This document shows positions 1-64,000 of a DNA stretch of 64,000 bases, piece after piece. Source of the DNA: Limisphaerales bacterium (lineage in GTDB: Bacteria; Verrucomicrobiota; Verrucomicrobiia; Limisphaerales; AAA164-E04); assembly GCA_024761205.1 (NCBI GenBank), contig JAMASS010000012.1:1-64000 (forward strand). Reading direction: 5' to 3'. The position numbers and the translations under genes were made by a program. Under the pieces are notes generated by a model, which was not told the DNA's origin, did not search any database, and worked only from the letters and a program-made list of their open reading frames with translations. The first letter of the stretch is position 1, and each line of letters begins with the position of its first letter.

Positions 1-373
1 CTCGCCTCGCCGATGCTCGTTCCGAATCCGCTCAATCCAAGCCCAGAGGCCGACCAACGGAATCGACAAAGGAGCACAAGCATCACGGATGCCGCGCTCC
101 CTTCCCGGGAGTGGGATTCAGCAGAACCGTGACCGCTGGCAACTCCATGCAGCACACAAAAGTCGGCGTGAGCTTTGCCCGGGGGGGCTATAGACCGCCG
201 TGGGAGACTAAAGATATTTCCGGCGGTAATCATTTTTCGAGGAACTTATCGAGGATTCAAACTTGACCGATACTGGAAGAGTTTATGTTTGCGAACGGGA
301 GGTCATGGATGTCTAGCGAATTCCCAGAGCTGGCCGAAGAATCGACTTGCATCGAAAGTTGAGCTGTTCCTAA

Positions 374-583
374 AAGCCAAAGATTTCAGCAAACACGGTT
401 AACGCAAGAAAGGGCTTTTTCGAATCAGCAGGCGCACTGATTGAACGTGTTTTGTCTGCGATTAGCAAAGACTTTGATGAGATGGAAGTAACCTTGGCAA
501 TCAGACTAAAGACCAGGCGAGAGGAACCAGAGAATTCTTTTAGTTGGATGTGGCGTGTCTTGTCAGGCAGCCGATCCTACTAA
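374..583 (+). other. Open frame without start, possible gene remnant
   Basis: The first 600 bases hold no gene I recognise. One frame stays open from 374 to the TAA at 581-583 and reads like real protein in its second half (acidic and hydrophobic alternation around LIERVLSAISKDFDEMEV), but it has no convincing start and the reading appears to come from a different frame upstream. It is probably the tail of a decayed gene. I cannot name the family. Confidence 0.25.
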
Positions 584-619
584 GATTGCGACGGAAGGAT
601 TTTGTAGAGAAAGAAAAAC

Positions 620-695
620 TGGTAGGTTGGCAGGGACTCGAACCCTGGACCAACGGCTTAAAAGGCCGCTGCTCTACCAACTGAGCTACCAACCC
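620..695 (-). tRNA. tRNA-Lys (anticodon TTT)
   Basis: Read on the minus strand this folds into a complete cloverleaf. The acceptor arm GGGTTGG pairs with CCAACCT (one G-U), the D arm is GCTC/GAGC, the anticodon loop CTTTTAA carries TTT, and the T arm contains GGTTCGAGTCC. The discriminator A is followed by a genomically encoded CCA at the 3' end. It decodes AAA/AAG lysine codons. It stands alone between the remnant at the left edge and aroQ. Confidence 0.96.
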
Positions 696-699
696 GTTT

Positions 700-950
700 G
701 TGATGTTTGTTCGTGGGCGGTCCGTTCACGAAGGCAGGAAGTGTAAATAAGCTCGGCAACGTGCGCAAGAGGATTTTCGAATCGTTCTTTACGGGATGCG
801 ATTAAGAGCCGGGAGGTGGGGCGAGATGCTGTCGAGCCGTTCTCGCCGAGGGCTATTGGAGGCATCGGATGGACTCCTTCCCTCGAGCGGTGACTGGGGG
901 AAAGGGTTTTCCGTCTGTCTTCGCTGAAGCTGCGGAGGACGGAATGGTTG
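700..950. other. Intergenic region, nothing recognised
   Basis: About 250 bases between the tRNA and the 3' end of aroQ. I see no coding frame, repeat or clear terminator here. Confidence 0.4.
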
Positions 951-956
951 GCTTTT

Positions 957-1415
957 CTACGGTTTGGTTGTTTGGTTGGCCTTCTTTGCTTCGAGCATGA
1001 CGCAGGCTTCCAGGGCGAGGAGGTAGGAGCTAGCGCCGAAGCCGCAGATTTGGCCTTGGCATACCGGAGCGATCATGGATTGGTGCCGAAATGCTTCGCG
1101 GGCATGGATGTTGGAGAGATGGATTTCGATGCTGGGAATGCCTGTGCCGGAGATCGCGTCGCGCAGGGCAATGCTGGTGTGGGCATAGGCGGCCGCGTTG
1201 ATGGCGAGGTAGTGGTAGTCATCGGCTATTTCATGGATCCACTCGACGAGTTGCCCCTCGGAGTTTGATTGGCGAAATCCGATTTCGATGTTGCGGCTCG
1301 TTGCTCGTTGGCGGATGAGTGCCGCAATGTCGCTGAGGTTGGACTTGCCGTAGATTTCCGGTTGGCGGGTGCCGAGCAGATTTAAGTTCGGACCGTTGAG
1401 ATAACAGATTTTCAT
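957..1415 (-). CDS. aroQ: 3-dehydroquinate dehydratase, type II
   Basis: Catalyses the reversible anti-dehydration of 3-dehydroquinate to 3-dehydroshikimate in the cytosolic shikimate pathway to aromatic amino acids. The 152-residue length is normal for the dodecameric type II enzyme. The N-terminal signature GPNLNLLGTRQPEIYG carries the catalytic Arg17 and Tyr22, INAAAYAHTS carries Asn73, and EIHLSNIHAREAFRH carries the Glu97/His99 pair. Consensus INPGAYTHTS reads INAAAYAHTS here, a mild variation. It lies 26 bases downstream of the O-antigen ligase-like gene on the same strand and is probably the last gene of the holB-ligase-aroQ operon. Confidence 0.95.
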   Translation of the reverse strand: MKICYLNGPNLNLLGTRQPEIYGKSNLSDIAALIRQRATSRNIEIGFRQSNSEGQLVEWIHEIADDYHYLAINAAAYAHTSIALRDAISGTGIPSIEIHLSNIHAREAFRHQSMIAPVCQGQICGFGASSYLLALEACVMLEAKKANQTTKP

Positions 1416-1441
1416 AAGGCTCGAGTCGGATGGTGAAACGG

Positions 1442-2782
1442 CTAGTCCGTATCGGTTGCTGCATTGTTGGGATTACTTTGACCAGCCAGCCAGCCTAGCA
1501 GGAGGAAAAAGGGCCAAGCAAGTGCAGGAATGTGAAGTCCGAATTCGACAAAGCTTTGCAGGGCGAATCCCAGTAATCCGAACCACACGGCCAGACGCAT
1601 CGGATTCATTCCCAGGGATTGGCGGGCTCGGTAGAGGCCAAACCCAATGAATCCGGCGTACAATCCGGCGCTGAGAAATCCGGAGTCCGAGGCTTGCTGC
1701 AAGTAGTCGTTGTGCGCGAGCCATGCCATTTCGGCGTCGGGCGGTTTGATCTTAGAGTAGGCCCGTTTGAAGGTTCCCGGGCCGGTGCCGAAAAGCGGAT
1801 TGGCTTTTGCCGTGGACCAAGCTGCGTTCCAGTAGTCGAAGCGGGCGGCGACACTGGCGGCTCCTTTGCCAAAGTAGCCGGCGTATTTCCAAAAGAAGCC
1901 CGCCAAACCGCCGATAAGCACCACAGCGAGGCAGGCCGCTTTGATCCATTTTGGACGCCGACTTTGCAGCAAGTAGACCATGACGAGGGCTAGGCTGACC
2001 AGCCAACCCGATTTGGATTCCGTCCAGTAAAGGCAGGCTAGGGCCGATAGAACCATGACTCCAACAATCAGCGTACGGCTGGGGATTTGAAGTCGGGCCG
2101 TCGCATGCCAAAGCGCCAGTGCGCACATCGGGGTGAGGAGGATGAGACCACCGGCAAAGGCATTGGGATAGAAAAGTGTCGAGAAGATACGATCTTTGGC
2201 GATCTTTTCCAAGTATTCGGGGGGCAGTTGTTGCCAGTTCGGGTCTGAATAGATCATTTCCCTCGTGGCTTGTAGTCCGCCGAAATGCTGTTCGAGTCCG
2301 CTCCAGAGGACGAGGAGGTAGCCGACGAGAACGGCGGATCGAAATCCTCGGAGCTTCGCTTCCTGGCTGAGGACGAAGTAGCCTAGGTAGAATAGCATCA
2401 TGGTGCTTGTGAAATGCGCCAAGGTGGCTCGCGTGAGCTGCATATCGACGGTGTTGGCGGTGCTCAGGACCTGCCAGATCAACCACAAAGCGGGAATAAA
2501 AAGAAACCAGCGGGGAGCGTTGGCGTTCGCCCGAAACGATCGGGCTGCGGTAAGTGCCAACGCAGCGAGGAGTCCGTATCCGAGGAGGTTTGGCCAGGGG
2601 TAAAAGACCCATTCAATGAGCGTCTCGAGTGGATCCGCGCGATCTGCCAAGATCGCGGGTATGCTGAATTTCAGGATCGCGGTGGCCACGAAGAATCCCG
2701 CAAAGAGGGCCCAAAGCCAAACGCGACGAGCGTCGGCGTTTGGGGCGGGGTCCTTTTTTGCGGGATCCACTCTTGGGCTCAC
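1442..2782 (-). CDS. O-antigen ligase/Wzy-like polytopic membrane protein
   Basis: A 446-residue integral membrane protein with about ten to twelve hydrophobic segments and one larger periplasmic loop roughly at residues 165-215 and again near 310-345. The stretch around GTGPGTFKRAYSKIKPP followed by AHNDYLQQASDSGFLSA is the typical signature of the O-antigen ligase/polymerase superfamily (Wzy_C, PF04932), where the H-N-D-Y-L-Q motif lies in the large loop. Members join or polymerise undecaprenyl-linked glycans at the periplasmic face. The substrate cannot be told from sequence. Its start overlaps the holB stop by a few bases, so translation is probably coupled; aroQ follows. Confidence 0.8.
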   Translation of the reverse strand: MSPRVDPAKKDPAPNADARRVWLWALFAGFFVATAILKFSIPAILADRADPLETLIEWVFYPWPNLLGYGLLAALALTAARSFRANANAPRWFLFIPALWLIWQVLSTANTVDMQLTRATLAHFTSTMMLFYLGYFVLSQEAKLRGFRSAVLVGYLLVLWSGLEQHFGGLQATREMIYSDPNWQQLPPEYLEKIAKDRIFSTLFYPNAFAGGLILLTPMCALALWHATARLQIPSRTLIVGVMVLSALACLYWTESKSGWLVSLALVMVYLLQSRRPKWIKAACLAVVLIGGLAGFFWKYAGYFGKGAASVAARFDYWNAAWSTAKANPLFGTGPGTFKRAYSKIKPPDAEMAWLAHNDYLQQASDSGFLSAGLYAGFIGFGLYRARQSLGMNPMRLAVWFGLLGFALQSFVEFGLHIPALAWPFFLLLGWLAGQSNPNNAATDTD

Positions 2783-3813
2783 AGGGCGATCTTAAGAAGA
2801 GCGACCTCGATGGCGAGTGCTTCTTGAATGTTGGTGTTCAGCTGTCGTTGGAGCTGATCGGTGATGTTGATGTTCTCCAGCGCTGCCTCTTGGGTGATTC
2901 GGGCGGCGATCTGTTGCGTCTCCCTCGCCAAGTTCGGAAAGTGAAGAAGCCGGTCTCCAGTTTTTAGCGTGTGCAACCAAACGTCTCGCAGAAACCACTG
3001 CAACAGGGACACGATATCGGCCCGTTGGCGGCGGTATTCGGCTTCGATGGCCGCGGCGAGTTCCTGTTTGTACCGGTCCTGAAGGCTGGGTTCGAGATCA
3101 TCAAAGGTCTCTAGCGGAGAGCTTGAGGTGAGCATTTCTTCAATCTTGGTTTTTTTGCTGGCTAGGCGGGCAAGCAAATCGCCGAGCATGCGGTAACGTG
3201 ACCCGATTCTTCCCTTGGCATCCTGGCTTTGTCGCGACAGACCGGTCAACCACGCGATGCCTTCGGGATCGGCGTCCATGGAGGGTGTTCCGCTGAGATT
3301 GATTCGGAGGCAGCGCGAGACAATGGTGTCCAACAAGCGTTGGGGCTCGGTGGTGAGCAGAAGCAGGACCGAACGTCCCGGCGGTTCTTCCAAGGTTTTA
3401 AGGAAGGCGTTTGCTGCTTGAACATTCATGCGTTCAGCACCCGAAACGATGAATATCTTGAAGGGCGATGCATGTGCCTTCAGATGCACGGCTTCCATAA
3501 CTGCGCGGATTTGGGCGACAGTGATGATTCGGGATTTCGATTCCGGTCGCACCCAACTGACGTCTGCTTGCTGAGCGGCGGCAATCTGGCGGCAGGGCTG
3601 GCAATGATCGCAGGCGTCCAAGCCCAACCCGGAGGGCGCCCTCTGAGGGGGGGTTTCACAGTTCAGGGTTTTTGCCAACATCGTGGCGAAAGCTTCCAAG
3701 GTAACGGGATCGCCGCCGGAGATCAGATAGGCGTGGGCCAGTCGATCTCGGGTCAGACTTTGCTGGAAGATTTTGATGGCTACCTTTTCATCAGGCAAAT
3801 CGGCAAACCCCAT
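2779..3813 (-). CDS. holB: DNA polymerase III subunit delta'
   Basis: Clamp-loader subunit of the replicative polymerase. The start at 3813 (MGFADLPDEK) is chosen because the longer frame would run 160 bases into the divergent protease gene and its extra 94 residues look like no delta' protein. From this start the protein has 344 residues. Early landmarks are AHAYLISGGDP (degenerate P-loop position, as expected for delta'), a zinc module with Cys52, Cys68, Cys71 and Cys74, and ANAFLKTLEEPP followed by the SRC motif in IVSRCLRI. It heads an operon with the O-antigen ligase-like gene and aroQ, and is divergent from the M48 protease with about 118 bases between the starts. Confidence 0.88.
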   Translation of the reverse strand: MGFADLPDEKVAIKIFQQSLTRDRLAHAYLISGGDPVTLEAFATMLAKTLNCETPPQRAPSGLGLDACDHCQPCRQIAAAQQADVSWVRPESKSRIITVAQIRAVMEAVHLKAHASPFKIFIVSGAERMNVQAANAFLKTLEEPPGRSVLLLLTTEPQRLLDTIVSRCLRINLSGTPSMDADPEGIAWLTGLSRQSQDAKGRIGSRYRMLGDLLARLASKKTKIEEMLTSSSPLETFDDLEPSLQDRYKQELAAAIEAEYRRQRADIVSLLQWFLRDVWLHTLKTGDRLLHFPNLARETQQIAARITQEAALENINITDQLQRQLNTNIQEALAIEVALLKIAL

Positions 3814-3930
3814 GGGGCAGACGATAAGGACGGAGGCGGTTATTTTCAAAGAATAAATAGAAATGAGGGACCTAATTACTCGTGAAGGCCCGAAGGGTCT
3901 GAGGGCAACAACGATCTTGATGGGCTTGCC

Positions 3931-5217
3931 TTGGGGATCTTCCCCTTTTACAACTTTGTGGTGGATCCGGTTCAAGCCGTATATTGGGGTGTGATGGCAT
4001 TGGTGGTTTTGAAATCGCTGGGCGAGTTCTTCTTGGATCGGCTTAATGCTGGCTACGTTCGCGAGCGGTCCGGCAAGATTCCCGACGTCTTCCAAGGCAT
4101 GATGACGGAGGAGATCTATGCCAAGTCAGTCGCTTACACCTTGGCCAAGAATCGTTTGAGCCAGTGCTCGAATCCCTACGATCTGGCGGTTTTATTGGCG
4201 GTTCTTTTTGCAGGGTTTTTGCCGTGGTCGTATGGGGCTTTCGTTGCGGTTGCCGGGGAGTCGGTGTGGGCGGCGGCCACGCACATCATCGGGGTTTCGC
4301 TTGTGTTGTCGGTTTTGGGCTTGCCTTGGGAGTGGCATGAGCAGTTTCGGTTGGAGGAGCGATTCGGGTTTAACAAGACCTCTTTAGGATTATGGATCCT
4401 GGACCGGGTGAAAGGCGCGGCCTTGGCGTTGTTGATTGGCGTGCCTGTTATCGCGCTGCTACTCAAGCTGGTGATGATCGGGGGGAGCTGGTGGTGGATT
4501 TGCGGTTGGGTTACCGTGATTGGCTTTCAAGTCGTGATGATGATCGCAACGCCTATGTGGATCTTGCCTTTGTTCAATAAGTTCGAACCTTTGGCCGACG
4601 GCGAATTGAGAGATCGGTTGTTGAAGTTAGGGGAGGCCACCGGGTTTTCGACGGCTACGATTCAAGTTATGGATGGGAGCAAGCGGTCGGCCCATGCGAA
4701 TGCCTTTTTCACCGGGTTCGGTCAATTCCGTAAGATCGTGCTTTTCGATACTCTGATCGACCAACTGTCGGTTGACGAATTGGAGGCGGTCTTGGCCCAT
4801 GAAATCGGACACTACAAGAAAAGGCATGTGCTGAAGATGTTGGTGTGGTCTGGTGCGGCTTTGCTCGTGAGTTTTTGGGTCTTGGCGCAGTTGATCCGCT
4901 ACCCGCCGTTCTTCGCTGCCTTCGGCTTTGCGGAGGGCAGTCTCGGACCGGCGTTTCTTCTGTTTGGGCTTTTGAGCGGCGCGGTCACTTTTTGGGCGAC
5001 GCCGATCTCTAGTGCTTGGTCGCGAAAGTTCGAATATGAAGCGGATGCCTTTGCGGCGCAGGCAGTCGGTGGGGCTGACGCCTTGGTCGGGGCGCTTCGG
5101 AAACTCTCCGAGAAGAATCTGAGTAATTTGACTCCGCATCCTTTGTATAGCTGTTTTTACTATTCTCACCCGACGCTGCTCGAGCGGGAGCGAGCGTTGC
5201 GTCTTAATGATGAATAA
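3931..5217 (+). CDS. M48-family (Ste24/CAAX-type) membrane zinc protease
   Basis: An integral membrane metalloprotease of the Ste24/CAAX prenyl protease 1 type. The zinc motif HEIGH is at about residues 290-294 in VLAHEIGHYKKRH, and the third ligand Glu lies in FEYEADAFAA near residue 370. About seven membrane segments surround these motifs, and the length (428 residues) fits the family. Ste24 homologues in bacteria act in membrane protein quality control. The first possible start is TTG 3931; in-frame GTGs at 3958, 3961 and 3991 and ATG at 3994 are alternatives, because no strong ribosome site decides it. It is divergent from holB and followed after 60 bases by the pseudopilin gene. Confidence 0.9.
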   Translation: MGIFPFYNFVVDPVQAVYWGVMALVVLKSLGEFFLDRLNAGYVRERSGKIPDVFQGMMTEEIYAKSVAYTLAKNRLSQCSNPYDLAVLLAVLFAGFLPWSYGAFVAVAGESVWAAATHIIGVSLVLSVLGLPWEWHEQFRLEERFGFNKTSLGLWILDRVKGAALALLIGVPVIALLLKLVMIGGSWWWICGWVTVIGFQVVMMIATPMWILPLFNKFEPLADGELRDRLLKLGEATGFSTATIQVMDGSKRSAHANAFFTGFGQFRKIVLFDTLIDQLSVDELEAVLAHEIGHYKKRHVLKMLVWSGAALLVSFWVLAQLIRYPPFFAAFGFAEGSLGPAFLLFGLLSGAVTFWATPISSAWSRKFEYEADAFAAQAVGGADALVGALRKLSEKNLSNLTPHPLYSCFYYSHPTLLERERALRLNDE

Positions 5218-5277
5218 AGTCTTGATTGACGTTTGGCTTCGGCGTTATGCTGGGTAACTGAACCCTTAATTTACATT

Positions 5278-6141
5278 ATGAAAGCGACAAGACTCTCCTC
5301 GAAGACTCTCCTCGAAGACTCTCCTCGAAGACTCTCCTCGAAGCGCGGCTTTACTTTGATCGAGCTGCTCGTGGTCATTGCAATTATCGCCATTTTGGCG
5401 GGTATGCTGTTGCCAGCCCTGAGTAAGGCCAAGGCCAAGGCTCAGGGGATTTCCTGTATGAACAACTTGCGCTCGCTCATGTTGGCGTGGAAGTTCTACG
5501 CTGATGATCACGAGGGCACTTTGGTTTCAGCGTTGGGGAAGCTTAACGGTCGGCCTAGCTGGACCGAGGGCGGCTTGAACTACACGAGTAAACGCGACAA
5601 TTGGGATGTCACGATGCATGTCGAAAAGAGCCCTCTCTTTGTGTATGCCGGTAGCGAGTCATCGATCTGGAAATGCCCGGCTGATAAGGCAACCGTGCGC
5701 GTCCAAGGGAAGGTGCTTCCGCGAGTTCGAAGCAATTCCATGAGTCAGAGCTTTGGTAAGGGAGAGTGGCTCCCGGCTAAAGACGGCTTTCGCACCTATG
5801 CGAAAGAGCAGTCCATTATCGATCCCAGCCCCTCGATGATGTGGGTCTTGGTCGACGAGCATCCGGGAAGTATCAATGACGCTGCTTTTGCGGTGAAAAT
5901 GTACAACGCTGAGAATCTGGGTCAGGCTCATATTATTGATTACCCGGCGAGCTACCACAACGGTGCTTGCGGCTTCTCGTTTGCGGATGGGCACTCAGAA
6001 ATCAAGAGGTGGACGAACCCAGACACGGTGCAGCCGGCAAACTATGGCAAGGAGCTTAGGTTGAATCAGCACTCGCCGAATAATCGTGATGTCCTGTGGC
6101 TGTCCGAGCGTAGCTCTTCTCTTCGCGTTCAAGGTCGATAG
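5278..6141 (+). CDS. Type II pseudopilin-like protein with prepilin leader
   Basis: A 287-residue protein with the prepilin N-methylation motif: basic leader, then [19 protein letters not shown] with the conserved Glu+5, followed by [10 protein letters not shown]. The body resembles the large paralogous family of Verrucomicrobia/Planctomycetes pseudopilin-like proteins (DUF1559-type), including the [10 protein letters not shown] motif near the end. It is probably processed by a prepilin peptidase and exported as a pseudopilin; the ligand is unknown. The ATG at 5278 is followed immediately by four perfect 13-bp direct repeats that encode most of the leader, so repeat number controls the frame. 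A terminator hairpin follows at 6171. Confidence 0.85.
5291..5342 (+). repeat. 13-bp tandem repeat, four perfect copies, in the pseudopilin leader
   Basis: The unit GACTCTCCTCGAA is repeated four times head to tail at 5291-5303, 5304-5316, 5317-5329 and 5330-5342, with an extra AA before the first unit. It sits 10 codon bases after the ATG, before the hydrophobic helix. Thirteen is not a multiple of three, so gain or loss of one or two units shifts the frame; a change of three restores it. Confidence 0.97.
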
Positions 6142-6170
6142 TTTCAACTAGGGATTACCGAATAGTTTGC

Positions 6171-6204
6171 TAGCGTCAAGGTTGGAAAACCTCGACGCTA
6201 TTTT
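6171..6204 (+). terminator. Rho-independent terminator after the pseudopilin gene
   Basis: The arms TAGCGTC-AGGTT and AACCT-GACGCTA form a stem with one unpaired base on each side, a short GGAA loop, and are followed by TTTT. It begins 29 bases after the stop at 6141. Confidence 0.8.
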
Positions 6205-6240
6205 GTTGGTGCGATCGGATGTGAGGAGCCGGTTGTTTGA

Positions 6241-6723
6241 TGTTGTTGTCATCCCTTGTTTCACGACTGCGAGTCCGGTTGGCTTGCGCCGGCGGACATT
6301 GACTCGCTGATGTTGGCGCGGGTCGGTTTCAGTCTGATTATGTTGTGGGAGGTGGTCAGGCACTTTGACTAGGGATGGATCGAGCGTTGCTGGATTGAAC
6401 CGAGCTTCTTCGATTTTGGTTGGCTAGCTTCTTGGCCTCGGCGGCGGGATGTATAGGCATTTTCTGTTGTTGGGGACCTTGGGCTTGATGACTTTACTCT
6501 CGGTCTGTTGTTCATCGAGTTCGCATATTACTTAGCGAAAAGCTTGCGAGGGCACGGCGTCACTGATGTCGCGATATTTGCAGAAGTCCGAGTCTCATTG
6601 AACGGGCGGCGGCGGCAATTTACGGTCAATCCGGGGGCCAATTTTATTGACGAATCCCGTTGGCTATAGCCCAGGAGATGGATTCTGTTGCTCCGCGAGT
6701 CTTTGCCGGCAAAAATCGATTGA
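6241..6723 (+). pseudogene. Decayed HTTM (vitamin K gamma-carboxylase-like) membrane protein
   Basis: One frame read from 6241 to the TGA at 6721 shows the two ends of an HTTM-domain protein. The first half reads SLMLARVGFSLIMLWEVVRHFD, stop, then GWIERCWIEPSFFDFGW, which follows the family pattern of a first helix, W-E-V-x-R-Y-F and G-W-I-x-R-Y-I-x-P-x-F. The last part reads VRVSLNGRRRQFTVNPGAN and then WILLLRESLP, matching the C-terminal end of such proteins. In-frame stops lie at 6370, 6454 and 6667, and the middle of the protein (several hundred residues) is missing, so it is an old deletion derivative. Family assignment rests on motif memory. Confidence 0.7.
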
Positions 6724-6917
6724 GGAGCCCGGGTGTTTTGGGTGCCAGGTGCCAAGTCTAAAGTTTCAAGTGATGGGTGAGAGATATTCTGTATTCGTCT
6801 GTTCCTCTGGGGCTCGGGGATTCGGGTCTTTTGTTATGCAAGGCTTCGGGCGTCTCCAGGCTCCGTCGAGGCGCAAAGTTTCTTGCCAATCCTTGATCGC
6901 CAACTCATTTTTCTTGT
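6724..6917. other. Intergenic region, nothing recognised
   Basis: Spacer between the HTTM remnant and the CII-like gene. It must hold the promoter of the latter, but no clear -35/-10 pair stands out. Confidence 0.3.
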
Positions 6918-7397
6918 ATGCAATCTCACGATTTATTGCGTGAAGTGTTCAAGGAGGGGAATCCCAAGCAGATTGCCGATGATCTCAACCTTTCATTGTC
7001 CATGATATATAAGTGGGCCGAGCCAACCGGTGAAACCGGGAGTGGCACGATCAACCCGCTGGACCGTGTGGAAGCCCTGATTGAGAGCACCCAGGATGAA
7101 CGCTTGGTGCAGTGGATCAGCGAAAAATCCGGAGGCTTTTTTATTCGCAATCCGGGTACGACCCATCCGCACCCGGAATACTTAATTCCAGCGACCAACC
7201 GAATCGTCCAGGATTTTGCCGATCTTCTTTCAGTTGTTGCTCGCGCCGCGGGAGATGACTACATCAACGATGGCGAGGCGAAAAACATCCGGAACAAGTG
7301 GGAGCGGCTCAAGTCTGTGACCGAGTGTTTTGTTCGCTGCTGCGAAATGGGGAATTTTAGCTCGTTGCGGAAAGAAGCGGAGAGTTTGGGGAGTTAA
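6918..7397 (+). CDS. Phage CII-like helix-turn-helix regulatory protein
   Basis: A 159-residue protein. The first 35 residues (DLLREVFKEGNPKQIADDLN, then LSLSMIYKWAEP) form a helix-turn-helix of the type in which a recognition helix follows a QIADDL-like positioning helix. Residues 45-110 (PLDRVEALIESTQDERLVQW ... NRIVQDFADLLSVVA) are helical and resemble the phage regulatory CII (CP76-type) proteins found as orphan chromosomal genes in many Verrucomicrobia. It probably binds DNA as a multimer; the target is unknown. The start is ATG 6918 with no overlap. It stands alone between a pseudogene and the convergent P1 peptidase. Confidence 0.65.
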   Translation: MQSHDLLREVFKEGNPKQIADDLNLSLSMIYKWAEPTGETGSGTINPLDRVEALIESTQDERLVQWISEKSGGFFIRNPGTTHPHPEYLIPATNRIVQDFADLLSVVARAAGDDYINDGEAKNIRNKWERLKSVTECFVRCCEMGNFSSLRKEAESLGS

Positions 7398-7453
7398 GGA
7401 GAGAAGTCTTGCGCAGGGACGCAAGGACTTAGCGCGGTGGAGTTGCACTAAAG

Positions 7454-7555
7454 GGAGCGCGGGATTGATTCTGCATCAGATTGGTTGATTCTATTGGCTG
7501 TTTATCAGGAACGGCTCTACAGCCTCAAGTTTGTGCAGACTGAAGTCCGCGCTCC
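7454..7555. repeat. Inverted repeat GGAGCGCGG ... CCGCGCTCC, possible REP-like element
   Basis: Nine perfect bases at 7454-7462 are the reverse complement of 7547-7555, with about 84 bases between. The right arm continues GACTGAAGTCCGCGCTCC, itself partly symmetrical (GACT/AGTC). It lies between two convergent genes, where repetitive extragenic elements and terminators usually sit. Confidence 0.45.
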
Positions 7556-7625
7556 AAAATCCTTGTAATGAAACAAGATTCTCAGGATTTGCACTGCTAG
7601 AGCGCAAGGTAGAGAGTGGGCAGGG

Positions 7626-8804
7626 TCACTCGTTGATTATCTTGTGCTCCTTGAGGAGAGCGATGAGTTTTTGATGGGGCAGCTCATAGACGGTGTTGCC
7701 GTTAATCCCGGTCATGTCACGGGCGGCGACGAGGGCGTTGATGATAGCTTCTTCGGTGGCTTGGACGGTCGCTTGAAAGAATGGATCAATTGCCGCATTG
7801 GGGAGCATTTTGACATTGAGCGGCCCTGCTTTTGATGTTTCGTAGGGGACTGCGGTTGAGAAGGCGAGAAAGATGTCGCCGCTGGAGTTGCTGCCAAAGC
7901 CTCCGGTTCGGCCGATGCCCAAGGGGACGCGTTTGGCGATTCGTTTGAGTTGATGTGGGAGCAGGGGGGCGTCAGTGCAGACGATGGCGATGAGGGAGTT
8001 GCCTTTGAAGACCGGGGCGAGGGAGTGTATCACCGGCATTTTCTCTGTGAGCTGCCTGCCAACGTTGATTCCGGCAATGGTGAGATCTTCTCGACGCCCA
8101 TAGTTGGCTTGGACAAGGACGCCCACGGTGTAACCGTTTAAGAGTTTCCGTGATGCGGCACCAATACCGGATTTGAATTGATGACAAATCATGCCGGTAC
8201 CGCCGCCAACGTTGCCTTCTGCAACCGGACCCGATTGTGCGGCATCAAGGGCTTCAAAAACGTGGGATTCGCGAATGTGGCGGCCGTGAATGTCGTTGAG
8301 GCGACCATCCCAGGTCTCGGCAACGACGGGAAGGGCGGCCCAGCCAAAGGGATCACCCTTGGGATGGTAGCCCCTTTTGGCACGCCAACTGATTGACGCA
8401 TGAGCTACTTGGCCGACGCTATGGGTGTTTGTCAGTAGAATAGGTTCTTCAAGAAAACCGGATTCTTCGATCCACTTCGTGCCGGTCATTTCACCGTTGC
8501 CGTTTAATGTGGACCAAGCCGCAAAGATCGGTTGAAAGGTCCGCCCGGTAGGAAGGATTGCGGTAACGCCGGTTCTGACGGGACCTTCACCAATCTTGAG
8601 CGGGCCACTGCCTTTGATGATCGTTGAATGGCCCACTAGGACACCTGCTACGTCGGTGATCGCGTTGAGGGGCCCCGGGGTGCCCTTGAAGGGAATTCCC
8701 AGATCTCGGGCTCGGGGCGGACGGGTTTCGGCGGCGGTCGTTGAGTCAGGTGTCGTCGAAACTGAGAGTATGGTGACAATCGCAAATAGTCTGAGGTGGC
8801 TCAT
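7626..8804 (-). CDS. P1-family (DmpA-like, S58) aminopeptidase, secreted
   Basis: An Ntn-type serine peptidase that matures by self-cleavage in front of its nucleophile. I chose the ATG at 8804 (MSHLRLFAIVTILSVSTT) because it gives a signal peptide ending near TTAAE and starts just before the family's opening RARDLGIPFKGTPG; the longer frame upstream has no family likeness and lies in a transporter remnant. From this start the protein has 392 residues, usual for DmpA/BapA. Family landmarks include ITDVAGVLVGHST near residue 47, the GNVGGGTGMICHQFKSGIG loop and the Gly-Ser nucleophile region GSNSSGDIFLAFST. Probably periplasmic or exported, cutting N-terminal residues or beta-peptides. Confidence 0.88.
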   Translation of the reverse strand: MSHLRLFAIVTILSVSTTPDSTTAAETRPPRARDLGIPFKGTPGPLNAITDVAGVLVGHSTIIKGSGPLKIGEGPVRTGVTAILPTGRTFQPIFAAWSTLNGNGEMTGTKWIEESGFLEEPILLTNTHSVGQVAHASISWRAKRGYHPKGDPFGWAALPVVAETWDGRLNDIHGRHIRESHVFEALDAAQSGPVAEGNVGGGTGMICHQFKSGIGAASRKLLNGYTVGVLVQANYGRREDLTIAGINVGRQLTEKMPVIHSLAPVFKGNSLIAIVCTDAPLLPHQLKRIAKRVPLGIGRTGGFGSNSSGDIFLAFSTAVPYETSKAGPLNVKMLPNAAIDPFFQATVQATEEAIINALVAARDMTGINGNTVYELPHQKLIALLKEHKIINE

Positions 8805-8944
8805 GGGTTGGGTATTTGGCTGAAGGTTATGGAATACAGATTTGATTCGCCAACAGATACGAGATAAAGCCGTGAAGCGGGAGAACTCACCTTGGTTAAA
8901 GACACGTTTTAAGCGATTCTTGCCAGATTGGTTTATTATCCACT

Positions 8945-9830
8945 GTTTAGCTCCGTCCGTATAGCCGCCGCTCATCAAGATGAGATCGGCGGAAAATTTG
9001 AGTGCGAGGTTGGGCTGAATGGAGAGAGAGAAAGATAAAACCCGATTGCCGGAATGAGTCCTGCCCGGCCCGGTTTTCCGCAGCAACGAAATGGTGAAAA
9101 GACCGGTGGTAGCAATGTTGGCAACGCGCTTCCACTGATACTGATACTGCTGGAAACCACGGACGCCTTAGCAGGACCACTGGCTTGCCGTCCGGTGTCG
9201 CAGTCCGATATCGATGAACCATTACCCTCACCGATGGCCGAGTAGAACGCGCCAAAGAACACAAAGTAAAAGACCAACCCGACTAAGGTGGCAGTCGTGG
9301 TGCCCAAGATACTATTCGCGGTCATGGTTAAGCTCTCAAGGGCTTCTGCGAACAGCATTCCATTACCTCGGAGGAGTTCTCCCATGAATAGTTCGTCCAC
9401 TCAGGAACCCATTGACCGATGAATGCAAAGGCTAAGAAGAGGAGCGGCACGGAGAGGAGAATTCATCCGATCAAGCGACGCACACTTTCCAGCAGCACGA
9501 ACAGCAGGAATGCACCAAAGAGCTGGTCGATAAGCAAGATATCATCGATTCTCTCCATGCGTGCGATAAGTCGGGCGACTTCTTTGAGATAGCAGACCAA
9601 AGTCACTATGATGCCCAAGGTGAGCAGGCCATCCATCACCGATGCCCAGATGAGGTGACATTCCTTAGAGCTGAACGGACGGCAAAGGAGGAGGAATGAA
9701 CAGGGTGAAAACCAGATGGATTGGGCGCGCTAAGAGGGGCATTTTGGGCTGCGCGAGAAGAAAGAGTTGGAAGGCCAACCAAGCGGAGCGCCGGGAAAGG
9801 GGACGGTCTACGACCATAATCAAGGGAGGT
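8945..9830 (-). pseudogene. Decayed TRAP transporter fused permease (4TM/12TM type)
   Basis: Pieces in several minus-strand frames follow the order of a TAXI-type TRAP permease. First AWLAFQLFLLAQPKMPLLAR (N-terminal helix), then VMDGLLTLGIIVTLVCYLKE, DILLIDQLFGAFLLFVLLES and VRRLIG followed by a stop and LLFLAFAF and GQWVPEW, then TATLVGLVFYFVFFGAFYSA and finally GPAKASVVSSSISISGSA, the conserved G-G-P-A-K-A-A-V-V-S-S ... S-I-S-G-S-A block. The C-terminal half is missing. It follows the matching solute-binding protein remnant on the same strand, as in intact TRAP-TAXI operons. Confidence 0.75.
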
Positions 9831-9901
9831 CAGCCATCGATTTTGGAGAGGAAATGTGAAGTTAAATTCTGCTATCTGCTGCCAAGGCCAAAGCGGAGAT
9901 A

Positions 9902-10775
9902 GATCACCACGCTCCATGATGCTGCCGCGTTATACTCCATGCTTTGTGCGCTTGCGCCATCGTTGACGCACTCTCACAGATGGTTTTGATGGCTAGGTAG
10001 GCTAGGTCGTTCGAAAGATCCTGATGGGCAATGATCATCGTGCCGAGATCGACTGAACGTGTCTGCCTTGTTTGCCCTTTGAATGCCTTAGGCATGTTGC
10101 TCGGGATGAGGCTTTGTAGGGAGAGATGTTGGATCGTTTTCTCCAGAAGAACAAGGAAGCGGACTTTGCTGATTAACGATATTTCAGTGATGGCCGGGTA
10201 GTCCAGCGGAACGGCGTCGAAATAAAGGTCCGCTTGTCCGTCCCGAATGATGGCGGGGATCTGTTTGAGATCAACCCGAATGATTTGGCCCTGATTAGCT
10301 TGTATCTTCTTCCGACTCATGCCAAGAGAATCCAGGATCAGATCGGCAATGACGGGCATCTTACTACCTCGAGGGTTCATGTGATCTTGACTGGTTTTCC
10401 GGACATAATAATGTCTTCGAGCGAGTCATGGCCGGTTTTGCGAAGAAAAATCCTCCCGGGCCAGAGCGTAGAACCATATCGGGTTCAATCCCCCGGCCAG
10501 AGCTAGAATTTTGGATTGCTTCTTGCCTCTATAGATGTCCCTCATAGGCCCAAGTGCTGGTCACTTGAAAGACCGATGGCGGCTTTTGTCGGCTATTCAC
10601 GGTGATGAGATTGCCAATATCGCCGCCTTTAGCGATCACTTCGATGTGGGTGCCGCTCGGGACTTCGTCCTTTGAGAAGCTGGCATAAAGTGGCGCCAAA
10701 GACCTACTAGGAGGCTCCCAGTCTCATCGTGGCGATTTTCACGGTCAGCCCGCGTGAATAGGGTAGAAAACAGAG
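9902..10775 (-). pseudogene. Decayed TAXI-family TRAP solute-binding protein
   Basis: The C-terminal half is still one open frame of 158 residues (9904-10380) with the TAXI pattern VADLILDSLGMS-like start, DLKQIPAIIRDGQADLYFDA, YPAITEISL, then DLGTMIIAHQDLSNDLAYLA near the end. The N-terminal half can be read in other frames at about 10600-10770: LTVKIATMRLGAS, two stops, then SGTHIEVIAKGGDIGNLITV, which follows the family's A-T-G-G/E-V-x-A-x-G-G-S-x-x-N layout. The residues between are lost. Such proteins bind small carboxylates or amino acids in the periplasm for the membrane subunit encoded next to them, which is also broken here. Confidence 0.75.
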
Positions 10776-10797
10776 CCAATGGCAGTGAGATATGGGA

Positions 10798-11550
10798 TCA
10801 TTCACGGCAAAGGCGAGGCGTTGGAAAGAAGACGTTTTTGCAAGCTGCGAAAATCTCCGGTACTGATGTTTTTTGGAGTATCTTGCTTCCTAAAGGTTTG
10901 GAAGCAGCATTGAAATGAGCACTGCCTTTCTGGAGACCATACAGGTTTTCCGCCTCCTCTTTCCCCAGGTAGAATCCATCGATGTCGTGTTTCGGGGTGA
11001 GTACTCTGACCTTCATGTTCTTGATCGAAACTCCCAAATCACGAGATGTCTGTCCGGCGAACACATACTACGGGGTGATTTGGTTTCGCTCCGGAAGGGT
11101 TTTGGTAGTGCTTTCGAGGCACCGTTGTTCCTAATGCCATACAGCGCAACTAGGTCCTGCAATTCAGGACTCAAGGCGGTTCCGCTCGTTGTCAAGGCCC
11201 GCATTTGCTGTGCGGCAAATTGATGCAAAGCCTGGGATTTCTTCGCCTGAGGATGGGATTTGTCCATCGCGACGGTGATCCAAATGTGGTTGATAGCGAT
11301 ATTTTTGAAATACTTCGGATCGAAACCTTTGATGCGACCGTTGTATCGGGTGTCACGATGCTCAGATCCAACCGCTTTTTACTGCTCCCAGGAAGCGGAG
11401 GCAGTTCGTGATCTTCTAAATGCTCGATGGCCCGTTTCATCACGGCGGTGCCTCTTTGGACCCGCAATCGATCAAGAGGTGAAAATGGTCATCATCATTC
11501 GGGATCCGCACGTAGATGCAGTCGCCGCAACTGACGTTATAATTGCGGGC
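10798..11550 (-). pseudogene. Decayed MBL-fold (metallo-beta-lactamase-like) hydrolase
   Basis: Read in minus-strand order the pieces are GDCIYVRIPNDDDHFHLLID and CGSKEAPP (typical opening of ComEC/MBL-type hydrolases, beta strand plus G-D-C and L-I-D-x-G), LDLSIVTPDTT where intact members have L-V-V-T-H-x-D-x-D-H, then GFDPKYFKNIAINHIWITVA, SQALHQFAAQQMRALTTSGT, LVALYGIRNNGASKAL and finally VRVLTPKHDIDGFYLGKEE. The zinc-binding H-x-H-x-D-H block is destroyed and at least two frameshifts separate the parts. It directly follows the metallopeptidase remnant on the same strand. Confidence 0.65.
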
Positions 11551-11559
11551 TAGGGCTTA

Positions 11560-12990
11560 CTTCCATTTGGGGCTGCCTTCATAGTGTTCATGTTCTTCTC
11601 TAGCGAGGCGCCGAGATAGCCGCAGTGTTCCATCCTGCTTTTGGACTGTCAGTGGCGGAACGTAAGTTCCCCAAAATGCCTTTTCCGCTTCCGAGCACCG
11701 CGCCGATCTACCCTGCGCCAATGCGTTGAGCCAAATCCCTCAGCAATTTTTCGCGACGGCAGAGACTCTCTTCCTGTCCGGCTTTCCAATCATTAGCACC
11801 GCCAAGTGTGTCCGGTTTCCAGAACTAAGACAGGACGTTTTCGTCAAAGACAAGAGTACCGCTGCACAGCACACTCGTCATTTCGTCTTCGTACTCTCCG
11901 AATTCCGGGCCAACGAAAACCATGTTCTCCCTCCAGAGGTACTCCAGAATAATCTGCCGGGGGCATGTGCAATTACTGCTGAGTCACTAGTCACTTTGTT
12001 GGTATCATAGAGGTCGGCGACAACCACATCTTGATAGGATGGGATGAGCAATTGCTTCCGATTATCGTCCAGAAATCAATAGGAGCAGCCCGAGAGCGCG
12101 AAATGTTCTCAACGGATGGTGAACATCGACGCGTAACTGATCGAATACGTATCTAGGCTCTTCGAACTGTTCGACATCTTCCGGTTTTGAAAGACTTTCA
12201 GCATCATTCCCCGGTAGTCATGCGGATCGGTCGGATTGAAAATTTCCTCAGTTCGAAGGACAGCCAGTGCGTAGTACCGAAAGGTGACGGCCATGAGCGG
12301 TAACAAATCCAAGGGTTGGATCGCCATGCACTGCATTCGTTGGACGGCTGCCCAAAACGCTTGTTTGGCAGTCTAACCGCGTCTGATATAATTATCGAAA
12401 AGTTCCAGCAGAATTTCAAACATCACACTGGTTAATACCTCAGGCATTTTGTGGGGACGATGATCGTCGGACATGTCGTCCACGGTCAAGTCATTTTGAG
12501 CGGTTCATAGACAAGACAAGGTTTATCGTTAACCGCCTTACCAAACTGCTCTGCAATGTGTTTTAGATGTTTGGCTTCCCTAAAATTGCCTCCGGTATCC
12601 TTGGCGATCTTGCGCGGAATGTCATGTGGCACAGAAGCAGCAGGATTGCCATTAGATCGTCAGTAAATTCGTGAAAGTCGCCGGTCTCAACCAAAGTGCT
12701 TCTGTAGTAATGGGCCTGACATCATCCAGCGCTGCGTGACCAAATTCATGATTGATGATGTCGGACGAGAGGCAGGTATTTACCGTTCTACTCTGGTCAT
12801 TGTCAAAGTAATATAATTGCAGCGATTTGCTTTCGCGGTCATAGCATACGCTCTGGCCATATCCCGCATGAGGGACAACGAGAACTACAGACTCTCCGCA
12901 TTGTTCCGGTCTATCCAATAGTTGTCCGCGTCGACAAAGCAGTCACTCTTCTCATCCCATTTGGCGGGGTGGCGGGTGCTCAGTGCCGTT
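11560..12990 (-). pseudogene. Decayed gluzincin-like zinc metallopeptidase
   Basis: The first readable part contains DIINHEFGHAALDDVRP, an H-E-x-x-H zinc motif near 12750, and a frameshifted continuation VETGDFHEFTDDLMAIL, which supplies the downstream Glu typical of gluzincins. Later pieces include AKDTGGNFREAKHLKHIAEQ, VLTSVMFEILLELFDNYI, RMQCMAIQPLDLLPLMAVTF, RTEEIFNPTDPHDYRGMMLK, MVFVGPEFGEYEDEMTSVL and a charged end RLSRRLAREEHEHYEG. At least five frameshifts or stops break it. I know the zinc motif but not a family name. The order peptidase then MBL hydrolase suggests a former two-gene unit. Confidence 0.6.
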
Positions 12991-13855
12991 GTTGTAGGCG
13001 ATGATGACAAAGCGGGTGCCTAGTTGGCTCATCTGATATTCCGGGTTCTCAATGAACGTAAAACTCATTGTTAAAGCCATACATTGGATGATTTTCGGCG
13101 ACTAGTGGACCTGCAGGTAGACACCGGCCGGAATTCTAATTCAAAGTCCTTCCTGGCACTCGTTGTCAACCGCCGAACCGCGCTGTAAAGACGCACCCGG
13201 CTGTCTTTTGTGGTCTCCTTACGTGCTGGCATTGCCTTCCTTATTCGGTTTCACCTGCTTATGGCACTGGGACGTTAAACGTCAAATACAGTGGAATAAT
13301 ATATTATATATAAATATAAATGAATGTGTTGAGATACATTCAATGTTTTCCAGGAAATTTTAGTGTCTTGATCCACGAACATAGGCACGAGCCTTCGGGG
13401 AATATTGTAGAACTCGGTTGTTCATTCTTATAGTTATATTTATGTAAATCGTGCAAAGTGCGTGGCAAGAACTATAGTAGCTTGCAAAGCCTTTTTCAGA
13501 ATGTTCCCGGCGGCAGTCTGTCATCGCTTAAACACTTCATTCCGGGTGATGTGGGAGACAAGTCGGCGGCCTGTTCACTCTGGCATCGGTGGTTGAACTT
13601 TCGGCCGCCACCGATAATTTCATCTTTAACTGCGCGAAAGCACCTTCGTCTCAGTGACAGGCAACGCATGAGTAGGATGATGTGGCGAGGACCGAAAGGA
13701 AATTGTAGGGGTCCTCCATTCCCTACGAAAGGGACCGAGCGGTCGCCATTTTGGCCCCTCTTGAAATGAATTGTGTGATCCGTGACCTCCTTCTAGAGTC
13801 CGATGTTTCCGTTTTCAACAGCTTGGACAATTGAATAGCACGATTTTGTAATGAC
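12991..13855. other. Long non-coding stretch with an AT-rich patch
   Basis: No coding frame I can support. The first 150 bases may still belong to the decayed metallopeptidase on the minus strand. At about 13285-13330 there is an AT-rich run (AATATATTATATATAAATAT) unlike the surroundings. Between 13450 and 13790 open frames exist in several registers but without family likeness. Confidence 0.35.
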
Positions 13856-14462
13856 ATGAAAGTTCCTCTAGTCATCAACGATTTCCTTCGCCGAGCGGTT
13901 TCCCTTTATCCGGGGAAAGTTGCGATCATCGATGGCGACAAATGGCTGATCTACGAACAATTATTCCAAGAGCGAGCGAATCGCTTGTCTCGTGCGTTGC
14001 TTGCAGCAGGCGTTTGCAAAGGGGATCGCGTGTGTATTCTCAGTCCGAATGCACATTTGTGGCGGATCACGAGTACATTATCAACCACGCCGGAGTGAAA
14101 ATGCTTTTGGTGGATTACGACTATACGGGCATGATCAATGCCATTTTGGATTCGTTGAGCGGCGCCGAAGCGTGACTCAGGAGTCCGAGCGAAGCGTCCT
14201 CGGGATAGGGTTGCCTAGGAGCGGTTTATCGAGGATGTTGCGGCGATCTTGCCGGAAGATCCGGGATTGAAAGAATCGGATATGATTTCCATAACTATAC
14301 TTTGGGGACGATGGCACGACCAAAAGGGGTGATGCTGACCCACCGGAACTGTTACCTCAATGCTTATAGCTTTATGGTACATCTGTGCTTATGCCATGAC
14401 GACGTCGAGCTTTGGGCCTTTCCGATGTTTCATTGCAGGGTGGGGCGGTGTGTATGTTTTGA
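13856..14462 (+). pseudogene. Decayed AMP-dependent acyl-CoA synthetase, N-terminal part
   Basis: Starts cleanly at ATG 13856 with VPLVINDFLRRAVSLYPGKV, AIIDGDKWLIYEQLFQERAN and KGDRVCILSPNAH, as in medium/long-chain fatty-acid-CoA ligases. The frame then breaks; HEYIINHAGVKMLLVDYDYT follows in another frame, and the AMP-binding motif appears as LGTMARPKGVMLTHRNCYLN in a third, where intact enzymes read T-S-G-T-T-A-R-P-K-G-V-M-L-T-H-R-N. After VELWAFPMFHC the similarity stops and an IS1595-type transposase fragment begins. Internal deletions, frameshifts and the 3' truncation make it non-functional. Confidence 0.8.
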
Positions 14463-14469
14463 CCGATTA

Positions 14470-14850
14470 GTTCGCCGGAGGTAGAGGCGGTTCTTTACAA
14501 GAGGGCGGGCGGCGGGAAAGACCGGGCGATGCGTCAGATTCGGGCGAAGGCGGCGGTGCACGGACGAGGCAGCGGCTTATGCGGGATTCGCCCATGAAGG
14601 AGATCAATCACTCCGAATACGTGTGCGGCACGGTGCACCCGAACGGTGTGGAATCCTTCTGGCTCATGCTGAAACGGGCATACAAGGGCACGTTTCACAA
14701 AATCTCCCCTAGGGACCTGAATCAGTGCATTCAAGAATTTTCGTCGGCAAGCTCGGGTCTTCGCCAAGCGGACACGCTGGCGCAAATGACTGCGCTGGCC
14801 GTCGGCCTTGTTGGGCGTCGGCACGGCCCTTTCATCGCTGATAACGGACT
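14470..14850 (+). mobile_element. IS1595-family transposase, C-terminal fragment
   Basis: The frame carrying INHSEYVCGTVHPNGVESFW, LMLKRAYKGTFHKISP and LRQADTLAQMTALAVGLVG matches the C-terminal half of ISXO2-like (IS1595) DDE transposases: H-S-x-x-E-Y-V, H-T-N-x-x-E-S-F-W-x-x-L-K-R, G-x-x-H-x-x-S-P-K. A preceding frame reads DEAAAYAGFAHEG, the second-Asp region, so a frameshift lies near 14600. The N-terminal half and its zinc ribbon are absent. The fragment abuts the truncated acyl-CoA ligase on the left. Confidence 0.8.
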
Positions 14851-15138
14851 GCCTTGGGAAGCGGGGGCATGCCACCCGAGATTGAAGGGGTATTTTGGTG
14901 TTCCGCCGGGCGGCATTGATGCGAGCAGCCATCCGATTGGGAATCTTTCCGGCGTCGGCTTGATCGGGCCTTGCCGAAGCTCTATGGAACGATCCCGCTT
15001 GCCGTCGGATGATTACCCCCCATCCCCGAAGCGACGGCGAGAGACCGAGTGGACAATGTCCGCTATCCCACAAAGACTTTTGCCGCTAAATCGAGTGTAT
15101 AATCTCCCAGTGAAAGGGTGTAACTATTGGGAGTGGGC

Positions 15139-16554
15139 ATGGTCTCCAGAGTTAGCATGAGCAAGGCATTGAACACGTCTTCAAGGGCGATGTTGCTTGG
15201 TGTGGGCTGGTTGTTGTTCGTGACCTCATCCCTTAGGGCGAGGCCGCTCTCGGTGGGACAATCCTTTCCGGAGCTGCTGTTGCCTAGGGCAAGCGATGGG
15301 ACTCCGGACTCTTTGAGTTTCTATCGCGGTCGAAAGACAGTGGTTCATGTCTTTGCCTCCTGGTGAGCGGGTTGTCGTGAGCATGTGCCCGGGTGGCACG
15401 CCCTAACAGAGCCATATCAGGATCAGGGACGGCTGAATGTTGTGGGGGTGATCCAGGAGCAGCATCCAGATAGAGCACGCCTTTTCATGCAATGGAAGCA
15501 GATGGAGTGGCCTCTTATGGTGGATTCTTTGAACCTACTTGCCTTTGTTGGGGCTCCGATCACAGTCTTCGTTGATGAAGGTGGCACAGTCCGCGCCATT
15601 AACCCGCCGAGAGACTCTCTCAAAGATTTTCTGAATGCGGATTATGATGTTGATCCTACGAGTGCCTGGCTTACTAATCGACCGGTCGCAAGGGGGTTGC
15701 TTGCTGAATCAACACAGGATTCCGCTCGGCGTGGCGATCTTGAGTTTCTTTGGGGAGGGGTTGATGGTGTGGATCGAGCGATTGGAGCCTACCGTCGGAT
15801 TTTGTCCAGAAATCCTGATGATGCGTCCATTTATTTCCGTTTAGGGGTGGCGTATCGGCAGCGCTATGATGGCGAAGGGAGGCAGAGTGATGATTTTGCT
15901 CAGGCCGTGACTCATTGGAGCAAGGCACTTGAGATGAATCCGAATCAGTATATTTGGCGACGACGGATTCAGCAGTATGGCCCTCGACTAGCGAAGCCGT
16001 ATTCATTTTATGATTGGATTCATGAAGCTCGAGAAACCATTGCCGATTGGGGAGAGGTTCCCGTTCCGTTGGCGGTTGAGCCGGGAGGCGCTGAGTTTGC
16101 CTATCCTGCGGAATCATTTGTTGGAGCGAAAAGTGCGGTGAACCCCGATGCCGAGGGGCGCATCTACCGAGATTCCGAACGCTTGGTCCGAATCGAATCC
16201 ACGGTAGTTCCCGGGCAGGTTCAACCGGGGGATGTAATGCGGGTGCACATTGTGATGCAACCTGATGAAGCGCGCAAAGTTCATTGGAACAATGAGGTGG
16301 GTGACTTAGTCCTATGGGTGGATGTTCCGGATGGATGGCAGGTCGACGCGGCGTTGCATCAATATTCGGTTCCTCCGGCTCCGGTTACGGTTGAGCCCCG
16401 GAAGGTGGAGTTCGAAGTGAAGACCTCTACTGAAGGAACTCCATTGCACGATATCGTTCGAGGCTATGTGTTGTATTACATTTGTGAAGGTGTAAATGGG
16501 CAGTGTCTTTATAGAAGGCAGGACTTTGAGGTCAACGTTCCGTTCGGGTCCTAA
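15139..16554 (+). CDS. Predicted selenoprotein: TlpA/redoxin-like domain with TPR region, UxxC motif
   Basis: Reading TGA 15364-15366 as selenocysteine gives one 471-residue protein. Residues 1-35 are a signal peptide or membrane anchor; 40-165 are a thioredoxin fold with VVHVFASW-U-AGC (Sec76 in place of the first Cys of CxxC) and the cis-proline region FVGAPITVFVDEGG; about 180-300 are TPR-like helices (PDDASIYFRLGVAYRQRY); the last 150 residues are beta-rich and end with ICEGVNGQCLYRRQDF, recalling DsbD-type N-terminal domains. The frame is intact on both sides of the TGA, and a SECIS-like hairpin follows 18 bases later. ATG 15139 has GGGAG upstream. Likely a periplasmic thiol/selenol oxidoreductase. 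A nonsense mutation is the alternative but explains neither motif nor hairpin. Confidence 0.82.
15385..15399 (+). promoter_or_regulatory. Candidate bacterial SECIS hairpin 1
   Basis: Five perfect pairs GTGCC/GGCAC with the loop CGGGT; a T-G pair extends it by one. The loop has G at its second position, about 25 bases after the TGA, as expected for a bacterial SECIS that binds SelB. It lies inside the coding region just after the selenocysteine codon. Confidence 0.65.
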
Positions 16555-16593
16555 TAGTTGAGCGACAGATTGGTAACGAAGTAGAGAAAGGAA

Positions 16594-17142
16594 ATGATGA
16601 AGCGAAGTATGTTGTTGATTGTGGGTCTCTTGGCTTGTCTTGGGTCCGCCACGGCTTTCGGTGCTGAGAAGAAGGCCGGACCGGGAATCAAGGTTGGTGC
16701 CAAGGGGCCATCGATTAACCTGGAGGATCAGAACGGGAAGAAGTGGACCCTGGCGGATCTTTCCGGGCAAAAGAAGAAGGTCGCATTGGTCTTTTATCGG
16801 TCTGCAGATTGGTGACCGTTCTGCAAACGGCAGTTCGTTGAACTGCAGGGCAATATTTTGAAATTGGAGAAGGCCGGAATCCAGGTCGTTGGTATCAGCT
16901 ACGACTCGCGGGAGATTCTCTCGCGGTTTGCCAAACGCAACAAGATCACATTTCCTTTGCTAGCCGATGTGGGCAGCAAGGTAATCGATGCGTATGGCAT
17001 TCGGAACAAGTCCCGGCGGGATGGGATTCCACATCCCGGAACTTTCATTCTAGGAGCGGATGGAACCGTCATTGCAAAGCTCTTTCATGAGGGCTATCGC
17101 AAGCGGCATGTCAGCGACGAGATTATTGAGGCGGCAAAGTAG
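16594..17142 (+). CDS. Predicted selenoprotein: peroxiredoxin/AhpC-TSA-like, UxxC motif
   Basis: Reading TGA 16813-16815 as selenocysteine joins two frames into a 182-residue protein. Residues 1-24 are a signal peptide ending in ATAFGAE. The AhpC/TSA fold follows: GAKGPSINLEDQNGKKWTL, VALVFYRSADW-U-PFCKRQFVEL (Sec74, then Cys77), VVGISYDSREILSRFAKRNK and HPGTFILGADGTVIAKLFHE. Cysteine-containing relatives read S-A-D-W-C-P-[FY]-C-K here, so TGA stands exactly at the active Cys. A perfect six-pair SECIS-like hairpin follows. ATG 16594 (or 16597) has AAAGGA upstream. It lies 39 bases after the other selenoprotein gene, probably in one operon, and is convergent with moaA. Likely an exported peroxidase or thiol reductase. 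Confidence 0.88.
16830..16846 (+). promoter_or_regulatory. Candidate bacterial SECIS hairpin 2
   Basis: Perfect six-pair stem GCAGTT/AACTGC with a five-base loop CGTTG. G is at the second loop position, 22 bases after the TGA, within the usual window for bacterial SECIS elements. Confidence 0.75.
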
Positions 17143-17151
17143 TCTTTCGCT

Positions 17152-18207
17152 TTAACCACCGATGCAGGACATTGTCCGGGTGGGTTGCACGAAATCTTCG
17201 CGACCGATTTTGTGGCCCGCCTCTTTCTTGTACACGATGGATTGTAGATGAGCGGCAATGTCTTCGTCGGAGGCTTTGCCGCGAAGCAGGGGTTTGAGAT
17301 CGTGTTCGTGGAGGCTGAAGAGGCAGGTGCGAATTTGTCCATCCGAAGTGAGGCGCAGGCGATTACAATGTCCACAGAACGGCTCGGTGACGGGGGCAAT
17401 GATTCCGACTTCCCCTTTGGCGCCGTTAATTTGCCACCGTTTGGCAGTCTCAGAGGCGTTTGCGCTTTGGGTGGGTGTCAGGTCGAATTTTTTCTGTAGA
17501 CGGGCTAGGATTTTGTTGCCTGAAAACACGTGCTCGTTCTGCCAGGCTTTGCTGGAATCGAGCGGCATGAACTCGATGAATCGAACGCTAATTTGTTCGT
17601 CGAGGGCGTATTGGCAGAGGCCTTCGATTTCGTGATCGTTGATGTCTCTGATGATGACGGCGTTGACCTTGATCGGATCAAAACCCAACTCCTTGGCAAG
17701 CTGAACGGAGCGGGTGACCTTGGCGAGTCCCTGAACACCGGTCAGGCGTTTGAAATTGTCCTTGTCGAAGGAGTCGAGGCTAAAACTGACTCGGTGCAGT
17801 CCAGCCTCTCTAAGCTCGATGGCGTATTTGGGGAAAAGAAAACCATTCGTGGTCATTGCCAAATCTCGAATCCCGGGAATCCGCGCTAGTTTTTGGATGA
17901 GGGTGGCAATGTTTTGCCGGAGCAGGGGTTCGCCTCCGGTGAGGCGAATCTTCTCAATGCCACAGGCTACGGCGATTTGAGCCGTCCGCTCGATTTCCTC
18001 GAAGGAAAGAATCTCGTGTTTTGGCTTCCATTGGTGATGGATGGGGATACCCGGATTTTGGTTCCACCGGCTGCGATAGAAATTAGCGGCTGCCTCGGTT
18101 TCAGGCAGGCAGTAGAGACACCGAAAGTTGCACCGATCGGTGACGCTGATGCGAAGATCCCGGATGGTCCGTTGGTAGGAATCGACCAGAAACGTCTTGG
18201 CCCTCAT
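17152..18207 (-). CDS. moaA: GTP 3',8-cyclase, molybdenum cofactor synthesis
   Basis: Radical-SAM enzyme that converts GTP to 3',8-cyclo-GTP, the first step of molybdopterin synthesis in the cytosol. The N-terminal cluster motif is C26-x3-C30-x2-C33 in DRCNFRCLYC, the SAM-binding GGEP lies in RLTGGEPLLR, and the second [4Fe-4S] site is Cys278, Cys281 and Cys295 in CGHCNRLRLTSDGQIRTC. The protein ends in the essential Gly-Gly (SCIGG). Length 351 with an insertion of about 18 residues after LPE (FYRSRWNQNPGIP), slightly longer than usual. The ATG overlaps the stop of the upstream coiled-coil gene (ATGA), so the two are translationally coupled. Confidence 0.95.
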   Translation of the reverse strand: MRAKTFLVDSYQRTIRDLRISVTDRCNFRCLYCLPETEAAANFYRSRWNQNPGIPIHHQWKPKHEILSFEEIERTAQIAVACGIEKIRLTGGEPLLRQNIATLIQKLARIPGIRDLAMTTNGFLFPKYAIELREAGLHRVSFSLDSFDKDNFKRLTGVQGLAKVTRSVQLAKELGFDPIKVNAVIIRDINDHEIEGLCQYALDEQISVRFIEFMPLDSSKAWQNEHVFSGNKILARLQKKFDLTPTQSANASETAKRWQINGAKGEVGIIAPVTEPFCGHCNRLRLTSDGQIRTCLFSLHEHDLKPLLRGKASDEDIAAHLQSIVYKKEAGHKIGREDFVQPTRTMSCIGG

Positions 18208-18986
18208 TCTGGATCTGAGATTGGGGGAGGCTGTTGGATGATTTTGACGCCGCCGGTTTGGTTGATCTCAACATTGAGGTTGAAATTCGTTTGGATGATT
18301 GGTTTTTGAAAACCGGAGGCTAGGATTTCGGCTCCCTTGCGGTTGCCGGATCTACCGATCAAACCTTTGCGTATCCATTCGATGCGGCGAGAAATGGTGA
18401 GTTCGTTGCGTAGTTTGTTCAGCTGAGTACGGATCACGGAGAGATCGTTAAACTGACGTTCGATGCCGGCCTTTTCAGTTTGGAGCCGTTTGAGTTCACG
18501 CAGTAGGAATTCGCGATCGCTTTCAGAGGTAGTCAACTTGAGCTCCGTAGCTGCGATTCTCGCTTCGAACTCGTCCATGGAGCGATTGAGGGTGGAGAGC
18601 TGATTGGACAGGTTTTTGCGGTCGTCGGTAAGGGATTTGATCTGGATATCTCGATCCGCGACTTCGGCGAGGGCCACGCGGGTCTCCTTGACTGCCGCTT
18701 CTGCCCGAGCTTTTTCCTGGTTGAGGTCGTTCGTGAGTGCTTCGACTTGCTGATGGCTTTGGGCGAGTACTTCCTCGGTTTTCTTCAATTCAGCCCGAAG
18801 CACGGTGTTGGTTTGCTGAGAAATATCCAAGCCGGCCGAGGTTTTCTCCAGCTGAGTTTGGACTTCTTGGATTTTCTTTTGGCTGGCCGACTCTTTCTTA
18901 ACGGCCTGGGTATGGCGATAGATGAGGCTGGCGATCAAACAGACACATACAACCCCGAGTACCGAAGAGACTTTGTTGCCGCTCAC
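18204..18986 (-). CDS. Membrane-anchored coiled-coil protein, unknown function
   Basis: I place the start at GTG 18986 (VSGNKVSSVLGVVCVCLI), which gives 260 residues with one N-terminal membrane helix at about 6-22; the longer frame upstream would overlap the LON-domain gene antisense and has no membrane or family logic. Residues 30-200 are an almost unbroken heptad-rich coiled coil (SLTDDRKNLSNQLSTLNRSM and similar). The C-terminus TNFNLNVEINQTGGVKIIQQ is short and beta-like. It is probably a single-pass inner-membrane protein with a long coiled coil in the periplasm or cytoplasm. Coupling to moaA by ATGA is clear, but a link to cofactor synthesis is not evident. Confidence 0.65.
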   Translation of the reverse strand: MSGNKVSSVLGVVCVCLIASLIYRHTQAVKKESASQKKIQEVQTQLEKTSAGLDISQQTNTVLRAELKKTEEVLAQSHQQVEALTNDLNQEKARAEAAVKETRVALAEVADRDIQIKSLTDDRKNLSNQLSTLNRSMDEFEARIAATELKLTTSESDREFLLRELKRLQTEKAGIERQFNDLSVIRTQLNKLRNELTISRRIEWIRKGLIGRSGNRKGAEILASGFQKPIIQTNFNLNVEINQTGGVKIIQQPPPISDPE

Positions 18987-19093
18987 AATGGGTAAGCATG
19001 AGCCTGGAGAATCTATTTTGCAAGCATTCTGCTGAAGAGAGGTGAATGACGACACATCCTTGCATTCGGACCTTTGTGTCTTAAATTGCCGGT

Positions 19094-19765
19094 GTGGAGT
19101 TCCCCGAGGACATTCCTGTGATGGTCTTGCCAAACGCAACCTTGTTTCCCCGGACAATGTTACCTCTGTATATTTTTGAGCCGTGGTATCGCAAGATGCT
19201 GAGCCGGAGTCTGAAGGGGAATCGAATGTTCGCCGTAGCCATGAAAAAGGCGGATTGTTCGCGCGAAATTCCGTCGAGGGTAGCCGGGTTGGGAATAGTT
19301 CGAGTCGCGGTTCGGAATGACGATGGAACCTATCACTTGGTGTTGCAGGGGCTTTCACGCATCGAACTGGGCAAAGCGCTTTCCTATCGTCCGTTTCGGC
19401 GTCATCGCTTTTCTGTGATTGAGGCCCAGTCCAGAGAAACCGAGGATGTGAGGTCATTGATGCAGCAGATTGTGCAGCTGATTCAAATCCGACTGTCGCA
19501 AGGATATAAGGTTTCAGTGGAGATTCTGAAGGATATTGCAACCGCCAAGACTCCCGCATTGGAAAAAATGGTCGGCCAGTCGGTGGATGAGGCCTTGGCC
19601 AAAATGGCTCAAGTGGCGGATCCTGAGCAGCTGATCGATTTGGTGTCGTGCACCTTTTTGACTATTCCGCGCGAGCGTCAAACAATGTTGGAAGTCATAG
19701 ATATTGAGGCTCGTTTGAACTCGCTGATTAGTTTTCTTTCTGCGGAGGTTGCTCGCAATGCCTGA
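19094..19765 (+). CDS. LON substrate-binding domain protein
   Basis: A 223-residue stand-alone LON N-terminal (PUA-like) domain without the AAA+ and protease parts. The opening IPVMVLPNATLFPRTMLPLY and IFEPWYRKMLSRSL is the domain's signature (L-P-L-x-x-x-V-L-F-P-x-x-x-L-P-L-x-I-F-E-x-R-Y), followed by VAGLGIVRVAVRNDDGTYHL and GLSRIELGK. The helical C-terminal half runs to the end. The start is GTG 19094. Such proteins are widespread and thought to recognise damaged or unfolded protein, but the role is not settled. The stop overlaps the start of the DUF1844 gene by 8 bases, so the two form a coupled pair. Confidence 0.85.
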   Translation: MEFPEDIPVMVLPNATLFPRTMLPLYIFEPWYRKMLSRSLKGNRMFAVAMKKADCSREIPSRVAGLGIVRVAVRNDDGTYHLVLQGLSRIELGKALSYRPFRRHRFSVIEAQSRETEDVRSLMQQIVQLIQIRLSQGYKVSVEILKDIATAKTPALEKMVGQSVDEALAKMAQVADPEQLIDLVSCTFLTIPRERQTMLEVIDIEARLNSLISFLSAEVARNA

Positions 19766-20105
19766 GCGTTCGGCTTTTCAACCGACTTTTGTTCCCGTTG
19801 ATGAGAACCATCTCGAGGATGTCGATCGCGAGACGATCATGAGCGCTCTTTTCGAGAATTTCGTGAGCTGACAAGGGAGTTTGGGTTTGTCGCTCTTGGG
19901 AGAGCTTCTGGTTGTAACTGATCGGAGACTGTCAGTTGACCTGGAGAATGCTCAGCTGGTGATCGACCAATTGGAGATGTTCGAATTCAAGACCCAAGGC
20001 AACCTCAATAAGACCGAAGCGGCATTGCTGAGGCGAACGTTGTCGGTTCTTGGGGGAGCCTTTTTCCGAGCGGTTCAACAGCAGGGGAAAACGATGTTGA
20101 ATTGA
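19758..20105 (+). CDS. DUF1844-family protein interrupted by an in-frame TGA
   Basis: ATG 19758 overlaps the LON-domain gene. The frame reads MPERSAFQPTFVPVDENH, LFENFVS, TGA at 19869-19871, then QGSLGLSLLGELLVVT, LSVDLENAQLVIDQLEMFEF and KTQGNLNKTEAALLRRTLSV. Before and after the stop the sequence lines up with DUF1844 (F-x-x-F-V ... A-L-x-x-L-G ... V-D-L-E-x-A-x-x-F-I-D-Q-L-x-M-L-x-x-K-T-x-G-N-L) with no gap, total 115 residues counting the TGA as one. This is either selenocysteine (a 5-bp hairpin with loop TGGG follows), a recent nonsense mutation, or a sequencing error. The position is not a known redox site in the family, so I lean slightly to mutation. Confidence 0.55.
19892..19905 (+). 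promoter_or_regulatory. SECIS-like hairpin after the TGA of the DUF1844 gene
   Basis: Perfect stem GCTCT/AGAGC with loop TGGG. A loop G lies 27 bases downstream of the TGA, in the permitted window. A five-pair hairpin can occur by chance, so this alone does not prove selenocysteine. Confidence 0.35.
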
Positions 20106-20273
20106 TCGATCATCATCCGCTGTAGTGCAAATCTTGTAAATCCCATCGACTGGAGAGTATCTTATGAACCGCTGAGGGTCGAAGGTCGCGTAGGGAGTTC
20201 TGAGGCACCCTTTGGGCCTGTGTCCTTCGTGATGATCGACTTTTTGGTTGCAGTGCCGCCGAGTGATGTTCAC
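20106..20273. other. Intergenic region between convergent genes
   Basis: About 170 bases between the DUF1844 gene and hpnG, which run towards each other. I find no coding frame that overrides shadow frames and no strong terminator hairpin. Confidence 0.3.
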
Positions 20274-20978
20274 TTAGTCTTCGATTAATTGTGAAATTGC
20301 CGTTGCGAGCGTCTGAGCCGTTTTCGTGATCGAGCGATTGAAGCGAATGAGTTCCGGAATCTTGGTTGGTTCTCGGCACAGGGCACCAAATAGCTTCAGA
20401 TGGTTGATGGTCATCTGCGGGGTCATTAGTGCGTTGAAATCGAGCGGGAGGTTCTCATGTGCGGTATCTGAGATCGCCCGGAGCGTCAGGCACGGAATTT
20501 GGTGAGCTTGAGTTGTTCTGTGGATATGCACGGATTCCATGTCGATGGCATCGCACCGTGTGATGCGCCAGAGCGCTTCTTTTTCTTCCGCCGTAGTCGC
20601 GATTCGTGTGCTGCAATGGAAGGTGCCTTCCTTGAAGGGAAGTCGAGTGAGTCGGTCGAAGATATCGTGTGTTCCGGTTCTATCAAAAAGGACCTCGCTT
20701 GACTTGAGTTCGGGATGAAGACCGCCAGCGAAGCCGGAGGTGACCACGAGTTCGGGTTGGCTTCGGTTTAGGTAGGATTGGAGAGTGGCTTCTGCGTTCT
20801 GTTTTCCGATGCCTGTGTGGAGCAGTGAGAGTGCTGGCCGAAGTTTGCGGAGGTATTGTGATTCGGCCTTTACTGCAAAGCAGATGAGGATCGCGTTGCG
20901 AGTTGGGGGCATTGGCAGGGGCTTTGTTGCTGAGCTTGGAAGGGCTGGACTGGGAGCAATGGGCTTGCCGATGATCAT
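20274..20978 (-). CDS. hpnG: Hopanoid-associated nucleosidase/phosphorylase
   Basis: A 234-residue member of the PNP/MTA-SAH nucleosidase superfamily. Motifs are AILICFAVKAESQYL at the start, LLHTGIGKQNAEATL and LVVTSGFAGGLHPEL for the nucleobase/phosphate pocket, and CDAIDMESVHI for the ribose-binding M-E-S. In hopanoid producers HpnG removes adenine from adenosylhopane to give ribosylhopane, an early step in extended hopanoid (bacteriohopanetetrol) synthesis. The assignment rests on the ATGA overlap with the squalene-hopene cyclase gene just upstream. A generic nucleosidase is the alternative. Confidence 0.8.
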   Translation of the reverse strand: MIIGKPIAPSPALPSSATKPLPMPPTRNAILICFAVKAESQYLRKLRPALSLLHTGIGKQNAEATLQSYLNRSQPELVVTSGFAGGLHPELKSSEVLFDRTGTHDIFDRLTRLPFKEGTFHCSTRIATTAEEKEALWRITRCDAIDMESVHIHRTTQAHQIPCLTLRAISDTAHENLPLDFNALMTPQMTINHLKLFGALCREPTKIPELIRFNRSITKTAQTLATAISQLIED

Positions 20979-22948
20979 CGGTGGTTCTTGAGCAGCTTTC
21001 GATAGGACGCAAGCGCGAGGAGTGGCCAGGTATTCCGATACATATCGTATTTCAGGTAGAAAACCTTCGGGAATCCTGTGCCGGTGGTCTCATGTTCGGT
21101 CCACGAACCGTCGCTATTTTGGGTCGCGATCAGATACTCGATTCCGCGAATAAGGCTGTTCGAATCGGGGTCACCGAACGTACAGAGACCCATGACAGCC
21201 CAGGCGGTTTGGGAGGCTGTACTGGGGCCTTGTCCTTTGAAGACGGGATCGTCATAGGTATTACACCGCTCGCCCCAGCCGCCGTCCGGATTCTGAACGC
21301 TTTCCAACCAGCCCCGCGCTTTTTGCAAGTAAGATTCGTTCATTGAAAGGCCAATGGCATGGAGACCGCGCAGTACTTGCCATGTTCCGTAGATGTAGTT
21401 CACTCCCCAACGGCCGTACCAGGATCCATCGGACTCCTGCTGACTCTTGAGGTAGTCGATGGCTTTGACGATCTGAGGGTGGTCAGGGGGAAAACCCTCA
21501 TACCCTAGTAATTCAAGAATCCGGGCGGTGATGTCGGCGCACTCAGGGTCGAGCATGGCATTATGGTCTGCGAAGGGAACCTTTTCCATGATGCTCTTCG
21601 TGCAATCTTTGTCGAAGGCAGCCCAACCGCCGTCTCGACATTGGAAAGTGAGCAACCACTTTAGGCCGCGCTGGAAACATTCATCCCGATACTTGGGATC
21701 GGAAGTTTTGGTGAGCCGGAGCGCCATGAGCACCATGGCGGTGTCGTCGACGTCGGGATTCCACTTGTTCTCATGTTCAAAGACCCAGCCGCTCGGCTCA
21801 ACGTCTATGGGGTTCTTGTAGTACCAGTCACCACGAAACCGGATTTCTTTTGTGATAAGCCAGTCGGTCGCTTTGACCAAGGCCGGATGATTCTCATCGA
21901 GACCGGATTCCCGCAAACAGATGCAAGTGATCGCCGTATCCCACACCGGCGAAAGGCAGGGTTCGATTCGGACCGAAGTCGGGGTTTCGCGTTCGAGGTT
22001 CTTCAGTTCTTTCTCGGCTCGAACGGCCTGGGGATGATCGTCCGGGTAGCCCAAGGCCTTAAGCGCGATGAGTGAGTTCAGCATGGCCGGGAAGATTGCA
22101 GCCAACCCATGGGAGCCTTCAAATCGTTCTAGCATCCAAGCCTCGGATCGCTGGAGCGCGCGTTTGCGAAACGGGTGCAGGCGATGCTGGGCGAACCACT
22201 CGGCAAATTTGTGGAGCTTGTCGAGCCAGATGAAAAAGTTTCGCCAAGTGATCATTTGAGGGTCTCGTCGGAGCTCCAAATCGCGTTCATGAAAGCCTTC
22301 CGGATAGAGCTCGTCCAGATTGATGGGGTTCTTGAGTTGGCGGGTGGGTTTGTAGTGGTTGATGATGGAAAGCGGCACCAGCATGGAGCGCGTCCAGTTG
22401 CTCATCTCATGGAAGTTGACGTGAAACCACTTGCCGATGAGGATGACTTCACAGGGAATCGTGGGAACGTATTTCCAAGGGAACAGGCCCAAGAGAGCGA
22501 GGTAGAGCTTGGAAAAGGTGTTCATTCGAGGAATGCCCCCCAGATTAAGTGCTACTTCACGCGCACGGAGCATCCGCTGATCGGTTTCCGGCACTCCGGC
22601 CAATTTCAAGGCTAAGTAAGCCTTGATCGTCGCGTTGACTTCAGGCGGACCGTTGCAATAGATGTTCCAACCGCCATCCGTAAGCTGCATCGAGAGAATG
22701 TGATTAATCGCCTTCCGCTGCCAAACCTCGTCGACCTTGCCGTTCCAATGATGGTAGCAGATCGTGTCCGAAACCAAGGTGGAATCGACTATGAGCTCGC
22801 CGACCCAGTAGTTTTCGGGGCGTTGCTCTCGGATCAGGAAGTGTTGGGACCGTTTGGTCGCGGCGTCGATTTCGTCGAAAAATTCGGATAAAAAAGACGC
22901 TTCTGTACGTTGCGATGCAGTGAACTGAGAGGAACGAACGCTCATCAA
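20975..22948 (-). CDS. shc: Squalene-hopene cyclase
   Basis: Membrane-associated (monotopic) triterpene cyclase turning squalene into hopene/hopanol. The protein is 657 residues, normal length. The catalytic D-x-D-D motif is present as PDVDDTAM near residue 397 and several QW repeats are visible: LTDGGWNIYC, CRDGGWAAFD, ESDGSWYGRW, NPDGGWGERC and NSDGSWTEHE. The GWVFEHENKWNPDVDD region is the protonation site. It starts at ATG 22948 and is followed by hpnG with overlapping start and stop, giving a minimal hopanoid operon. No squalene synthase genes (hpnCDE) are in this window. Confidence 0.96.
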   Translation of the reverse strand: MMSVRSSQFTASQRTEASFLSEFFDEIDAATKRSQHFLIREQRPENYWVGELIVDSTLVSDTICYHHWNGKVDEVWQRKAINHILSMQLTDGGWNIYCNGPPEVNATIKAYLALKLAGVPETDQRMLRAREVALNLGGIPRMNTFSKLYLALLGLFPWKYVPTIPCEVILIGKWFHVNFHEMSNWTRSMLVPLSIINHYKPTRQLKNPINLDELYPEGFHERDLELRRDPQMITWRNFFIWLDKLHKFAEWFAQHRLHPFRKRALQRSEAWMLERFEGSHGLAAIFPAMLNSLIALKALGYPDDHPQAVRAEKELKNLERETPTSVRIEPCLSPVWDTAITCICLRESGLDENHPALVKATDWLITKEIRFRGDWYYKNPIDVEPSGWVFEHENKWNPDVDDTAMVLMALRLTKTSDPKYRDECFQRGLKWLLTFQCRDGGWAAFDKDCTKSIMEKVPFADHNAMLDPECADITARILELLGYEGFPPDHPQIVKAIDYLKSQQESDGSWYGRWGVNYIYGTWQVLRGLHAIGLSMNESYLQKARGWLESVQNPDGGWGERCNTYDDPVFKGQGPSTASQTAWAVMGLCTFGDPDSNSLIRGIEYLIATQNSDGSWTEHETTGTGFPKVFYLKYDMYRNTWPLLALASYRKLLKNHR

Positions 22949-23012
22949 ATGATCCTATCTCCAACCGGCTCAATGCTCTTGAGCAAACTCAACGAACCAA
23001 AGATTCAACTCG

Positions 23013-23342
23013 CTAAGCATGTCGCCCATCCACTGAAGATGCTGCTTGCTGGTTCAATTTAATTACTGCTTCCGCTGATAACTCAGCCAAAAGCCGGACA
23101 GATTTTTTTGGATGCTCCTTAGTGTATAATTTCAACCAATTTCTGAGGTCCTCTTCTTCAAATTCGAAACTCACGTTGAAGTTGCCGGTCAACTCAACAT
23201 TAAGAATTATGCCTTTGGCTGATAGCGGACCATCCCAAGTCAACGGCGGCTCGAGGTTGGTGCGGCTGTCAGACCGTTGTTGATATACAATATGCTCATG
23301 TGGGAACACACTTCGAGTCAAACCTTTAAAAGTCATTTTCAT
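23013..23342 (-). CDS. Hypothetical protein
   Basis: A 109-residue frame upstream of the cyclase gene. It has plausible coding composition, with an acidic central stretch ELTGNFNVSFEFEEEDLRNW followed by LKLYTKEHPKKSVRLLAELS and a helix-rich end. No signal peptide or membrane segment is seen. I recognise no family. It is separated from shc by 64 bases on the same strand, so it could be in one transcript; local base composition is a little more AT-rich than the neighbours, which may mean recent acquisition. Confidence 0.5.
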   Translation of the reverse strand: MKMTFKGLTRSVFPHEHIVYQQRSDSRTNLEPPLTWDGPLSAKGIILNVELTGNFNVSFEFEEEDLRNWLKLYTKEHPKKSVRLLAELSAEAVIKLNQQAASSVDGRHA

Positions 23343-23506
23343 TTTATGTAACTCAGTTCATATAATTTCATATTAGCGAAGACAGTAGTTTGGATGAAGC
23401 GGGTTTGAGCTTCATTTGATCTGGCAAGATACTGGCAACCCTAATGCTGGTTCAAATCAAATCTCGATTCGGTGGGGTCGCATCTGTAGAGTCGCGCCGT
23501 GTTTGT

Positions 23507-24607
23507 ATGCGGTTCCTAATGCTGAATTGGCGAGACCCGGGGAATCCTCTCTCGGGCGGGGCGGAGCGAGTTTCGCTGGGATATCTCTCGGCGTTGGCGC
23601 GGCGCGGTCATGTGGTTTACTGGTATGCCAATGGGTTTGAGGGCGGCGATTCATCGGCTGTCTATGATGGCGTGCGAGTGGTGCGCGGGGGGGGGATCGG
23701 AGTTTCCATCTTGCGGGCGCGAAGGTGGCTGCGGAGCCAACAACGATTCGATTTGGTGATCGATCAGCATCACGGGATCCCGTGGTTCGCGCCGTGGTGG
23801 GCGGGGACGACTACGGTGGCCTACGTTCACGAAGTCCTTGGACCTATTTGGAATAGTTTTTATTCGTGGCCTGTCGCGATGATTGGCTGTTGGCAGGAGG
23901 CGCTGATGCTGAGGCTCTACCGAGCGATACCCTTTTGGACGGCGTGCCGCTCCACGGAGGATTTGCTACGTCGCCATGGTGTCCGGCGAATCACCCGGAT
24001 TCCTTACGGTGTGGCCACGAAGGTGGTTGATCCGCTTCCTGACAAGAGGATGACCGAACCCTTGCGCTTGGTCGTCGTTTCACGCCTGGCACCCAACAAA
24101 CGAATTGATCATGCGATTGAGGCGATCGAGGTATTGCGGCGGCGAGGTGTTGCAGCGGAGCTTACAATCGTGGGGGGGGGCGAGGCCGAGGGGGTGCTTA
24201 AGGCGCGGGTTTCTCGTTCGAGACTTGGCGATGTCGTGTCATTTGCGGGAACATTGTCCGAGGAAGAAAAGGACGCGTTGTTAACATCGTCGCACTTGTT
24301 GCTCCACACCTCGGTCCGTGAGGGATGGGGATTGAATGTTGTGGAAGCGAATTGCAAGGGCACGCCGGCCGTGGTTTATCCGGTTCCCGGGTTGGTGGAT
24401 TCCACGTTGCACGAGAGGACGGGCATCGTGGCCCTGCGTGAGGATCCGGAGGCCCTGGCGGATGGCGTTCAGAGGATGGCGGCTGAACCGACGCTCTATG
24501 ACTCCTGCCGAAGTGCTGCCTGGCATCGTAGCGTCAGCTTTCATTGGGACCAAGTGTTGCCGGCGGCTTGTGATTGGCTCGAGTCGTTGGCCGGGAAAGG
24601 GGGATGA
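23507..24607 (+). CDS. Group 1 (GT4-type) glycosyltransferase
   Basis: A 366-residue GT-B fold enzyme. Start chosen at ATG 23507 (RFLMLNWRDPGNPLSGGAER), where the typical first strand and G-G-A-E-x loop begin; the 21 residues upstream have no family likeness. The C-terminal donor-binding half shows LRLVVVSRLAPNKRIDHAIE, LTIVGGGEAEG, LLLHTSVREGWGLNVVEANC with the E-x7-E motif, and GTPAVVYPVPGLVD. It probably transfers a nucleotide-sugar-derived residue to a lipid-linked glycan at the cytoplasmic membrane face. Its stop overlaps the next gene (ATGA), tying it to the flippase-like membrane protein. Confidence 0.88.
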   Translation: MRFLMLNWRDPGNPLSGGAERVSLGYLSALARRGHVVYWYANGFEGGDSSAVYDGVRVVRGGGIGVSILRARRWLRSQQRFDLVIDQHHGIPWFAPWWAGTTTVAYVHEVLGPIWNSFYSWPVAMIGCWQEALMLRLYRAIPFWTACRSTEDLLRRHGVRRITRIPYGVATKVVDPLPDKRMTEPLRLVVVSRLAPNKRIDHAIEAIEVLRRRGVAAELTIVGGGEAEGVLKARVSRSRLGDVVSFAGTLSEEEKDALLTSSHLLLHTSVREGWGLNVVEANCKGTPAVVYPVPGLVDSTLHERTGIVALREDPEALADGVQRMAAEPTLYDSCRSAAWHRSVSFHWDQVLPAACDWLESLAGKGG

Positions 24608-25674
24608 AGCGAGTTATGAAGCCGAAGATGCGGCGGCTTGTGGTTTGGGTTGGTTTTTTGGCTTCGGCAATCTGTCTTGTCTTGTCTTGTCGGTCGGTGC
24701 CGTTCCTGGACTTTGTCGCTGAGCTGAAGAGAATCGAGTGGTTGTGGGTGTTGCCGGCGGCCTTTTTACTTTATCTGAGTATGGCTTTCCGCGCCTTTCG
24801 ATGGCGTTGGCTCTTAGGGGAACAGTCGGGGCAACGAAGGGTCATGCTCTTTGAGGCTGTGATGGTTGGATATGCGTTCAACAACATCCTGCCTTCGGGG
24901 CGCGTTGGAGAACTCGCTCGGGCCTTCTATGTGAGTGAAAAGGGAAGTGTGCCCATTTCGATGGTGTTTGGGACGATCATCAATGACCGGGTCTTCGATG
25001 CCTTGACGATTCTTCTGTTGGTGGGGTTGACGGGGTTTTGGATTTTGCCGATTGATCCGCAATTACAGGTTGGACTTGGTGGCTTTCAGTTGTCCGGTGA
25101 AATTCTTAATCCTTTGTTTGTGAACGTGGCCGTTGGGAGTCTGGGTATGGTCGGCCTGGTGTTGCTGCTGATGTTGATTCCCCGGCGCGATGGTATGTTT
25201 CCTTTGGTGTTGTGGCGACTACCGTTCCTTTCGGATTCGATTAGGGATCGAGTCATAGGATTCTTCAACGGTGTCGTAAGCGGTTTACATACGATTAAAA
25301 ACCCTCGTGCTTTTGGGGCGAGCGCTTTCCACACGATTCTTGTTTGGGGCCTCGCTGCTGCGACAGCCTATGGACTGGCGTGGTCGGTTCCGGGACTTTC
25401 GATGTCTTGGTTTCAAGCTATCGGGTTGATGGCCATTGCCACCGTCTGTGCTGCCATCCCGTCCGCTCCGGGATTCTGGGGCCTGTATGAGGCGGGAATG
25501 ATCTTTGGATTTCAGGTTTTGGATATCCACCCGGAGTCGGCAGTGGCACTAGCCTATGGGGTGACCATGCATCTGATTTACTATGTGCCTACGACGTTTT
25601 TCGGGCTCATCTTTGCGGGGCGGTCTGCCATTGGAATCAAGAGGGCAACATCGTTGAAAATCGACGAGAGTTAA
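24604..25674 (+). CDS. Lysylphosphatidylglycerol synthase TM/AglD-like membrane protein (UPF0104)
   Basis: A 356-residue polytopic protein with about eight membrane segments. The motif YAFNNILPSGRVGELARAFY near residues 86-105 is diagnostic for the flippase-like LPG_synthase_TM domain (N-x-x-L-P-x-R-x-G-E-x-x-R), and the C-terminal part AIPSAPGFWGLYEAGMIFGF carries the P-x-x-P-G-x-x-G-x-x-E motif. Family members help transfer or flip glycolipids or aminoacyl lipids. The catalytic LPG-synthase domain is absent. ATG 24604 overlaps the TGA of the glycosyltransferase, so both likely act in one glycolipid pathway. The C-terminus overlaps the convergent pterin dehydratase gene by 4 bases. Confidence 0.85.
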   Translation: MKRVMKPKMRRLVVWVGFLASAICLVLSCRSVPFLDFVAELKRIEWLWVLPAAFLLYLSMAFRAFRWRWLLGEQSGQRRVMLFEAVMVGYAFNNILPSGRVGELARAFYVSEKGSVPISMVFGTIINDRVFDALTILLLVGLTGFWILPIDPQLQVGLGGFQLSGEILNPLFVNVAVGSLGMVGLVLLLMLIPRRDGMFPLVLWRLPFLSDSIRDRVIGFFNGVVSGLHTIKNPRAFGASAFHTILVWGLAAATAYGLAWSVPGLSMSWFQAIGLMAIATVCAAIPSAPGFWGLYEAGMIFGFQVLDIHPESAVALAYGVTMHLIYYVPTTFFGLIFAGRSAIGIKRATSLKIDES

Positions 25675-25964
25675 GCGGAACTCGCGTCTGAAATCTGGTC
25701 GAACAACTGGGCCAACTCAAAGTCTTTGGCCGTCAAGCCACCCTGATCGTGGGTCGTGAGTGCGAGCCGCACTTTGTTCCACCGAATGTCAATATCCGGA
25801 TGATGCCACGCCTCCTCGGCAGCGACCGCGATTTGATCCACGAAACGGATCGCTGCAGGGAAGTCCTTGAACTGAAACTCCCGCGCAATGATCTTTCCGG
25901 CCCGCTGCCATTCGGGAATCGTTTTGAATTGATCCTGAATCTCGGTTTCTGAAAGAAGTGCCAT
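25671..25964 (-). CDS. Pterin-4-alpha-carbinolamine dehydratase
   Basis: A 97-residue enzyme of the PCD/DCoH family. The signature E-A-W-H-H-P-D-I-D-I-R-W-N-K-V, then LALTTHDQGGLTAKD, gives the active-site His-His-Pro, Trp/Asn and the final His/Asp. It dehydrates 4a-hydroxytetrahydrobiopterin or, in bacteria without phenylalanine hydroxylase, may serve a folate- or molybdopterin-related side reaction. No hydroxylase gene is near. It is convergent with the flippase-like gene (4-base overlap) and on its right lies the toxin-antitoxin graveyard. Confidence 0.92.
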   Translation of the reverse strand: MALLSETEIQDQFKTIPEWQRAGKIIAREFQFKDFPAAIRFVDQIAVAAEEAWHHPDIDIRWNKVRLALTTHDQGGLTAKDFELAQLFDQISDASSA

Positions 25965-26099
25965 TCCGCATGATATTCGTGCGAATCCACGTTCGTCACG
26001 CTAAAAAGTGGGCGAGGTGCGACTTGTGTGAGGGAATTTTTGAAAATGGTTGCGAGTTAATGGAATCAGGCTTGAAGCATGAAATTTTCCTCTTCTCTT

Positions 26100-26285
26100 G
26101 CTTTATTGATGGGCTGTGACCAATAGCCTGCGTATTGGTGGCGCACCGGCTCCGGTTTGCCGATGCCTTTGAACGGACCCGCTGGCGGATTTAATCAAGG
26201 TGTTGATTCTACTCAGGATGCGCTTGTCGTGAACTTGCCAACAAAGATAGTCCTGCCATGCGTCGCCCTAAAAATAGACACTCAT
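26100..26285 (-). pseudogene. Decayed YoeB/Txe-family toxin
   Basis: The start ATG (26283-26285) overlaps the antitoxin stop as ATGA, the usual YefM-YoeB arrangement. The frame reads MSVYF, stop, then GDAWQDYLCWQVHDKRILSR and INTLIKS; after a frameshift it continues PFKGIGKPEPVRHQYAGYWS. Intact toxins read A-W-E-D-Y-x-x-W-Q-x-x-D-x-K and P-F-x-G-I-G-K-P-E-P-L-x-x-x-L-x-G-x-W-S-R-R-I. The last catalytic part (H-R-L-V-Y) is lost. It would have been a ribosome-dependent mRNase. Confidence 0.85.
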
Positions 26286-26543
26286 TCTTTGATGAGTTCT
26301 CTGCGCTAATAGCAGCCTTTCTCTGTGTCCAAAACCGCGTTTTTACCTGCTTAGCATTGACTGGGGAACTGTTGAGAGAGGCAGTCTCGTCAAGCGCTTC
26401 GTAATCCTCACACGGGCCAATTACCACATCTTCGCCGTTTTCTGAGTGACAAGTAGGGGGATACGCTCGGCACAAACCTTATCCATACAGGCATTGAGCC
26501 GGTGGCGTAGCGTGCTGGCCGTTTCGCGTCGTTGACTGAAAGA
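26282..26543 (-). pseudogene. Decayed YefM/Phd-family antitoxin
   Basis: Read as ETASTLRHRLNACMDKVCAE and IPLLVTQ in one frame, then NGEDVVIGPCEDYEALDETA and SLNSSPVNAKQV after a one-base shift, then GCY, stop, RRELIKE and TGA. This is the standard Phd/YefM layout with its V-V-x-x-S-x-E-D-Y-E-A-L-x-E-T block. The start codon is not recognisable. It is followed by the YoeB-like remnant and is divergent from the HigB-like remnant with only about 25 bases between. Confidence 0.85.
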
Positions 26544-26568
26544 TAGCAGATATATAAGATAATGGTTC

Positions 26569-26898
26569 ATGTCGTGGTCGGTAGTCATCTTGAACAAAGT
26601 GGTGGAGTTGAATGCTTTGCTAGATAATATGCATGCGAGATTCCAGCGTATTACCAACATGTTTGCGACGTTTGGACTAGATCAAGTACGGATGCCGTAT
26701 GTGTGATAGTCCAAGGCCAAGCTTTTGGCGATGCGGATGACTGGCAAAGATAGAGCATCCAGAGCGATGTATGTGGTCGCAACAGGAAAATAGGCGGTGG
26801 TGGTTCGAGTATTTGTCAAGAAGCCCTAGAAAACTCCAAGCCAAGAAATCCACTTGGCGCTGAAAAGAGCAAAGGAGATTGAAGGATGGATAGAATGA
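26569..26898 (+). pseudogene. Decayed HigB/RelE-type toxin (Gp49-like)
   Basis: From ATG 26569 one frame reads SWSVVILNKVVELNALLDNM, FQRITNMFATFGLDQVRMPY, two stops (26704 and 26707), AKLLAMRMTGKDRASRAMYV, another stop (26791), AVVVRVFVKKP, a stop (26827), then KTPSQEIHLALKRAKEIE. This is the pattern of the RelE-superfamily toxins encoded upstream of XRE antitoxins (L-R-x-x-G-K-D-x-x-R-x-x-Y ... F-V-K-K-T-x-K-T-P-x-x-E-I-x-x-A). The frame ends overlapping the antitoxin start. Four stops make it inactive. Confidence 0.85.
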
Positions 26899-27121
26899 TC
26901 CCTGTGGAGGAATTGCACCAAAAGAGGTGGCGAAAGAGTCGAAGTTACCGAAAGGCATACGAAACCCTTGAAGACGAATTTGCGGTCGCGCATGCGCTGC
27001 TCAAGGCGCGCGCCGAGGCTGATTTGATACAGGAAGAAGTGGTAAAGCGGATGCAAACGCCTCAGTCAACAATAGCGCGACTTGAGAGTGGAACCAGTGA
27101 CCCATCATTAGCAGTGCTGTC
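26886..27121 (+). pseudogene. Truncated HigA/XRE-type antitoxin
   Basis: ATG 26886 opens a frame with YRKAYETLEDEFAVAHALLK, ARAEADLIQEEVVKRMQTPQ and STIARLESGTSDPSLAVLSR, the usual N-terminal helix plus helix-turn-helix of small XRE antitoxins. Similarity ends at about 27121, where the frame runs into the antisense of the mnmA 3' end, so the last helix is missing. The remaining open frame to 27173 is therefore chimeric. It may still bind its operator, but no intact toxin remains. Confidence 0.75.
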
Positions 27122-28213
27122 GAGATGTTCTCGGGTGATCCAGCCGCCACCGAGGACAAGGTCATCTTGGTAGAGGACACAAGCCTGACCGGGAGTGACG
27201 GCTCTTTGGGCAGTTTCAAGTTTTACTTTGGCATGACCGTTGCCTTCGGGGAGAATGGTGGCGGGTGTGCCTTCGTGATTATACCGAATTTTTGCTAGGG
27301 CTTGAATCTTTTCAGGGGGCTGCTCGAAAGGGATCCAGTTGCATCGTTCAATGGTGAAGGTAGCTTGCTCCAGCTCCCCGGCGTCGCCCACGATCACGCG
27401 ATTGGTCTCCGGATCGAGTTTCAATACATAAAGGGGTTTGGGAGCGGCAATGCCTAGGCCCTTGCGTTGGCCGATGGTGTAGAATTCAATGCCATCGTGG
27501 CGGCCGAGCACTTTGCCTTCAATATCCACGATTTCACCCTCATGTTCCCGGACCATTTTTGATTTGGTGAGGAAGGCCTTGTAGTCCTTGTCCGGGACAA
27601 AGCAAATCTCCATGCTTTCCTCTTTGTCGGCGGTTCGAAGTTCACTTTCGCGAGCGACTTCTCGGCTTTTTGATTTGGTGAGTTCTCCTAACGGCATGAC
27701 GATCCGGGCCAGATGTTCTTGTTTGAGAGAGAAAAGAAAATAACTTTGGTCCTTGCCGAGATCCTTGCCGCGCTTGAGGAGTACCCGATCATTGTCCGGT
27801 GAACGTTCGATTCGTGCGTAGTGCCCCGTGGCGACCTTCTTCGCTCCCAGCTTTTCGGCTCGCCGAATGAGCGTGCCAAACTTGAGCTTTTCGTTGCACA
27901 TGACACAGGGGTTAGGTGTGCGTCCGGCTCGGTATTCGGCGGCGAAATATTCGATGACCTCTTTTTGAAAATCGTCCGCCTCGTTGACCAAGTAAAAGGG
28001 AATCCCAAGATCGTGAGAGACACTGCGTGCATCCATGACCGCCTGGGGGCCGCAACATTTGTCCTCCGCTCGGGAGATGCAGTCTTGGGGCCAAAGTTTC
28101 AGGGTGATACCGATCACCTCGTATCCCTGTTCTTGCAGCAATTTGGCCGCGGCCGAGGAATCCACCCCGCCGCTCATGCCAATCACAACGCGCTCTTTTC
28201 GAACCGTACTCAC
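27062..28213 (-). CDS. mnmA: tRNA-specific 2-thiouridylase
   Basis: Adds sulfur to U34 of tRNA-Lys, -Glu and -Gln in the cytosol. Start taken as GTG 28213 (STVRKERVVIGMSGGVDSS), directly before the PP-loop GMSGGVDSS; 25 extra residues upstream are not family-like. Catalytic residues are Cys in NPCVMCNEKLKFG and the second Cys in MEICFVPDKDY; the KDQSYFLFSL and YTIGQRKGLGI motifs are also present. The protein normally ends near LGGGWI. Here it runs on for about 20 residues (TREHLDSTANDGSLVPLS...) into the HigA remnant, so the stop has been replaced by a deletion or insertion junction. Length 383 residues. Confidence 0.95.
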   Translation of the reverse strand: MSTVRKERVVIGMSGGVDSSAAAKLLQEQGYEVIGITLKLWPQDCISRAEDKCCGPQAVMDARSVSHDLGIPFYLVNEADDFQKEVIEYFAAEYRAGRTPNPCVMCNEKLKFGTLIRRAEKLGAKKVATGHYARIERSPDNDRVLLKRGKDLGKDQSYFLFSLKQEHLARIVMPLGELTKSKSREVARESELRTADKEESMEICFVPDKDYKAFLTKSKMVREHEGEIVDIEGKVLGRHDGIEFYTIGQRKGLGIAAPKPLYVLKLDPETNRVIVGDAGELEQATFTIERCNWIPFEQPPEKIQALAKIRYNHEGTPATILPEGNGHAKVKLETAQRAVTPGQACVLYQDDLVLGGGWITREHLDSTANDGSLVPLSSRAIVD

Positions 28214-28279
28214 CTGCCGAGAACCTAGGTGGCGGAAACGTCCCTGTAAAGGGTGGGGGCGAATCGCAAAAAGTCGCCC

Positions 28280-28305
28280 CCCCGGCAACGCGAACGCTGC
28301 CGGGG
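28280..28305. other. Strong hairpin upstream of mnmA
   Basis: Eight perfect pairs CCCCGGCA/TGCCGGGG with a ten-base loop ACGCGAACGC, located 67 bases in front of the mnmA start. No T-run follows on either strand, so it is not a classic terminator. It could act in the mnmA leader or be a remnant of a repeat. Confidence 0.45.
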
Positions 28306-28489
28306 AAGGAGGAAATGAAATCGAAAGGGAAGAGCTTCCCCGCCGTCATTCTTCAAGGGGATTCAGTAACCCAGATCCGCCTTGTCCTGTCGCTCTTGCT
28401 CGAACGCCTCCAAGCCGGGCTTGCGCCGCCTTTTTTTTCAGCAGTCGCATCGCTGTATTCCCGTATCAGGATGGCCGCTTGATTGTCCA

Positions 28490-28744
28490 TCATGCGCGTC
28501 CACAGAGCGCGTTGGCCAATGGATTCTCCTCCGGCGTTTTTCGAATCGTCTCGCGCCGGCCTTCACTCAAGCCCTGCTGCTTGGCGATTTGATCCAGCTC
28601 CGCTTGGTCCGCCCTCCCGCATAGGAATCCAGGCCTTTCCCGGTCGGTTTCCTCCAAGCTTTGCCGATACGCTCCGGCGTCCGTTTCCATTCGCTCCCAA
28701 AGTGTGCGTTGTTCCTCAGGAATTTGCACCAGCGCCCTCCGCAA
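28490..28744 (-). CDS. Hypothetical protein, possibly a fragment
   Basis: An 84-residue frame with charged, helical composition (RRALVQIPEEQRTLWERMET, LDQIAKQQGLSEGRRETIRK). No membrane segment or recognised motif. It begins inside a region of degraded sequence between the DNA-methylase remnant and mnmA, and a longer homologue may once have extended on both sides. I would treat it as an uncertain call. Confidence 0.3.
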   Translation of the reverse strand: MRRALVQIPEEQRTLWERMETDAGAYRQSLEETDRERPGFLCGRADQAELDQIAKQQGLSEGRRETIRKTPEENPLANALCGRA

Positions 28745-28984
28745 TGGTGGTGTCTCGAATATCCTGAAAATTCATTTGCAGCGGCTCGCCTCCTCGTTTT
28801 GGCAAAGCCCCATCGGCGGCTCAACGGATGATGGCGCAGCGGACGGCATTTGCTCGGCTTCGGTTGAATGGTAGCTATAATAGGCTACAACTCCTCCAGC
28901 TAAAGCAACACTAATACAATGCCACAATTCAAGCCATTGGAATCACAGAATTCCTTTCTTTGGCACGCTAGGGAACGAGGAACG

Positions 28985-29384
28985 TAACGGCGGGGATAGA
29001 TGCGGAGCGCCGGCTCCCGGTATCACCGGAGAGTAATACTAATAAGCGCAATGATAAATTATGGACTTGGAGAGCCTTCGGTGGGGAAGGGGAGCTGCGT
29101 CTGTTTGGAGCAGCGGGCGTGTCCGGTAACTCGAAGCGGCGTCCCTCCAATATGTCCGGCACGCTCAGGAGGTGCAGGCGGGGCAGCGTTTGTCCTTCAT
29201 GTCTTTGGCCATCGCCATCTCGCGGCTGAAGGTGGTTGCCTGCTGCGGCTTCAGTTTGCGCATGAGGATCAGGCCGACCATGTCGGCGTCTTCATGTTCC
29301 AGGACACCGAGCAGTTGGCACACGATGTTGAGGTTGACATTCTCGCCGCCCTTCACTTCTAGCACCATGGAGCAGAGAATGCCC
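28985..29384 (-). pseudogene. C-terminal remnant of a site-specific DNA methyltransferase
   Basis: After the transposase part ends near 29384 the minus strand reads LEVKGGENVNLNIVCQLLGV, LEHEDADMVGLILMRKLKPQ and SREMAMAKDMKD, then after a frameshift LPRLHLLSVPDILEGRRFEL. This matches the C-terminal domain found on many adenine/cytosine-N4 DNA methylases (V-K-G-G-x-N-V-x-x-x-x-V-R-D-L-x-G-V-L-E-x-E-x-A-x-x-G-x-x-I ... L-Q-I-L-T-I-x-x-L-L-x-G-R). The catalytic domain with NPPY/DPPY is absent. It is a remnant of a restriction-modification gene joined to an IS fragment. Confidence 0.6.
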
Positions 29385-29910
29385 TTGCCGGACAAGGACT
29401 CGGCAACGCGGGGCGACAACCCCTTCCGCCCCGTTCTACAGCGCCAATGACCGGAGTTTTACGGATGCCTCGGCCTCGTCTCGGAGGGAGGGAAGGGGTA
29501 TTAGTAGCGGAACTCTTGGGGCTGCTCCCTTTGCGCGGTTTGCCGCCCACGTAAGTTTCGTCGGCCTCGGCGATGCCTTGCAGGACGGGCGCTGCTTCCC
29601 CCGACCTGGAAGCCCGAATGCGCCGTTGCAAGCGCAGGGCGGCGGGCTGCGTTAGCCCGAGGTCGCGGGCCAATTGGTGGCGGGATAAGCTCTTCTTGGC
29701 GTTGATCGGGATGCCCATAGCCATGAACCATCTCTGGAGCGGGACCCTGGTTTTCTTAAAAAGGGTTCCCGCCAAGACGTTAAAACTAGACTTGCAGACA
29801 TGGCAGGTCCAGCGTCCAATACGGAGGTTGTCGGCTTTGCGGGCCGCCTTGCCACTGGCGCAATGGGGGCAGCGGGGTTCATCACCCCAGCGCGCCCTCA
29901 TCCGCACGCC
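29385..29910 (-). mobile_element. IS1595-family transposase, N-terminal fragment
   Basis: The minus strand carries the N-terminal zinc ribbon CPHC ... CHVC, then LAGTLFKKTRVPLQRWFMAM, KKSLSRHQLARDLGLTQPAA, AEADETYVGGKPRKG with the first catalytic Asp, and GIRKTPVIGAVERGG. These are the ISXO2-like/IS1595 landmarks. A frameshift lies in the GAVERGG region and the second and third catalytic residues are missing. The complementary C-terminal half lies at 14470-14850 in the opposite orientation. No terminal inverted repeats were identified. Confidence 0.85.
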
Positions 29911-30206
29911 CGAGGTGAAGCATCACCCACTACCAATCATGCCCATAACTTATCATTGCGCTAATAAATGCCGGGATTGTGAAATCCTTAAGGACAAGTC
30001 TAGTCAAACATGTAACGAAAGTAGTTAGCAGTAAAATACAATTCATGATATAGAGTATTAACTGCTCCGAGTCTGTTGTATGCCAACCTGTCTTTCGTTT
30101 GCGCTATGCATTGTTTATAAATAGAGATTAATGCGTTCCATTCCGTCGTAATACTCTTCCCATACCGCCACTTCATCGCAAGGAACTATTCTGGTTAATA
30201 CCGGGA
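29911..30206. other. Intergenic region, nothing recognised
   Basis: About 300 AT-rich bases with no supported gene, between the transposase fragment and the next hypothetical frame. Confidence 0.3.
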
Positions 30207-30551
30207 TCAGTATTGCAACGTCTTCAATAAAGAATCTGGAATATATAGATAATGGTGCATTGACAATTTCCTGAAAACAGTTGCCATCGGTATCAATTTG
30301 TTGTGTTGAGGATATGTTATCAAATCGCCACGAACCGGCGCCATGAGCAGGCCGGTAGTGACGATGTCGATTGCCGTTGCTTTGCCGAATGCGGGCAGGA
30401 CGGGCCGTTTGCCGTGTCGAGCGGAAAAGCGTTGTGAGCAAGTTGCGAAGACAGTTCCCCAAGTCCGACGACGCGTTGTGATGAGCGCCGGAAGCGCAAG
30501 AGCGATCCCGAAGAGGCCGATGAAGGTCAGGATGAATGTAGTCATGTTCAA
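30207..30551 (-). CDS. Hypothetical short membrane protein, possibly frameshifted
   Basis: ATG 30551 opens a 114-residue frame with one clear N-terminal membrane helix or signal (MTTFILTFIGLFGIALALPA) and a basic region TTRRRTWGTVFATCSQRFSA. From about residue 70 an overlapping frame (VPCDEVAVWEEYYDGMERIN) looks at least as protein-like, so a frameshift may join them. AAGAGA precedes the start at a suitable distance. I recognise no family. The gene is an orphan between an IS fragment and the divergent TPR gene. Confidence 0.35.
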   Translation of the reverse strand: MNMTTFILTFIGLFGIALALPALITTRRRTWGTVFATCSQRFSARHGKRPVLPAFGKATAIDIVTTGLLMAPVRGDLITYPQHNKLIPMATVFRKLSMHHYLYIPDSLLKTLQY

Positions 30552-30938
30552 TCTCTTTCTGTTGTTGAATCGATCCGATCCCCCTGTTCCTCAGTGAACA
30601 GAGGCCAAGACGCCAAATGCAAGGGCGCCGGGCCGTTGACTACAACATCAGAGAGAAATTGAAGAAGCCTCACCTATTTGCCCCGAGCGCCGAAGGGATC
30701 AATCCTCGACGCCGTTTGCGGGCTGTTGTATTTAGCGAGCAACCCGGCAAACGAGTCTCGCTAATGCTGTGGTCAGAAAGGGGACTGTTGGAAGGACGGG
30801 GGGCAGCGTCAACAAAAGTTGAACTTTTCTGCATTTTTTGTGGACGCTTCCGGAGCGGGGATTTTTGGGGCGGATTGGAGGGCTGCAATCTTCCCTGGAT
30901 TTGAGGCAGAGACTGAAGCAAGCTGTCAGCGGAAAAAG

Positions 30939-33494
30939 ATGTTAGTCCGGAATTTCATCATAGCCCTAGCTTTCGGAGCCTTTTCTTTGAAGGCGACAAC
31001 GCCCGGCGAACGGATTGCCTTCGACGCAGCGGTTCGCGCCTTTGAGGACCGACTTTACAAACGAGCGAGCGAGCAGTTTGCCGAGTTCGCCCAACTTTTT
31101 CCCGAGTCCAATCTCACCGCCAAGGCCAACGCTTTTAGCCTCAGGGCGCGCGCTCACCATCTCGCTCGTCTGAGACGGTACGAACTCGCAGCCGCAGCCT
31201 TTCGTGAACTCCGATTGAAGTTTCCGAACTCGCCCAACTATTTGGAATTCGTCGTCGGTGAGGCGTGGAACGACTATCGTCAAGGAAATCGGGACGCCGT
31301 CGTGAAACTGCTGGGTGATGACGGCCCCTTCAAGTTAGCCGCCACTATCCGTCCCAACGACCCCATCGCCCTGCCCTTGCTCGTCAGCGGTCAGCTCCTC
31401 CTCTCCCAAACCTATCTCGATCAGGGAAATTACGAGGCGTCCCAACAAGCCCTCAATGAGGTGACTGATTGGGACCTTCAAACGGAGTTCGACTGGAGAC
31501 GACGATTGATCATCACGCGCCTTCAACTTGCCAACGGCGAGCTGGCAGAGGCCCGGAAAAACGCCAACGACCTCTTGGTCCTGGCCTCGACAGCAGGGGT
31601 GAAGGAATGGATCGCCGAATCGGCCGCCACCAAAGGCGAAGTGCTCATTGCCAACAACCAGCCGGAAGCGGCCATCGTCGCCTACCAGGAGAACCTGGCG
31701 CCTGGGATTCCAGCAAATCGGCGGCGGGAGGCATGGTTCAAAATCATCGAGCTGAATCTTGAGCAGCGCGATGTCCGGACGGTCATCGAATTAATCGAGG
31801 AATTCATTGCCAAGGCGGCCGATGATGAATCCTTGGATATCGCTCTCCTTGCCATCGGAAAACTACACCTTCAGCATTTCTACGAGAAGGCCAAGCCCGA
31901 GCGCCCCGAGGAACCTCGGCCCCCCCTCACCGATTTGCTCAACGACGCCCTCTTGGCATTGGAAAGGCTGACTCGGGAATTTCCCGACTCGGAACTTTTC
32001 GGGCAGGCGCAGTATCATCGCGGTTGGTGCTATTGGGAATTGGGAGAGACCGCCGAGAGCGTCGACGCCTTTCAAAAGGCCGTCAAACACCTCGATGAGA
32101 GTTTTGAAGATGCGATCGCCCGGTTTAAGCTCGCCGACGGCTACTATGTTCTCAAGCAATACCAGGACGCACTCGATCACTATCAAAAGATAACAGCCAC
32201 CTACGGAACAGCACTCCGGGTCAAAGAAACCTTTCTCGATCAAGTTCTGTACCAAACCGTTCGGGCGGCAGTCGAAACTAACGACGTCGAAGTTGCCACG
32301 GCAGCCGTATCGAGTCTGGTTGCGCTCTATCCCGATAGGTTGCTCACCAGTACCAGCCGGTTGATCGTCGGGCAACACATGATCCACATCAACAAGGTCT
32401 CAGAAGCGCGCGGCGTCTTTTATGAGACGATCGAACACTTCACAGAGCCTTCGCTCAAGGCCGAGGTCGAGTTTGCGATCGCTTACACCTTCGAACTCGA
32501 CGGCGCTTGGAAATCGGCAGCCACTCTCTATCAGGCCTGGCTCAATGACTATCCCGAGCACGAAAACAGACCTCGCGCAGCCTATGCACTAGCTTGGTGC
32601 ACAAGCCAACAAGGGCAACAAGACGAGGCTCTCAAGCTCTTTCGAGAATTTCTTAGAAACCATGGTCAACACGAACTCGCTAACATGGCCCGTCTTTGGA
32701 TGGGGAATCTCCACTTCACTCGACAGTCCTTCGAGAATGCCGAGCAATACTACGCCTCAGTGCTGAACCCGACAAACCGGGCGCCTAACCATCTAGTCTA
32801 CCGCGCCGGCCTCATGGCAGGCCGAGCCACCTTTCGTCAAAACAAATTCGAAGAGACAATCCAATACTTGAAGAATCTCAACAATTCTATCAGGGAAGAT
32901 GAATCAGTCGCCATCAGTTTCAAACAAGAAGTCGAGATCAACTTAGGTGATGCCTACTTTGAGAATAGCAAACGCAACACAGAAGACCCGACAAGCCAAA
33001 TCCCGATGGCTCTTTTTCACTACTCGAATGTTTCTGTCCTGGAGGACAGCAACCGGTTACACGCGATTGCTAGAGGCCGTTTCGGTGACGCGCTCTACTT
33101 CCGCTCAGCGTTTGAGGATGCCATCGCCCCTTACACCGACGTCATCAAACACAGCGAAGCGGATATCACGACTCGCAGCCAAGCCGAAGTGGCGCTCGGC
33201 ATGGTGCTCGATCGCCAGGCCGAACAAGTCACCGGCGCAGCAAGCGCCTCACTGAGAAACAAAGCCCTCCAACACTACCTTAATATTGTTTACCTCAGAA
33301 ACCTACGTGATGGCGAAGTCCCTGATCCCTATTGGCTCAAAGAAGCCGGGCTCAAAGCGAGCGCCTTGGTCGAGGCCGAACAGGACTTCGAAACTGGCAT
33401 TGAGCTCTATGAAAGATTAGCCGAACTCTTGCCACCGCTGCGACCGGAATGGGATCGACTCCGCCTGGCACTGGAGGCCAAGCGGAGCGGATAA
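30939..33494 (+). CDS. Exported TPR-repeat protein
   Basis: An 851-residue protein. Start at ATG 30939 gives a signal peptide (LVRNFIIALAFGAFSLKA, cut near TTPGER), with GGAAAAAG in front; the longer frame upstream is not coding-like. From residue 25 to the end there are some twenty TPR-type helix pairs, e.g. RAFEDRLYKRASEQFAEFAQ, LFGQAQYHRGWCYWELGETA and AFQKAVKHLDESFEDAIARF, resembling outer-membrane assembly or gliding-type TPR proteins (YbgF/BamD-like repeats, much longer). No catalytic motif is seen. Probably a periplasmic scaffold. It runs towards clpB with 30 bases between the stops. Confidence 0.82.
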   Translation: MLVRNFIIALAFGAFSLKATTPGERIAFDAAVRAFEDRLYKRASEQFAEFAQLFPESNLTAKANAFSLRARAHHLARLRRYELAAAAFRELRLKFPNSPNYLEFVVGEAWNDYRQGNRDAVVKLLGDDGPFKLAATIRPNDPIALPLLVSGQLLLSQTYLDQGNYEASQQALNEVTDWDLQTEFDWRRRLIITRLQLANGELAEARKNANDLLVLASTAGVKEWIAESAATKGEVLIANNQPEAAIVAYQENLAPGIPANRRREAWFKIIELNLEQRDVRTVIELIEEFIAKAADDESLDIALLAIGKLHLQHFYEKAKPERPEEPRPPLTDLLNDALLALERLTREFPDSELFGQAQYHRGWCYWELGETAESVDAFQKAVKHLDESFEDAIARFKLADGYYVLKQYQDALDHYQKITATYGTALRVKETFLDQVLYQTVRAAVETNDVEVATAAVSSLVALYPDRLLTSTSRLIVGQHMIHINKVSEARGVFYETIEHFTEPSLKAEVEFAIAYTFELDGAWKSAATLYQAWLNDYPEHENRPRAAYALAWCTSQQGQQDEALKLFREFLRNHGQHELANMARLWMGNLHFTRQSFENAEQYYASVLNPTNRAPNHLVYRAGLMAGRATFRQNKFEETIQYLKNLNNSIREDESVAISFKQEVEINLGDAYFENSKRNTEDPTSQIPMALFHYSNVSVLEDSNRLHAIARGRFGDALYFRSAFEDAIAPYTDVIKHSEADITTRSQAEVALGMVLDRQAEQVTGAASASLRNKALQHYLNIVYLRNLRDGEVPDPYWLKEAGLKASALVEAEQDFETGIELYERLAELLPPLRPEWDRLRLALEAKRSG

Positions 33495-33524
33495 ACACCT
33501 GCGATTCAGAACGTCAGCAAGCAC

Positions 33525-36128
33525 TCAGTGATTCTCTGAGAACTGAATTTCTCCTTCCGTCACATCAGCCTTAATCGACGCTCCCGGGGCGAACTCACCC
33601 TCAAGGAGTCGCAAGGCCAATGGATCGAGCAACATCGACTGAATCGTCCGCTTCAGCGGTCGCGCGCCAAACTGCGGATCATACCCCTCGCGCGCCAAGA
33701 ATTCTCGGGCGGCTGGCGTTACCTCAAGTTCCAACTGCTGTTCAAGCAGTCGCCCTTCCAGCTGTTTCAACTGAATGCCAACGATCGAATCCACATCTTT
33801 TCGCGTTAGCGGCTGGAAAATAATACAATCATCCACCCGATTCAAAAACTCCGGACGAAAGAGACTTCGCAACTCGGCTTCCACTCGCTCCTGAAGCTCG
33901 CCCGCCCGCCCATCAGTGAGCAACTCTCCCTGGCAATATTCCTGGATCACCGGCGAAGCAACATTACTCGTCATGATGATGACCGTATTGCGAAAGTCGG
34001 ACGTTCGCCCCTGACCGTCGGTCAAACGACCGTCATCCAGCACCTGAAGCAAAATGTTGAAAACGTCAGCATGCGCTTTCTCGATCTCATCAAACAACAC
34101 CACCGAATAAGGATGACGCCGGACAGCCTCGCTCAACTGACCGCCCTCCTCATGACCCACATAACCGGGCGGTGCGCCGACAAGCCGGGCCACCGAATGT
34201 TTTTCCATATACTCGCTCATATCGATCCGGACCATGGCACGATCATCATCAAACAAAAACTCCGCCAGCGCGCGCGCTAGCTCTGTTTTTCCGACACCTG
34301 TAGGTCCTAAGAAAATGAACGATCCGATCGGTCGATCTGGATCCTGCAGCCCGCTCCGGGCTCGTCGGACGGCATTCGACACGGCTTGGATGGCCTTCTC
34401 CTGACCAATCACCCGCTCCGTCAACCGGGATTCCATATGCACTAGTTTCTCCCGCTCTCCTTCCAACATCTTGCTCACGGGAATTCCGGTCCAAGAAGCC
34501 ACCACCGAAGCAATGTCTTCCTCAGTAACCTCCTCCGAAAGAAGCCGCTCTCCCTCTGGCTGCTGATGGAGCGCTCGTTCCGATTTCTGCAGCCTCGCCT
34601 CGAGCTCCCGCAGAGTTCCATACTGAATTTCCGCTGCCCGATTCAAATCGCCTCGCCGCTTAGCCGCTTCCATTTCCTGGCGCGCCGCCTCAATCTCGCT
34701 GCTAATCAGCGAGCCGGCATCGATCACGGCCTTCTCATTCTGCCACTTAGCTCTCAGCTGCGAGGCCGACTCCTTGAGGTCAGCCAGATCTTTCTCCAGC
34801 TTGACCAAACGCTCTTTTGAGGCGGCATCTTTTTCCTTGCGGAGCGCCGTCTGTTCGATCTCCAGCTGGAGGATTTGTCGCTCCAACTGATCGATCTCCG
34901 TCGGCACGGAATCCAGTTCCATTCGCAAACGAGAGGACGCCTCATCCATCAAGTCGACCGCCTTGTCCGGCAAAAACCGGTCAGTGATATATCGACGTGA
35001 AAAAGTCGCCGCTGACACTAAGGCGGCATCCTGAATCCGAACGCCGTGATGCACTTCATACCGTTCCTTTAACCCCCGCAAAATGGCAATCGTCGCTTCG
35101 ACACTCGGCTCATCGACCTGCACAGGTTGAAATCGTCGTTCCAAGGCGGCGTCCTTCTCAAGGTACTTGCGATACTCATCGAGAGTAGTAGCGCCGATAC
35201 AACGCAATTCCCCCCGGGCGAGTTGGGGCTTCAACATGTTCGCCGCATCCGCCGCACCTTCAGTTTTTCCCGCGCCCACAAGTGTATGAAGCTCATCGAC
35301 AAAGAGGATCACCCGACCTTCCTGCGCGGTGACCTCCTTCAAAAACGCCTTGAGCCGATCCTCAAACTCGCCCCGGTATTTTGCGCCTGCGATCATCGCG
35401 CCTAGATCCATTGCTACGAGACGCTTGTTCCTTAAGGAATCCGGGACATCACCGCTGATAATTCGCCGCGCCAAGCCCTCGGCAATGGCAGTCTTGCCCA
35501 CCCCCGGCTCGCCGATCAAAACGGGATTATTCTTCGTCCGACGCGACAACACCTGCATGACCCGACGAATCTCATCATCCCGCCCAATCACGGGATCGAT
35601 CTTCCCCAAACGGGCCAACGCAGTCAGGTCCTGTCCATATTTCTCAAGGGCCTGAAATTTACCTTCAGGATTCTGGTCCGTCACCCGTTGCGCCCCCCGC
35701 ACTTCAGCCAGAGACTTGAGAAGGGCCCCGTGATGAATGCCTCGTCGTTTCAGCAAGTCCGCCACCGACGACTCGGAACCCTTCGCCATCGCCAGCAACA
35801 AATGCTCCGTGCTCACGTAATCGTCCTGCAACTGCTTGGCCTCGCCCTCGGCAAGCGCAAACACCCCCTTAATCTCGCCGCTCAAAAACGGATTCGAAGG
35901 GTCCCGCACCTTGGGCAAACGACCGAGATGCGCCTCAACATCCGAACGCAACGCAGCTAGGTCCACGCCCAGCTTTCCGACCACCGCCACCGCCACACCG
36001 TCCCTTTGATTCAAAAGATTCCACAACAAATGCGCGGACTGAACCTCCTGATGGGAATACTCTCGGGCGGCGGATTCCAGCCCTTGAACCGCCTCCTGCG
36101 CCTTTACCGTATAACGATCCAACTGCAT
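33525..36128 (-). CDS. clpB: ATP-dependent disaggregase ClpB
   Basis: Cytosolic hexameric Hsp100 that pulls proteins out of aggregates together with DnaK. The 867-residue protein has the N-domain ([20 protein letters not shown]), two AAA+ modules with Walker A GEPGVGKT near residue 205 and GPTGVGKT near 605, Walker B ILFVDEL and [10 protein letters not shown], the arginine-finger region [15 protein letters not shown], and the middle coiled-coil ([16 protein letters not shown]), which distinguishes ClpB from Clp[14 protein letters not shown] marks the start of module two. It is monocistronic as far as seen. No CIRCE inverted repeat was identified upstream. Confidence 0.97.
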
Positions 36129-36273
36129 CTCAACAACACTCCATTCATATACAACCGGCTCGAAACCCGCCGAAAAACCAAAGCTATACCCCTATACCGC
36201 CCCAGAAACAACCAGGAACCCACCTAAAAAAACGCCGCAACCAGCAAACCAAACCGTTACCGAACCGATGAAT

Positions 36274-36293
36274 GGCGGTTTTTGACCGCCTTT
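36274..36293 (+). terminator. Weak hairpin GGCGGT/ACCGCC
   Basis: Six pairs with a short TTTTG loop followed by TTT, on the plus strand upstream of clpB. No plus-strand gene ends just before it, so a terminator role is uncertain. Confidence 0.25.
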
Positions 36294-36361
36294 AGCCCTT
36301 GATGCTCCCTTGAACATTCAGAAACCGGTGCTAGATTTTCACCCCACCCTGAAACACCTAA

Positions 36362-36622
36362 TCCCCTACAACACCATGGCAAAGTTCGACGACTGCTCAC
36401 AGCTTCACGACTCCAGGACAAGCAACGACAACAGGCTCAGTTTACAGTTACGACAATCAAGTGACTTACTCAAGTCACACAACTTATACGTCGGCGCAGA
36501 CTCACACTTACTACAAACCAAAGACAGGTCTCTTATTTCAGTTCTCCAAAGCCAAGCCAAACGGCGTCCTCGCTTACAATGTCATCCAGCAGTCCACTAA
36601 ACAGACCTATGAAATTGAGTAA
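36362..36622 (+). other. Open frame rich in Ser/Thr/Tyr without a start, remnant
   Basis: One frame stays open from 36362 to TAA at 36620-36622 and reads SVYSYDNQVTYSSHTTYTSA, then YYKPKTGLLFQFSKAKPNGV and LAYNVIQQSTKQTYEIE. The second half is protein-like, but no start codon is present, so the gene is probably truncated. I recognise no family. Confidence 0.3.
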
Positions 36623-37519
36623 GCACCACTCAATACCCGGCGACTAGTTGTTTCTCCGTCCCACCCTGCAAACCAACGGCGTCAAAGGCCCTCAACTCGT
36701 CGTCCCCTTCATCCTCACCGGCACGGCAGCTTACCTTTTCAAGGAAAAGGAGAATTTAGAAAGAAAATGAGTAGAAAGGCTTGACTGATGATCAACTAGG
36801 ACATGCTATCGCTACACATTTATCAGCAACAGAAAGGGGCATATATGCTCAAAATAGGTTGCCTTTACCCTGAAATCTCCGACCTTTTACTTGACAGGGC
36901 AAACATCTCTTTGGTGTTGCGTCTCGTTTTCTCAATTCACCCTTTAGCCGTGGCAACAGAAAACACCAAAGCCAAAAACTCCGGCGAGAAAAAGCAATGA
37001 ATTGAGGTCGTGAATGCGGCCATCATCCAAGAAGTGAAAACTACTAAGGAACTACGGTTTTTCTCTGGAAAAATCAGAGTTTCCCTAACTCATTAGAGAA
37101 ATGAAATCCAACATTATTGGACGGACCAGAGACCTAGTTATGGGCTTTCTGTTGATTAATCCAGAGCCAACATCAATGTACGCTCAAAAGATGACGTGCG
37201 AAAAAAATACAATGACGCCGTGGCAGGGCTTCGTGATTAGGATGGACTCGCAAGAAAAGGTATTGAGAATTCGGCAGATCTGTTGAGCCAATCCTGTCCA
37301 GATGAGGAGAATAGAAAAATTGCCGATGCCAGTTTTGTTAGAAATGACGCAATACACAATGCTATCAGTAATTATGAAATAGAAATAGGCAAAGCAGGAA
37401 AACGGCTTGACCAACGTCTAACAGAGGTAGACCCTGAACTAGACCCTATTGGGAATCCTAGTAAGCACAGAACCTGATATATTTATACTCAATCATACTA
37501 TAATAATTACTTTAATAAT
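36623..37519. other. AT-rich stretch with short orphan frames
   Basis: Between the remnant at 36622 and the frame at 37520 there are only short frames (65 residues at 36803, 61 at 37101, 64 at 37283), none of which I can support as a gene. Composition is clearly more AT-rich than the flanking clpB and nuo genes. Confidence 0.35.
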
Positions 37520-37903
37520 ATGTCTATAGCGTGGAGAAAACGAGGTGATGTCATCAGAGAATCTGCCGCAGCATATGATGAGGCAGATGAAGCCGAGCGA
37601 ACTAATTCAAACCTCTGCCAAAGACGAATAGAGGAACAAATTGAAAAATACTGGGCTGACTTCCATAAGCAGCACAGGGTATGGCACGAAGCCAATCTAA
37701 GGGGATATAATCAATGTATGACAATGCGAACCTTTTTACCATCGCTAACTCATCTGGTAATTAATTACCAAATTTATTTTGCTATCATGAAAACCATAAA
37801 TTACATCATCCTCGCCGTGTTTTCATGTATTCATGGATATCTATCTGCATCTGCCCAAGGCTTGGCGAAGCCTCCGTTTTTTAAAGGAATTGGGAACTCT
37901 TGA
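37520..37903 (+). CDS. Hypothetical protein, uncertain
   Basis: A 127-residue frame. Its first 65 residues are charged and helical (SAAAYDEADEAERTNSNLCQ, RRIEEQIEKYWADFHKQHRV); the C-terminal 38 residues from an internal ATG at 37788 look like a signal peptide (KTINYIILAVFSCIHGYLSA). It may be two short genes in the same frame, or a fusion left by a deletion. No family recognised. Confidence 0.3.
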   Translation: MSIAWRKRGDVIRESAAAYDEADEAERTNSNLCQRRIEEQIEKYWADFHKQHRVWHEANLRGYNQCMTMRTFLPSLTHLVINYQIYFAIMKTINYIILAVFSCIHGYLSASAQGLAKPPFFKGIGNS

Positions 37904-38208
37904 AGCTAAAACTCGGGAGAGATTTGCTGAAAAGCGATCCATCAATCGCCATAACGAAGGTTGAGATGTTGTCAAAGTATCACGCGTACAGGGAGTCTTA
38001 CCCGGAAGAGTTTAGAGACTTCATCACCAAGCAGGCTATCCTTGAAGTGAACCGTTTGAAGGAGAAAGGCATTGCCATTGATGCAAACCGCATTATTTCT
38101 ACCGCTGAGGTAAAGGGCATTGCCAGTTTTGAACTTCACTTGTGGGGATACACCAAAGCAGACGGCAGTTTCCCCAGTAGATCGGAATTCCGTGCATCAA
38201 CTAACTAG
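37900..38208 (+). CDS. Hypothetical protein, uncertain
   Basis: A 102-residue frame starting at TTG 37900, overlapping the previous frame by 4 bases. It is helical and charged in the middle (YHAYRESYPEEFRDFITKQA, ILEVNRLKEKGIAIDANRII). No motif is recognised. AT-rich like its neighbours. Confidence 0.35.
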   Translation: MKLKLGRDLLKSDPSIAITKVEMLSKYHAYRESYPEEFRDFITKQAILEVNRLKEKGIAIDANRIISTAEVKGIASFELHLWGYTKADGSFPSRSEFRASTN

Positions 38209-38224
38209 TGAAAAACGAATTCGG

Positions 38225-38605
38225 ATGACCTCAGAACGCGCAGGTCGCACTCGATGTCTTTACCTGGTTACGGACGGCTTTAGGCACACCCAAATTGCTC
38301 GCGATTTGGGGAAAAGGGCTAGAGCAAGCGTCATCCGCCGAATCAAACGAGAAGGTCTAGACCACCGAGACCAAGATGTAGTTCGCAAAGTAGAAAGAGA
38401 GATCTACTTTTTCACTAAAATGGAGTTCCTCGTATCCGACTTGCTGAGACTGGAACCGGGTCATCCTTGGATAGACCACGCCTTAAGCTTCTCGCAGGGG
38501 GAAAATCTACTAGGACTTTATTTGCAAAGAATCAATATGGATGCCGAAACCGATATTGAGAAATTGCTAAACCCACCCCTTCTAATCCCTATTACGGAAG
38601 ACTAG
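38225..38605 (+). CDS. Hypothetical protein with possible helix-turn-helix
   Basis: From ATG 38225 a 126-residue frame reads TSERAGRTRCLYLVTDGFRH, TQIARDLGKRARASVIRRIK and REGLDHRDQDVVRKVEREIY. The TQIARDLGKRARASVIRRIK part resembles a helix-turn-helix but I cannot place the protein in a family. It is in the AT-richer stretch, starts 16 bases after the previous frame, and may belong to the same former element. Confidence 0.4.
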   Translation: MTSERAGRTRCLYLVTDGFRHTQIARDLGKRARASVIRRIKREGLDHRDQDVVRKVEREIYFFTKMEFLVSDLLRLEPGHPWIDHALSFSQGENLLGLYLQRINMDAETDIEKLLNPPLLIPITED

Positions 38606-38868
38606 GGCAGTTGAACGTTTCCGCAGCCTGCCTCGCTTTCCATGGGGCGGGCATTTTTTGTCTCGTCCGGCTGCGGATGTCTATACTCACTTTGTACGTC
38701 CGCTCGAGGGGGAGATTTCCGAAGTGGGTTCGTTATTTCGGCCGAGAAAGTCTCAAGCCGGTGATGAAAGCGGGTCCGTTTCATTGTTGCGCGCCTTGGA
38801 TGGGGAAGCCGCCGAGGGTGGCGAAATAATTCATTGCGTTTGCGGCTTGCGCGGACTATTTTAGCTGC

Positions 38869-39144
38869 ATGTCGCAATTGCCGAAAAAGCGGAAACAGCC
38901 TTCCAAGGCAATAATGTTGGGGGTGGGGCTGGATTCAGACGGGCACAAGAGAATTACGACCGGAAACAACTTCGCACTCGTTGGCGGAAGTGGAGAGACT
39001 CATGAGGTCATGGTGGAGAAAACCATTAAGATCAACGAAAAACTCGCTGCCAAAGGGAAGCAACTTGAAGAGGTTTCGCACGAGGAATTCGCCGACATTG
39101 CTCATTCGGTAGGACTCAGCCGCCACTGTCCGGAAAACGACTAA
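38869..39144 (+). CDS. Conserved-looking hypothetical protein upstream of nuoA
   Basis: A 91-residue soluble protein, ATG 38869, with a basic N-terminus (SQLPKKRKQPSKAIMLGVGL), a central DSDGHKRITTGNNFALVGGS and a helical end. Its codon use looks like that of housekeeping neighbours rather than the AT-rich stretch to its left. It lies 76 bases upstream of nuoA on the same strand. I recognise no function. Confidence 0.55.
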   Translation: MSQLPKKRKQPSKAIMLGVGLDSDGHKRITTGNNFALVGGSGETHEVMVEKTIKINEKLAAKGKQLEEVSHEEFADIAHSVGLSRHCPEND

Positions 39145-39220
39145 TGCATCTACAGAACTGCATGAAATCACCCGTCGCAATCTCTGTTTTCGCACTGATC
39201 GGTGAGGCTTCCATCAAGCA

Positions 39221-39592
39221 ATGAGCGACTCTCCTTACTGGTTCTTAGCTCTATTTGCCCTAGTCGCCTTCGGTTTTGCGATCCTTCCACTCTGCGTCGC
39301 TCGCTTCTGGTCCTTGGCCTTCTCGCCGCAGAAACCCGGCCTAGATAAGAATGCCACTTACGAATGCGGATTAGTTGCCAAGGGAGACGCTTGGGTTCAG
39401 TTTAAGGCGGAGTATTATCTCTATGGGATCATTTTTCTGATTTTTGACGTCGAGGCCATCTTTCTCTTACCCTTTGCCGTGGTGTTCGCCGAGCGTACCT
39501 TTGAGGCATTCTTGGCGATGTTGGTTTTTGTCTTCTTGATCGTGGAGGGACTGGCCTGGGCCTGGATGAAAGGAATCCTCAAGTGGCGCTAG
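39221..39592 (+). CDS. nuoA: NADH-quinone oxidoreductase subunit A
   Basis: Membrane subunit of complex I, 123 residues with three transmembrane helices. The family signature [20 protein letters not shown] and [15 protein letters not shown] forms the loop and second helix at the quinone-site interface. It is the first gene of the nuo operon and overlaps nuoB. Confidence 0.95.
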
Positions 39593-40227
39593 CAAGCGAA
39601 TTGGTAACAAATATGGACGAAGGCCTGCGTGGAGAACTTAGCAAGCACGGCGTCTTCACCACAACCCTGGAAAGCATCCACAACTGGGGCCGTCGCAACT
39701 CCGTGTGGCCGCTTCAGTTTGGGCTCGCCTGCTGTGCCATTGAGATGATTGCCACCACTATGGCTCGCTACGACCTCGCCCGGTTCGGTGCCGAAGTGTT
39801 TCGTCCGTCGCCACGCCAAGCCGATCTCATGATCGTCGCCGGCACAGTCACCAAAAAAATGGCGCCTCAAGTCGTGCGGCTTTACAACCAAATGCCGGAA
39901 CCCAAGTATGTCATTGCGATGGGCGCCTGCGCTATCTCCGGCGGTCCCTTTAAGCAGGGGTATAATGTTTTGAAGGGAATTGACCGCTATCTTCCCGTGG
40001 ACGTCCACATCCCGGGATGCCCGCCGAGGCCCGAAGCATTGATCCATGCCTTCATGACCCTACAACGTCAAATCGACGCCCAGAAACTCAGAGGCAGGGA
40101 GCGCCCGCGCCACTTGCGAGACGACACACCGTCAGAGTTTCCCGTTCCGGAGTTTGGAAAAAAGGATCTCACGCCCTCCAGCAATCCTCAAACTTGGCGT
40201 CCACCCTCGATTCCACGGGCCGGATAG
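39583..40227 (+). CDS. nuoB: NADH-quinone oxidoreductase subunit B
   Basis: Peripheral-arm subunit holding the terminal cluster N2 next to the quinone site. Cys-Cys in [11 protein letters not shown], Cys in [12 protein letters not shown] and Cys in [12 protein letters not shown] supply the four ligands. The protein has 214 residues, with a C-terminal extension of about 40 residues beyond the usual end ([17 protein letters not shown]). Start is GTG 39583, overlapping nuoA by 10 bases; ATG 39613 is an alternative. Confidence 0.96.
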
Positions 40228-40266
40228 CCAGCCTCTCGAACCACTCAAAGATCTGCCCTTACTCCA

Positions 40267-40923
40267 ATGAGCACGACCGAAATCATTCTCGGCCAGATCA
40301 AAGAAGAGTTTCCCAATGCTGCGGTATCCCTGGTCGTCAATGAGAGCCCTTCAAACCAGAATTCACTACTCGTGGCTGCGAACGACCTGTTCCCAATCAG
40401 CAAATGGCTTCGTGACCAGCCCGAACTCGCCTTCGATTACCTTTCAAACGTGACCGGAGTCGATTGGCTGGACACCGTTGTTAAGGAGAAGGTCACCACC
40501 AAGGAGTTGCATGACGGAGAAGAAGTCGAAGTTGAAACCGCCGTCGAGAAGACAGTTCCGGGTTACTTGGAAGTAGTCTACCATCTTTACTCAGCGTCGT
40601 TGCGAAAAGGTCCGCTGATCCTTCGCGTCCAAACCGAGAATCGTTCGGATAGGGTCACCGTCCCCTCCCTCACGACCATCTGGCGCAGTGCGGAGTTTCA
40701 AGAGCGGGAAGTGTACGACCTATACGGTGTGGTGTTCGAGGGACACCCCGATCTGCGGCGCCTGTTGATGTGGGATGAATTTGAGGATCATCCAATGCGT
40801 AAAGACTATGTGGAACCGGACGACTATGAATACGAACCCACACCCCATGGTGACATCTTGGAGAAGTCCAGGCAAGCGGCTGCACCATGCAATCCTAACG
40901 CCAACGGGAGATCAAGCGTCTGA
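40267..40923 (+). CDS. nuoC: NADH-quinone oxidoreductase subunit C
   Basis: A 218-residue peripheral-arm subunit (30 kDa family). The signature ERE-V-Y-D-L-Y-G-V followed by GHPDLRRLLMWDEFEDHPMR and KDY is present near the C-terminus. There is an insertion with acidic residues at about 70-100 (KEKVTTKELHDGEEVEVETA). It is separate from nuoD, not fused. ATG 40267, 39 bases after nuoB. Confidence 0.94.
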   Translation: MSTTEIILGQIKEEFPNAAVSLVVNESPSNQNSLLVAANDLFPISKWLRDQPELAFDYLSNVTGVDWLDTVVKEKVTTKELHDGEEVEVETAVEKTVPGYLEVVYHLYSASLRKGPLILRVQTENRSDRVTVPSLTTIWRSAEFQEREVYDLYGVVFEGHPDLRRLLMWDEFEDHPMRKDYVEPDDYEYEPTPHGDILEKSRQAAAPCNPNANGRSSV

Positions 40924-40937
40924 CATAGAAACAACCG

Positions 40938-42140
40938 ATGCTCCGAGAAACCGAAAGCCAACTTGAACTACCCGCGTTCGCCCAAGAAGGCAACCCAAAC
41001 TATACGGTACGCAAGCGGAGCGAGGCGTCCGATGGCCTTGAAGGTGATCTGTTGGAAATTTCGATGGGGCCGCATCACCCTTCAACCCATGGTGTGTTCC
41101 AAATGAACATCACTTTGGATGGGGAAAGGGTCGTTCGGCTCAAGCCTGTATTTGGTTATCTCCATCGGAACCATGAGAAGATCGCTGAGAACACGACCTA
41201 CTTGGCATCCATGCCTTACACCGACCGGCTGGATTATTTCAACTCGATGACCAGTAATTGGGCCTACGCACTCGCAGTGGAGCGGCTGGCTGGCATCGAA
41301 ACCACCGAACGAGCGGAGCACATACGAATCATCGTTTCCGAATTGACGCGTCTGCTCAATCACACTTGCCTCATCGGCTTCCTAGTGATGGATATGGGCG
41401 CACTTGGCACCCCGCTCATGTATGCCTTTCGCGAACGCGAGAAGATTCTTGATCTCTTCGAGTCCCTCAGCGGTTCCCGCATGATGTGCAACTACATGCG
41501 CTTCGGCGGATGCCGCTGCGACTTGCCTGAGGGTTGGCTCGATCAGGCACAGGATTTTCTCTATCACTTCGCCAGTTTTCTGGATAACTACGAGAAACTC
41601 CTCACTGAGAATGAGATTCTCAAGGCGAGAACGCAACAGGTCGGCATCCTTTCACCCGAGCTCGCCCTGAATGCCGGGATTTCCGGTCCCATGCTGCGAG
41701 CTAGTGGGGTTAACTACGACATCCGCAAGGTCGACCACTATGGCATCTATGATCGATTCGACTTTCGCGTGCCCTTGGGAGAGGTGGGCGATGTCTACGA
41801 CCGTTACATGGTCCGCATCCTCGAGATGCGCGAGTCCCTAAAAATTCTGCAGCGGGCCCTACAGGATATTCCTGAAGGAGAGATCGTCAATCCCAAGGCG
41901 AAACTTCGTGGTTTTCGCCCCAAACCCGGCGAAGCGTACGGTCGCATTGAAGGGCCCAAGGGCGAGCTGGGGTTTTATTTGATCAGCGACGGTTCGCCAA
42001 AGCCATACCGGTATCGCGTCCGTCCCCCCAGTCTCATTAATCTCACCATACTCGAAGATATGTGCCTTAACCATACCGTGGCGGACGTCGTCGTTATTCT
42101 TGGCAGCGTAGATATTGTGTTGGGCGAAGTTGATCGCTAG
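40938..42140 (+). CDS. nuoD: NADH-quinone oxidoreductase subunit D
   Basis: The 49-kDa subunit that forms most of the quinone-binding cavity with NuoB. Landmarks are [47 protein letters not shown] and [16 protein letters not shown]. The length is 400 residues, standard. It starts 15 bases after nuoC. In the common gene order nuoE, F and G would follow; here nuoI follows instead. Confidence 0.96.
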
Positions 42141-42147
42141 GCTCGCC

Positions 42148-42175
42148 CTCTAAATCATGGGGACAAGTTTTAGAG
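42148..42175 (+). other. Hairpin in the nuoD-nuoI gap
   Basis: CTCTAAA and TTTAGAG form seven pairs around a 14-base loop in the only sizeable gap (95 bases) of the operon. No T-run follows, so full termination is unlikely; it could mark the place where other nuo genes were lost or act in mRNA processing. Confidence 0.3.
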
Positions 42176-42235
42176 TGTCGCCAAATTCGCTACCTACAGG
42201 TACTAAAAGACGATTGCGTTAATTCGATCAAAAAC

Positions 42236-42868
42236 ATGCTAGGCACCGGAATTATCAAAGGGATGGCTCAAACGGCAAAAAACTTTGCCGAATCATTCCG
42301 TGACCCCAAATACCTGACGACCGTTCAATACCCCGAGCAGCGAATTCCCACCAAGGAGAATAACCGCAACTTTCCCTTCCTAGTCCATGACGGGGACAAC
42401 CCGATAGAAGGACTCCGCTGTGTGGCATGCCATATCTGCGAAAAAGAATGCCCACCTCAGTGCATTTACATCGAGAAGGACAAAACCAAGAAACCGGACC
42501 ACGTCGGCAAGCTACAGTTTCAGCCCTTGGTATTCGATATCGACATCTCGGTTTGTATGAGCTGCCAAATCTGTGTCGAGGTCTGTCCTTTTGATGCGAT
42601 CAAGATGGACACGGATTTCGAACTCAGCCAAACAGACCGGTTTGCGGGCCTGCTGGTAGACAAACATCAACTGGCGAAATCCAACGACTACTACCGAAAG
42701 ATTCACCCCACCGAAGCCAAAGCCATCGATGCCAATCGTGCAGCCGAGGTCAAGAAGGCCAAAGCCAAAGCTGCCGCTAAAGCGAAGGCCGACGCCGAAA
42801 AAGCTAAGGGAGCCGAAGTCGCGGCCACCGCTCAACCGGAACCGACGAACTCCAACCCATCCGCCTAA
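42236..42868 (+). CDS. nuoI: NADH-quinone oxidoreductase subunit I
   Basis: Ferredoxin-like subunit with clusters N6a and N6b. Two C-x2-C-x2-C-x3-C-P motifs are visible: CVACHICEKECP and CMSCQICVEVCP. The 210-residue protein is longer than usual because of a C-terminal tail of alternating Ala/Lys (KKAKAKAAAKAKADAEKAKG) followed by a Pro/Asn-rich end; the function of the tail is unknown. ATG 42236; nuoH starts 6 bases after the stop. Confidence 0.95.
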   Translation: MLGTGIIKGMAQTAKNFAESFRDPKYLTTVQYPEQRIPTKENNRNFPFLVHDGDNPIEGLRCVACHICEKECPPQCIYIEKDKTKKPDHVGKLQFQPLVFDIDISVCMSCQICVEVCPFDAIKMDTDFELSQTDRFAGLLVDKHQLAKSNDYYRKIHPTEAKAIDANRAAEVKKAKAKAAAKAKADAEKAKGAEVAATAQPEPTNSNPSA

Positions 42869-42873
42869 CTCCA

Positions 42874-44034
42874 TTGGAAACGCTACTCGTCACGATCAAG
42901 AGCCGGATGATGGATTGGGCACCCGAAGGGCTGCAACCCCTAGTCGGCCATTTCCTCTCGATCGTTCTGTTAATCAGTGTCTTTTCCGGATTCTTTGCGC
43001 TCACGACGTGGGTGGAACGAAAAGCACTCGGACGCATTCAGAACCGCCTCGGTCCGAATCGCGTGGGTCCCGTCGGCATCCTCCAACCCATCGCGGATGG
43101 ACTCAAGATGATCTTCAAAGAGGACATCGTCCCCAGATCAGCCGACAAAGTCATCCACTTTCTTGCGCCGGTCCTTTTGGTGGTGCCGACATTCCTGGCA
43201 TTTTCGGTGCTTCCTTACGGCCAACATCTCGTGCCAATCAATCTAGACGCGGGAATTCTCTTTTTCTTCGCCATTGGAAGCGCCACCGAACTCACGGTTT
43301 TCATGGCGGGTTGGGCCAGTCGAAACAAGTACGCCATGCTCGGAGCGATGCGCGCCATTGCCCAGATGATCAGTTACGAAGTGCCGCTCATTCTTTCGTC
43401 GGTCACTGTCATCATGATGGCGGGCTCCCTCTCGTTAGTGGATATCGTCACCGAGCAATCGGGTGGATTCTGGCATTGGTACGTGGCTACTCCTTGGGGC
43501 ATTACCAGTTTTGTGCTCTTCCTTACCTCAGCGCTCGCTGAGTCCAACCGGTCCCCCTTCGACATTCCCGAAGCGGAGTCGGAGATTATTGCCGGGCACA
43601 TGACCGAATACTCCGGTTTCAAGTATGCCCTCTTTTTCTTAGCAGAGTATCTTGGACTCTTCGCGATGAGCGGATTGGCCGTAACCCTGTTCTTGGGGGG
43701 CTTCCACCCACCACTCAGCTTCCTTGATTTTGTTCCGGGGCCCTTGTGGTTTTTTGCGAAGTTCGCCTGTCTCATCGCCTTGTTCATTTGGATCCGTGGC
43801 ACGCTGCCGCGCCTGCGCATGGATCAGCTCATGAATCTCGCCTGGAAATTTATACTTCCAATGACCCTCGTGACTTTTGCCGCAGCCGCAGCCTGGCACT
43901 ATGCTCAAGACTTCAGCCCCCTCGCGGCCTGGGCGATCTGCGTCCCGTTGATTGTGATCCCCTACCTCACCTTGGGAAAGCGTCTGGGACAGAGCCAAAA
44001 CGTCACCAAACGCGCTTATCGATTCGCCGACTAA
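42874..44034 (+). CDS. nuoH: NADH-quinone oxidoreductase subunit H
   Basis: Membrane subunit at the base of the quinone channel, 386 residues with about eight to nine helices. Signature motifs: VERKALGRIQNRLGPNRVGP, ADGLKMIFKEDIVP, ESNRSPFDIPEAESEIIAGH and WIRGTLPRLRMDQLM. The start codon is TTG 42874, in frame with SMET-like beginning (TTG GAA ACG). It is followed by nuoJ after 3 bases. Confidence 0.95.
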   Translation: METLLVTIKSRMMDWAPEGLQPLVGHFLSIVLLISVFSGFFALTTWVERKALGRIQNRLGPNRVGPVGILQPIADGLKMIFKEDIVPRSADKVIHFLAPVLLVVPTFLAFSVLPYGQHLVPINLDAGILFFFAIGSATELTVFMAGWASRNKYAMLGAMRAIAQMISYEVPLILSSVTVIMMAGSLSLVDIVTEQSGGFWHWYVATPWGITSFVLFLTSALAESNRSPFDIPEAESEIIAGHMTEYSGFKYALFFLAEYLGLFAMSGLAVTLFLGGFHPPLSFLDFVPGPLWFFAKFACLIALFIWIRGTLPRLRMDQLMNLAWKFILPMTLVTFAAAAAWHYAQDFSPLAAWAICVPLIVIPYLTLGKRLGQSQNVTKRAYRFAD

Positions 44035-44037
44035 GGA

Positions 44038-44592
44038 ATGAGCGCCGCCTTTGCAGTCATCGCCCTGACAACGCTGGCCGGAGCGCTGGGTACCATCGCC
44101 CTCCGCCAGATCGTGCATTGCATCCTGTGCTTGGCGATCACGTTCACCGGGGTGGCGATGCTCTATTTGCAGCTTGGCGCTCAGTTTCTTGGCTTTGCCC
44201 AATTTCTGGTTTACATCGGTGCCGTGACGATTCTGATCTTATTCGCCATTTTGCTGACGCGAAATACCGGCCCGAATTTGAGCGAATCACCCTTTTCAAC
44301 GGGATTGGAAACCGGCCTGATCATCAGTGGCAGCGTCTTCGCCTGTCTGATCTGGATGATTCAACGGACACCAACCCTGCAACAATCACAGCCGGCCGAC
44401 AGCGAACTCACCGTCAAGATGATCGGTGATGGACTGATGACCAAGTACATCATTCCGCTCGAGATCGTCGCCCTTTTGTTGACTGTCGCCATGATCGGAG
44501 CCGTCATTATTGCGATGAAAGAATCCACGACACCAAACACTGGGACGAATCCGGCAACCAACCGCGGTTCCCCACCACCACCTGCACCCTAA
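44038..44592 (+). CDS. nuoJ: NADH-quinone oxidoreductase subunit J
   Basis: Five-helix membrane subunit of the proton-transfer chain, 184 residues. The helix LQLGAQFLGFAQFLVYIGAV and TILILFAILLTR carries the conserved Y-x-G-A-V-x-I-L-x-x-F motif (pi-bulge helix). The C-terminus is Pro/Thr-rich (PNTGTNPATNRGSPPPPAP). Confidence 0.93.
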   Translation: MSAAFAVIALTTLAGALGTIALRQIVHCILCLAITFTGVAMLYLQLGAQFLGFAQFLVYIGAVTILILFAILLTRNTGPNLSESPFSTGLETGLIISGSVFACLIWMIQRTPTLQQSQPADSELTVKMIGDGLMTKYIIPLEIVALLLTVAMIGAVIIAMKESTTPNTGTNPATNRGSPPPPAP

Positions 44593-44598
44593 AACACT

Positions 44599-44910
44599 AT
44601 GGCTTCACTCTCTAGCTATTTATTGTTGAGCGCGATGTTGTTTTGTCTGGGATTGGCAGCCGTTCTCGTTCGGCGGAACGCAATCCTGATCTTGGTGGGA
44701 ATCGAATTGATGTTGAACGCGGCCAACCTTAATTTCATTGCATTTTGGCGATTCAGCCCGAATCCGGAGGTCCTCTCCGGTTTGATGTTTGCCCTTTTCT
44801 CAATCGCTGTCGCCGCGGCCGAGGCAGCCGTGGGCCTCTCGCTGATTATCGCGGTCTACCGGCATTACCGCACCACCGACACTGAACGAATCAACGAGTT
44901 AAGGAGCTAG
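44599..44910 (+). CDS. nuoK: NADH-quinone oxidoreductase subunit K
   Basis: Small antiporter-like membrane subunit, 103 residues and three helices. The conserved glutamates are in [15 protein letters not shown] and [14 protein letters not shown]. It shows normal length without an insertion. ATG 44599, six bases after nuoJ. Confidence 0.94.
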
Positions 44911-44932
44911 TCAAGTCGCATATCGAGAATTT

Positions 44933-47023
44933 TTGGATAACAGGGCATTGAGCAATATCGTCAACATACTTTGGTTGATTCCCTTGCTGCCACTATTAGC
45001 GGCGGCGGGGTTGGCTCTTGCGCCCAGGCTGAAGAAGAAATGGGCCTCCTCCGTTGCGGTCAGTGCCCTCAGCCTTTCCTGCGTCCTTTCTGTCGCTGCC
45101 TTCGCGACGACCCTGAGAAATGAGGCAGACGGGGAAAGCAAGCCGCCGACATCTACCGTTGAGTGGTTTAAAATGGGAAAGACCAGCCTACAAATCGGTT
45201 GTGTCTTGGATCCTTTAACCGCGGTCATGTCCGTCATGGTGACGTTCGTCGGTGCATTGATCTTCCTATTCAGCATCGGATACATGGCCAACGATGAACG
45301 ATACACCCGGTTCTTCTGTTATCTGAGCTTCTTCGCTGCCGCGATGCTGGGCATCGTCATTTCCAATAGTCTATTGCTGCTCTTTATCTGCTGGGAATTG
45401 GTAGGCGTAGCCTCCTATCTCTTGATCGGATTTTGGGCGCATAAGCCTAGTGCTGCAGACGCAGCCAAGAAGGCCTTTATCACCACCAGGATCGGAGACA
45501 TCGGATTCTTCATCGGCATGCTCTGGCTTTCCTCCGCATCCGGAACGCTGCTGTTCTACGACGGCGGCAACGGCTGCCTCGAAACCGACGCTCTCAATAG
45601 TCTCGGCGCTCAGGTCACCTTTTTTGGACTCGCCCTCTCAACCGCGATCACCCTCTTCATTCTGTGGGGTGCGATCGGGAAATCGGGGCAATTACCTCTT
45701 CACGTTTGGCTCCCCGATGCCATGGAAGGGCCCACGCCCGTGAGCGCTTTGATCCATGCCGCGACCATGGTTGCGGCCGGTGTTTTCTTGATGGCTCGAC
45801 TTTATCCGCTCATGGACGCTTCTGGAACCGGGGATGCAGTAGACCATGCTTCGATCTCAGGGTCATTAACCGCGGCGACTTGGATCGGTAGTTTGACGGC
45901 GTTGTTTGGCGCACTGATCGCGGTGGCCCAAACCGACATCAAACGGATCTTGGCGTACTCCACCGTCTCCCAGCTAGGTTACATGATACTCGGCCTCGGC
46001 ACCGGCGGTCCAGCCGTCGCGATGTTTCACCTCATCACTCACGCGTTTTTCAAAGCGCTGTTGTTTCTGGGCGCCGGCTCAGTGATCCACGGTTGCCACG
46101 ACGAACAAGACATTCGTCGCATGGGCGGGTTGAAGAAATCCATGCCAATCACTTTTGCCACCTACGCCATCGGCATGCTAGCGCTCTCTGGATTCCCGCT
46201 GCTTTTCTCGGGCTTTTGGAGTAAAGACGCGATTCTACACAGCACTCACGCGTGGTCGCTTTCGCAACTTCCCTTCTTGTTCGCCCTCGCGAGCGTCTTC
46301 CTGACCGCGTTCTACATGAGTCGGCAAATGGCTTATGTGTTCTTCGGCGGGAACCGTCTGATGACCGACCCCGGCCATTCGCCGGCAAAACCGCACGAGA
46401 GTCCCGCGATCATGACGTGGCCACTGATCGTGTTGGCGGCAGGTGCCATGCTTCTTGGATTCCTGGGAACGCCAGCCTTTCCCGCCTTTCAGAACTACCT
46501 GGAAGGGGAAACAGTCAGCCTTTCGATCAGCGCTCTTTTTCACGTCGAGGCGCTGACGGTCATGATTCTGTCCTCGGTCATCGCGATCGGCGGCATGGCG
46601 GTTGGTTGGTGGCTCTATCACGAATCCAGGTTCAATCCGGCGAAGTTGAAAGACCCGCTGCGACGGATGCTGCCACGATACTTTACCTTGGCGGAGAATC
46701 GATTTTTTGTGGACGAATGTTACGAAGTCACCGTCCTTCGCTGGTCTAAGTTTACCGGCACAGTGGCCGAGCTTGTGGACCGGCAGGTCTTCTCGCGAGT
46801 GGTGAGGTTCACCGTATGGGTCGTTTTGGGTGTTGCCTGGGCCACGCGCTTCACAGACGAGCATTTGGTGAACGCTGGATTTGACCGATCCTGCCAAGGG
46901 CTCCGGCGTAGCTCCTCGTTACTAGCCAAAATTCAAAGCGGTCACATTCAAACCTACCTGAAAATCGTTGGTGCCAGTCTGGTTATTATCGCTTTGGTAG
47001 CGGTGTTTCTCGATCGCTTATGA
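44933..47023 (+). CDS. nuoL: NADH-quinone oxidoreductase subunit L
   Basis: Distal antiporter-like proton pump with the long lateral helix, 696 residues. Landmarks: CWELVGVASYLLIGFW, GKSGQLPLHVWLPDAMEGPT, ALIHAATMVAAGVFLMARLY and RILAYSTVSQLGYMILGLG with key Glu and Lys residues. No ATG is available: the start is TTG 44933 or TTG 44948. The C-terminal part after the lateral helix (ILSSVIAIGGMAVGWWLYHE) has a long soluble stretch before the final helix. It ends with an ATGA overlap into the first nuoM. Confidence 0.95.
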   Translation: MDNRALSNIVNILWLIPLLPLLAAAGLALAPRLKKKWASSVAVSALSLSCVLSVAAFATTLRNEADGESKPPTSTVEWFKMGKTSLQIGCVLDPLTAVMSVMVTFVGALIFLFSIGYMANDERYTRFFCYLSFFAAAMLGIVISNSLLLLFICWELVGVASYLLIGFWAHKPSAADAAKKAFITTRIGDIGFFIGMLWLSSASGTLLFYDGGNGCLETDALNSLGAQVTFFGLALSTAITLFILWGAIGKSGQLPLHVWLPDAMEGPTPVSALIHAATMVAAGVFLMARLYPLMDASGTGDAVDHASISGSLTAATWIGSLTALFGALIAVAQTDIKRILAYSTVSQLGYMILGLGTGGPAVAMFHLITHAFFKALLFLGAGSVIHGCHDEQDIRRMGGLKKSMPITFATYAIGMLALSGFPLLFSGFWSKDAILHSTHAWSLSQLPFLFALASVFLTAFYMSRQMAYVFFGGNRLMTDPGHSPAKPHESPAIMTWPLIVLAAGAMLLGFLGTPAFPAFQNYLEGETVSLSISALFHVEALTVMILSSVIAIGGMAVGWWLYHESRFNPAKLKDPLRRMLPRYFTLAENRFFVDECYEVTVLRWSKFTGTVAELVDRQVFSRVVRFTVWVVLGVAWATRFTDEHLVNAGFDRSCQGLRRSSSLLAKIQSGHIQTYLKIVGASLVIIALVAVFLDRL

Positions 47024-48585
47024 ACAGTCTCCCGCTCATCACCCTCATGACTGTCATTCCTCTGATTGGAGGAGGCGTACTCTGGTGCTGCGGTGCCGCA
47101 TGGAACGCCAATCGATCAACCAAGCTGAGCCTTGGAATCAGTTTGCTGACCCTGATGGGCGCCATCTTTCTAGGCCTTCGCTTCAACACCAGTAGTAGAG
47201 ACATCCAAAGCTTCGAGCGCTACTCGTGGATTCCAAGTTTGAATATCGACTACGTCGTGGGGATCGACGGATTGAGCCTGCTCATGATTGCTTTGACAAC
47301 TCTGCTGATTCCGGTCGCTCTTTCCACCGCGCATGAGGTGACGCCTCACCCCCACCGCTTTGCTGCGCTCGTCCTCTTCCTGGAAGCGGGTCTCATCGGG
47401 ACGTTTACGGCCTTGAATTTCTTTCACTGGTTCCTTTTCTGGGAGATTAGTTTGATTCCGGCCTTTTTTCTCATTCGACTCTGGGGAGGCCCTCAAAGAA
47501 GTGCCGCCGCTATCCAGTTTTTCATCTACACCTTCGTTGGCAGTATCGGGTTGCTGCTATCCTTCCTCGCTTTATTTGCCGCAACCGGAATCTTTGATTT
47601 CGCGCAACTTGCCGATCAGGCACGATCCGGCGAACTGATGGGCAACATTGCGATGAATTTGGGCTGGGCCGACATCTCAATCAAACTCATCGGCCTCATC
47701 TTATTCGGGCTCGCCTTCCTCGGTGTTGCCGTCAAAGTCCCGTTGTACCCCTTCCATACCTGGCTCCCAACGACCTATGCGGAAGCGCCGAGTGCCGTTA
47801 CCTTGTTGCTGACCGGGCTGATGTCAAAGATGGGTGTTTACGCCCTGCTCCGATTGATCCTCCCCATTTTTCCCGATCAGGTCGCATTAATGTTTACTCC
47901 TTTGCTGATATTGAGCGTCGGCACGATCGTGCTCTCCGCCTTCGCCGCTTGTTCCCAGACCGACTTGAAGCGAATCTTTGCCTACTCCTCGATCAACCAC
48001 CTCGGCTACTGCTTTCTGGGAACGTTCGCCATTATGGGTGCGAATGTCAGCGGCGTTGCCTCGACTAATGATGGCGCAGCTGTCATCAACGGGGTCGGTC
48101 TCCAAATGTTCAATCACGGCATCGTCGCGGGTTTCATTTTTTACCTGATCAGTCGGCTCGAAAACAGAACCGGCGGGTTGCGAGGCCTGACCGACTTCGG
48201 CGGCCTGCGCTCGGTGGTTCCAAACTACACGACGGCCATGGGAATCGCCCTTTTTGCATTGCTGGGACTCCCCGGGCTGAACGTGTTTATCGGAGAGTTC
48301 CTCATCTTCAAGGGATCCTTCGCCCACGTTAAATGGGCGACGGCAATTGCAACCATGGGGCTTCTGATGACTAGCGTCTTTATTCTAAACGTGGTTCAGA
48401 AAGTTTTTACCGGCCCCTTGAACCCAAAATGGCAGGCCATGCCGGACCTTGACCGTCGAGAATGGTGGATCGTCATTCCCGGTCTGGCGATCATCCTCAC
48501 CACCGGGATCTTTCCCAAAATCCTTTTGCGCTTTGTCAACGAAACCTCGCTGAACCTGCTTGTCCACCTGGGCAGAACGCCGTGA
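47020..48585 (+). CDS. nuoM: NADH-quinone oxidoreductase subunit M, first copy
   Basis: Antiporter-like proton-pumping subunit, 521 residues, about fourteen helices. Motifs: GIDGLSLLMIALTTLLIPVA, FWEISLIPAFFLIRLWGG with the key Glu, VKVPLYPFHTWLPTTYAEAP and RIFAYSSINHLGYCFLGTF. It overlaps the nuoL stop and is followed 75 bases later by a second, distinct NuoM. Confidence 0.94.
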   Translation: MNSLPLITLMTVIPLIGGGVLWCCGAAWNANRSTKLSLGISLLTLMGAIFLGLRFNTSSRDIQSFERYSWIPSLNIDYVVGIDGLSLLMIALTTLLIPVALSTAHEVTPHPHRFAALVLFLEAGLIGTFTALNFFHWFLFWEISLIPAFFLIRLWGGPQRSAAAIQFFIYTFVGSIGLLLSFLALFAATGIFDFAQLADQARSGELMGNIAMNLGWADISIKLIGLILFGLAFLGVAVKVPLYPFHTWLPTTYAEAPSAVTLLLTGLMSKMGVYALLRLILPIFPDQVALMFTPLLILSVGTIVLSAFAACSQTDLKRIFAYSSINHLGYCFLGTFAIMGANVSGVASTNDGAAVINGVGLQMFNHGIVAGFIFYLISRLENRTGGLRGLTDFGGLRSVVPNYTTAMGIALFALLGLPGLNVFIGEFLIFKGSFAHVKWATAIATMGLLMTSVFILNVVQKVFTGPLNPKWQAMPDLDRREWWIVIPGLAIILTTGIFPKILLRFVNETSLNLLVHLGRTP

Positions 48586-48660
48586 CGGCCCATGTTTAAG
48601 TGAACCAAGGAAACCGAACGATACATCTCATCGATTCACACGGCTGGAACGAAGGCGTTC

Positions 48661-50139
48661 ATGCTTAGTTGGACGGTTTACTCCAGCTTCATCGGCGCCT
48701 TGGTGTGTGCCTTGTGGCCTCGACTCTCCGCAGAAGGCTGCCGACGAGTGGCGCTGGGCTCCGCGCTAATCGGGTTAATCTGCGCCACCGTCAGTTGCCT
48801 CCAATACAACATCGACACCAACGCCATCCAGTTCGTCGCCAAATCGGCGTGGATACCTTCCTTGGGAATCAGCTATCACACTGGTGCCGATGGCATCAGC
48901 TTGACCCTCGTTCTGTTGACGGGCCTCACGGCCGTCATCGGAATTCTCTTCTCTTGGGATATCCAACATCGCCCTCAAGAGTTCTTCGCCTTTTTCCTTG
49001 TCCTCATCGGCGGAGTTTACGGGGTGTTTATCAGTTTCGATCTCTTCCTCCTCTTTGTCTTCTACGAAATTGTCATTATCCCGAAATACTTCCTCATCGT
49101 TATCTGGGGATCGACTCGCAAAGAGTATGGCGCCATGAAACTTGTGCTTTACTCATTTGTGGGGAGTGCCTTGGTCCTGATCGGGCTGCTAGCCACTTAT
49201 GTCGAAGCCGGGGCCGTGACGTTTGACCTGATTCAACTCATTGAACATCCCTACTCCCAAAACTTCCAATATTGGGCCTTTCCCGTGACGTTTGTTGGAT
49301 TTGCCGTTTTGGCAGGCCTTTGGCCGTTCCACACCTGGGCGCCTACGGGCCATGTGGCGGCGCCGACTGGAGCGTCGATGTTGCTAGCGGGGGTTGTTAT
49401 GAAACTCGGCGCCTATGGTGCCCTGCGATTTCCCATGACTCTCTTCCCCATGGGACTCGAAACGTGGCGGGATGAGTTGGCACTCTTGGCGGTCGTTGGC
49501 ATCGTTTATGGAGCAACGAGTGCCTTGGTGCAACGAGACTTTAAGTTTGTCATCGGCTACTCCAGCGTCAGCCACATGGGCTTCGTCCTGCTCGGGCTGA
49601 TGGCTACTTCCGAGGTCGGCCTCTCCGGTGCCGTGCTACAGATGTTTTCTCATGGCATTCTGGCCAGCCTTCTGTTCGGGGTCGTCGGGCGCATGGTCTA
49701 TGCTCGCACACACACTCGCGATTTGTCAGAACTCGAAACCCTCCAGCTGGCTAAACGGCTTCCGTTTGCAGCGGGAACGTTTGTGGTTGCTGGATTTGCG
49801 GGCATGGGGATGCCTGGCTTTAGCGGTTTTGTTGCTGAGCTCCAGGTTCTCATCGGCGCTTGGAATAGCTTTCCTACCTTCGCCGTCTTAGCGGGAGTTG
49901 GGATCATTATCGGTGTCAGCTATACGCTTCGGGTCATGATTAAAGCGTTCTTCACGGAGGAAAAACCCTTTGCCAAGTCTCCGAAAACGCCTCTCAGTCC
50001 TTTAACAATTCAGGAGAAAGTGGGAGCGGGAATTCTGATCGCAACCACAACGGTCATCGGTCTCTACCCAAGGTTGCTCTTGGACCTGATCGTGCCCAGT
50101 CTTTCCTCTCCGATGTTGGAACCGCTGATCGCAAAATGA
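48661..50139 (+). CDS. nuoM: NADH-quinone oxidoreductase subunit M, second copy
   Basis: A second NuoM-type antiporter subunit of 492 residues, clearly a paralogue and not a tandem duplicate because it shares only family motifs with the first: GADGISLTLVLLTGLTAVIG, VFYEIVIIPKYFLIVIWGS with the key Glu in helix 5, WPFHTWAPTGHVAAPTGASM and FVIGYSSVSHMGFVLLGLM. It would add a fourth proton-pumping module (L-M-M-N). ATG 48661 follows the first nuoM by 75 bases and the stop overlaps nuoN (ATGA). Confidence 0.93.
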   Translation: MLSWTVYSSFIGALVCALWPRLSAEGCRRVALGSALIGLICATVSCLQYNIDTNAIQFVAKSAWIPSLGISYHTGADGISLTLVLLTGLTAVIGILFSWDIQHRPQEFFAFFLVLIGGVYGVFISFDLFLLFVFYEIVIIPKYFLIVIWGSTRKEYGAMKLVLYSFVGSALVLIGLLATYVEAGAVTFDLIQLIEHPYSQNFQYWAFPVTFVGFAVLAGLWPFHTWAPTGHVAAPTGASMLLAGVVMKLGAYGALRFPMTLFPMGLETWRDELALLAVVGIVYGATSALVQRDFKFVIGYSSVSHMGFVLLGLMATSEVGLSGAVLQMFSHGILASLLFGVVGRMVYARTHTRDLSELETLQLAKRLPFAAGTFVVAGFAGMGMPGFSGFVAELQVLIGAWNSFPTFAVLAGVGIIIGVSYTLRVMIKAFFTEEKPFAKSPKTPLSPLTIQEKVGAGILIATTTVIGLYPRLLLDLIVPSLSSPMLEPLIAK

Positions 50140-51626
50140 CGGAGATCAATTATAGCGACATCCTACTACTACTGATCCCGGAAACGATTCTCGTCATTTC
50201 CGCGCTGGGGGTGCTGACCGCTGATCTCCTCTGGATACGTGAATCGCCCACGGTTCACAGACAAACCATCGCATTTGGCATGACCGTGTTCGGATGTCTA
50301 GCTGCCGTGATCTCCATCATAATGGGTTCACCAATCACCGAAGAACACTGGTTGAATCTAGGAGGGGTGACCGGCACGGTGAAGATCGGACTAATTGGCC
50401 TCACCTTGAGCGCACTCGCCCTCTCAACCAGATCGGCGTTGACGCAACACATTGGTGAGCTCTATCTCATCGTTCTTCTCGCACTTGTTGGAATGCTGCT
50501 GATGGCTAGCGCCAACCATTTGCTCCTCGCCTTCTTGGCCCTGGAGTTGGTCAGCCTCTCCTTCTACACCTTGGTAGCATTTCACAAGCGTAGTCGATCG
50601 GCAATCGAAGGCGCCCTCAAGTACTTCCTATTGGGAGGCGTCGCCGCAGCCTTCACCGCCTTTGGGATGAGTTTTATTTACGGCGCAACTCATTCCCTAA
50701 GTTTTTCCCAGATTGCGATTCAAGTGAGTGCCCCCCCTTTATCTCCGCTGATGTTCATCGGCATGATTGCCATCGCCATTGGGTTTGGGTTCAAGATCGC
50801 CGCCGTTCCGATCCACTTGTGGGCGCCGGATGTCTACCAGGCGGCAGCGCCTCCGATCGGTGCCCTGATCGCATCCGCCTCGAAACTGGCCAGCTTCTAT
50901 CTGTTTGCTCGACTGTGGATGATCGGGCTGGGCCCGCTAGTGGGCCCCACTGGCGTCGATACAATGACCGGCGGTTGGCTGGTGATTCTGGCGTCTCTCG
51001 CTCTCAGCTCACTTGTGATCGGAAATTTGGTCGCCATCACTCAATCGAGCATGAAGCGGCTGCTCGCCTATTCGGCGATCGCACATGCCGGCTATGTCTT
51101 ACTCGGTATCATGGCGAATAATTCACATGGCATGGCCTCCATGATTTATTACCTGATTACTTATGGACTGGCGATCACCGGCGCCTTCGCACTTGTGCAG
51201 TTGGTTGAAAAGCAATACGGAGATGATCAGATTACTTCGTTCGCTAATCTTCACCGCCAACTTCCCGTGGAAGCCTTTTGTTTGTTGATCTTCCTCCTCT
51301 CCTTGGCGGGAATCCCACCGCTAGCTGGGTTCTTTGGCAAGTTCTACCTATTCGCCGCCGCCCTCCAGTCAGCCCAAGCCCCAGGGCTGATGTTTTGGCT
51401 CGTAGTCATCAGTATCGCGATGAGCGCCGTGTCCCTTTACTATTACCTCCGAGTCCTCAAGCAGGTCTATGTCTTCGATGAAGAAGCCTCCAAGGAGGGC
51501 TTCCGATCCGATCCCACTCTCAGAGCGGTCGCAATCATCATGGCGGCGGGGGTGATCCTCTTGGGATGCTTCCCTGATTTGGTGGTCCGGGATCTTCTTG
51601 GTGGGCTTGGCGTCACCGTTCCCTAA
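50136..51626 (+). CDS. nuoN: NADH-quinone oxidoreductase subunit N
   Basis: Innermost of the large antiporter-like subunits, 496 residues, about fourteen helices. Landmarks: LLLAFLALELVSLSFYTLVA with the key Glu, GFGFKIAAVPIHLWAPDVYQ, MKRLLAYSAIAHAGYVLLG and LSLAGIPPLAGFFGKFYLF. It is the last gene of the nuo operon; ATG overlaps the second nuoM. No terminator hairpin is obvious behind it. Confidence 0.95.
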   Translation: MTEINYSDILLLLIPETILVISALGVLTADLLWIRESPTVHRQTIAFGMTVFGCLAAVISIIMGSPITEEHWLNLGGVTGTVKIGLIGLTLSALALSTRSALTQHIGELYLIVLLALVGMLLMASANHLLLAFLALELVSLSFYTLVAFHKRSRSAIEGALKYFLLGGVAAAFTAFGMSFIYGATHSLSFSQIAIQVSAPPLSPLMFIGMIAIAIGFGFKIAAVPIHLWAPDVYQAAAPPIGALIASASKLASFYLFARLWMIGLGPLVGPTGVDTMTGGWLVILASLALSSLVIGNLVAITQSSMKRLLAYSAIAHAGYVLLGIMANNSHGMASMIYYLITYGLAITGAFALVQLVEKQYGDDQITSFANLHRQLPVEAFCLLIFLLSLAGIPPLAGFFGKFYLFAAALQSAQAPGLMFWLVVISIAMSAVSLYYYLRVLKQVYVFDEEASKEGFRSDPTLRAVAIIMAAGVILLGCFPDLVVRDLLGGLGVTVP

Positions 51627-51703
51627 CGGCCGATTGCCCTTGTTGTCACGGCTTCAAGGGTTCGGCTTTGACAATCGCCAAAGTAGGGCAATAATCGCTG
51701 CTT

Positions 51704-52155
51704 ATGAAATTTCTGATGGCCGCTATTTTTATTGCCGCCGCATTGATGATTTGCGCAGAGGATCGTCCTGCTCTGCACGATTATCCCCCCTCAAAAAATA
51801 TTGATGAAGAAGCCACTTCCCCTAGGGAATTTATGCGGGCGATGTTCTTTTAATTGTCAATGTGGCCTGACGCCACAATACGAAAGACTGCAGAAGACAT
51901 TCTCAAAATACGAATCAAAAGGACTGAAAGTCTTGGGTTTTCCATGTTCGACAAACTGCACGTGAAAGGAGATAATCAGCACCCTCTCTACACCGCCCTA
52001 ACCGGAGACGGTTCTCCCTTTCCGGGTGCCAATTGAGTGGGATTTTGGAAAATTCCTCGTCAGCCGCAATGGAGATCGTCAAACGATCCTATTTTCGCGT
52101 CAAACCAGACGCAACCGAGGCCACCAAAGCCATCGAAGTGGAACTCACTCACTGA
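51704..52155 (+). pseudogene. Decayed exported glutathione peroxidase
   Basis: Begins with an intact signal peptide (KFLMAAIFIAAALMICAED). In another frame AGDVLLIVNVA follows, then CGLTPQYERLQKTFSKYESK and GLKVLGF, then FDKLHVKGDNQHPLYTALTG, WDFGKFLVSRNGDR and finally KRSYFRVKPDATEATKAIEV. This is the order of a glutathione peroxidase. About 35 residues around N-Q-F-G are missing and three frameshifts break it. The active Cys/Sec site is lost by a small deletion between NVA and CGLT, where a repeated AATGTGGCCT-like sequence seems to have collapsed. Confidence 0.85.
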
Positions 52156-52198
52156 CGGACCATCCAATCCCGCGAATTTGCATTAGACCCTCATACCT

Positions 52199-52501
52199 AT
52201 GTCCAAAGTCGATCATATCGTTCTCATTCGATTCAAAGAAGGCACACTCCCTGAAACATTAGATAAGATTTTTGATGAGTTTCTCGATATCAGCGAAACG
52301 ATCCCTGGCATCGAAAACTTTGTTTCCGGTCCGAACACCAGCCCTGAGGGTCTCAATCAAGGCTATACCCATGCCTTTGTAATGACCTTCTGCGATTCTC
52401 TGGCGCGAGATGCTTATCTGCATCATCCTGAACACGAACGGGTCAAGAAGATTGCCCTGGAAGTCATCGATTCGGTACTCGTGGTCGATTTCGAATTTTA
52501 G
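52199..52501 (+). CDS. Dabb (stress-responsive alpha/beta barrel) family protein
   Basis: A 100-residue ferredoxin-like fold protein. The pattern VDHIVLIRFKEGT, then LDISETIPGIENFVSGPNTS, THAFVMTFCDSLARDAYLHH and PEHERVKK is the Dabb domain (PF07876), including the conserved His after the first strand and the Y-L-x-H-P-x-H motif. Members are dimers, sometimes with hydrolytic or decarboxylating roles, but the function here is unknown. ATG 52199; followed by ilvD after 73 bases, separate promoter possible. Confidence 0.88.
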   Translation: MSKVDHIVLIRFKEGTLPETLDKIFDEFLDISETIPGIENFVSGPNTSPEGLNQGYTHAFVMTFCDSLARDAYLHHPEHERVKKIALEVIDSVLVVDFEF

Positions 52502-52574
52502 GAAAGTATAGACAAATCCAACCCTAGGGGCTCCGATCCGTAAGGGGTCTCATTTCACTCGAAATACCTTTCTC

Positions 52575-54299
52575 ATGGCAACAATATCCACACGGTCCAA
52601 CGGCGGCAAAGGCAACAAGAAGTCCGCAAAGCGCGCTCATTCCTCGATTATGGTCGATGGCCCTGAACGCGCCGCAAGTCGGGCAATGCTCTATGCCGTC
52701 GGATTCAAGAAATCGGATTTCCGTAAATCACAGGTAGGGATTGCCTCGACCTGGAGCATGGTGACGCCCTGCAACATGCACATTGACCAACTGGCCGTCC
52801 ACGTCACTCAAGGCGTCAACTCGAATGGTGGCAAGGGGGTTATCTTCAATACCATTACAATTTCTGACGGCATCTCCATGGGTACCGAAGGGATGAAATA
52901 CTCCCTGGTCTCGCGCGAAGTGATCGCCGATTCCATTGAAACGGTCGCCGGCTGTGAGGGGCTCGACGGTGTGGTCGTCATTGGCGGCTGCGACAAGAAT
53001 ATGCCCGGTTGTCTCATCGGTCTGGCTCGCTTGAATCGACCGTCGGTCTTTGTCTATGGCGGAACGATCATGCCGGGGAAATACCAAGGCAAGGATGTCG
53101 ATATCGTTTCCGTTTTCGAGGCCGTCGGGCAGCATGCCAATCAGAAAATCAACGACCGCCAACTTAGCGAACTCGAAGCCTGCGCGATCCCCGGTCCCGG
53201 ATCCTGCGGTGGAATGTACACCGCCAACACCATGGCATCCGCCATTGAAGCCCTCGGCATGAGTCTCCCCAACAGTTCCGCCCAAGCCGCCATTTCTGAC
53301 GAAAAACGAAACGATTGCGAACGCGCCGGCAAAGCCGTCATGAATCTCCTCAAAGAAGGAATCCGGCCCAGTGACATCCTCACGAAAAAGGCCTTTGAAA
53401 ACGCCATCACTGTGGTCACTGCCTTGGGAGGATCCACGAACGCCGTCCTACACCTCCTCGCGATGGCTCATGCCGCCAACGTGAAGTTGTCTATTGATGA
53501 CTTCACTCGGATTGGCAAACGAGTTCCGGTTCTGGCGGATCTCAAACCAAGCGGCAAATACATGATGGCCGAACTGGTCAAGATTGGGGGAACGATGCCG
53601 TTGATGAAATCACTTCTCGCGAAAGGTCTGCTCCACGGTGATTGTCTGACCGTTACCGGCCGAACTTTGGCTCAGAACCTCTCAAAAGCACCCAACTACC
53701 CCCCGGGCCAAGACGTCATTCGTGGTTTCGACAATCCCATCAAGAAAGATGGTCACTTGGTCATCCTGTACGGGAATTTAGCCAAGACCGGCGCTGTCGC
53801 CAAAATCAGTGGCAAGGAGGGCCTGCGCTTCACCGGGAAGGCGCGTGTCTTCGAATCTGAAGAAACCGCATTGAAAGCGATTCTCAGCGGCAAAATCAAA
53901 AAGGGCAATGTTGTCGTTATCCGCTATGAAGGCCCCAAGGGAGGGCCGGGCATGCGCGAAATGCTTTCACCAACGTCGGCCATCATGGGTAAAGGCCTGG
54001 GTAAGGACGTCGCCTTGATCACTGACGGCAGATTCTCCGGCGGCAGCCACGGATTCGTAGTCGGGCATATCACTCCCGAAGCCTACGAAGGGGGGCTCAT
54101 CGCCATTGTCAAGAACGGAGATCCAATCACGATCAATGCCGAAAAACGAAAGCTCAATCTCGATCTTCCCGCATCGGAAATCAAGGCACGGCTTGCCAAG
54201 TGGAAACAGCCCAAGCTGAATTATGCCCGAGGCGTTCTTGCTAAGTACGCCAAGACCGTAAGCTCAGCCCATCTCGGCGCAGTTACTGATGGATTTTGA
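52575..54299 (+). CDS. ilvD: Dihydroxy-acid dehydratase
   Basis: Dehydrates dihydroxy-isovalerate and dihydroxy-methylvalerate to keto acids in valine and isoleucine synthesis; cytosolic Fe-S enzyme. Cluster Cys lie in [24 protein letters not shown] and [15 protein letters not shown]. Other motifs: [45 protein letters not shown]. Length 574 is typical of the short IlvD class. An extended basic N-terminus ([16 protein letters not shown]) precedes the core. ATG 52575. Confidence 0.96.
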
Positions 54300-54407
54300 T
54301 CGCCAGCACCACTTCCCCTTCTAAGGAAAATCTGAATAAGTCCTTGTCGAATTGAAAAAACAGGATACAGACTCTGCACATAACGCTGCTTTCTCCAGGA
54401 TTCAACG

Positions 54408-57122
54408 ATGAGCCTATTGATTGTTCACGAACTGCACGAAGCCCGAGATCAAATCTTGAGGCTGAAAATCAAGCTCCAGGAATTTCGAAGCAGGGAACTG
54501 CCGAGTTTCGTTCCCTTTCTGGATGAACAAATTCGATCTCTCGATGAAGCACTCAAGCAAGCTCAAATTCCGGACTGCTATCGAGTCGTCGTGGTGGGGC
54601 GCTTCAAAGTCGGCAAATCCAAATTCATCAACACACTCCTTAAGGAACAGCTAGCCGGTGTGCATTCAAGGCCCGAGACTGCCGCCATCTCCCGCTTTCG
54701 TTATGCCAGACGAACCCGAGCCGAAGTCGAATTGGTGAGTCGAGAAGATTGGGAGGATTTGAAAGTCTTTCACAACGAAAATCCAGAAAATCCGGAAGTG
54801 AAGCGCTACGCCCAATTTCAAAACTTTAACGACCGCCCCGCCGCCCGAAAAGACAAAACCGGCAAAGAAATTCAGCGCGAACAGTTTGACCTGAAATCCC
54901 TCGAAAAGGAATGGGTGACTCCTGGAGGAAAGAAACACGAAATTCCTGCCGATAACTGGGCAACGAAAACCGACAAACAGAACTTTCTGAAAGCGATTCG
55001 CCAGTTCACTTCCAGCCAAAAGCCGCTGCATTGTCTGGTCAATCAACTGACCATCTACGCCCCCATTCCCCTGCTTCAGGATAGCATCGAATTGGTGGAC
55101 ACTCCGGGACTCGATGATACGGAGCAATTCCGAGTCCGGCGGACTGAAGACATCGTAAAGAGTGCGGACGCCATTCTCTTTTTGACGACTAGCGGCGGTT
55201 CTTACAGCCAGAGCGACAAGGAGTTCATCATCCGGCAGCTTCGCCTCAGACAGATCAAACACCTGCAACTGATCGTGACCAAGGGCGACGAAACTTTTGA
55301 AAATGCTTGTAGAGACGCCGAGGAAAACAGCGACGATCCACCGGCCTTCGAGCAATTTGCTGAAGATGAAATGGCGCGGGTGAAAAATGAGGCAAAGGCC
55401 ACCCTGAATGAATTGCTCCAAATGGACAAAGTGTCTGAGGAGGATAGCGATTATTACACCCAACAGTTGGATAATGTCCCCGTGCATCTCATTTCGAGGA
55501 AATCTCACAATGATGGCGACCAAATCAAGGACGGCATTGAAGGTGTCCGTAAAGGGCTTTATCAAATTCTCTCCGCTAACGAACGACACATGCACTCGAA
55601 AACGGTTTTGAACGATCGTGGGAAAATGGTTCTCGACCGGCTGCGACAGAGTTGCTCAGAACGTTTAGACACTCTGGGGCATGAATTCGATCCCGCTAAG
55701 GTGGAAGCGGAACTCCAGCAGATTCAAGGTCTGCTCTACGAACAGCTGAAAGAATTCGAAGGACAATCGGAGAAATTTCTCAGTCTCTTGAGCGACGCTC
55801 AGAAGGCTTTCTTAGATCGTGTTCCGGACAAACTTAATTTGATCGGCTATTCCGCTAGGGATGTCCTAGACGATTGGGAGAGGGGTGATCTCGCTAAACA
55901 TTGGGCGACGCGCCGGTGTGGCAATTGGGGACACTTGCCAGATTTAGCAGCCAGGATTGCCGACCGGGTCTTTCCGGAAGTTGAAAGGTTGCTCAACGAG
56001 TTGGGAGAACAGCTTAATATCTTTTTAAAGAAAATGGATTCGCAGGTCAAAAGCTTGCAGACAACAATGAAATCGGTTGAGGCGGAACACCAATTATCCG
56101 GATTGGAACCGATATATCTGGCAGAAAAGTTGGAGCCAACCTTCAAACAGTTACAAAAGACCCTGGACGACGAAACGGCTCAATCCATCAAGGTCAGTAT
56201 CGTGATTCATCTCGCAATGTTCGTGACTGAGGAGGTTGAGGAACGCTTGGAAAAAGCGCGAAAAGAGGTGACCGGTATTTGGGGAGCCGGCACGACAACA
56301 CGACAGAGCGATGAGGTCGGGAGTTTCTACCAGAAGATTCGAGACTTGCTCGTCGAGGCGCTCAAAGATCATCTAAATCAACACATCCGAGGATTCGCTG
56401 TTGACATTGAGAAGCAGGCCAAGAGAGTGGCCCCCGAAATTTGTCAAGCATCCAAAAAAACCATCGAGCAACGCCGGGGAGCCATGAAATCCGCTTTGGA
56501 AGTCTCAACCGCCGGACAGGAGGAGGAGGTCAAAACCCATCTTAGGGAAATGATTGATTTTTTGGACGCAGATTTCCCATCCTTTTCCGTGGCAAGTTCC
56601 ATATCGGACTCCTCGAAATCTGCCCAAAAATCTGAAGCTGACGCTAAGCCCGCACTCAAAGAACAACACTTTGAGATACCTGAGCGAGCCACCGGGTTCA
56701 CTTACGAGCGGATCTTCCGCCCTTACATAGATTCAGCCACCGAGATTTGTGTGGAGGAGCCCTATATTCGCCAACGCTTCCAAGTGGAAAATTTGATTCG
56801 ATTCTGTGCGCTAGCCGTTCGGTTACAAGCGGTTCAATCCATCAAGTTGGTAATGAGCGAAGATTACGGACCGAGCGTCGACGAAGTGGATAGCCGGTTG
56901 GAGACGCTCAAGCGGGATTTGAATTCGCGAGATATTACCTTCAACTGGCGGCGAGACGCCAAACTGCACGACCGGGAAGTCCGGTTTGACAATGGGTGGA
57001 TCGTCAAAATCGGGCGTGGGCTGGACATTTATCACAAACCGGAGGTTTGGAACTCTGTTGAGGCGACGGATTTCAGCTTACGATCTTGCCGACAAACGAA
57101 GGTCGATATTTTCAGGAAGTAG
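54408..57122 (+). CDS. Dynamin-like GTPase fused to a MITD1-type C-terminal domain
   Basis: A 904-residue protein. The GTPase domain carries the P-loop GRFKVGKS at 64-71, the switch Thr region ETAAISRF around 90-97, DTPG at 231-234 and the base-binding TKGD at 291-294, as in bacterial dynamin-like proteins. The middle (about 310-740) is helical with coiled coils. Residues from about 764 read YERIFRPYIDSATEICVEEP, YIRQRFQVENLIRFCALAVR, then HDREVRFDNGWIVKIGRGLD and TDFSLRSCRQTKVDIFRK, which follows the phospholipase-D-like C-terminal domain of eukaryotic MITD1 closely. That domain binds membranes without lipase activity. It probably remodels membranes, possibly in defence or division. It stands alone between ilvD and the convergent phoR. 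Confidence 0.85.
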   Translation: MSLLIVHELHEARDQILRLKIKLQEFRSRELPSFVPFLDEQIRSLDEALKQAQIPDCYRVVVVGRFKVGKSKFINTLLKEQLAGVHSRPETAAISRFRYARRTRAEVELVSREDWEDLKVFHNENPENPEVKRYAQFQNFNDRPAARKDKTGKEIQREQFDLKSLEKEWVTPGGKKHEIPADNWATKTDKQNFLKAIRQFTSSQKPLHCLVNQLTIYAPIPLLQDSIELVDTPGLDDTEQFRVRRTEDIVKSADAILFLTTSGGSYSQSDKEFIIRQLRLRQIKHLQLIVTKGDETFENACRDAEENSDDPPAFEQFAEDEMARVKNEAKATLNELLQMDKVSEEDSDYYTQQLDNVPVHLISRKSHNDGDQIKDGIEGVRKGLYQILSANERHMHSKTVLNDRGKMVLDRLRQSCSERLDTLGHEFDPAKVEAELQQIQGLLYEQLKEFEGQSEKFLSLLSDAQKAFLDRVPDKLNLIGYSARDVLDDWERGDLAKHWATRRCGNWGHLPDLAARIADRVFPEVERLLNELGEQLNIFLKKMDSQVKSLQTTMKSVEAEHQLSGLEPIYLAEKLEPTFKQLQKTLDDETAQSIKVSIVIHLAMFVTEEVEERLEKARKEVTGIWGAGTTTRQSDEVGSFYQKIRDLLVEALKDHLNQHIRGFAVDIEKQAKRVAPEICQASKKTIEQRRGAMKSALEVSTAGQEEEVKTHLREMIDFLDADFPSFSVASSISDSSKSAQKSEADAKPALKEQHFEIPERATGFTYERIFRPYIDSATEICVEEPYIRQRFQVENLIRFCALAVRLQAVQSIKLVMSEDYGPSVDEVDSRLETLKRDLNSRDITFNWRRDAKLHDREVRFDNGWIVKIGRGLDIYHKPEVWNSVEATDFSLRSCRQTKVDIFRK

Positions 57123-57177
57123 CGATCTCTATCTCTCCCGAACTGAGGCAATGCCCGATCATTGAGGCAGGGAATCT

Positions 57178-58407
57178 TCAGTCTTCAGCGATGGTGGAAA
57201 ACTCACCGGCTGCGGCTTCCGCAATCGTCGCTTTGCTGGGCACAGTAAATGAAAACATCGTGCCCGATCTCTCGCTGGATTCCAACCAGACACGTCCGCC
57301 ATGAGCCTGAACGATGTGCTTGACGATCGCCAGGCCAAGACCGGTGCCGCCCTGCTCTCGAGACCGCGCTTTGTCCACGCGGAAGAACCGTTCAAAGATT
57401 CGCTCTTGAGCTTCCTCCGGTATCCCCGGACCGTCATTGGCGACCTGAACAGTCACATAGCTATCGCTGGATTGAGATGCGGTCACCCGTACCTCCCTCT
57501 CCTGGCTGCCATATTTGATACCGTTGTCCACCAAGTTCTGAACCACCTGCAAAATTCGATCGGCATCCGCCCAGACTTCAATCCCTTTGTCAATTTCAGA
57601 AATAAGCGCTACAGAACGAGCCTTGGCACGGTCCTGCAGATCGTCAAAAACCCGTCTGACAAGAGCTGACAACTGAAGTTTGCCGCAGCTCAAAGCAATC
57701 TGATTTGACTCTAGCTGAGAAAGAACCAGCAAGTCCTCGATCAGATAAGTCAGACGATCACTATGCTTATGGATCTTCCGCAAGAAGCGCTCCTGGAGCC
57801 CGGGATTCTCAACGTTGCCTTCCAAAACCGTTTCCACATAGCCTTTGATCATTGATAACGGCGTCCGCAATTCATGGCTGACATTCGCCACGAACTCTTT
57901 GCGCCCACTTTCTAGGAGCTTGATCTGGGTGATATCGTGAAAAATAACAATGATGCCGGACTCCGCTTCCAATTCCTTGAAATCAGCTGCGTTGATCGAA
58001 AAATACCGATTCTCCAATCCCGACATAAATACCAACTCCCGCCCGATCACCTGTCCCTCCTTGGCCGCCAGTTGAACGATTTCTTGAAGTTCATGGGAGC
58101 GAATCGTCTCAATCAGGACTTTTCCTTGAACCTCCCCTGAAAGCTCGAATAAGTGCCGCACCGCCGAATTGGCAAACCGCACCCGCCCATTACCGTCGAG
58201 GATCAGCACTCCCTCAAACATTCGATCAAAAAGCGCCTCCTGCTGCTTTGCTTGATCCGCAATCTCCTGTGAAAGACGCTGTTCAGTTTCGCCCTGTGTC
58301 CGCTTCGCATCTTTAAGACTCAAAGAAAGATACCGAATTCTGGCACGGCTGCTGAAGAACACGTACAAGAGCACCACCCCAAGCAATACTGAAAGCGCCG
58401 TCGACAT
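57178..58407 (-). CDS. PhoR-like sensor histidine kinase
   Basis: A 409-residue membrane kinase. One N-terminal membrane helix (TALSVLLGVVLLYVFFSS) is followed by a coiled stretch, a PAS domain (about 60-155, MFEGVLILDGNGRVRFANSA), the phosphoacceptor His in FVANVSHELRTPLSMIKGY, and an ATPase domain with NLVDNGIKYG (N box), ANDGPGIPEEA (G1) and GGTGLGLAIVKH (G2). The single helix and PAS match PhoR of the phosphate regulon, but no pst genes are in this window. It follows the response regulator gene with 39 bases between and is convergent with the dynamin gene. Confidence 0.9.
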   Translation of the reverse strand: MSTALSVLLGVVLLYVFFSSRARIRYLSLSLKDAKRTQGETEQRLSQEIADQAKQQEALFDRMFEGVLILDGNGRVRFANSAVRHLFELSGEVQGKVLIETIRSHELQEIVQLAAKEGQVIGRELVFMSGLENRYFSINAADFKELEAESGIIVIFHDITQIKLLESGRKEFVANVSHELRTPLSMIKGYVETVLEGNVENPGLQERFLRKIHKHSDRLTYLIEDLLVLSQLESNQIALSCGKLQLSALVRRVFDDLQDRAKARSVALISEIDKGIEVWADADRILQVVQNLVDNGIKYGSQEREVRVTASQSSDSYVTVQVANDGPGIPEEAQERIFERFFRVDKARSREQGGTGLGLAIVKHIVQAHGGRVWLESSERSGTMFSFTVPSKATIAEAAAGEFSTIAED

Positions 58408-58446
58408 GTTGTTGCCAAGCTAGTGGAACCGAAAGCCGATCCTCAC

Positions 58447-59157
58447 CTACTCATCAAGGAAACGATAACCGACACCACGAACCGTATCAAGGAACCGTGC
58501 GGCCTTGTCGAGCTTCTCGCGCAAGCGCCTCACATGAGTATCCACTGTGCGCGTATCGATCAGGCTATCATACTCCCAAACATCCTGAAGCAAGCGTTCC
58601 CGGGATTGAACTCTTCCCCGACGCTCCGCCAGGACGGTCAGTAGCTTGAATTCAGTCGGCGTTAGATCGACCTTTTTATCCTCGACCATCACCAGGTGAC
58701 GAGGCACATCAATGCTCAGTTCGGAAAATTGAAAATGATCTGATTTTTGCTCCGGAGCCGAGCGTCGAGTCAGCAAATTCTTAACCCGTAACACCAGTTC
58801 TCGCGGACTGAACGGTTTCGTCACATAATCATCCGCGCCCAACTCGAGTCCCAATACCCGATCGATCTCCCCTGCTTTTGCTGTCAACATGATGATCGGT
58901 AAGCCGGATGTCGCCGGGTCGCGACGCAAGATTTTGCAGACCTCAAGGCCATCCACCTCCGGAAGCATCACATCCAGTACGATTAAATCCGGAGCACATT
59001 TACGAGCTTTTTCTAAGGCTGACTCACCATCCTCCGCCGTAATCACATCAAAACCAGCAGACTTCAAGTTGTAGTCCACCAACTCCACGGCATCGGGCTC
59101 ATCATCGACAACTAGAATACGCTTGTTCACTTCCAACGGTATATACACCATTGCCAA
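58447..59157 (-). CDS. PhoB/OmpR-family response regulator
   Basis: A 236-residue DNA-binding regulator. Receiver domain: acidic pair in ILVVDDEPDA, phospho-acceptor Asp62 in LIVLDVMLPEVDG, switch Thr in IMLTAKAG and Lys in DDYVTKPFSPREL. The C-terminal winged helix has LTPTEFKLLTVLAERRGRV, DTRTVDTHVRRLREKL and GVGYRF. It forms a two-component pair with the kinase gene behind it and would, by analogy, recognise direct pho-type repeats; none was located upstream. Confidence 0.92.
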   Translation of the reverse strand: MAMVYIPLEVNKRILVVDDEPDAVELVDYNLKSAGFDVITAEDGESALEKARKCAPDLIVLDVMLPEVDGLEVCKILRRDPATSGLPIIMLTAKAGEIDRVLGLELGADDYVTKPFSPRELVLRVKNLLTRRSAPEQKSDHFQFSELSIDVPRHLVMVEDKKVDLTPTEFKLLTVLAERRGRVQSRERLLQDVWEYDSLIDTRTVDTHVRRLREKLDKAARFLDTVRGVGYRFLDE

Positions 59158-59237
59158 CCTGACACACTGATGTCGTTAAAGTTACGAATCGGAAACAGCC
59201 GCTTGCTTCAGTAATTTCTTGAGCCTTTAATTCAAGC

Positions 59238-59504
59238 TCAAAAAATGAGAAACAAAATGATTAGACCAAGAGCCACCAAACCCCATAGCAACCGCCGCCA
59301 ATCAACATTCTTCCGCCGCCCTCCAAACTCTTCCTTGACGAAAGAATCATAGTCGAATTCATCTTGGCCGTAATCAACCCCCATTACCTCGTAGCGAGCC
59401 CTCTCTGACCATCCGGTCTCCCCACACGACCCACACCCCGGACAGGCAACGGCATCCGCTTCAATCGCCACGCCACATTGTGGGCAAAATCCCTCTACAG
59501 ACAT
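59238..59504 (-). CDS. Zinc-ribbon membrane protein
   Basis: From ATG 59504 (SVEGFCPQCGVAIEADAVAC) an 88-residue protein with four CxxC-type cysteines (CPQC ... CPGC) forming a zinc ribbon, an acidic linker and a single C-terminal membrane helix RLLWGLVALGLIILFLIF. A longer frame from 59558 would overlap the acetyltransferase gene, so the shorter start is preferred. Function unknown; probably a tail-anchored ribbon protein. It is downstream of the acetyltransferase gene by about 30 bases. Confidence 0.65.
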   Translation of the reverse strand: MSVEGFCPQCGVAIEADAVACPGCGSCGETGWSERARYEVMGVDYGQDEFDYDSFVKEEFGGRRKNVDWRRLLWGLVALGLIILFLIF

Positions 59505-59532
59505 GGTTTGGGAAGATTCATGAAGGCATCGT

Positions 59533-60129
59533 TCAACCAACGCCCGCGTATTCTTCATCGGTTGTCAGATCCATTCCCATCAACACGTAGTCGTGACTGA
59601 TGGCCTGCATGTCTCGCACGTAATCACTCAATCGAAGTAAGTCGCTGAATCCCATCAATGCAAACACCCGAATCGCACGATCTTGCTCCGCAATAAACTC
59701 CGCCTCCAGCTTCTCGAGCCCCGTCTGCCGCGCGATTTCGATGACCTCCGAGACAATAGCTTTAGCGAGCCCTCTTCCCCGAAACAACGGATGGATGAGG
59801 ACGCTAATTCGGCCAATATGCCGCTTCCAGCCACTTAACTGTTGATGAAGCGTGCAGACGCCGATCACTTGATCCTCAAGCAAGGCCAGCAATGGCAAGT
59901 TCCGTCCATAGTCGATGTCCGCACACCAAGCATTGATCACCTCCTTTCGATGAACGTGGTGTTTAATGAACATCCGCTCCTGCTCGGGGACAGCTTGAAA
60001 AAACTCCCAAAACGGAACCTCATCTGCGGCGACCAACGGACGGACCTGGCAACTAAGCCCCGAATCCAAATCAAACTGCTTCGGAAAGTCCTCTAAGAGT
60101 AACTCAAGCATGGATAGCCCCTCAGACAT
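59533..60129 (-). CDS. GNAT-family N-acetyltransferase
   Basis: A 198-residue protein with the acetyl-CoA-binding motif A of the GNAT fold in RISVLIHPLFRGRGLAKAIV (R/Q-x-x-G-x-G/A form), preceded by LALLEDQVIGVCTLHQQLSG and followed by RAIRVFALMGF. Possible alternative start at an inner ATG (about residue 7, MLELLLEDF). The acceptor substrate is unknown. It lies upstream of the zinc-ribbon gene on the same strand. Confidence 0.82.
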   Translation of the reverse strand: MSEGLSMLELLLEDFPKQFDLDSGLSCQVRPLVAADEVPFWEFFQAVPEQERMFIKHHVHRKEVINAWCADIDYGRNLPLLALLEDQVIGVCTLHQQLSGWKRHIGRISVLIHPLFRGRGLAKAIVSEVIEIARQTGLEKLEAEFIAEQDRAIRVFALMGFSDLLRLSDYVRDMQAISHDYVLMGMDLTTDEEYAGVG

Positions 60130-60203
60130 ACCCCGAAATTACCGCAGAAACCGCAGCAGGCCAAACTCTTTAACCAAGAAATCCGATTGGGAGCCAGACC
60201 TCC

Positions 60204-60998
60204 TCAAAAAATCTTAGCCCGAAACATATCGCCACTCAGTCCAAGCCCAGACGCCATGAGCTCCGCTCGACTAATCCGACTCAGATCGACACTCCAACGT
60301 CCCGCCAAGTCAAAAAGTCGCTCCGTATTCTTTCGATACAACTCCTGCGCATCATAGGCCGAGGCATCCATGGACTCTCCGTAATCAAAGGTGTCCATTC
60401 CGGTTTTCCGCTCAGCCTCGGAAAACACTCCCTGGTTCCACAGCGTCTCCTGATACCAGGCATACCCCCTCACCACCATACCATCAATGACTCGCGCCCA
60501 GGCATGTTCGTAGGTAACCGAGTCTCCACAGAAATATTGTACCTCGCCAAGCTCAGCACTCAGATTCGTGACAAAGCGAAAACACTGATCGATATCATCG
60601 GATGGCGTCGGCAAGTGAGGTCCGAACACAAGTATCCAACCACTGATTGGCGGCGACACAAACAAACGGTTGGCAGCCATCGCTTCCACCAAGCCCTTCA
60701 TCCAACTGCAAGGCACCGAGTTGGTGAGCCCTAACGCCGCTTGGACCTCACTGAGATTCCGGCTTCGAATCGCCAACCAACAGCGCGGTCGGTCAAATAC
60801 AAACCAGGGAGCCGTAGATTTGGACGAAAACATAACGTCACGAAACCCCGGATGTGAGACTAAGGCGGAGGCGTGGCGATTTCGCAAATAGTAGAGGGTC
60901 GACAGAAAGCAGATAAAGGCAGAAACCGTCAACGTTAATAACAAGAGCAACATCGGAACAATATCAGCCACTCGTTCCATGTTAAAATTGCCGTCCAT
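60204..60998 (-). CDS. Hypothetical single-pass membrane protein
   Basis: A 264-residue protein with one N-terminal membrane helix (DIVPMLLLLLTLTVSAFICF, about 12-34) and a soluble domain. The soluble part holds PRCWLAIRSRNLSEVQAALG, SGWILVFGPHLPTP and EVQYFCGDSVTYEHAWARVI, DGMVVRGYAWYQETLW. I do not recognise a named family, but composition and length suggest a real, chromosomally stable gene. ATG 60998; no close downstream partner on the left within 75 bases other than the acetyltransferase gene. Confidence 0.65.
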   Translation of the reverse strand: MDGNFNMERVADIVPMLLLLLTLTVSAFICFLSTLYYLRNRHASALVSHPGFRDVMFSSKSTAPWFVFDRPRCWLAIRSRNLSEVQAALGLTNSVPCSWMKGLVEAMAANRLFVSPPISGWILVFGPHLPTPSDDIDQCFRFVTNLSAELGEVQYFCGDSVTYEHAWARVIDGMVVRGYAWYQETLWNQGVFSEAERKTGMDTFDYGESMDASAYDAQELYRKNTERLFDLAGRWSVDLSRISRAELMASGLGLSGDMFRAKIF

Positions 60999-61224
60999 GA
61001 ATCACCAACGTTCTAGTCCATAATCATTAAAAAAACGATAGCTTCGGCAGAAAAAGACAGTCCAAGCTCCCACGTCTGTCATCCGCAAGTAGGCAGACCT
61101 GAGCCCTAATACAGTCTTTCAATTGATGCAAACCCTTTCTGCAAACAACCAAAGCTCGCATGAAACATGCCGACACCGCCCACGATTCAAATATCTTCCA
61201 GCCGAACCCCCCAACCCCTAAAAG
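60999..61224. other. Intergenic region, nothing recognised
   Basis: About 225 bases between two minus-strand genes. No coding frame; some AT-rich patches that could hold the promoter of the hypothetical gene on the left. Confidence 0.3.
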
Positions 61225-61977
61225 TCAATAAGTGGCTCTGCCTCCCGAAACATCGTACACCGCACCCGTGCTAAAGGTGCATTGCCGGCTACACAACCAG
61301 GACACCAACGCCGCAACTTCTTCGGCCTGCCCCATGCGGCCCATCGGAATCTTGGAGACCATGTAATCCACATGTTCCTTTGAACACTGCTTGAGAATTT
61401 CGGTCTGTATGACCGACGGCGCCACGGCATTGACCAAAACGCCACTCTGCGCCAGTTCTTTTCCCAACGATTTTGTCAAGCCAATCACTCCGGCTTTCGC
61501 CGCCGAATAGTGCGAAGCATTCGGGTTGCCTTCCTTCCCCGCAATCGATGCGATATTCACAATTCTTCCAAAACCTCGGGACAACATCTGGGGGACAACC
61601 GCCCGACAACATAAAAAAACGGCAAAAAGATCAAGATCGATGACCTGTCGCCACTCATCTGGATCACATTCCCACAATGTCTTTGAGGCACCGGCAACAC
61701 CTGCATTGTTCACCAAAATATCAACGGGCCCCATTGCTCCCTCGGTTTTTCGCAACGCATCAGTCGCTTGCTCCGGATCCGTGATATCCACTATTACCGA
61801 CCCCACCGACCCCACCGAGCGCAGCTGTTCGGACACTTTGTCCAACGCCTTCCCATCGATATCCCAAAGGACACAGCGCGCGCCATGCTCAAGAAGCCGA
61901 GTCGCGATGGCATGACCAATCCCTCGAGCCCCTCCCGTCACAACCGCCGTCTTATCACTCAATCCGTAGTCGATCAT
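61225..61977 (-). CDS. SDR-family oxidoreductase (3-oxoacyl-ACP reductase-like)
   Basis: A 250-residue short-chain dehydrogenase with Rossmann motif TGGARGIGHAIA, NNAGVAG, catalytic Ser in NIASIAGKEGN, and Tyr-x3-Lys in YSAAKAGVIGLTKS. The ending SGAVYDVSGGRATY is typical of FabG-like reductases, though the substrate could equally be a sugar or small alcohol. Two nearly identical nine-base units near 61796-61816 encode a VGSVGSV repeat, likely a small slippage duplication. ATG 61977. Confidence 0.88.
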   Translation of the reverse strand: MIDYGLSDKTAVVTGGARGIGHAIATRLLEHGARCVLWDIDGKALDKVSEQLRSVGSVGSVIVDITDPEQATDALRKTEGAMGPVDILVNNAGVAGASKTLWECDPDEWRQVIDLDLFAVFLCCRAVVPQMLSRGFGRIVNIASIAGKEGNPNASHYSAAKAGVIGLTKSLGKELAQSGVLVNAVAPSVIQTEILKQCSKEHVDYMVSKIPMGRMGQAEEVAALVSWLCSRQCTFSTGAVYDVSGGRATY

Positions 61978-62060
61978 CGGCTACTACCCATAATTGATCC
62001 GGCCTATCCTGTCACTCCCATTGAATCCCATTTCATCCGGTCGAGACGATATCGCCCTCA

Positions 62061-62903
62061 CTACCCCGACAAGTGCTTCAAAACGGCCCGGATACCCCAA
62101 TCGCCCAAACGATAAAGGAACCAAAAGACCAGAATCCCAAAAATCGGGGCAAAATCAAAGCGGCCAAGAAGTAACGGGAGACGCCGGAAAGGCAATAAAT
62201 ACACCTTCGCAATCCGATCAGTAAACACCCAAATTGCCTGCTCCCCAAGGTAAACATAACTATGAAGCAAATGCAGAAACAAAACAACGATTACGACGAT
62301 GAGAAAGCTTAGCCATAACGAAGCGACGACAACAGCACTCTGTGTCACAATGACAAAAAACGACCAATCACGGGGAAGAGCCTCAATCACAATCAATATG
62401 GACCGGGCCACAATCCAAAGCCCAACACCGCCCACGACAGAAAGGAGTACCTTCCAACCGGGATGCCAAAAAGCAACCCCGCCCAGCTGTTGGTTGACCA
62501 GGTTCTCAATAGAGTCAATCCGACCACCGTGGCGACAGGTGAAACTGAGACCCAGCGCCCAGAGATGATACAAGTAAATGAACACCACAAAGCTACTAAC
62601 GGAATATGTCAGCATGTGAACCAATGAATCCAAGCGGAAGCTGACCGAAAGGACTCCAAAATCAACAGAAGGAGGAAGTGCACCGGGTGTTGAGAAATTC
62701 CAGTAACCCAAGGCTCGGAGCCCGAGCAAGCCGATCAGGAATCCCACCATGAGAAACCGTTCGTGTCCTGAAGGAGTTTCGGAGCGGAGCGTTGAAAGGA
62801 GCGTCAACGGGCGGCTGGATCGCACCGCATAACGAGGAAGGACAAATGCTCCGACCCACAACCCCAATCCCACGAAATTCAGTAGGATATTGACGATCTC
62901 CAT
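62061..62903 (-). CDS. YggT-like integral membrane protein
   Basis: A 280-residue protein with about seven hydrophobic segments. Residues 190-270, with WLSFLIVVIVVLFLHLLHSY and VYLLPFRRLPLLLGRFDFAP followed by IFGILVFWFLY, resemble the YggT/CCB3 repeat (P-x-R-R-x-x-P ... D-x-x-P-I-x-x-I). The first half shows a second, weaker hydrophobic unit. Members support membrane organisation or osmotic tolerance; the precise role is unknown. ATG 62903, between an SDR gene and sucD. Confidence 0.65.
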   Translation of the reverse strand: MEIVNILLNFVGLGLWVGAFVLPRYAVRSSRPLTLLSTLRSETPSGHERFLMVGFLIGLLGLRALGYWNFSTPGALPPSVDFGVLSVSFRLDSLVHMLTYSVSSFVVFIYLYHLWALGLSFTCRHGGRIDSIENLVNQQLGGVAFWHPGWKVLLSVVGGVGLWIVARSILIVIEALPRDWSFFVIVTQSAVVVASLWLSFLIVVIVVLFLHLLHSYVYLGEQAIWVFTDRIAKVYLLPFRRLPLLLGRFDFAPIFGILVFWFLYRLGDWGIRAVLKHLSG

Positions 62904-63033
62904 TGGATTCTAGCTGAGCGAATCGTTTGACAACCAATCAACAATCTTCCACAAAGAGGGATCAAACAAAATGGATTTCTTCTCAAATGACCCAAGGATC
63001 ATCACCCGCCGGTCGACTGAATTGGCGCAGTGT

Positions 63034-63924
63034 TTAAAGCGCCTTCAACAAGGTTTCCGCCATCACCGAAGGTGTCTCGGCGACCAGAATACCCGCATCG
63101 CGAAAAGCTTCAATCTTCGCCTCAGCCGTCCCTTTGCCACCACTGATGATCGCACCGGCATGCCCCATTCGGCGACCGGGTGGTGCGGTCATCCCCGCGA
63201 TAAAACCGGCCACTGGTTTCTGGCAATTGGCTTTGATCCATTCGGCGGCCTCTTCTTCGGCGGAACCGCCGATTTCACCGATCATGATGATTCCGTGAGT
63301 ATCCGGGTCTTCGTTAAAAAGTTTAATGACATCAAGATGAGATGTCCCGTTGACCGGATCGCCGCCGATACCGACACAGGTTGACTGGCCCACACCGCGA
63401 CAAGTCAACTGCCAAACCGCCTCATAAGTTAAGGTTCCGCTCCTTGAGACGACGCCAATGTTTCCCCGTTTATGAATATAGCCGGGCGCAATCCCGATTC
63501 GGCAACCGCCCTGCGACCCTTCCCCCGTCCCCGGAGTCACGATGCCGGGGCAGTTGGGTCCAACCAGCCGCGCGTTTGATTCCTTGATGGCAGCCTTCAC
63601 TCGAACCATGTCCCTAATGGGAATGCCCTCCGTGATACAGACCACCAGTTCGATACCGGCATCCACGGCCTCCAAGACAGCATCTCCAGCAAAAGGGTGA
63701 GGAACAAAAATCGCAGAAGCCGTCGCTCCGGTCACCGAAACCGCCTGACTCACCGTATCAAAAATAGGCACCTTCTCCTCAAAATTCTGCCCGCCTTTGC
63801 CCGGAGTTACTCCCGCAACAATATTTGAGCCATACTCCAGACTCAGTTTCGTGTGGCGCCCTCCAAACAAGCCCGTGATGCCCTGCACCAAAACCTTCGT
63901 ACCTTCCTGTGCCAGAATCGCCAT
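63034..63924 (-). CDS. sucD: Succinyl-CoA ligase (ADP/GDP-forming) subunit alpha
   Basis: Citric-acid-cycle enzyme that makes ATP or GTP while splitting succinyl-CoA. The 296-residue protein shows [20 protein letters not shown] (CoA-binding Rossmann start), [41 protein letters not shown] and the phospho-His region [20 protein letters not shown]. The gene follows the C-terminal end of sucC after about 30 bases on the same strand, so sucC-sucD form an operon. Confidence 0.96.
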
Positions 63925-63951
63925 ACCAACAAGCCAGTAAATCGCAGCCAG

Positions 63952-64000
63952 CTAAACTGCCTTCCCCGCTGCGGCCACAATCTTCTCCGCCGCATCTGCC
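63952..64000 (-). CDS. sucC: Succinyl-CoA ligase subunit beta, last codons (partial)
   Basis: The window ends inside this gene. The visible minus-strand frame ADAAEKIVAAAGKAV then stop matches the usual end of SucC. The identification depends on its position immediately before sucD. Confidence 0.75.
   Translation of the reverse strand, partial: ADAAEKIVAAAGKAV

Follow-up and report, generated by a model that had tools for sequence, protein, structure and literature searches.

The window, the whole stretch of 64,000 nt that was analysed, contains on its forward strand a gene (15139-16554) interrupted by a single in-frame TGA, which falls at 15364-15366 (residue 76) in the context FASW-U-AGC. 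The earlier note had described a frame intact except for this codon, and every coordinate it gave was confirmed. The features of the locus are the following.

15139-16554, + strand: Sec-containing protein with ResA/TlpA-like, TPR and Ig-like parts, 471 aa with U76 (stop codon at 16552-16554)
15139-15240, + strand: putative signal peptide (the model has a hydrophobic helix at residues 14-27, and homologues have stretches like it)
15253-15594, + strand: AhpC-TSA/Redoxin (ResA-like thioredoxin) domain, residues 39-152 (PF00578 above cut-off)
15364-15366, + strand: TGA codon predicted to be read as selenocysteine, U76 (TGA at homologous sites)
15364-15375, + strand: UxxC redox motif U-A-G-C (translation and homologue alignment)
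15385-15399, + strand: predicted SECIS apical hairpin GUGCC-CGGGU-GGCAC, with 18 nt between TGA and stem (frozen synonymous sites, pair counts, synonymous randomisation)
15688-15972, + strand: TPR-like helical module, at whose end the conserved block NPNQYIWRRRIQQYGPRLxKPYSFYDW starts
16186-16545, + strand: C-terminal Ig-like beta-sandwich domain (structure model and fold matches)
16483-16506, + strand: conserved Cys pair CEGVNGQC, C449 (TGT 16483) and C456 (TGT 16504)
16594-17142, + strand: Prx-like selenogene with a WUPFC motif, directly downstream of the main gene and the second interrupted gene
16813-16815, + strand: predicted Sec codon (TGA) of the Prx-like gene (W-TGA-P-[FY]-C counterparts)
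16831-16845, + strand: candidate SECIS of the Prx-like gene, the hairpin CAGUUC-GUU-GAACUG (comparable hairpins seen by eye in L050, L030, L092 and L116)

In a mechanical list of ORFs, a downstream ORF of 389 aa opens at GTG 15385, the codon with which the SECIS stem begins. Because this start falls inside the hairpin, the active site would be lost by ordinary annotation, and the gene would be split in the way that the earlier note had expected of gene callers. The remnant of an IS1595-type transposase (14579-15160, + strand) lies immediately upstream of the selenogene, and a MoaA-like radical SAM gene (17152-18207, - strand) is convergent with the selenogene pair. Elsewhere in the window, a 904-aa protein (54408-57122, + strand) combines dynamin GTPase at its N-terminus with MIT_C (phospholipase-D-like) at its C-terminus, and the complex I genes (40938-51626, + strand) include four consecutive antiporter-like subunits (44933, 47020, 48661 and 50136) versus the usual three.

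Conservation of the TGA codon

Fifteen of the 146 genomes in the search of relatives bear the gene, and TGA is present in every match covering the site. The main search covered 84,980 species genomes by means of two peptide patterns placed far from the TGA site; it returned 196 related loci, of which the best 80 were kept. What homologues carry at this position had been raised as a check on the first reading, and the answer is uniform: a pattern leaving the codon free found TGA, and no Cys codon, at 85 of 85 distinct sites over all loci. The 83 distinct aligned sequences likewise all have the TGA, within a U-x-G-C motif. The full-length homologues come from no fewer than four phyla. Several records each fall in Verrucomicrobiota, Acidobacteriota, Planctomycetota and Gemmatimonadota, and single records in Fidelibacterota, Poribacteria, Chloroflexota, Armatimonadota and Actinomycetota; MAG labels can be wrong. 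The divergence within the family is deep (median end branch of 0.38 changes per column in a preliminary tree), and therefore retention of the TGA does not reflect recent copying. No plasmid match was found.

Profile searches revealed no Cys form of this UAGC family in 388 genomes of the phylum Verrucomicrobiota, nor in 320 genomes of the order. L150, the sole match with Cys at the site, belongs to the UGC sister family described below. Because no Cys homologue was found, the UAGC family appears to be Sec-only, a feature that the earlier note had not anticipated; the sequence case for this is strong but not complete, since the search for a Cys form took in the best 80 of the 196 loci from the main search.

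The downstream hairpin and the decoding of UGA

The hairpin GTGCC/GGCAC with the loop CGGGT, which the earlier note had placed 18 bases after the TGA, lies exactly there, and comparison of homologues supports its assignment as a SECIS element. The Val codon of the stem is GTG in 82 of 83 distinct sequences, compared with a GTG background of 38.5% elsewhere in the family; the single exception, GTA in L100, has the partner codon TAC, which keeps the pair. Moreover, the wobble position of the Pro codon pairs with that of the next codon in 82 of 83 sequences (C-G in 67, G-C in 11, A-U in 4, with one mismatch). Under 20,000 permutations this pairing had a mean of 56 and a maximum of 66, a result that is not a strict probability because related sequences share changes. 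Since the paired wobble positions are synonymous (Pro; Gly, Val or Ala), the pairing is not explained by selection on the protein. Pair counting gave numbers of paired cells and a covariation score above every shuffle and all slid controls, and the hairpin has a mean of -5.77 kcal/mol, versus a weaker -4.11 +/- 0.18 kcal/mol under synonymous recoding.

Only part of the stem constitutes independent RNA evidence, because much of it underlies the conserved Val-Pro-x-Trp-His, and the invariant stem pairs carry no weight because invariant protein lies over them. The case for the hairpin is comparative: in a single-sequence fold of the window's own 45 nt, it is not the minimum free energy choice (z +1.1). 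RF00031 had no match in the host genome, nor in any control, and its silence is therefore uninformative. Six Planctomycetota loci (L112, L120, L121, L122, L123 and L127) have VPAWN or VPVWN variants; read by eye, these may use a shifted stem such as CAGGCC-GUGCC-GGCCUG or CAGACC-GUGCC-GGUCUG.

The host genome (4.94 Mb in 92 contigs) encodes SelB above the curated cut-off, SelA directly before SelB, and SelD above cut-off, together with a tRNA-Sec that has the anticodon UCA and scores above the gathering score, so that the machinery whose presence in the same genome the earlier note had wished to see checked is all there. Among the relatives, Sec machinery was detected in 14 of the 15 gene-bearing genomes. 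SelB occurs in 11 of these 15, versus 40 of the 131 others (Fisher p 0.003); the four gene-bearing relatives lacking a SelB match are 57-85% complete, and three of the four have selA and tRNA-Sec. In G003, a fragmented relative that retains the 3' part of the gene, selA, selB and tRNA-Sec were not detected. A p value of 3e-6 for any machinery is biased and unreliable, because the extra search for selA and tRNA-Sec was run on the gene-bearing genomes only. In addition, both selA and selB lie near and upstream of the family gene in L050, L092, L113 and L116, and one of the two does so in L088 and L105.

A dead or misread gene, in which the TGA would be a broken Cys codon, might be suspected from the 92-contig draft assembly that supplied the window and from the transposase remnant right upstream. 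However, the TGA is identical at 85 distinct sites across phyla, the protein is conserved on either side of it and other stop codons are never seen there. Conservation in independent genomes led to the rejection of a pseudogene or sequencing error, the probability of which is negligible. The nature of the inserted residue cannot be told from sequence alone, which leaves room for the UGA to be read as an ordinary amino acid (e.g., Cys or Trp) through another tRNA. Opposed to this are the tRNA-Sec with its UCA anticodon, SelA, SelB and SelD of the same genome, the covarying SECIS-like hairpin that follows the UGA, and the occurrence of selA and selB among the gene neighbours in distant lineages; a change of code was rejected on these grounds and is regarded as very improbable. 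The interrupted gene, which the earlier note had called a probable selenoprotein, can be predicted with high confidence to encode a real one, as supported by the homologues that share the TGA, the Sec machinery and the SECIS. SelB and tRNA-Sec would insert selenocysteine at UGA 15364, and the hairpin 18 nt downstream would guide this decoding.

Architecture and possible function of the protein

The AlphaFold2 model, built on the 80-sequence alignment with Cys in place of Sec, has a pLDDT of 91.3 and a pTM of 0.89, and ResA structures head the Foldseek list. The match to Pfam AhpC-TSA/Redoxin above the gathering score and the ResA-like fold bearing U-x-x-C identify a ResA/TlpA-like thioredoxin fold. 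This supports a UxxC thioredoxin-fold active site, in line with the earlier placement of the TGA on the first Cys of a thioredoxin CxxC; the TPR module proposed at the same time is also seen, as TPR helices after the thioredoxin domain in the model.

The C-terminal domain had been described as DsbD-like, which is borne out only in part. The domain folds as an Ig-like beta-sandwich and carries a conserved C-x6-C, but a relationship to DsbD was not established: DsbD_N (PF11412) matches 4 of 79 members weakly (best E 0.047), hhalign of the domain against E. coli DsbD-alpha gives a probability of 0.7%, and DsbD-alpha structures are absent among the VIA-align matches listed for the domain. In the window's protein, the domain has no Pfam family above cut-off and no sequence relative in the PDB.

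In thioredoxin-fold enzymes, the first residue attacks and the second, a Cys, resolves. In the ResA-like domain of this protein, which is predicted to be exported, these roles would fall to Sec76 and Cys79, respectively, and the enzyme would therefore probably act outside the cytoplasm, reducing or exchanging disulfides or oxidised substrates related to them. A role as a thiol/selenol oxidoreductase is thus quite probable. The TPR module would link the thioredoxin domain to the Ig-like domain, whose Cys449/Cys456 pair may exchange electrons with the UxxC site, a relay that is proposed only tentatively.

An even chance is given to a plain Ig domain, structural or substrate-binding, in which the Cys pair forms a structural disulfide and no relay exists; many unrelated Ig-like folds score similarly against the domain (Z 8-10), and NPCBM_assoc matches 22 of 79 members. 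What speaks against such a passive domain is that both Cys are invariant in alignment A4 (among 80 sequences, Cys449 is invariant and Cys456 nearly so), and the analogy with DsbD, where an Ig-like domain and a thioredoxin domain exchange electrons via Cys pairs.

The Prx-like UxxC selenoprotein encoded next door is a likely partner of the main selenoprotein. In L021/L050, L030, L051, L087, L092 and L116, too, the family gene has a counterpart with W-TGA-P-[FY]-C as its neighbour, and hairpins after the TGA were read by eye in most of these counterparts. In L092 and L116, the downstream Prx-like selenoprotein has a long additional N-terminal region.

Relation to known selenoprotein families

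The nearest named family is NF041054 (WAxxUGC_long, a ResA-like protein with a WAxxUGC motif), which reviews probably list as "UGC-containing TlpA". The protein scores 62 bits versus the curated cut-off of 300, and the UGC proteins of the same order likewise remain below it (148-164 bits). These NF041054-like proteins share the thioredoxin domain, the TPR module and the WRxRxQI...P-K-Y...DW block with the protein studied here, and their hairpin, CUGCC-GGUCU-GGCAG, occupies the corresponding position; the profile match to them reaches 99.8% over 263 columns and stops before the Ig domain. Unlike NF041054, the main protein has UAGC rather than UGC and a C-terminal Ig-like domain, whereas the same-order UGC proteins have an extra N-terminal region; moreover, the UGC sister family has a Cys form (L150), while none was found in the UAGC family. 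Given the score of 62 versus 300 bits and a UGC-type match that ends before the Ig domain, the best-supported filing is that of a new family, sister to a selenoprotein kind already known.

A 2026 review counts 119 selenoprotein families, including a "Redoxin family protein, UxxC" (PF08534) (PMC13188914). Since PF08534 matches 78 of the 80 members of the present family, it could already be covered by this entry and not be new. Against this, the GOS Prx-like 3 family, also a pfam08534 UxxC family, has 2,608 Cys homologues versus none found here, and its fusion domain has CxxC, not C-x6-C. The identity therefore seems rather unlikely, on a comparison by description with the entry (representatives HEU0032618.1 and MBA3499694.1); the present family is marked by the NPNQYIWRRRIQQYGPRL block and the C-terminal C-x6-C. 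The architecture was not found described among open-licence papers, supplements being outside the scope of that search.

Among other known systems that resemble the main protein, the ResA/TlpA/DsbE thiol-disulfide oxidoreductases have the same fold and CxxC position, but the main protein has Sec for the first Cys and the added TPR and Ig-like domains. Prx-like thiol:disulfide oxidoreductase selenoproteins (PF00578, UxxC) belong to the same Pfam family and also have UxxC; the neighbour at 16594-17142 looks like that kind, whereas the main protein differs from it by its TPR and Ig-like domains and its UAGC motif. DsbD likewise combines a thioredoxin domain (gamma) and an Ig-like domain (alpha), both of which carry a Cys (or Sec) pair, but the main protein has neither a membrane domain nor a significant sequence match to it. 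The host genome has a separate DsbD_N protein.

To our knowledge, Cys homologues are numerous for almost every selenoprotein family, and methods of prediction depend on them. The authors of deep-Sep point out that their own method may misidentify selenoproteins without Cys homologues (PMC12013277). A widespread Sec-only family, if true, would expose a blind spot of prediction based on Cys homologues, and it raises the testable question of why selenium is irreplaceable in such an enzyme. The pair of selenoproteins, tied in distant phyla to genes of the Sec machinery, would also give a handle on why Verrucomicrobiota, Planctomycetota and Acidobacteriota maintain the Sec trait. The most far-reaching reading is speculative and, taken as a whole, improbable: an obligately selenium-dependent family of several phyla without any Cys form, in which an exported relay would run from Sec-Cys to Cys-Cys (thioredoxin to Ig-like domain) together with the neighbouring Prx-like selenoprotein, sometimes with its own selA-selB, and which would have been missed since search methods rely on Cys homologues.

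In the same order, the UGC sister family (L148-L154) is represented by six proteins with TGA and by a single Cys form with CGC, L150:1153-2373. In this Cys form the hairpin has lost its loop wobble pair (C-C), which is also mismatched (A-C) in the Sec form L152.
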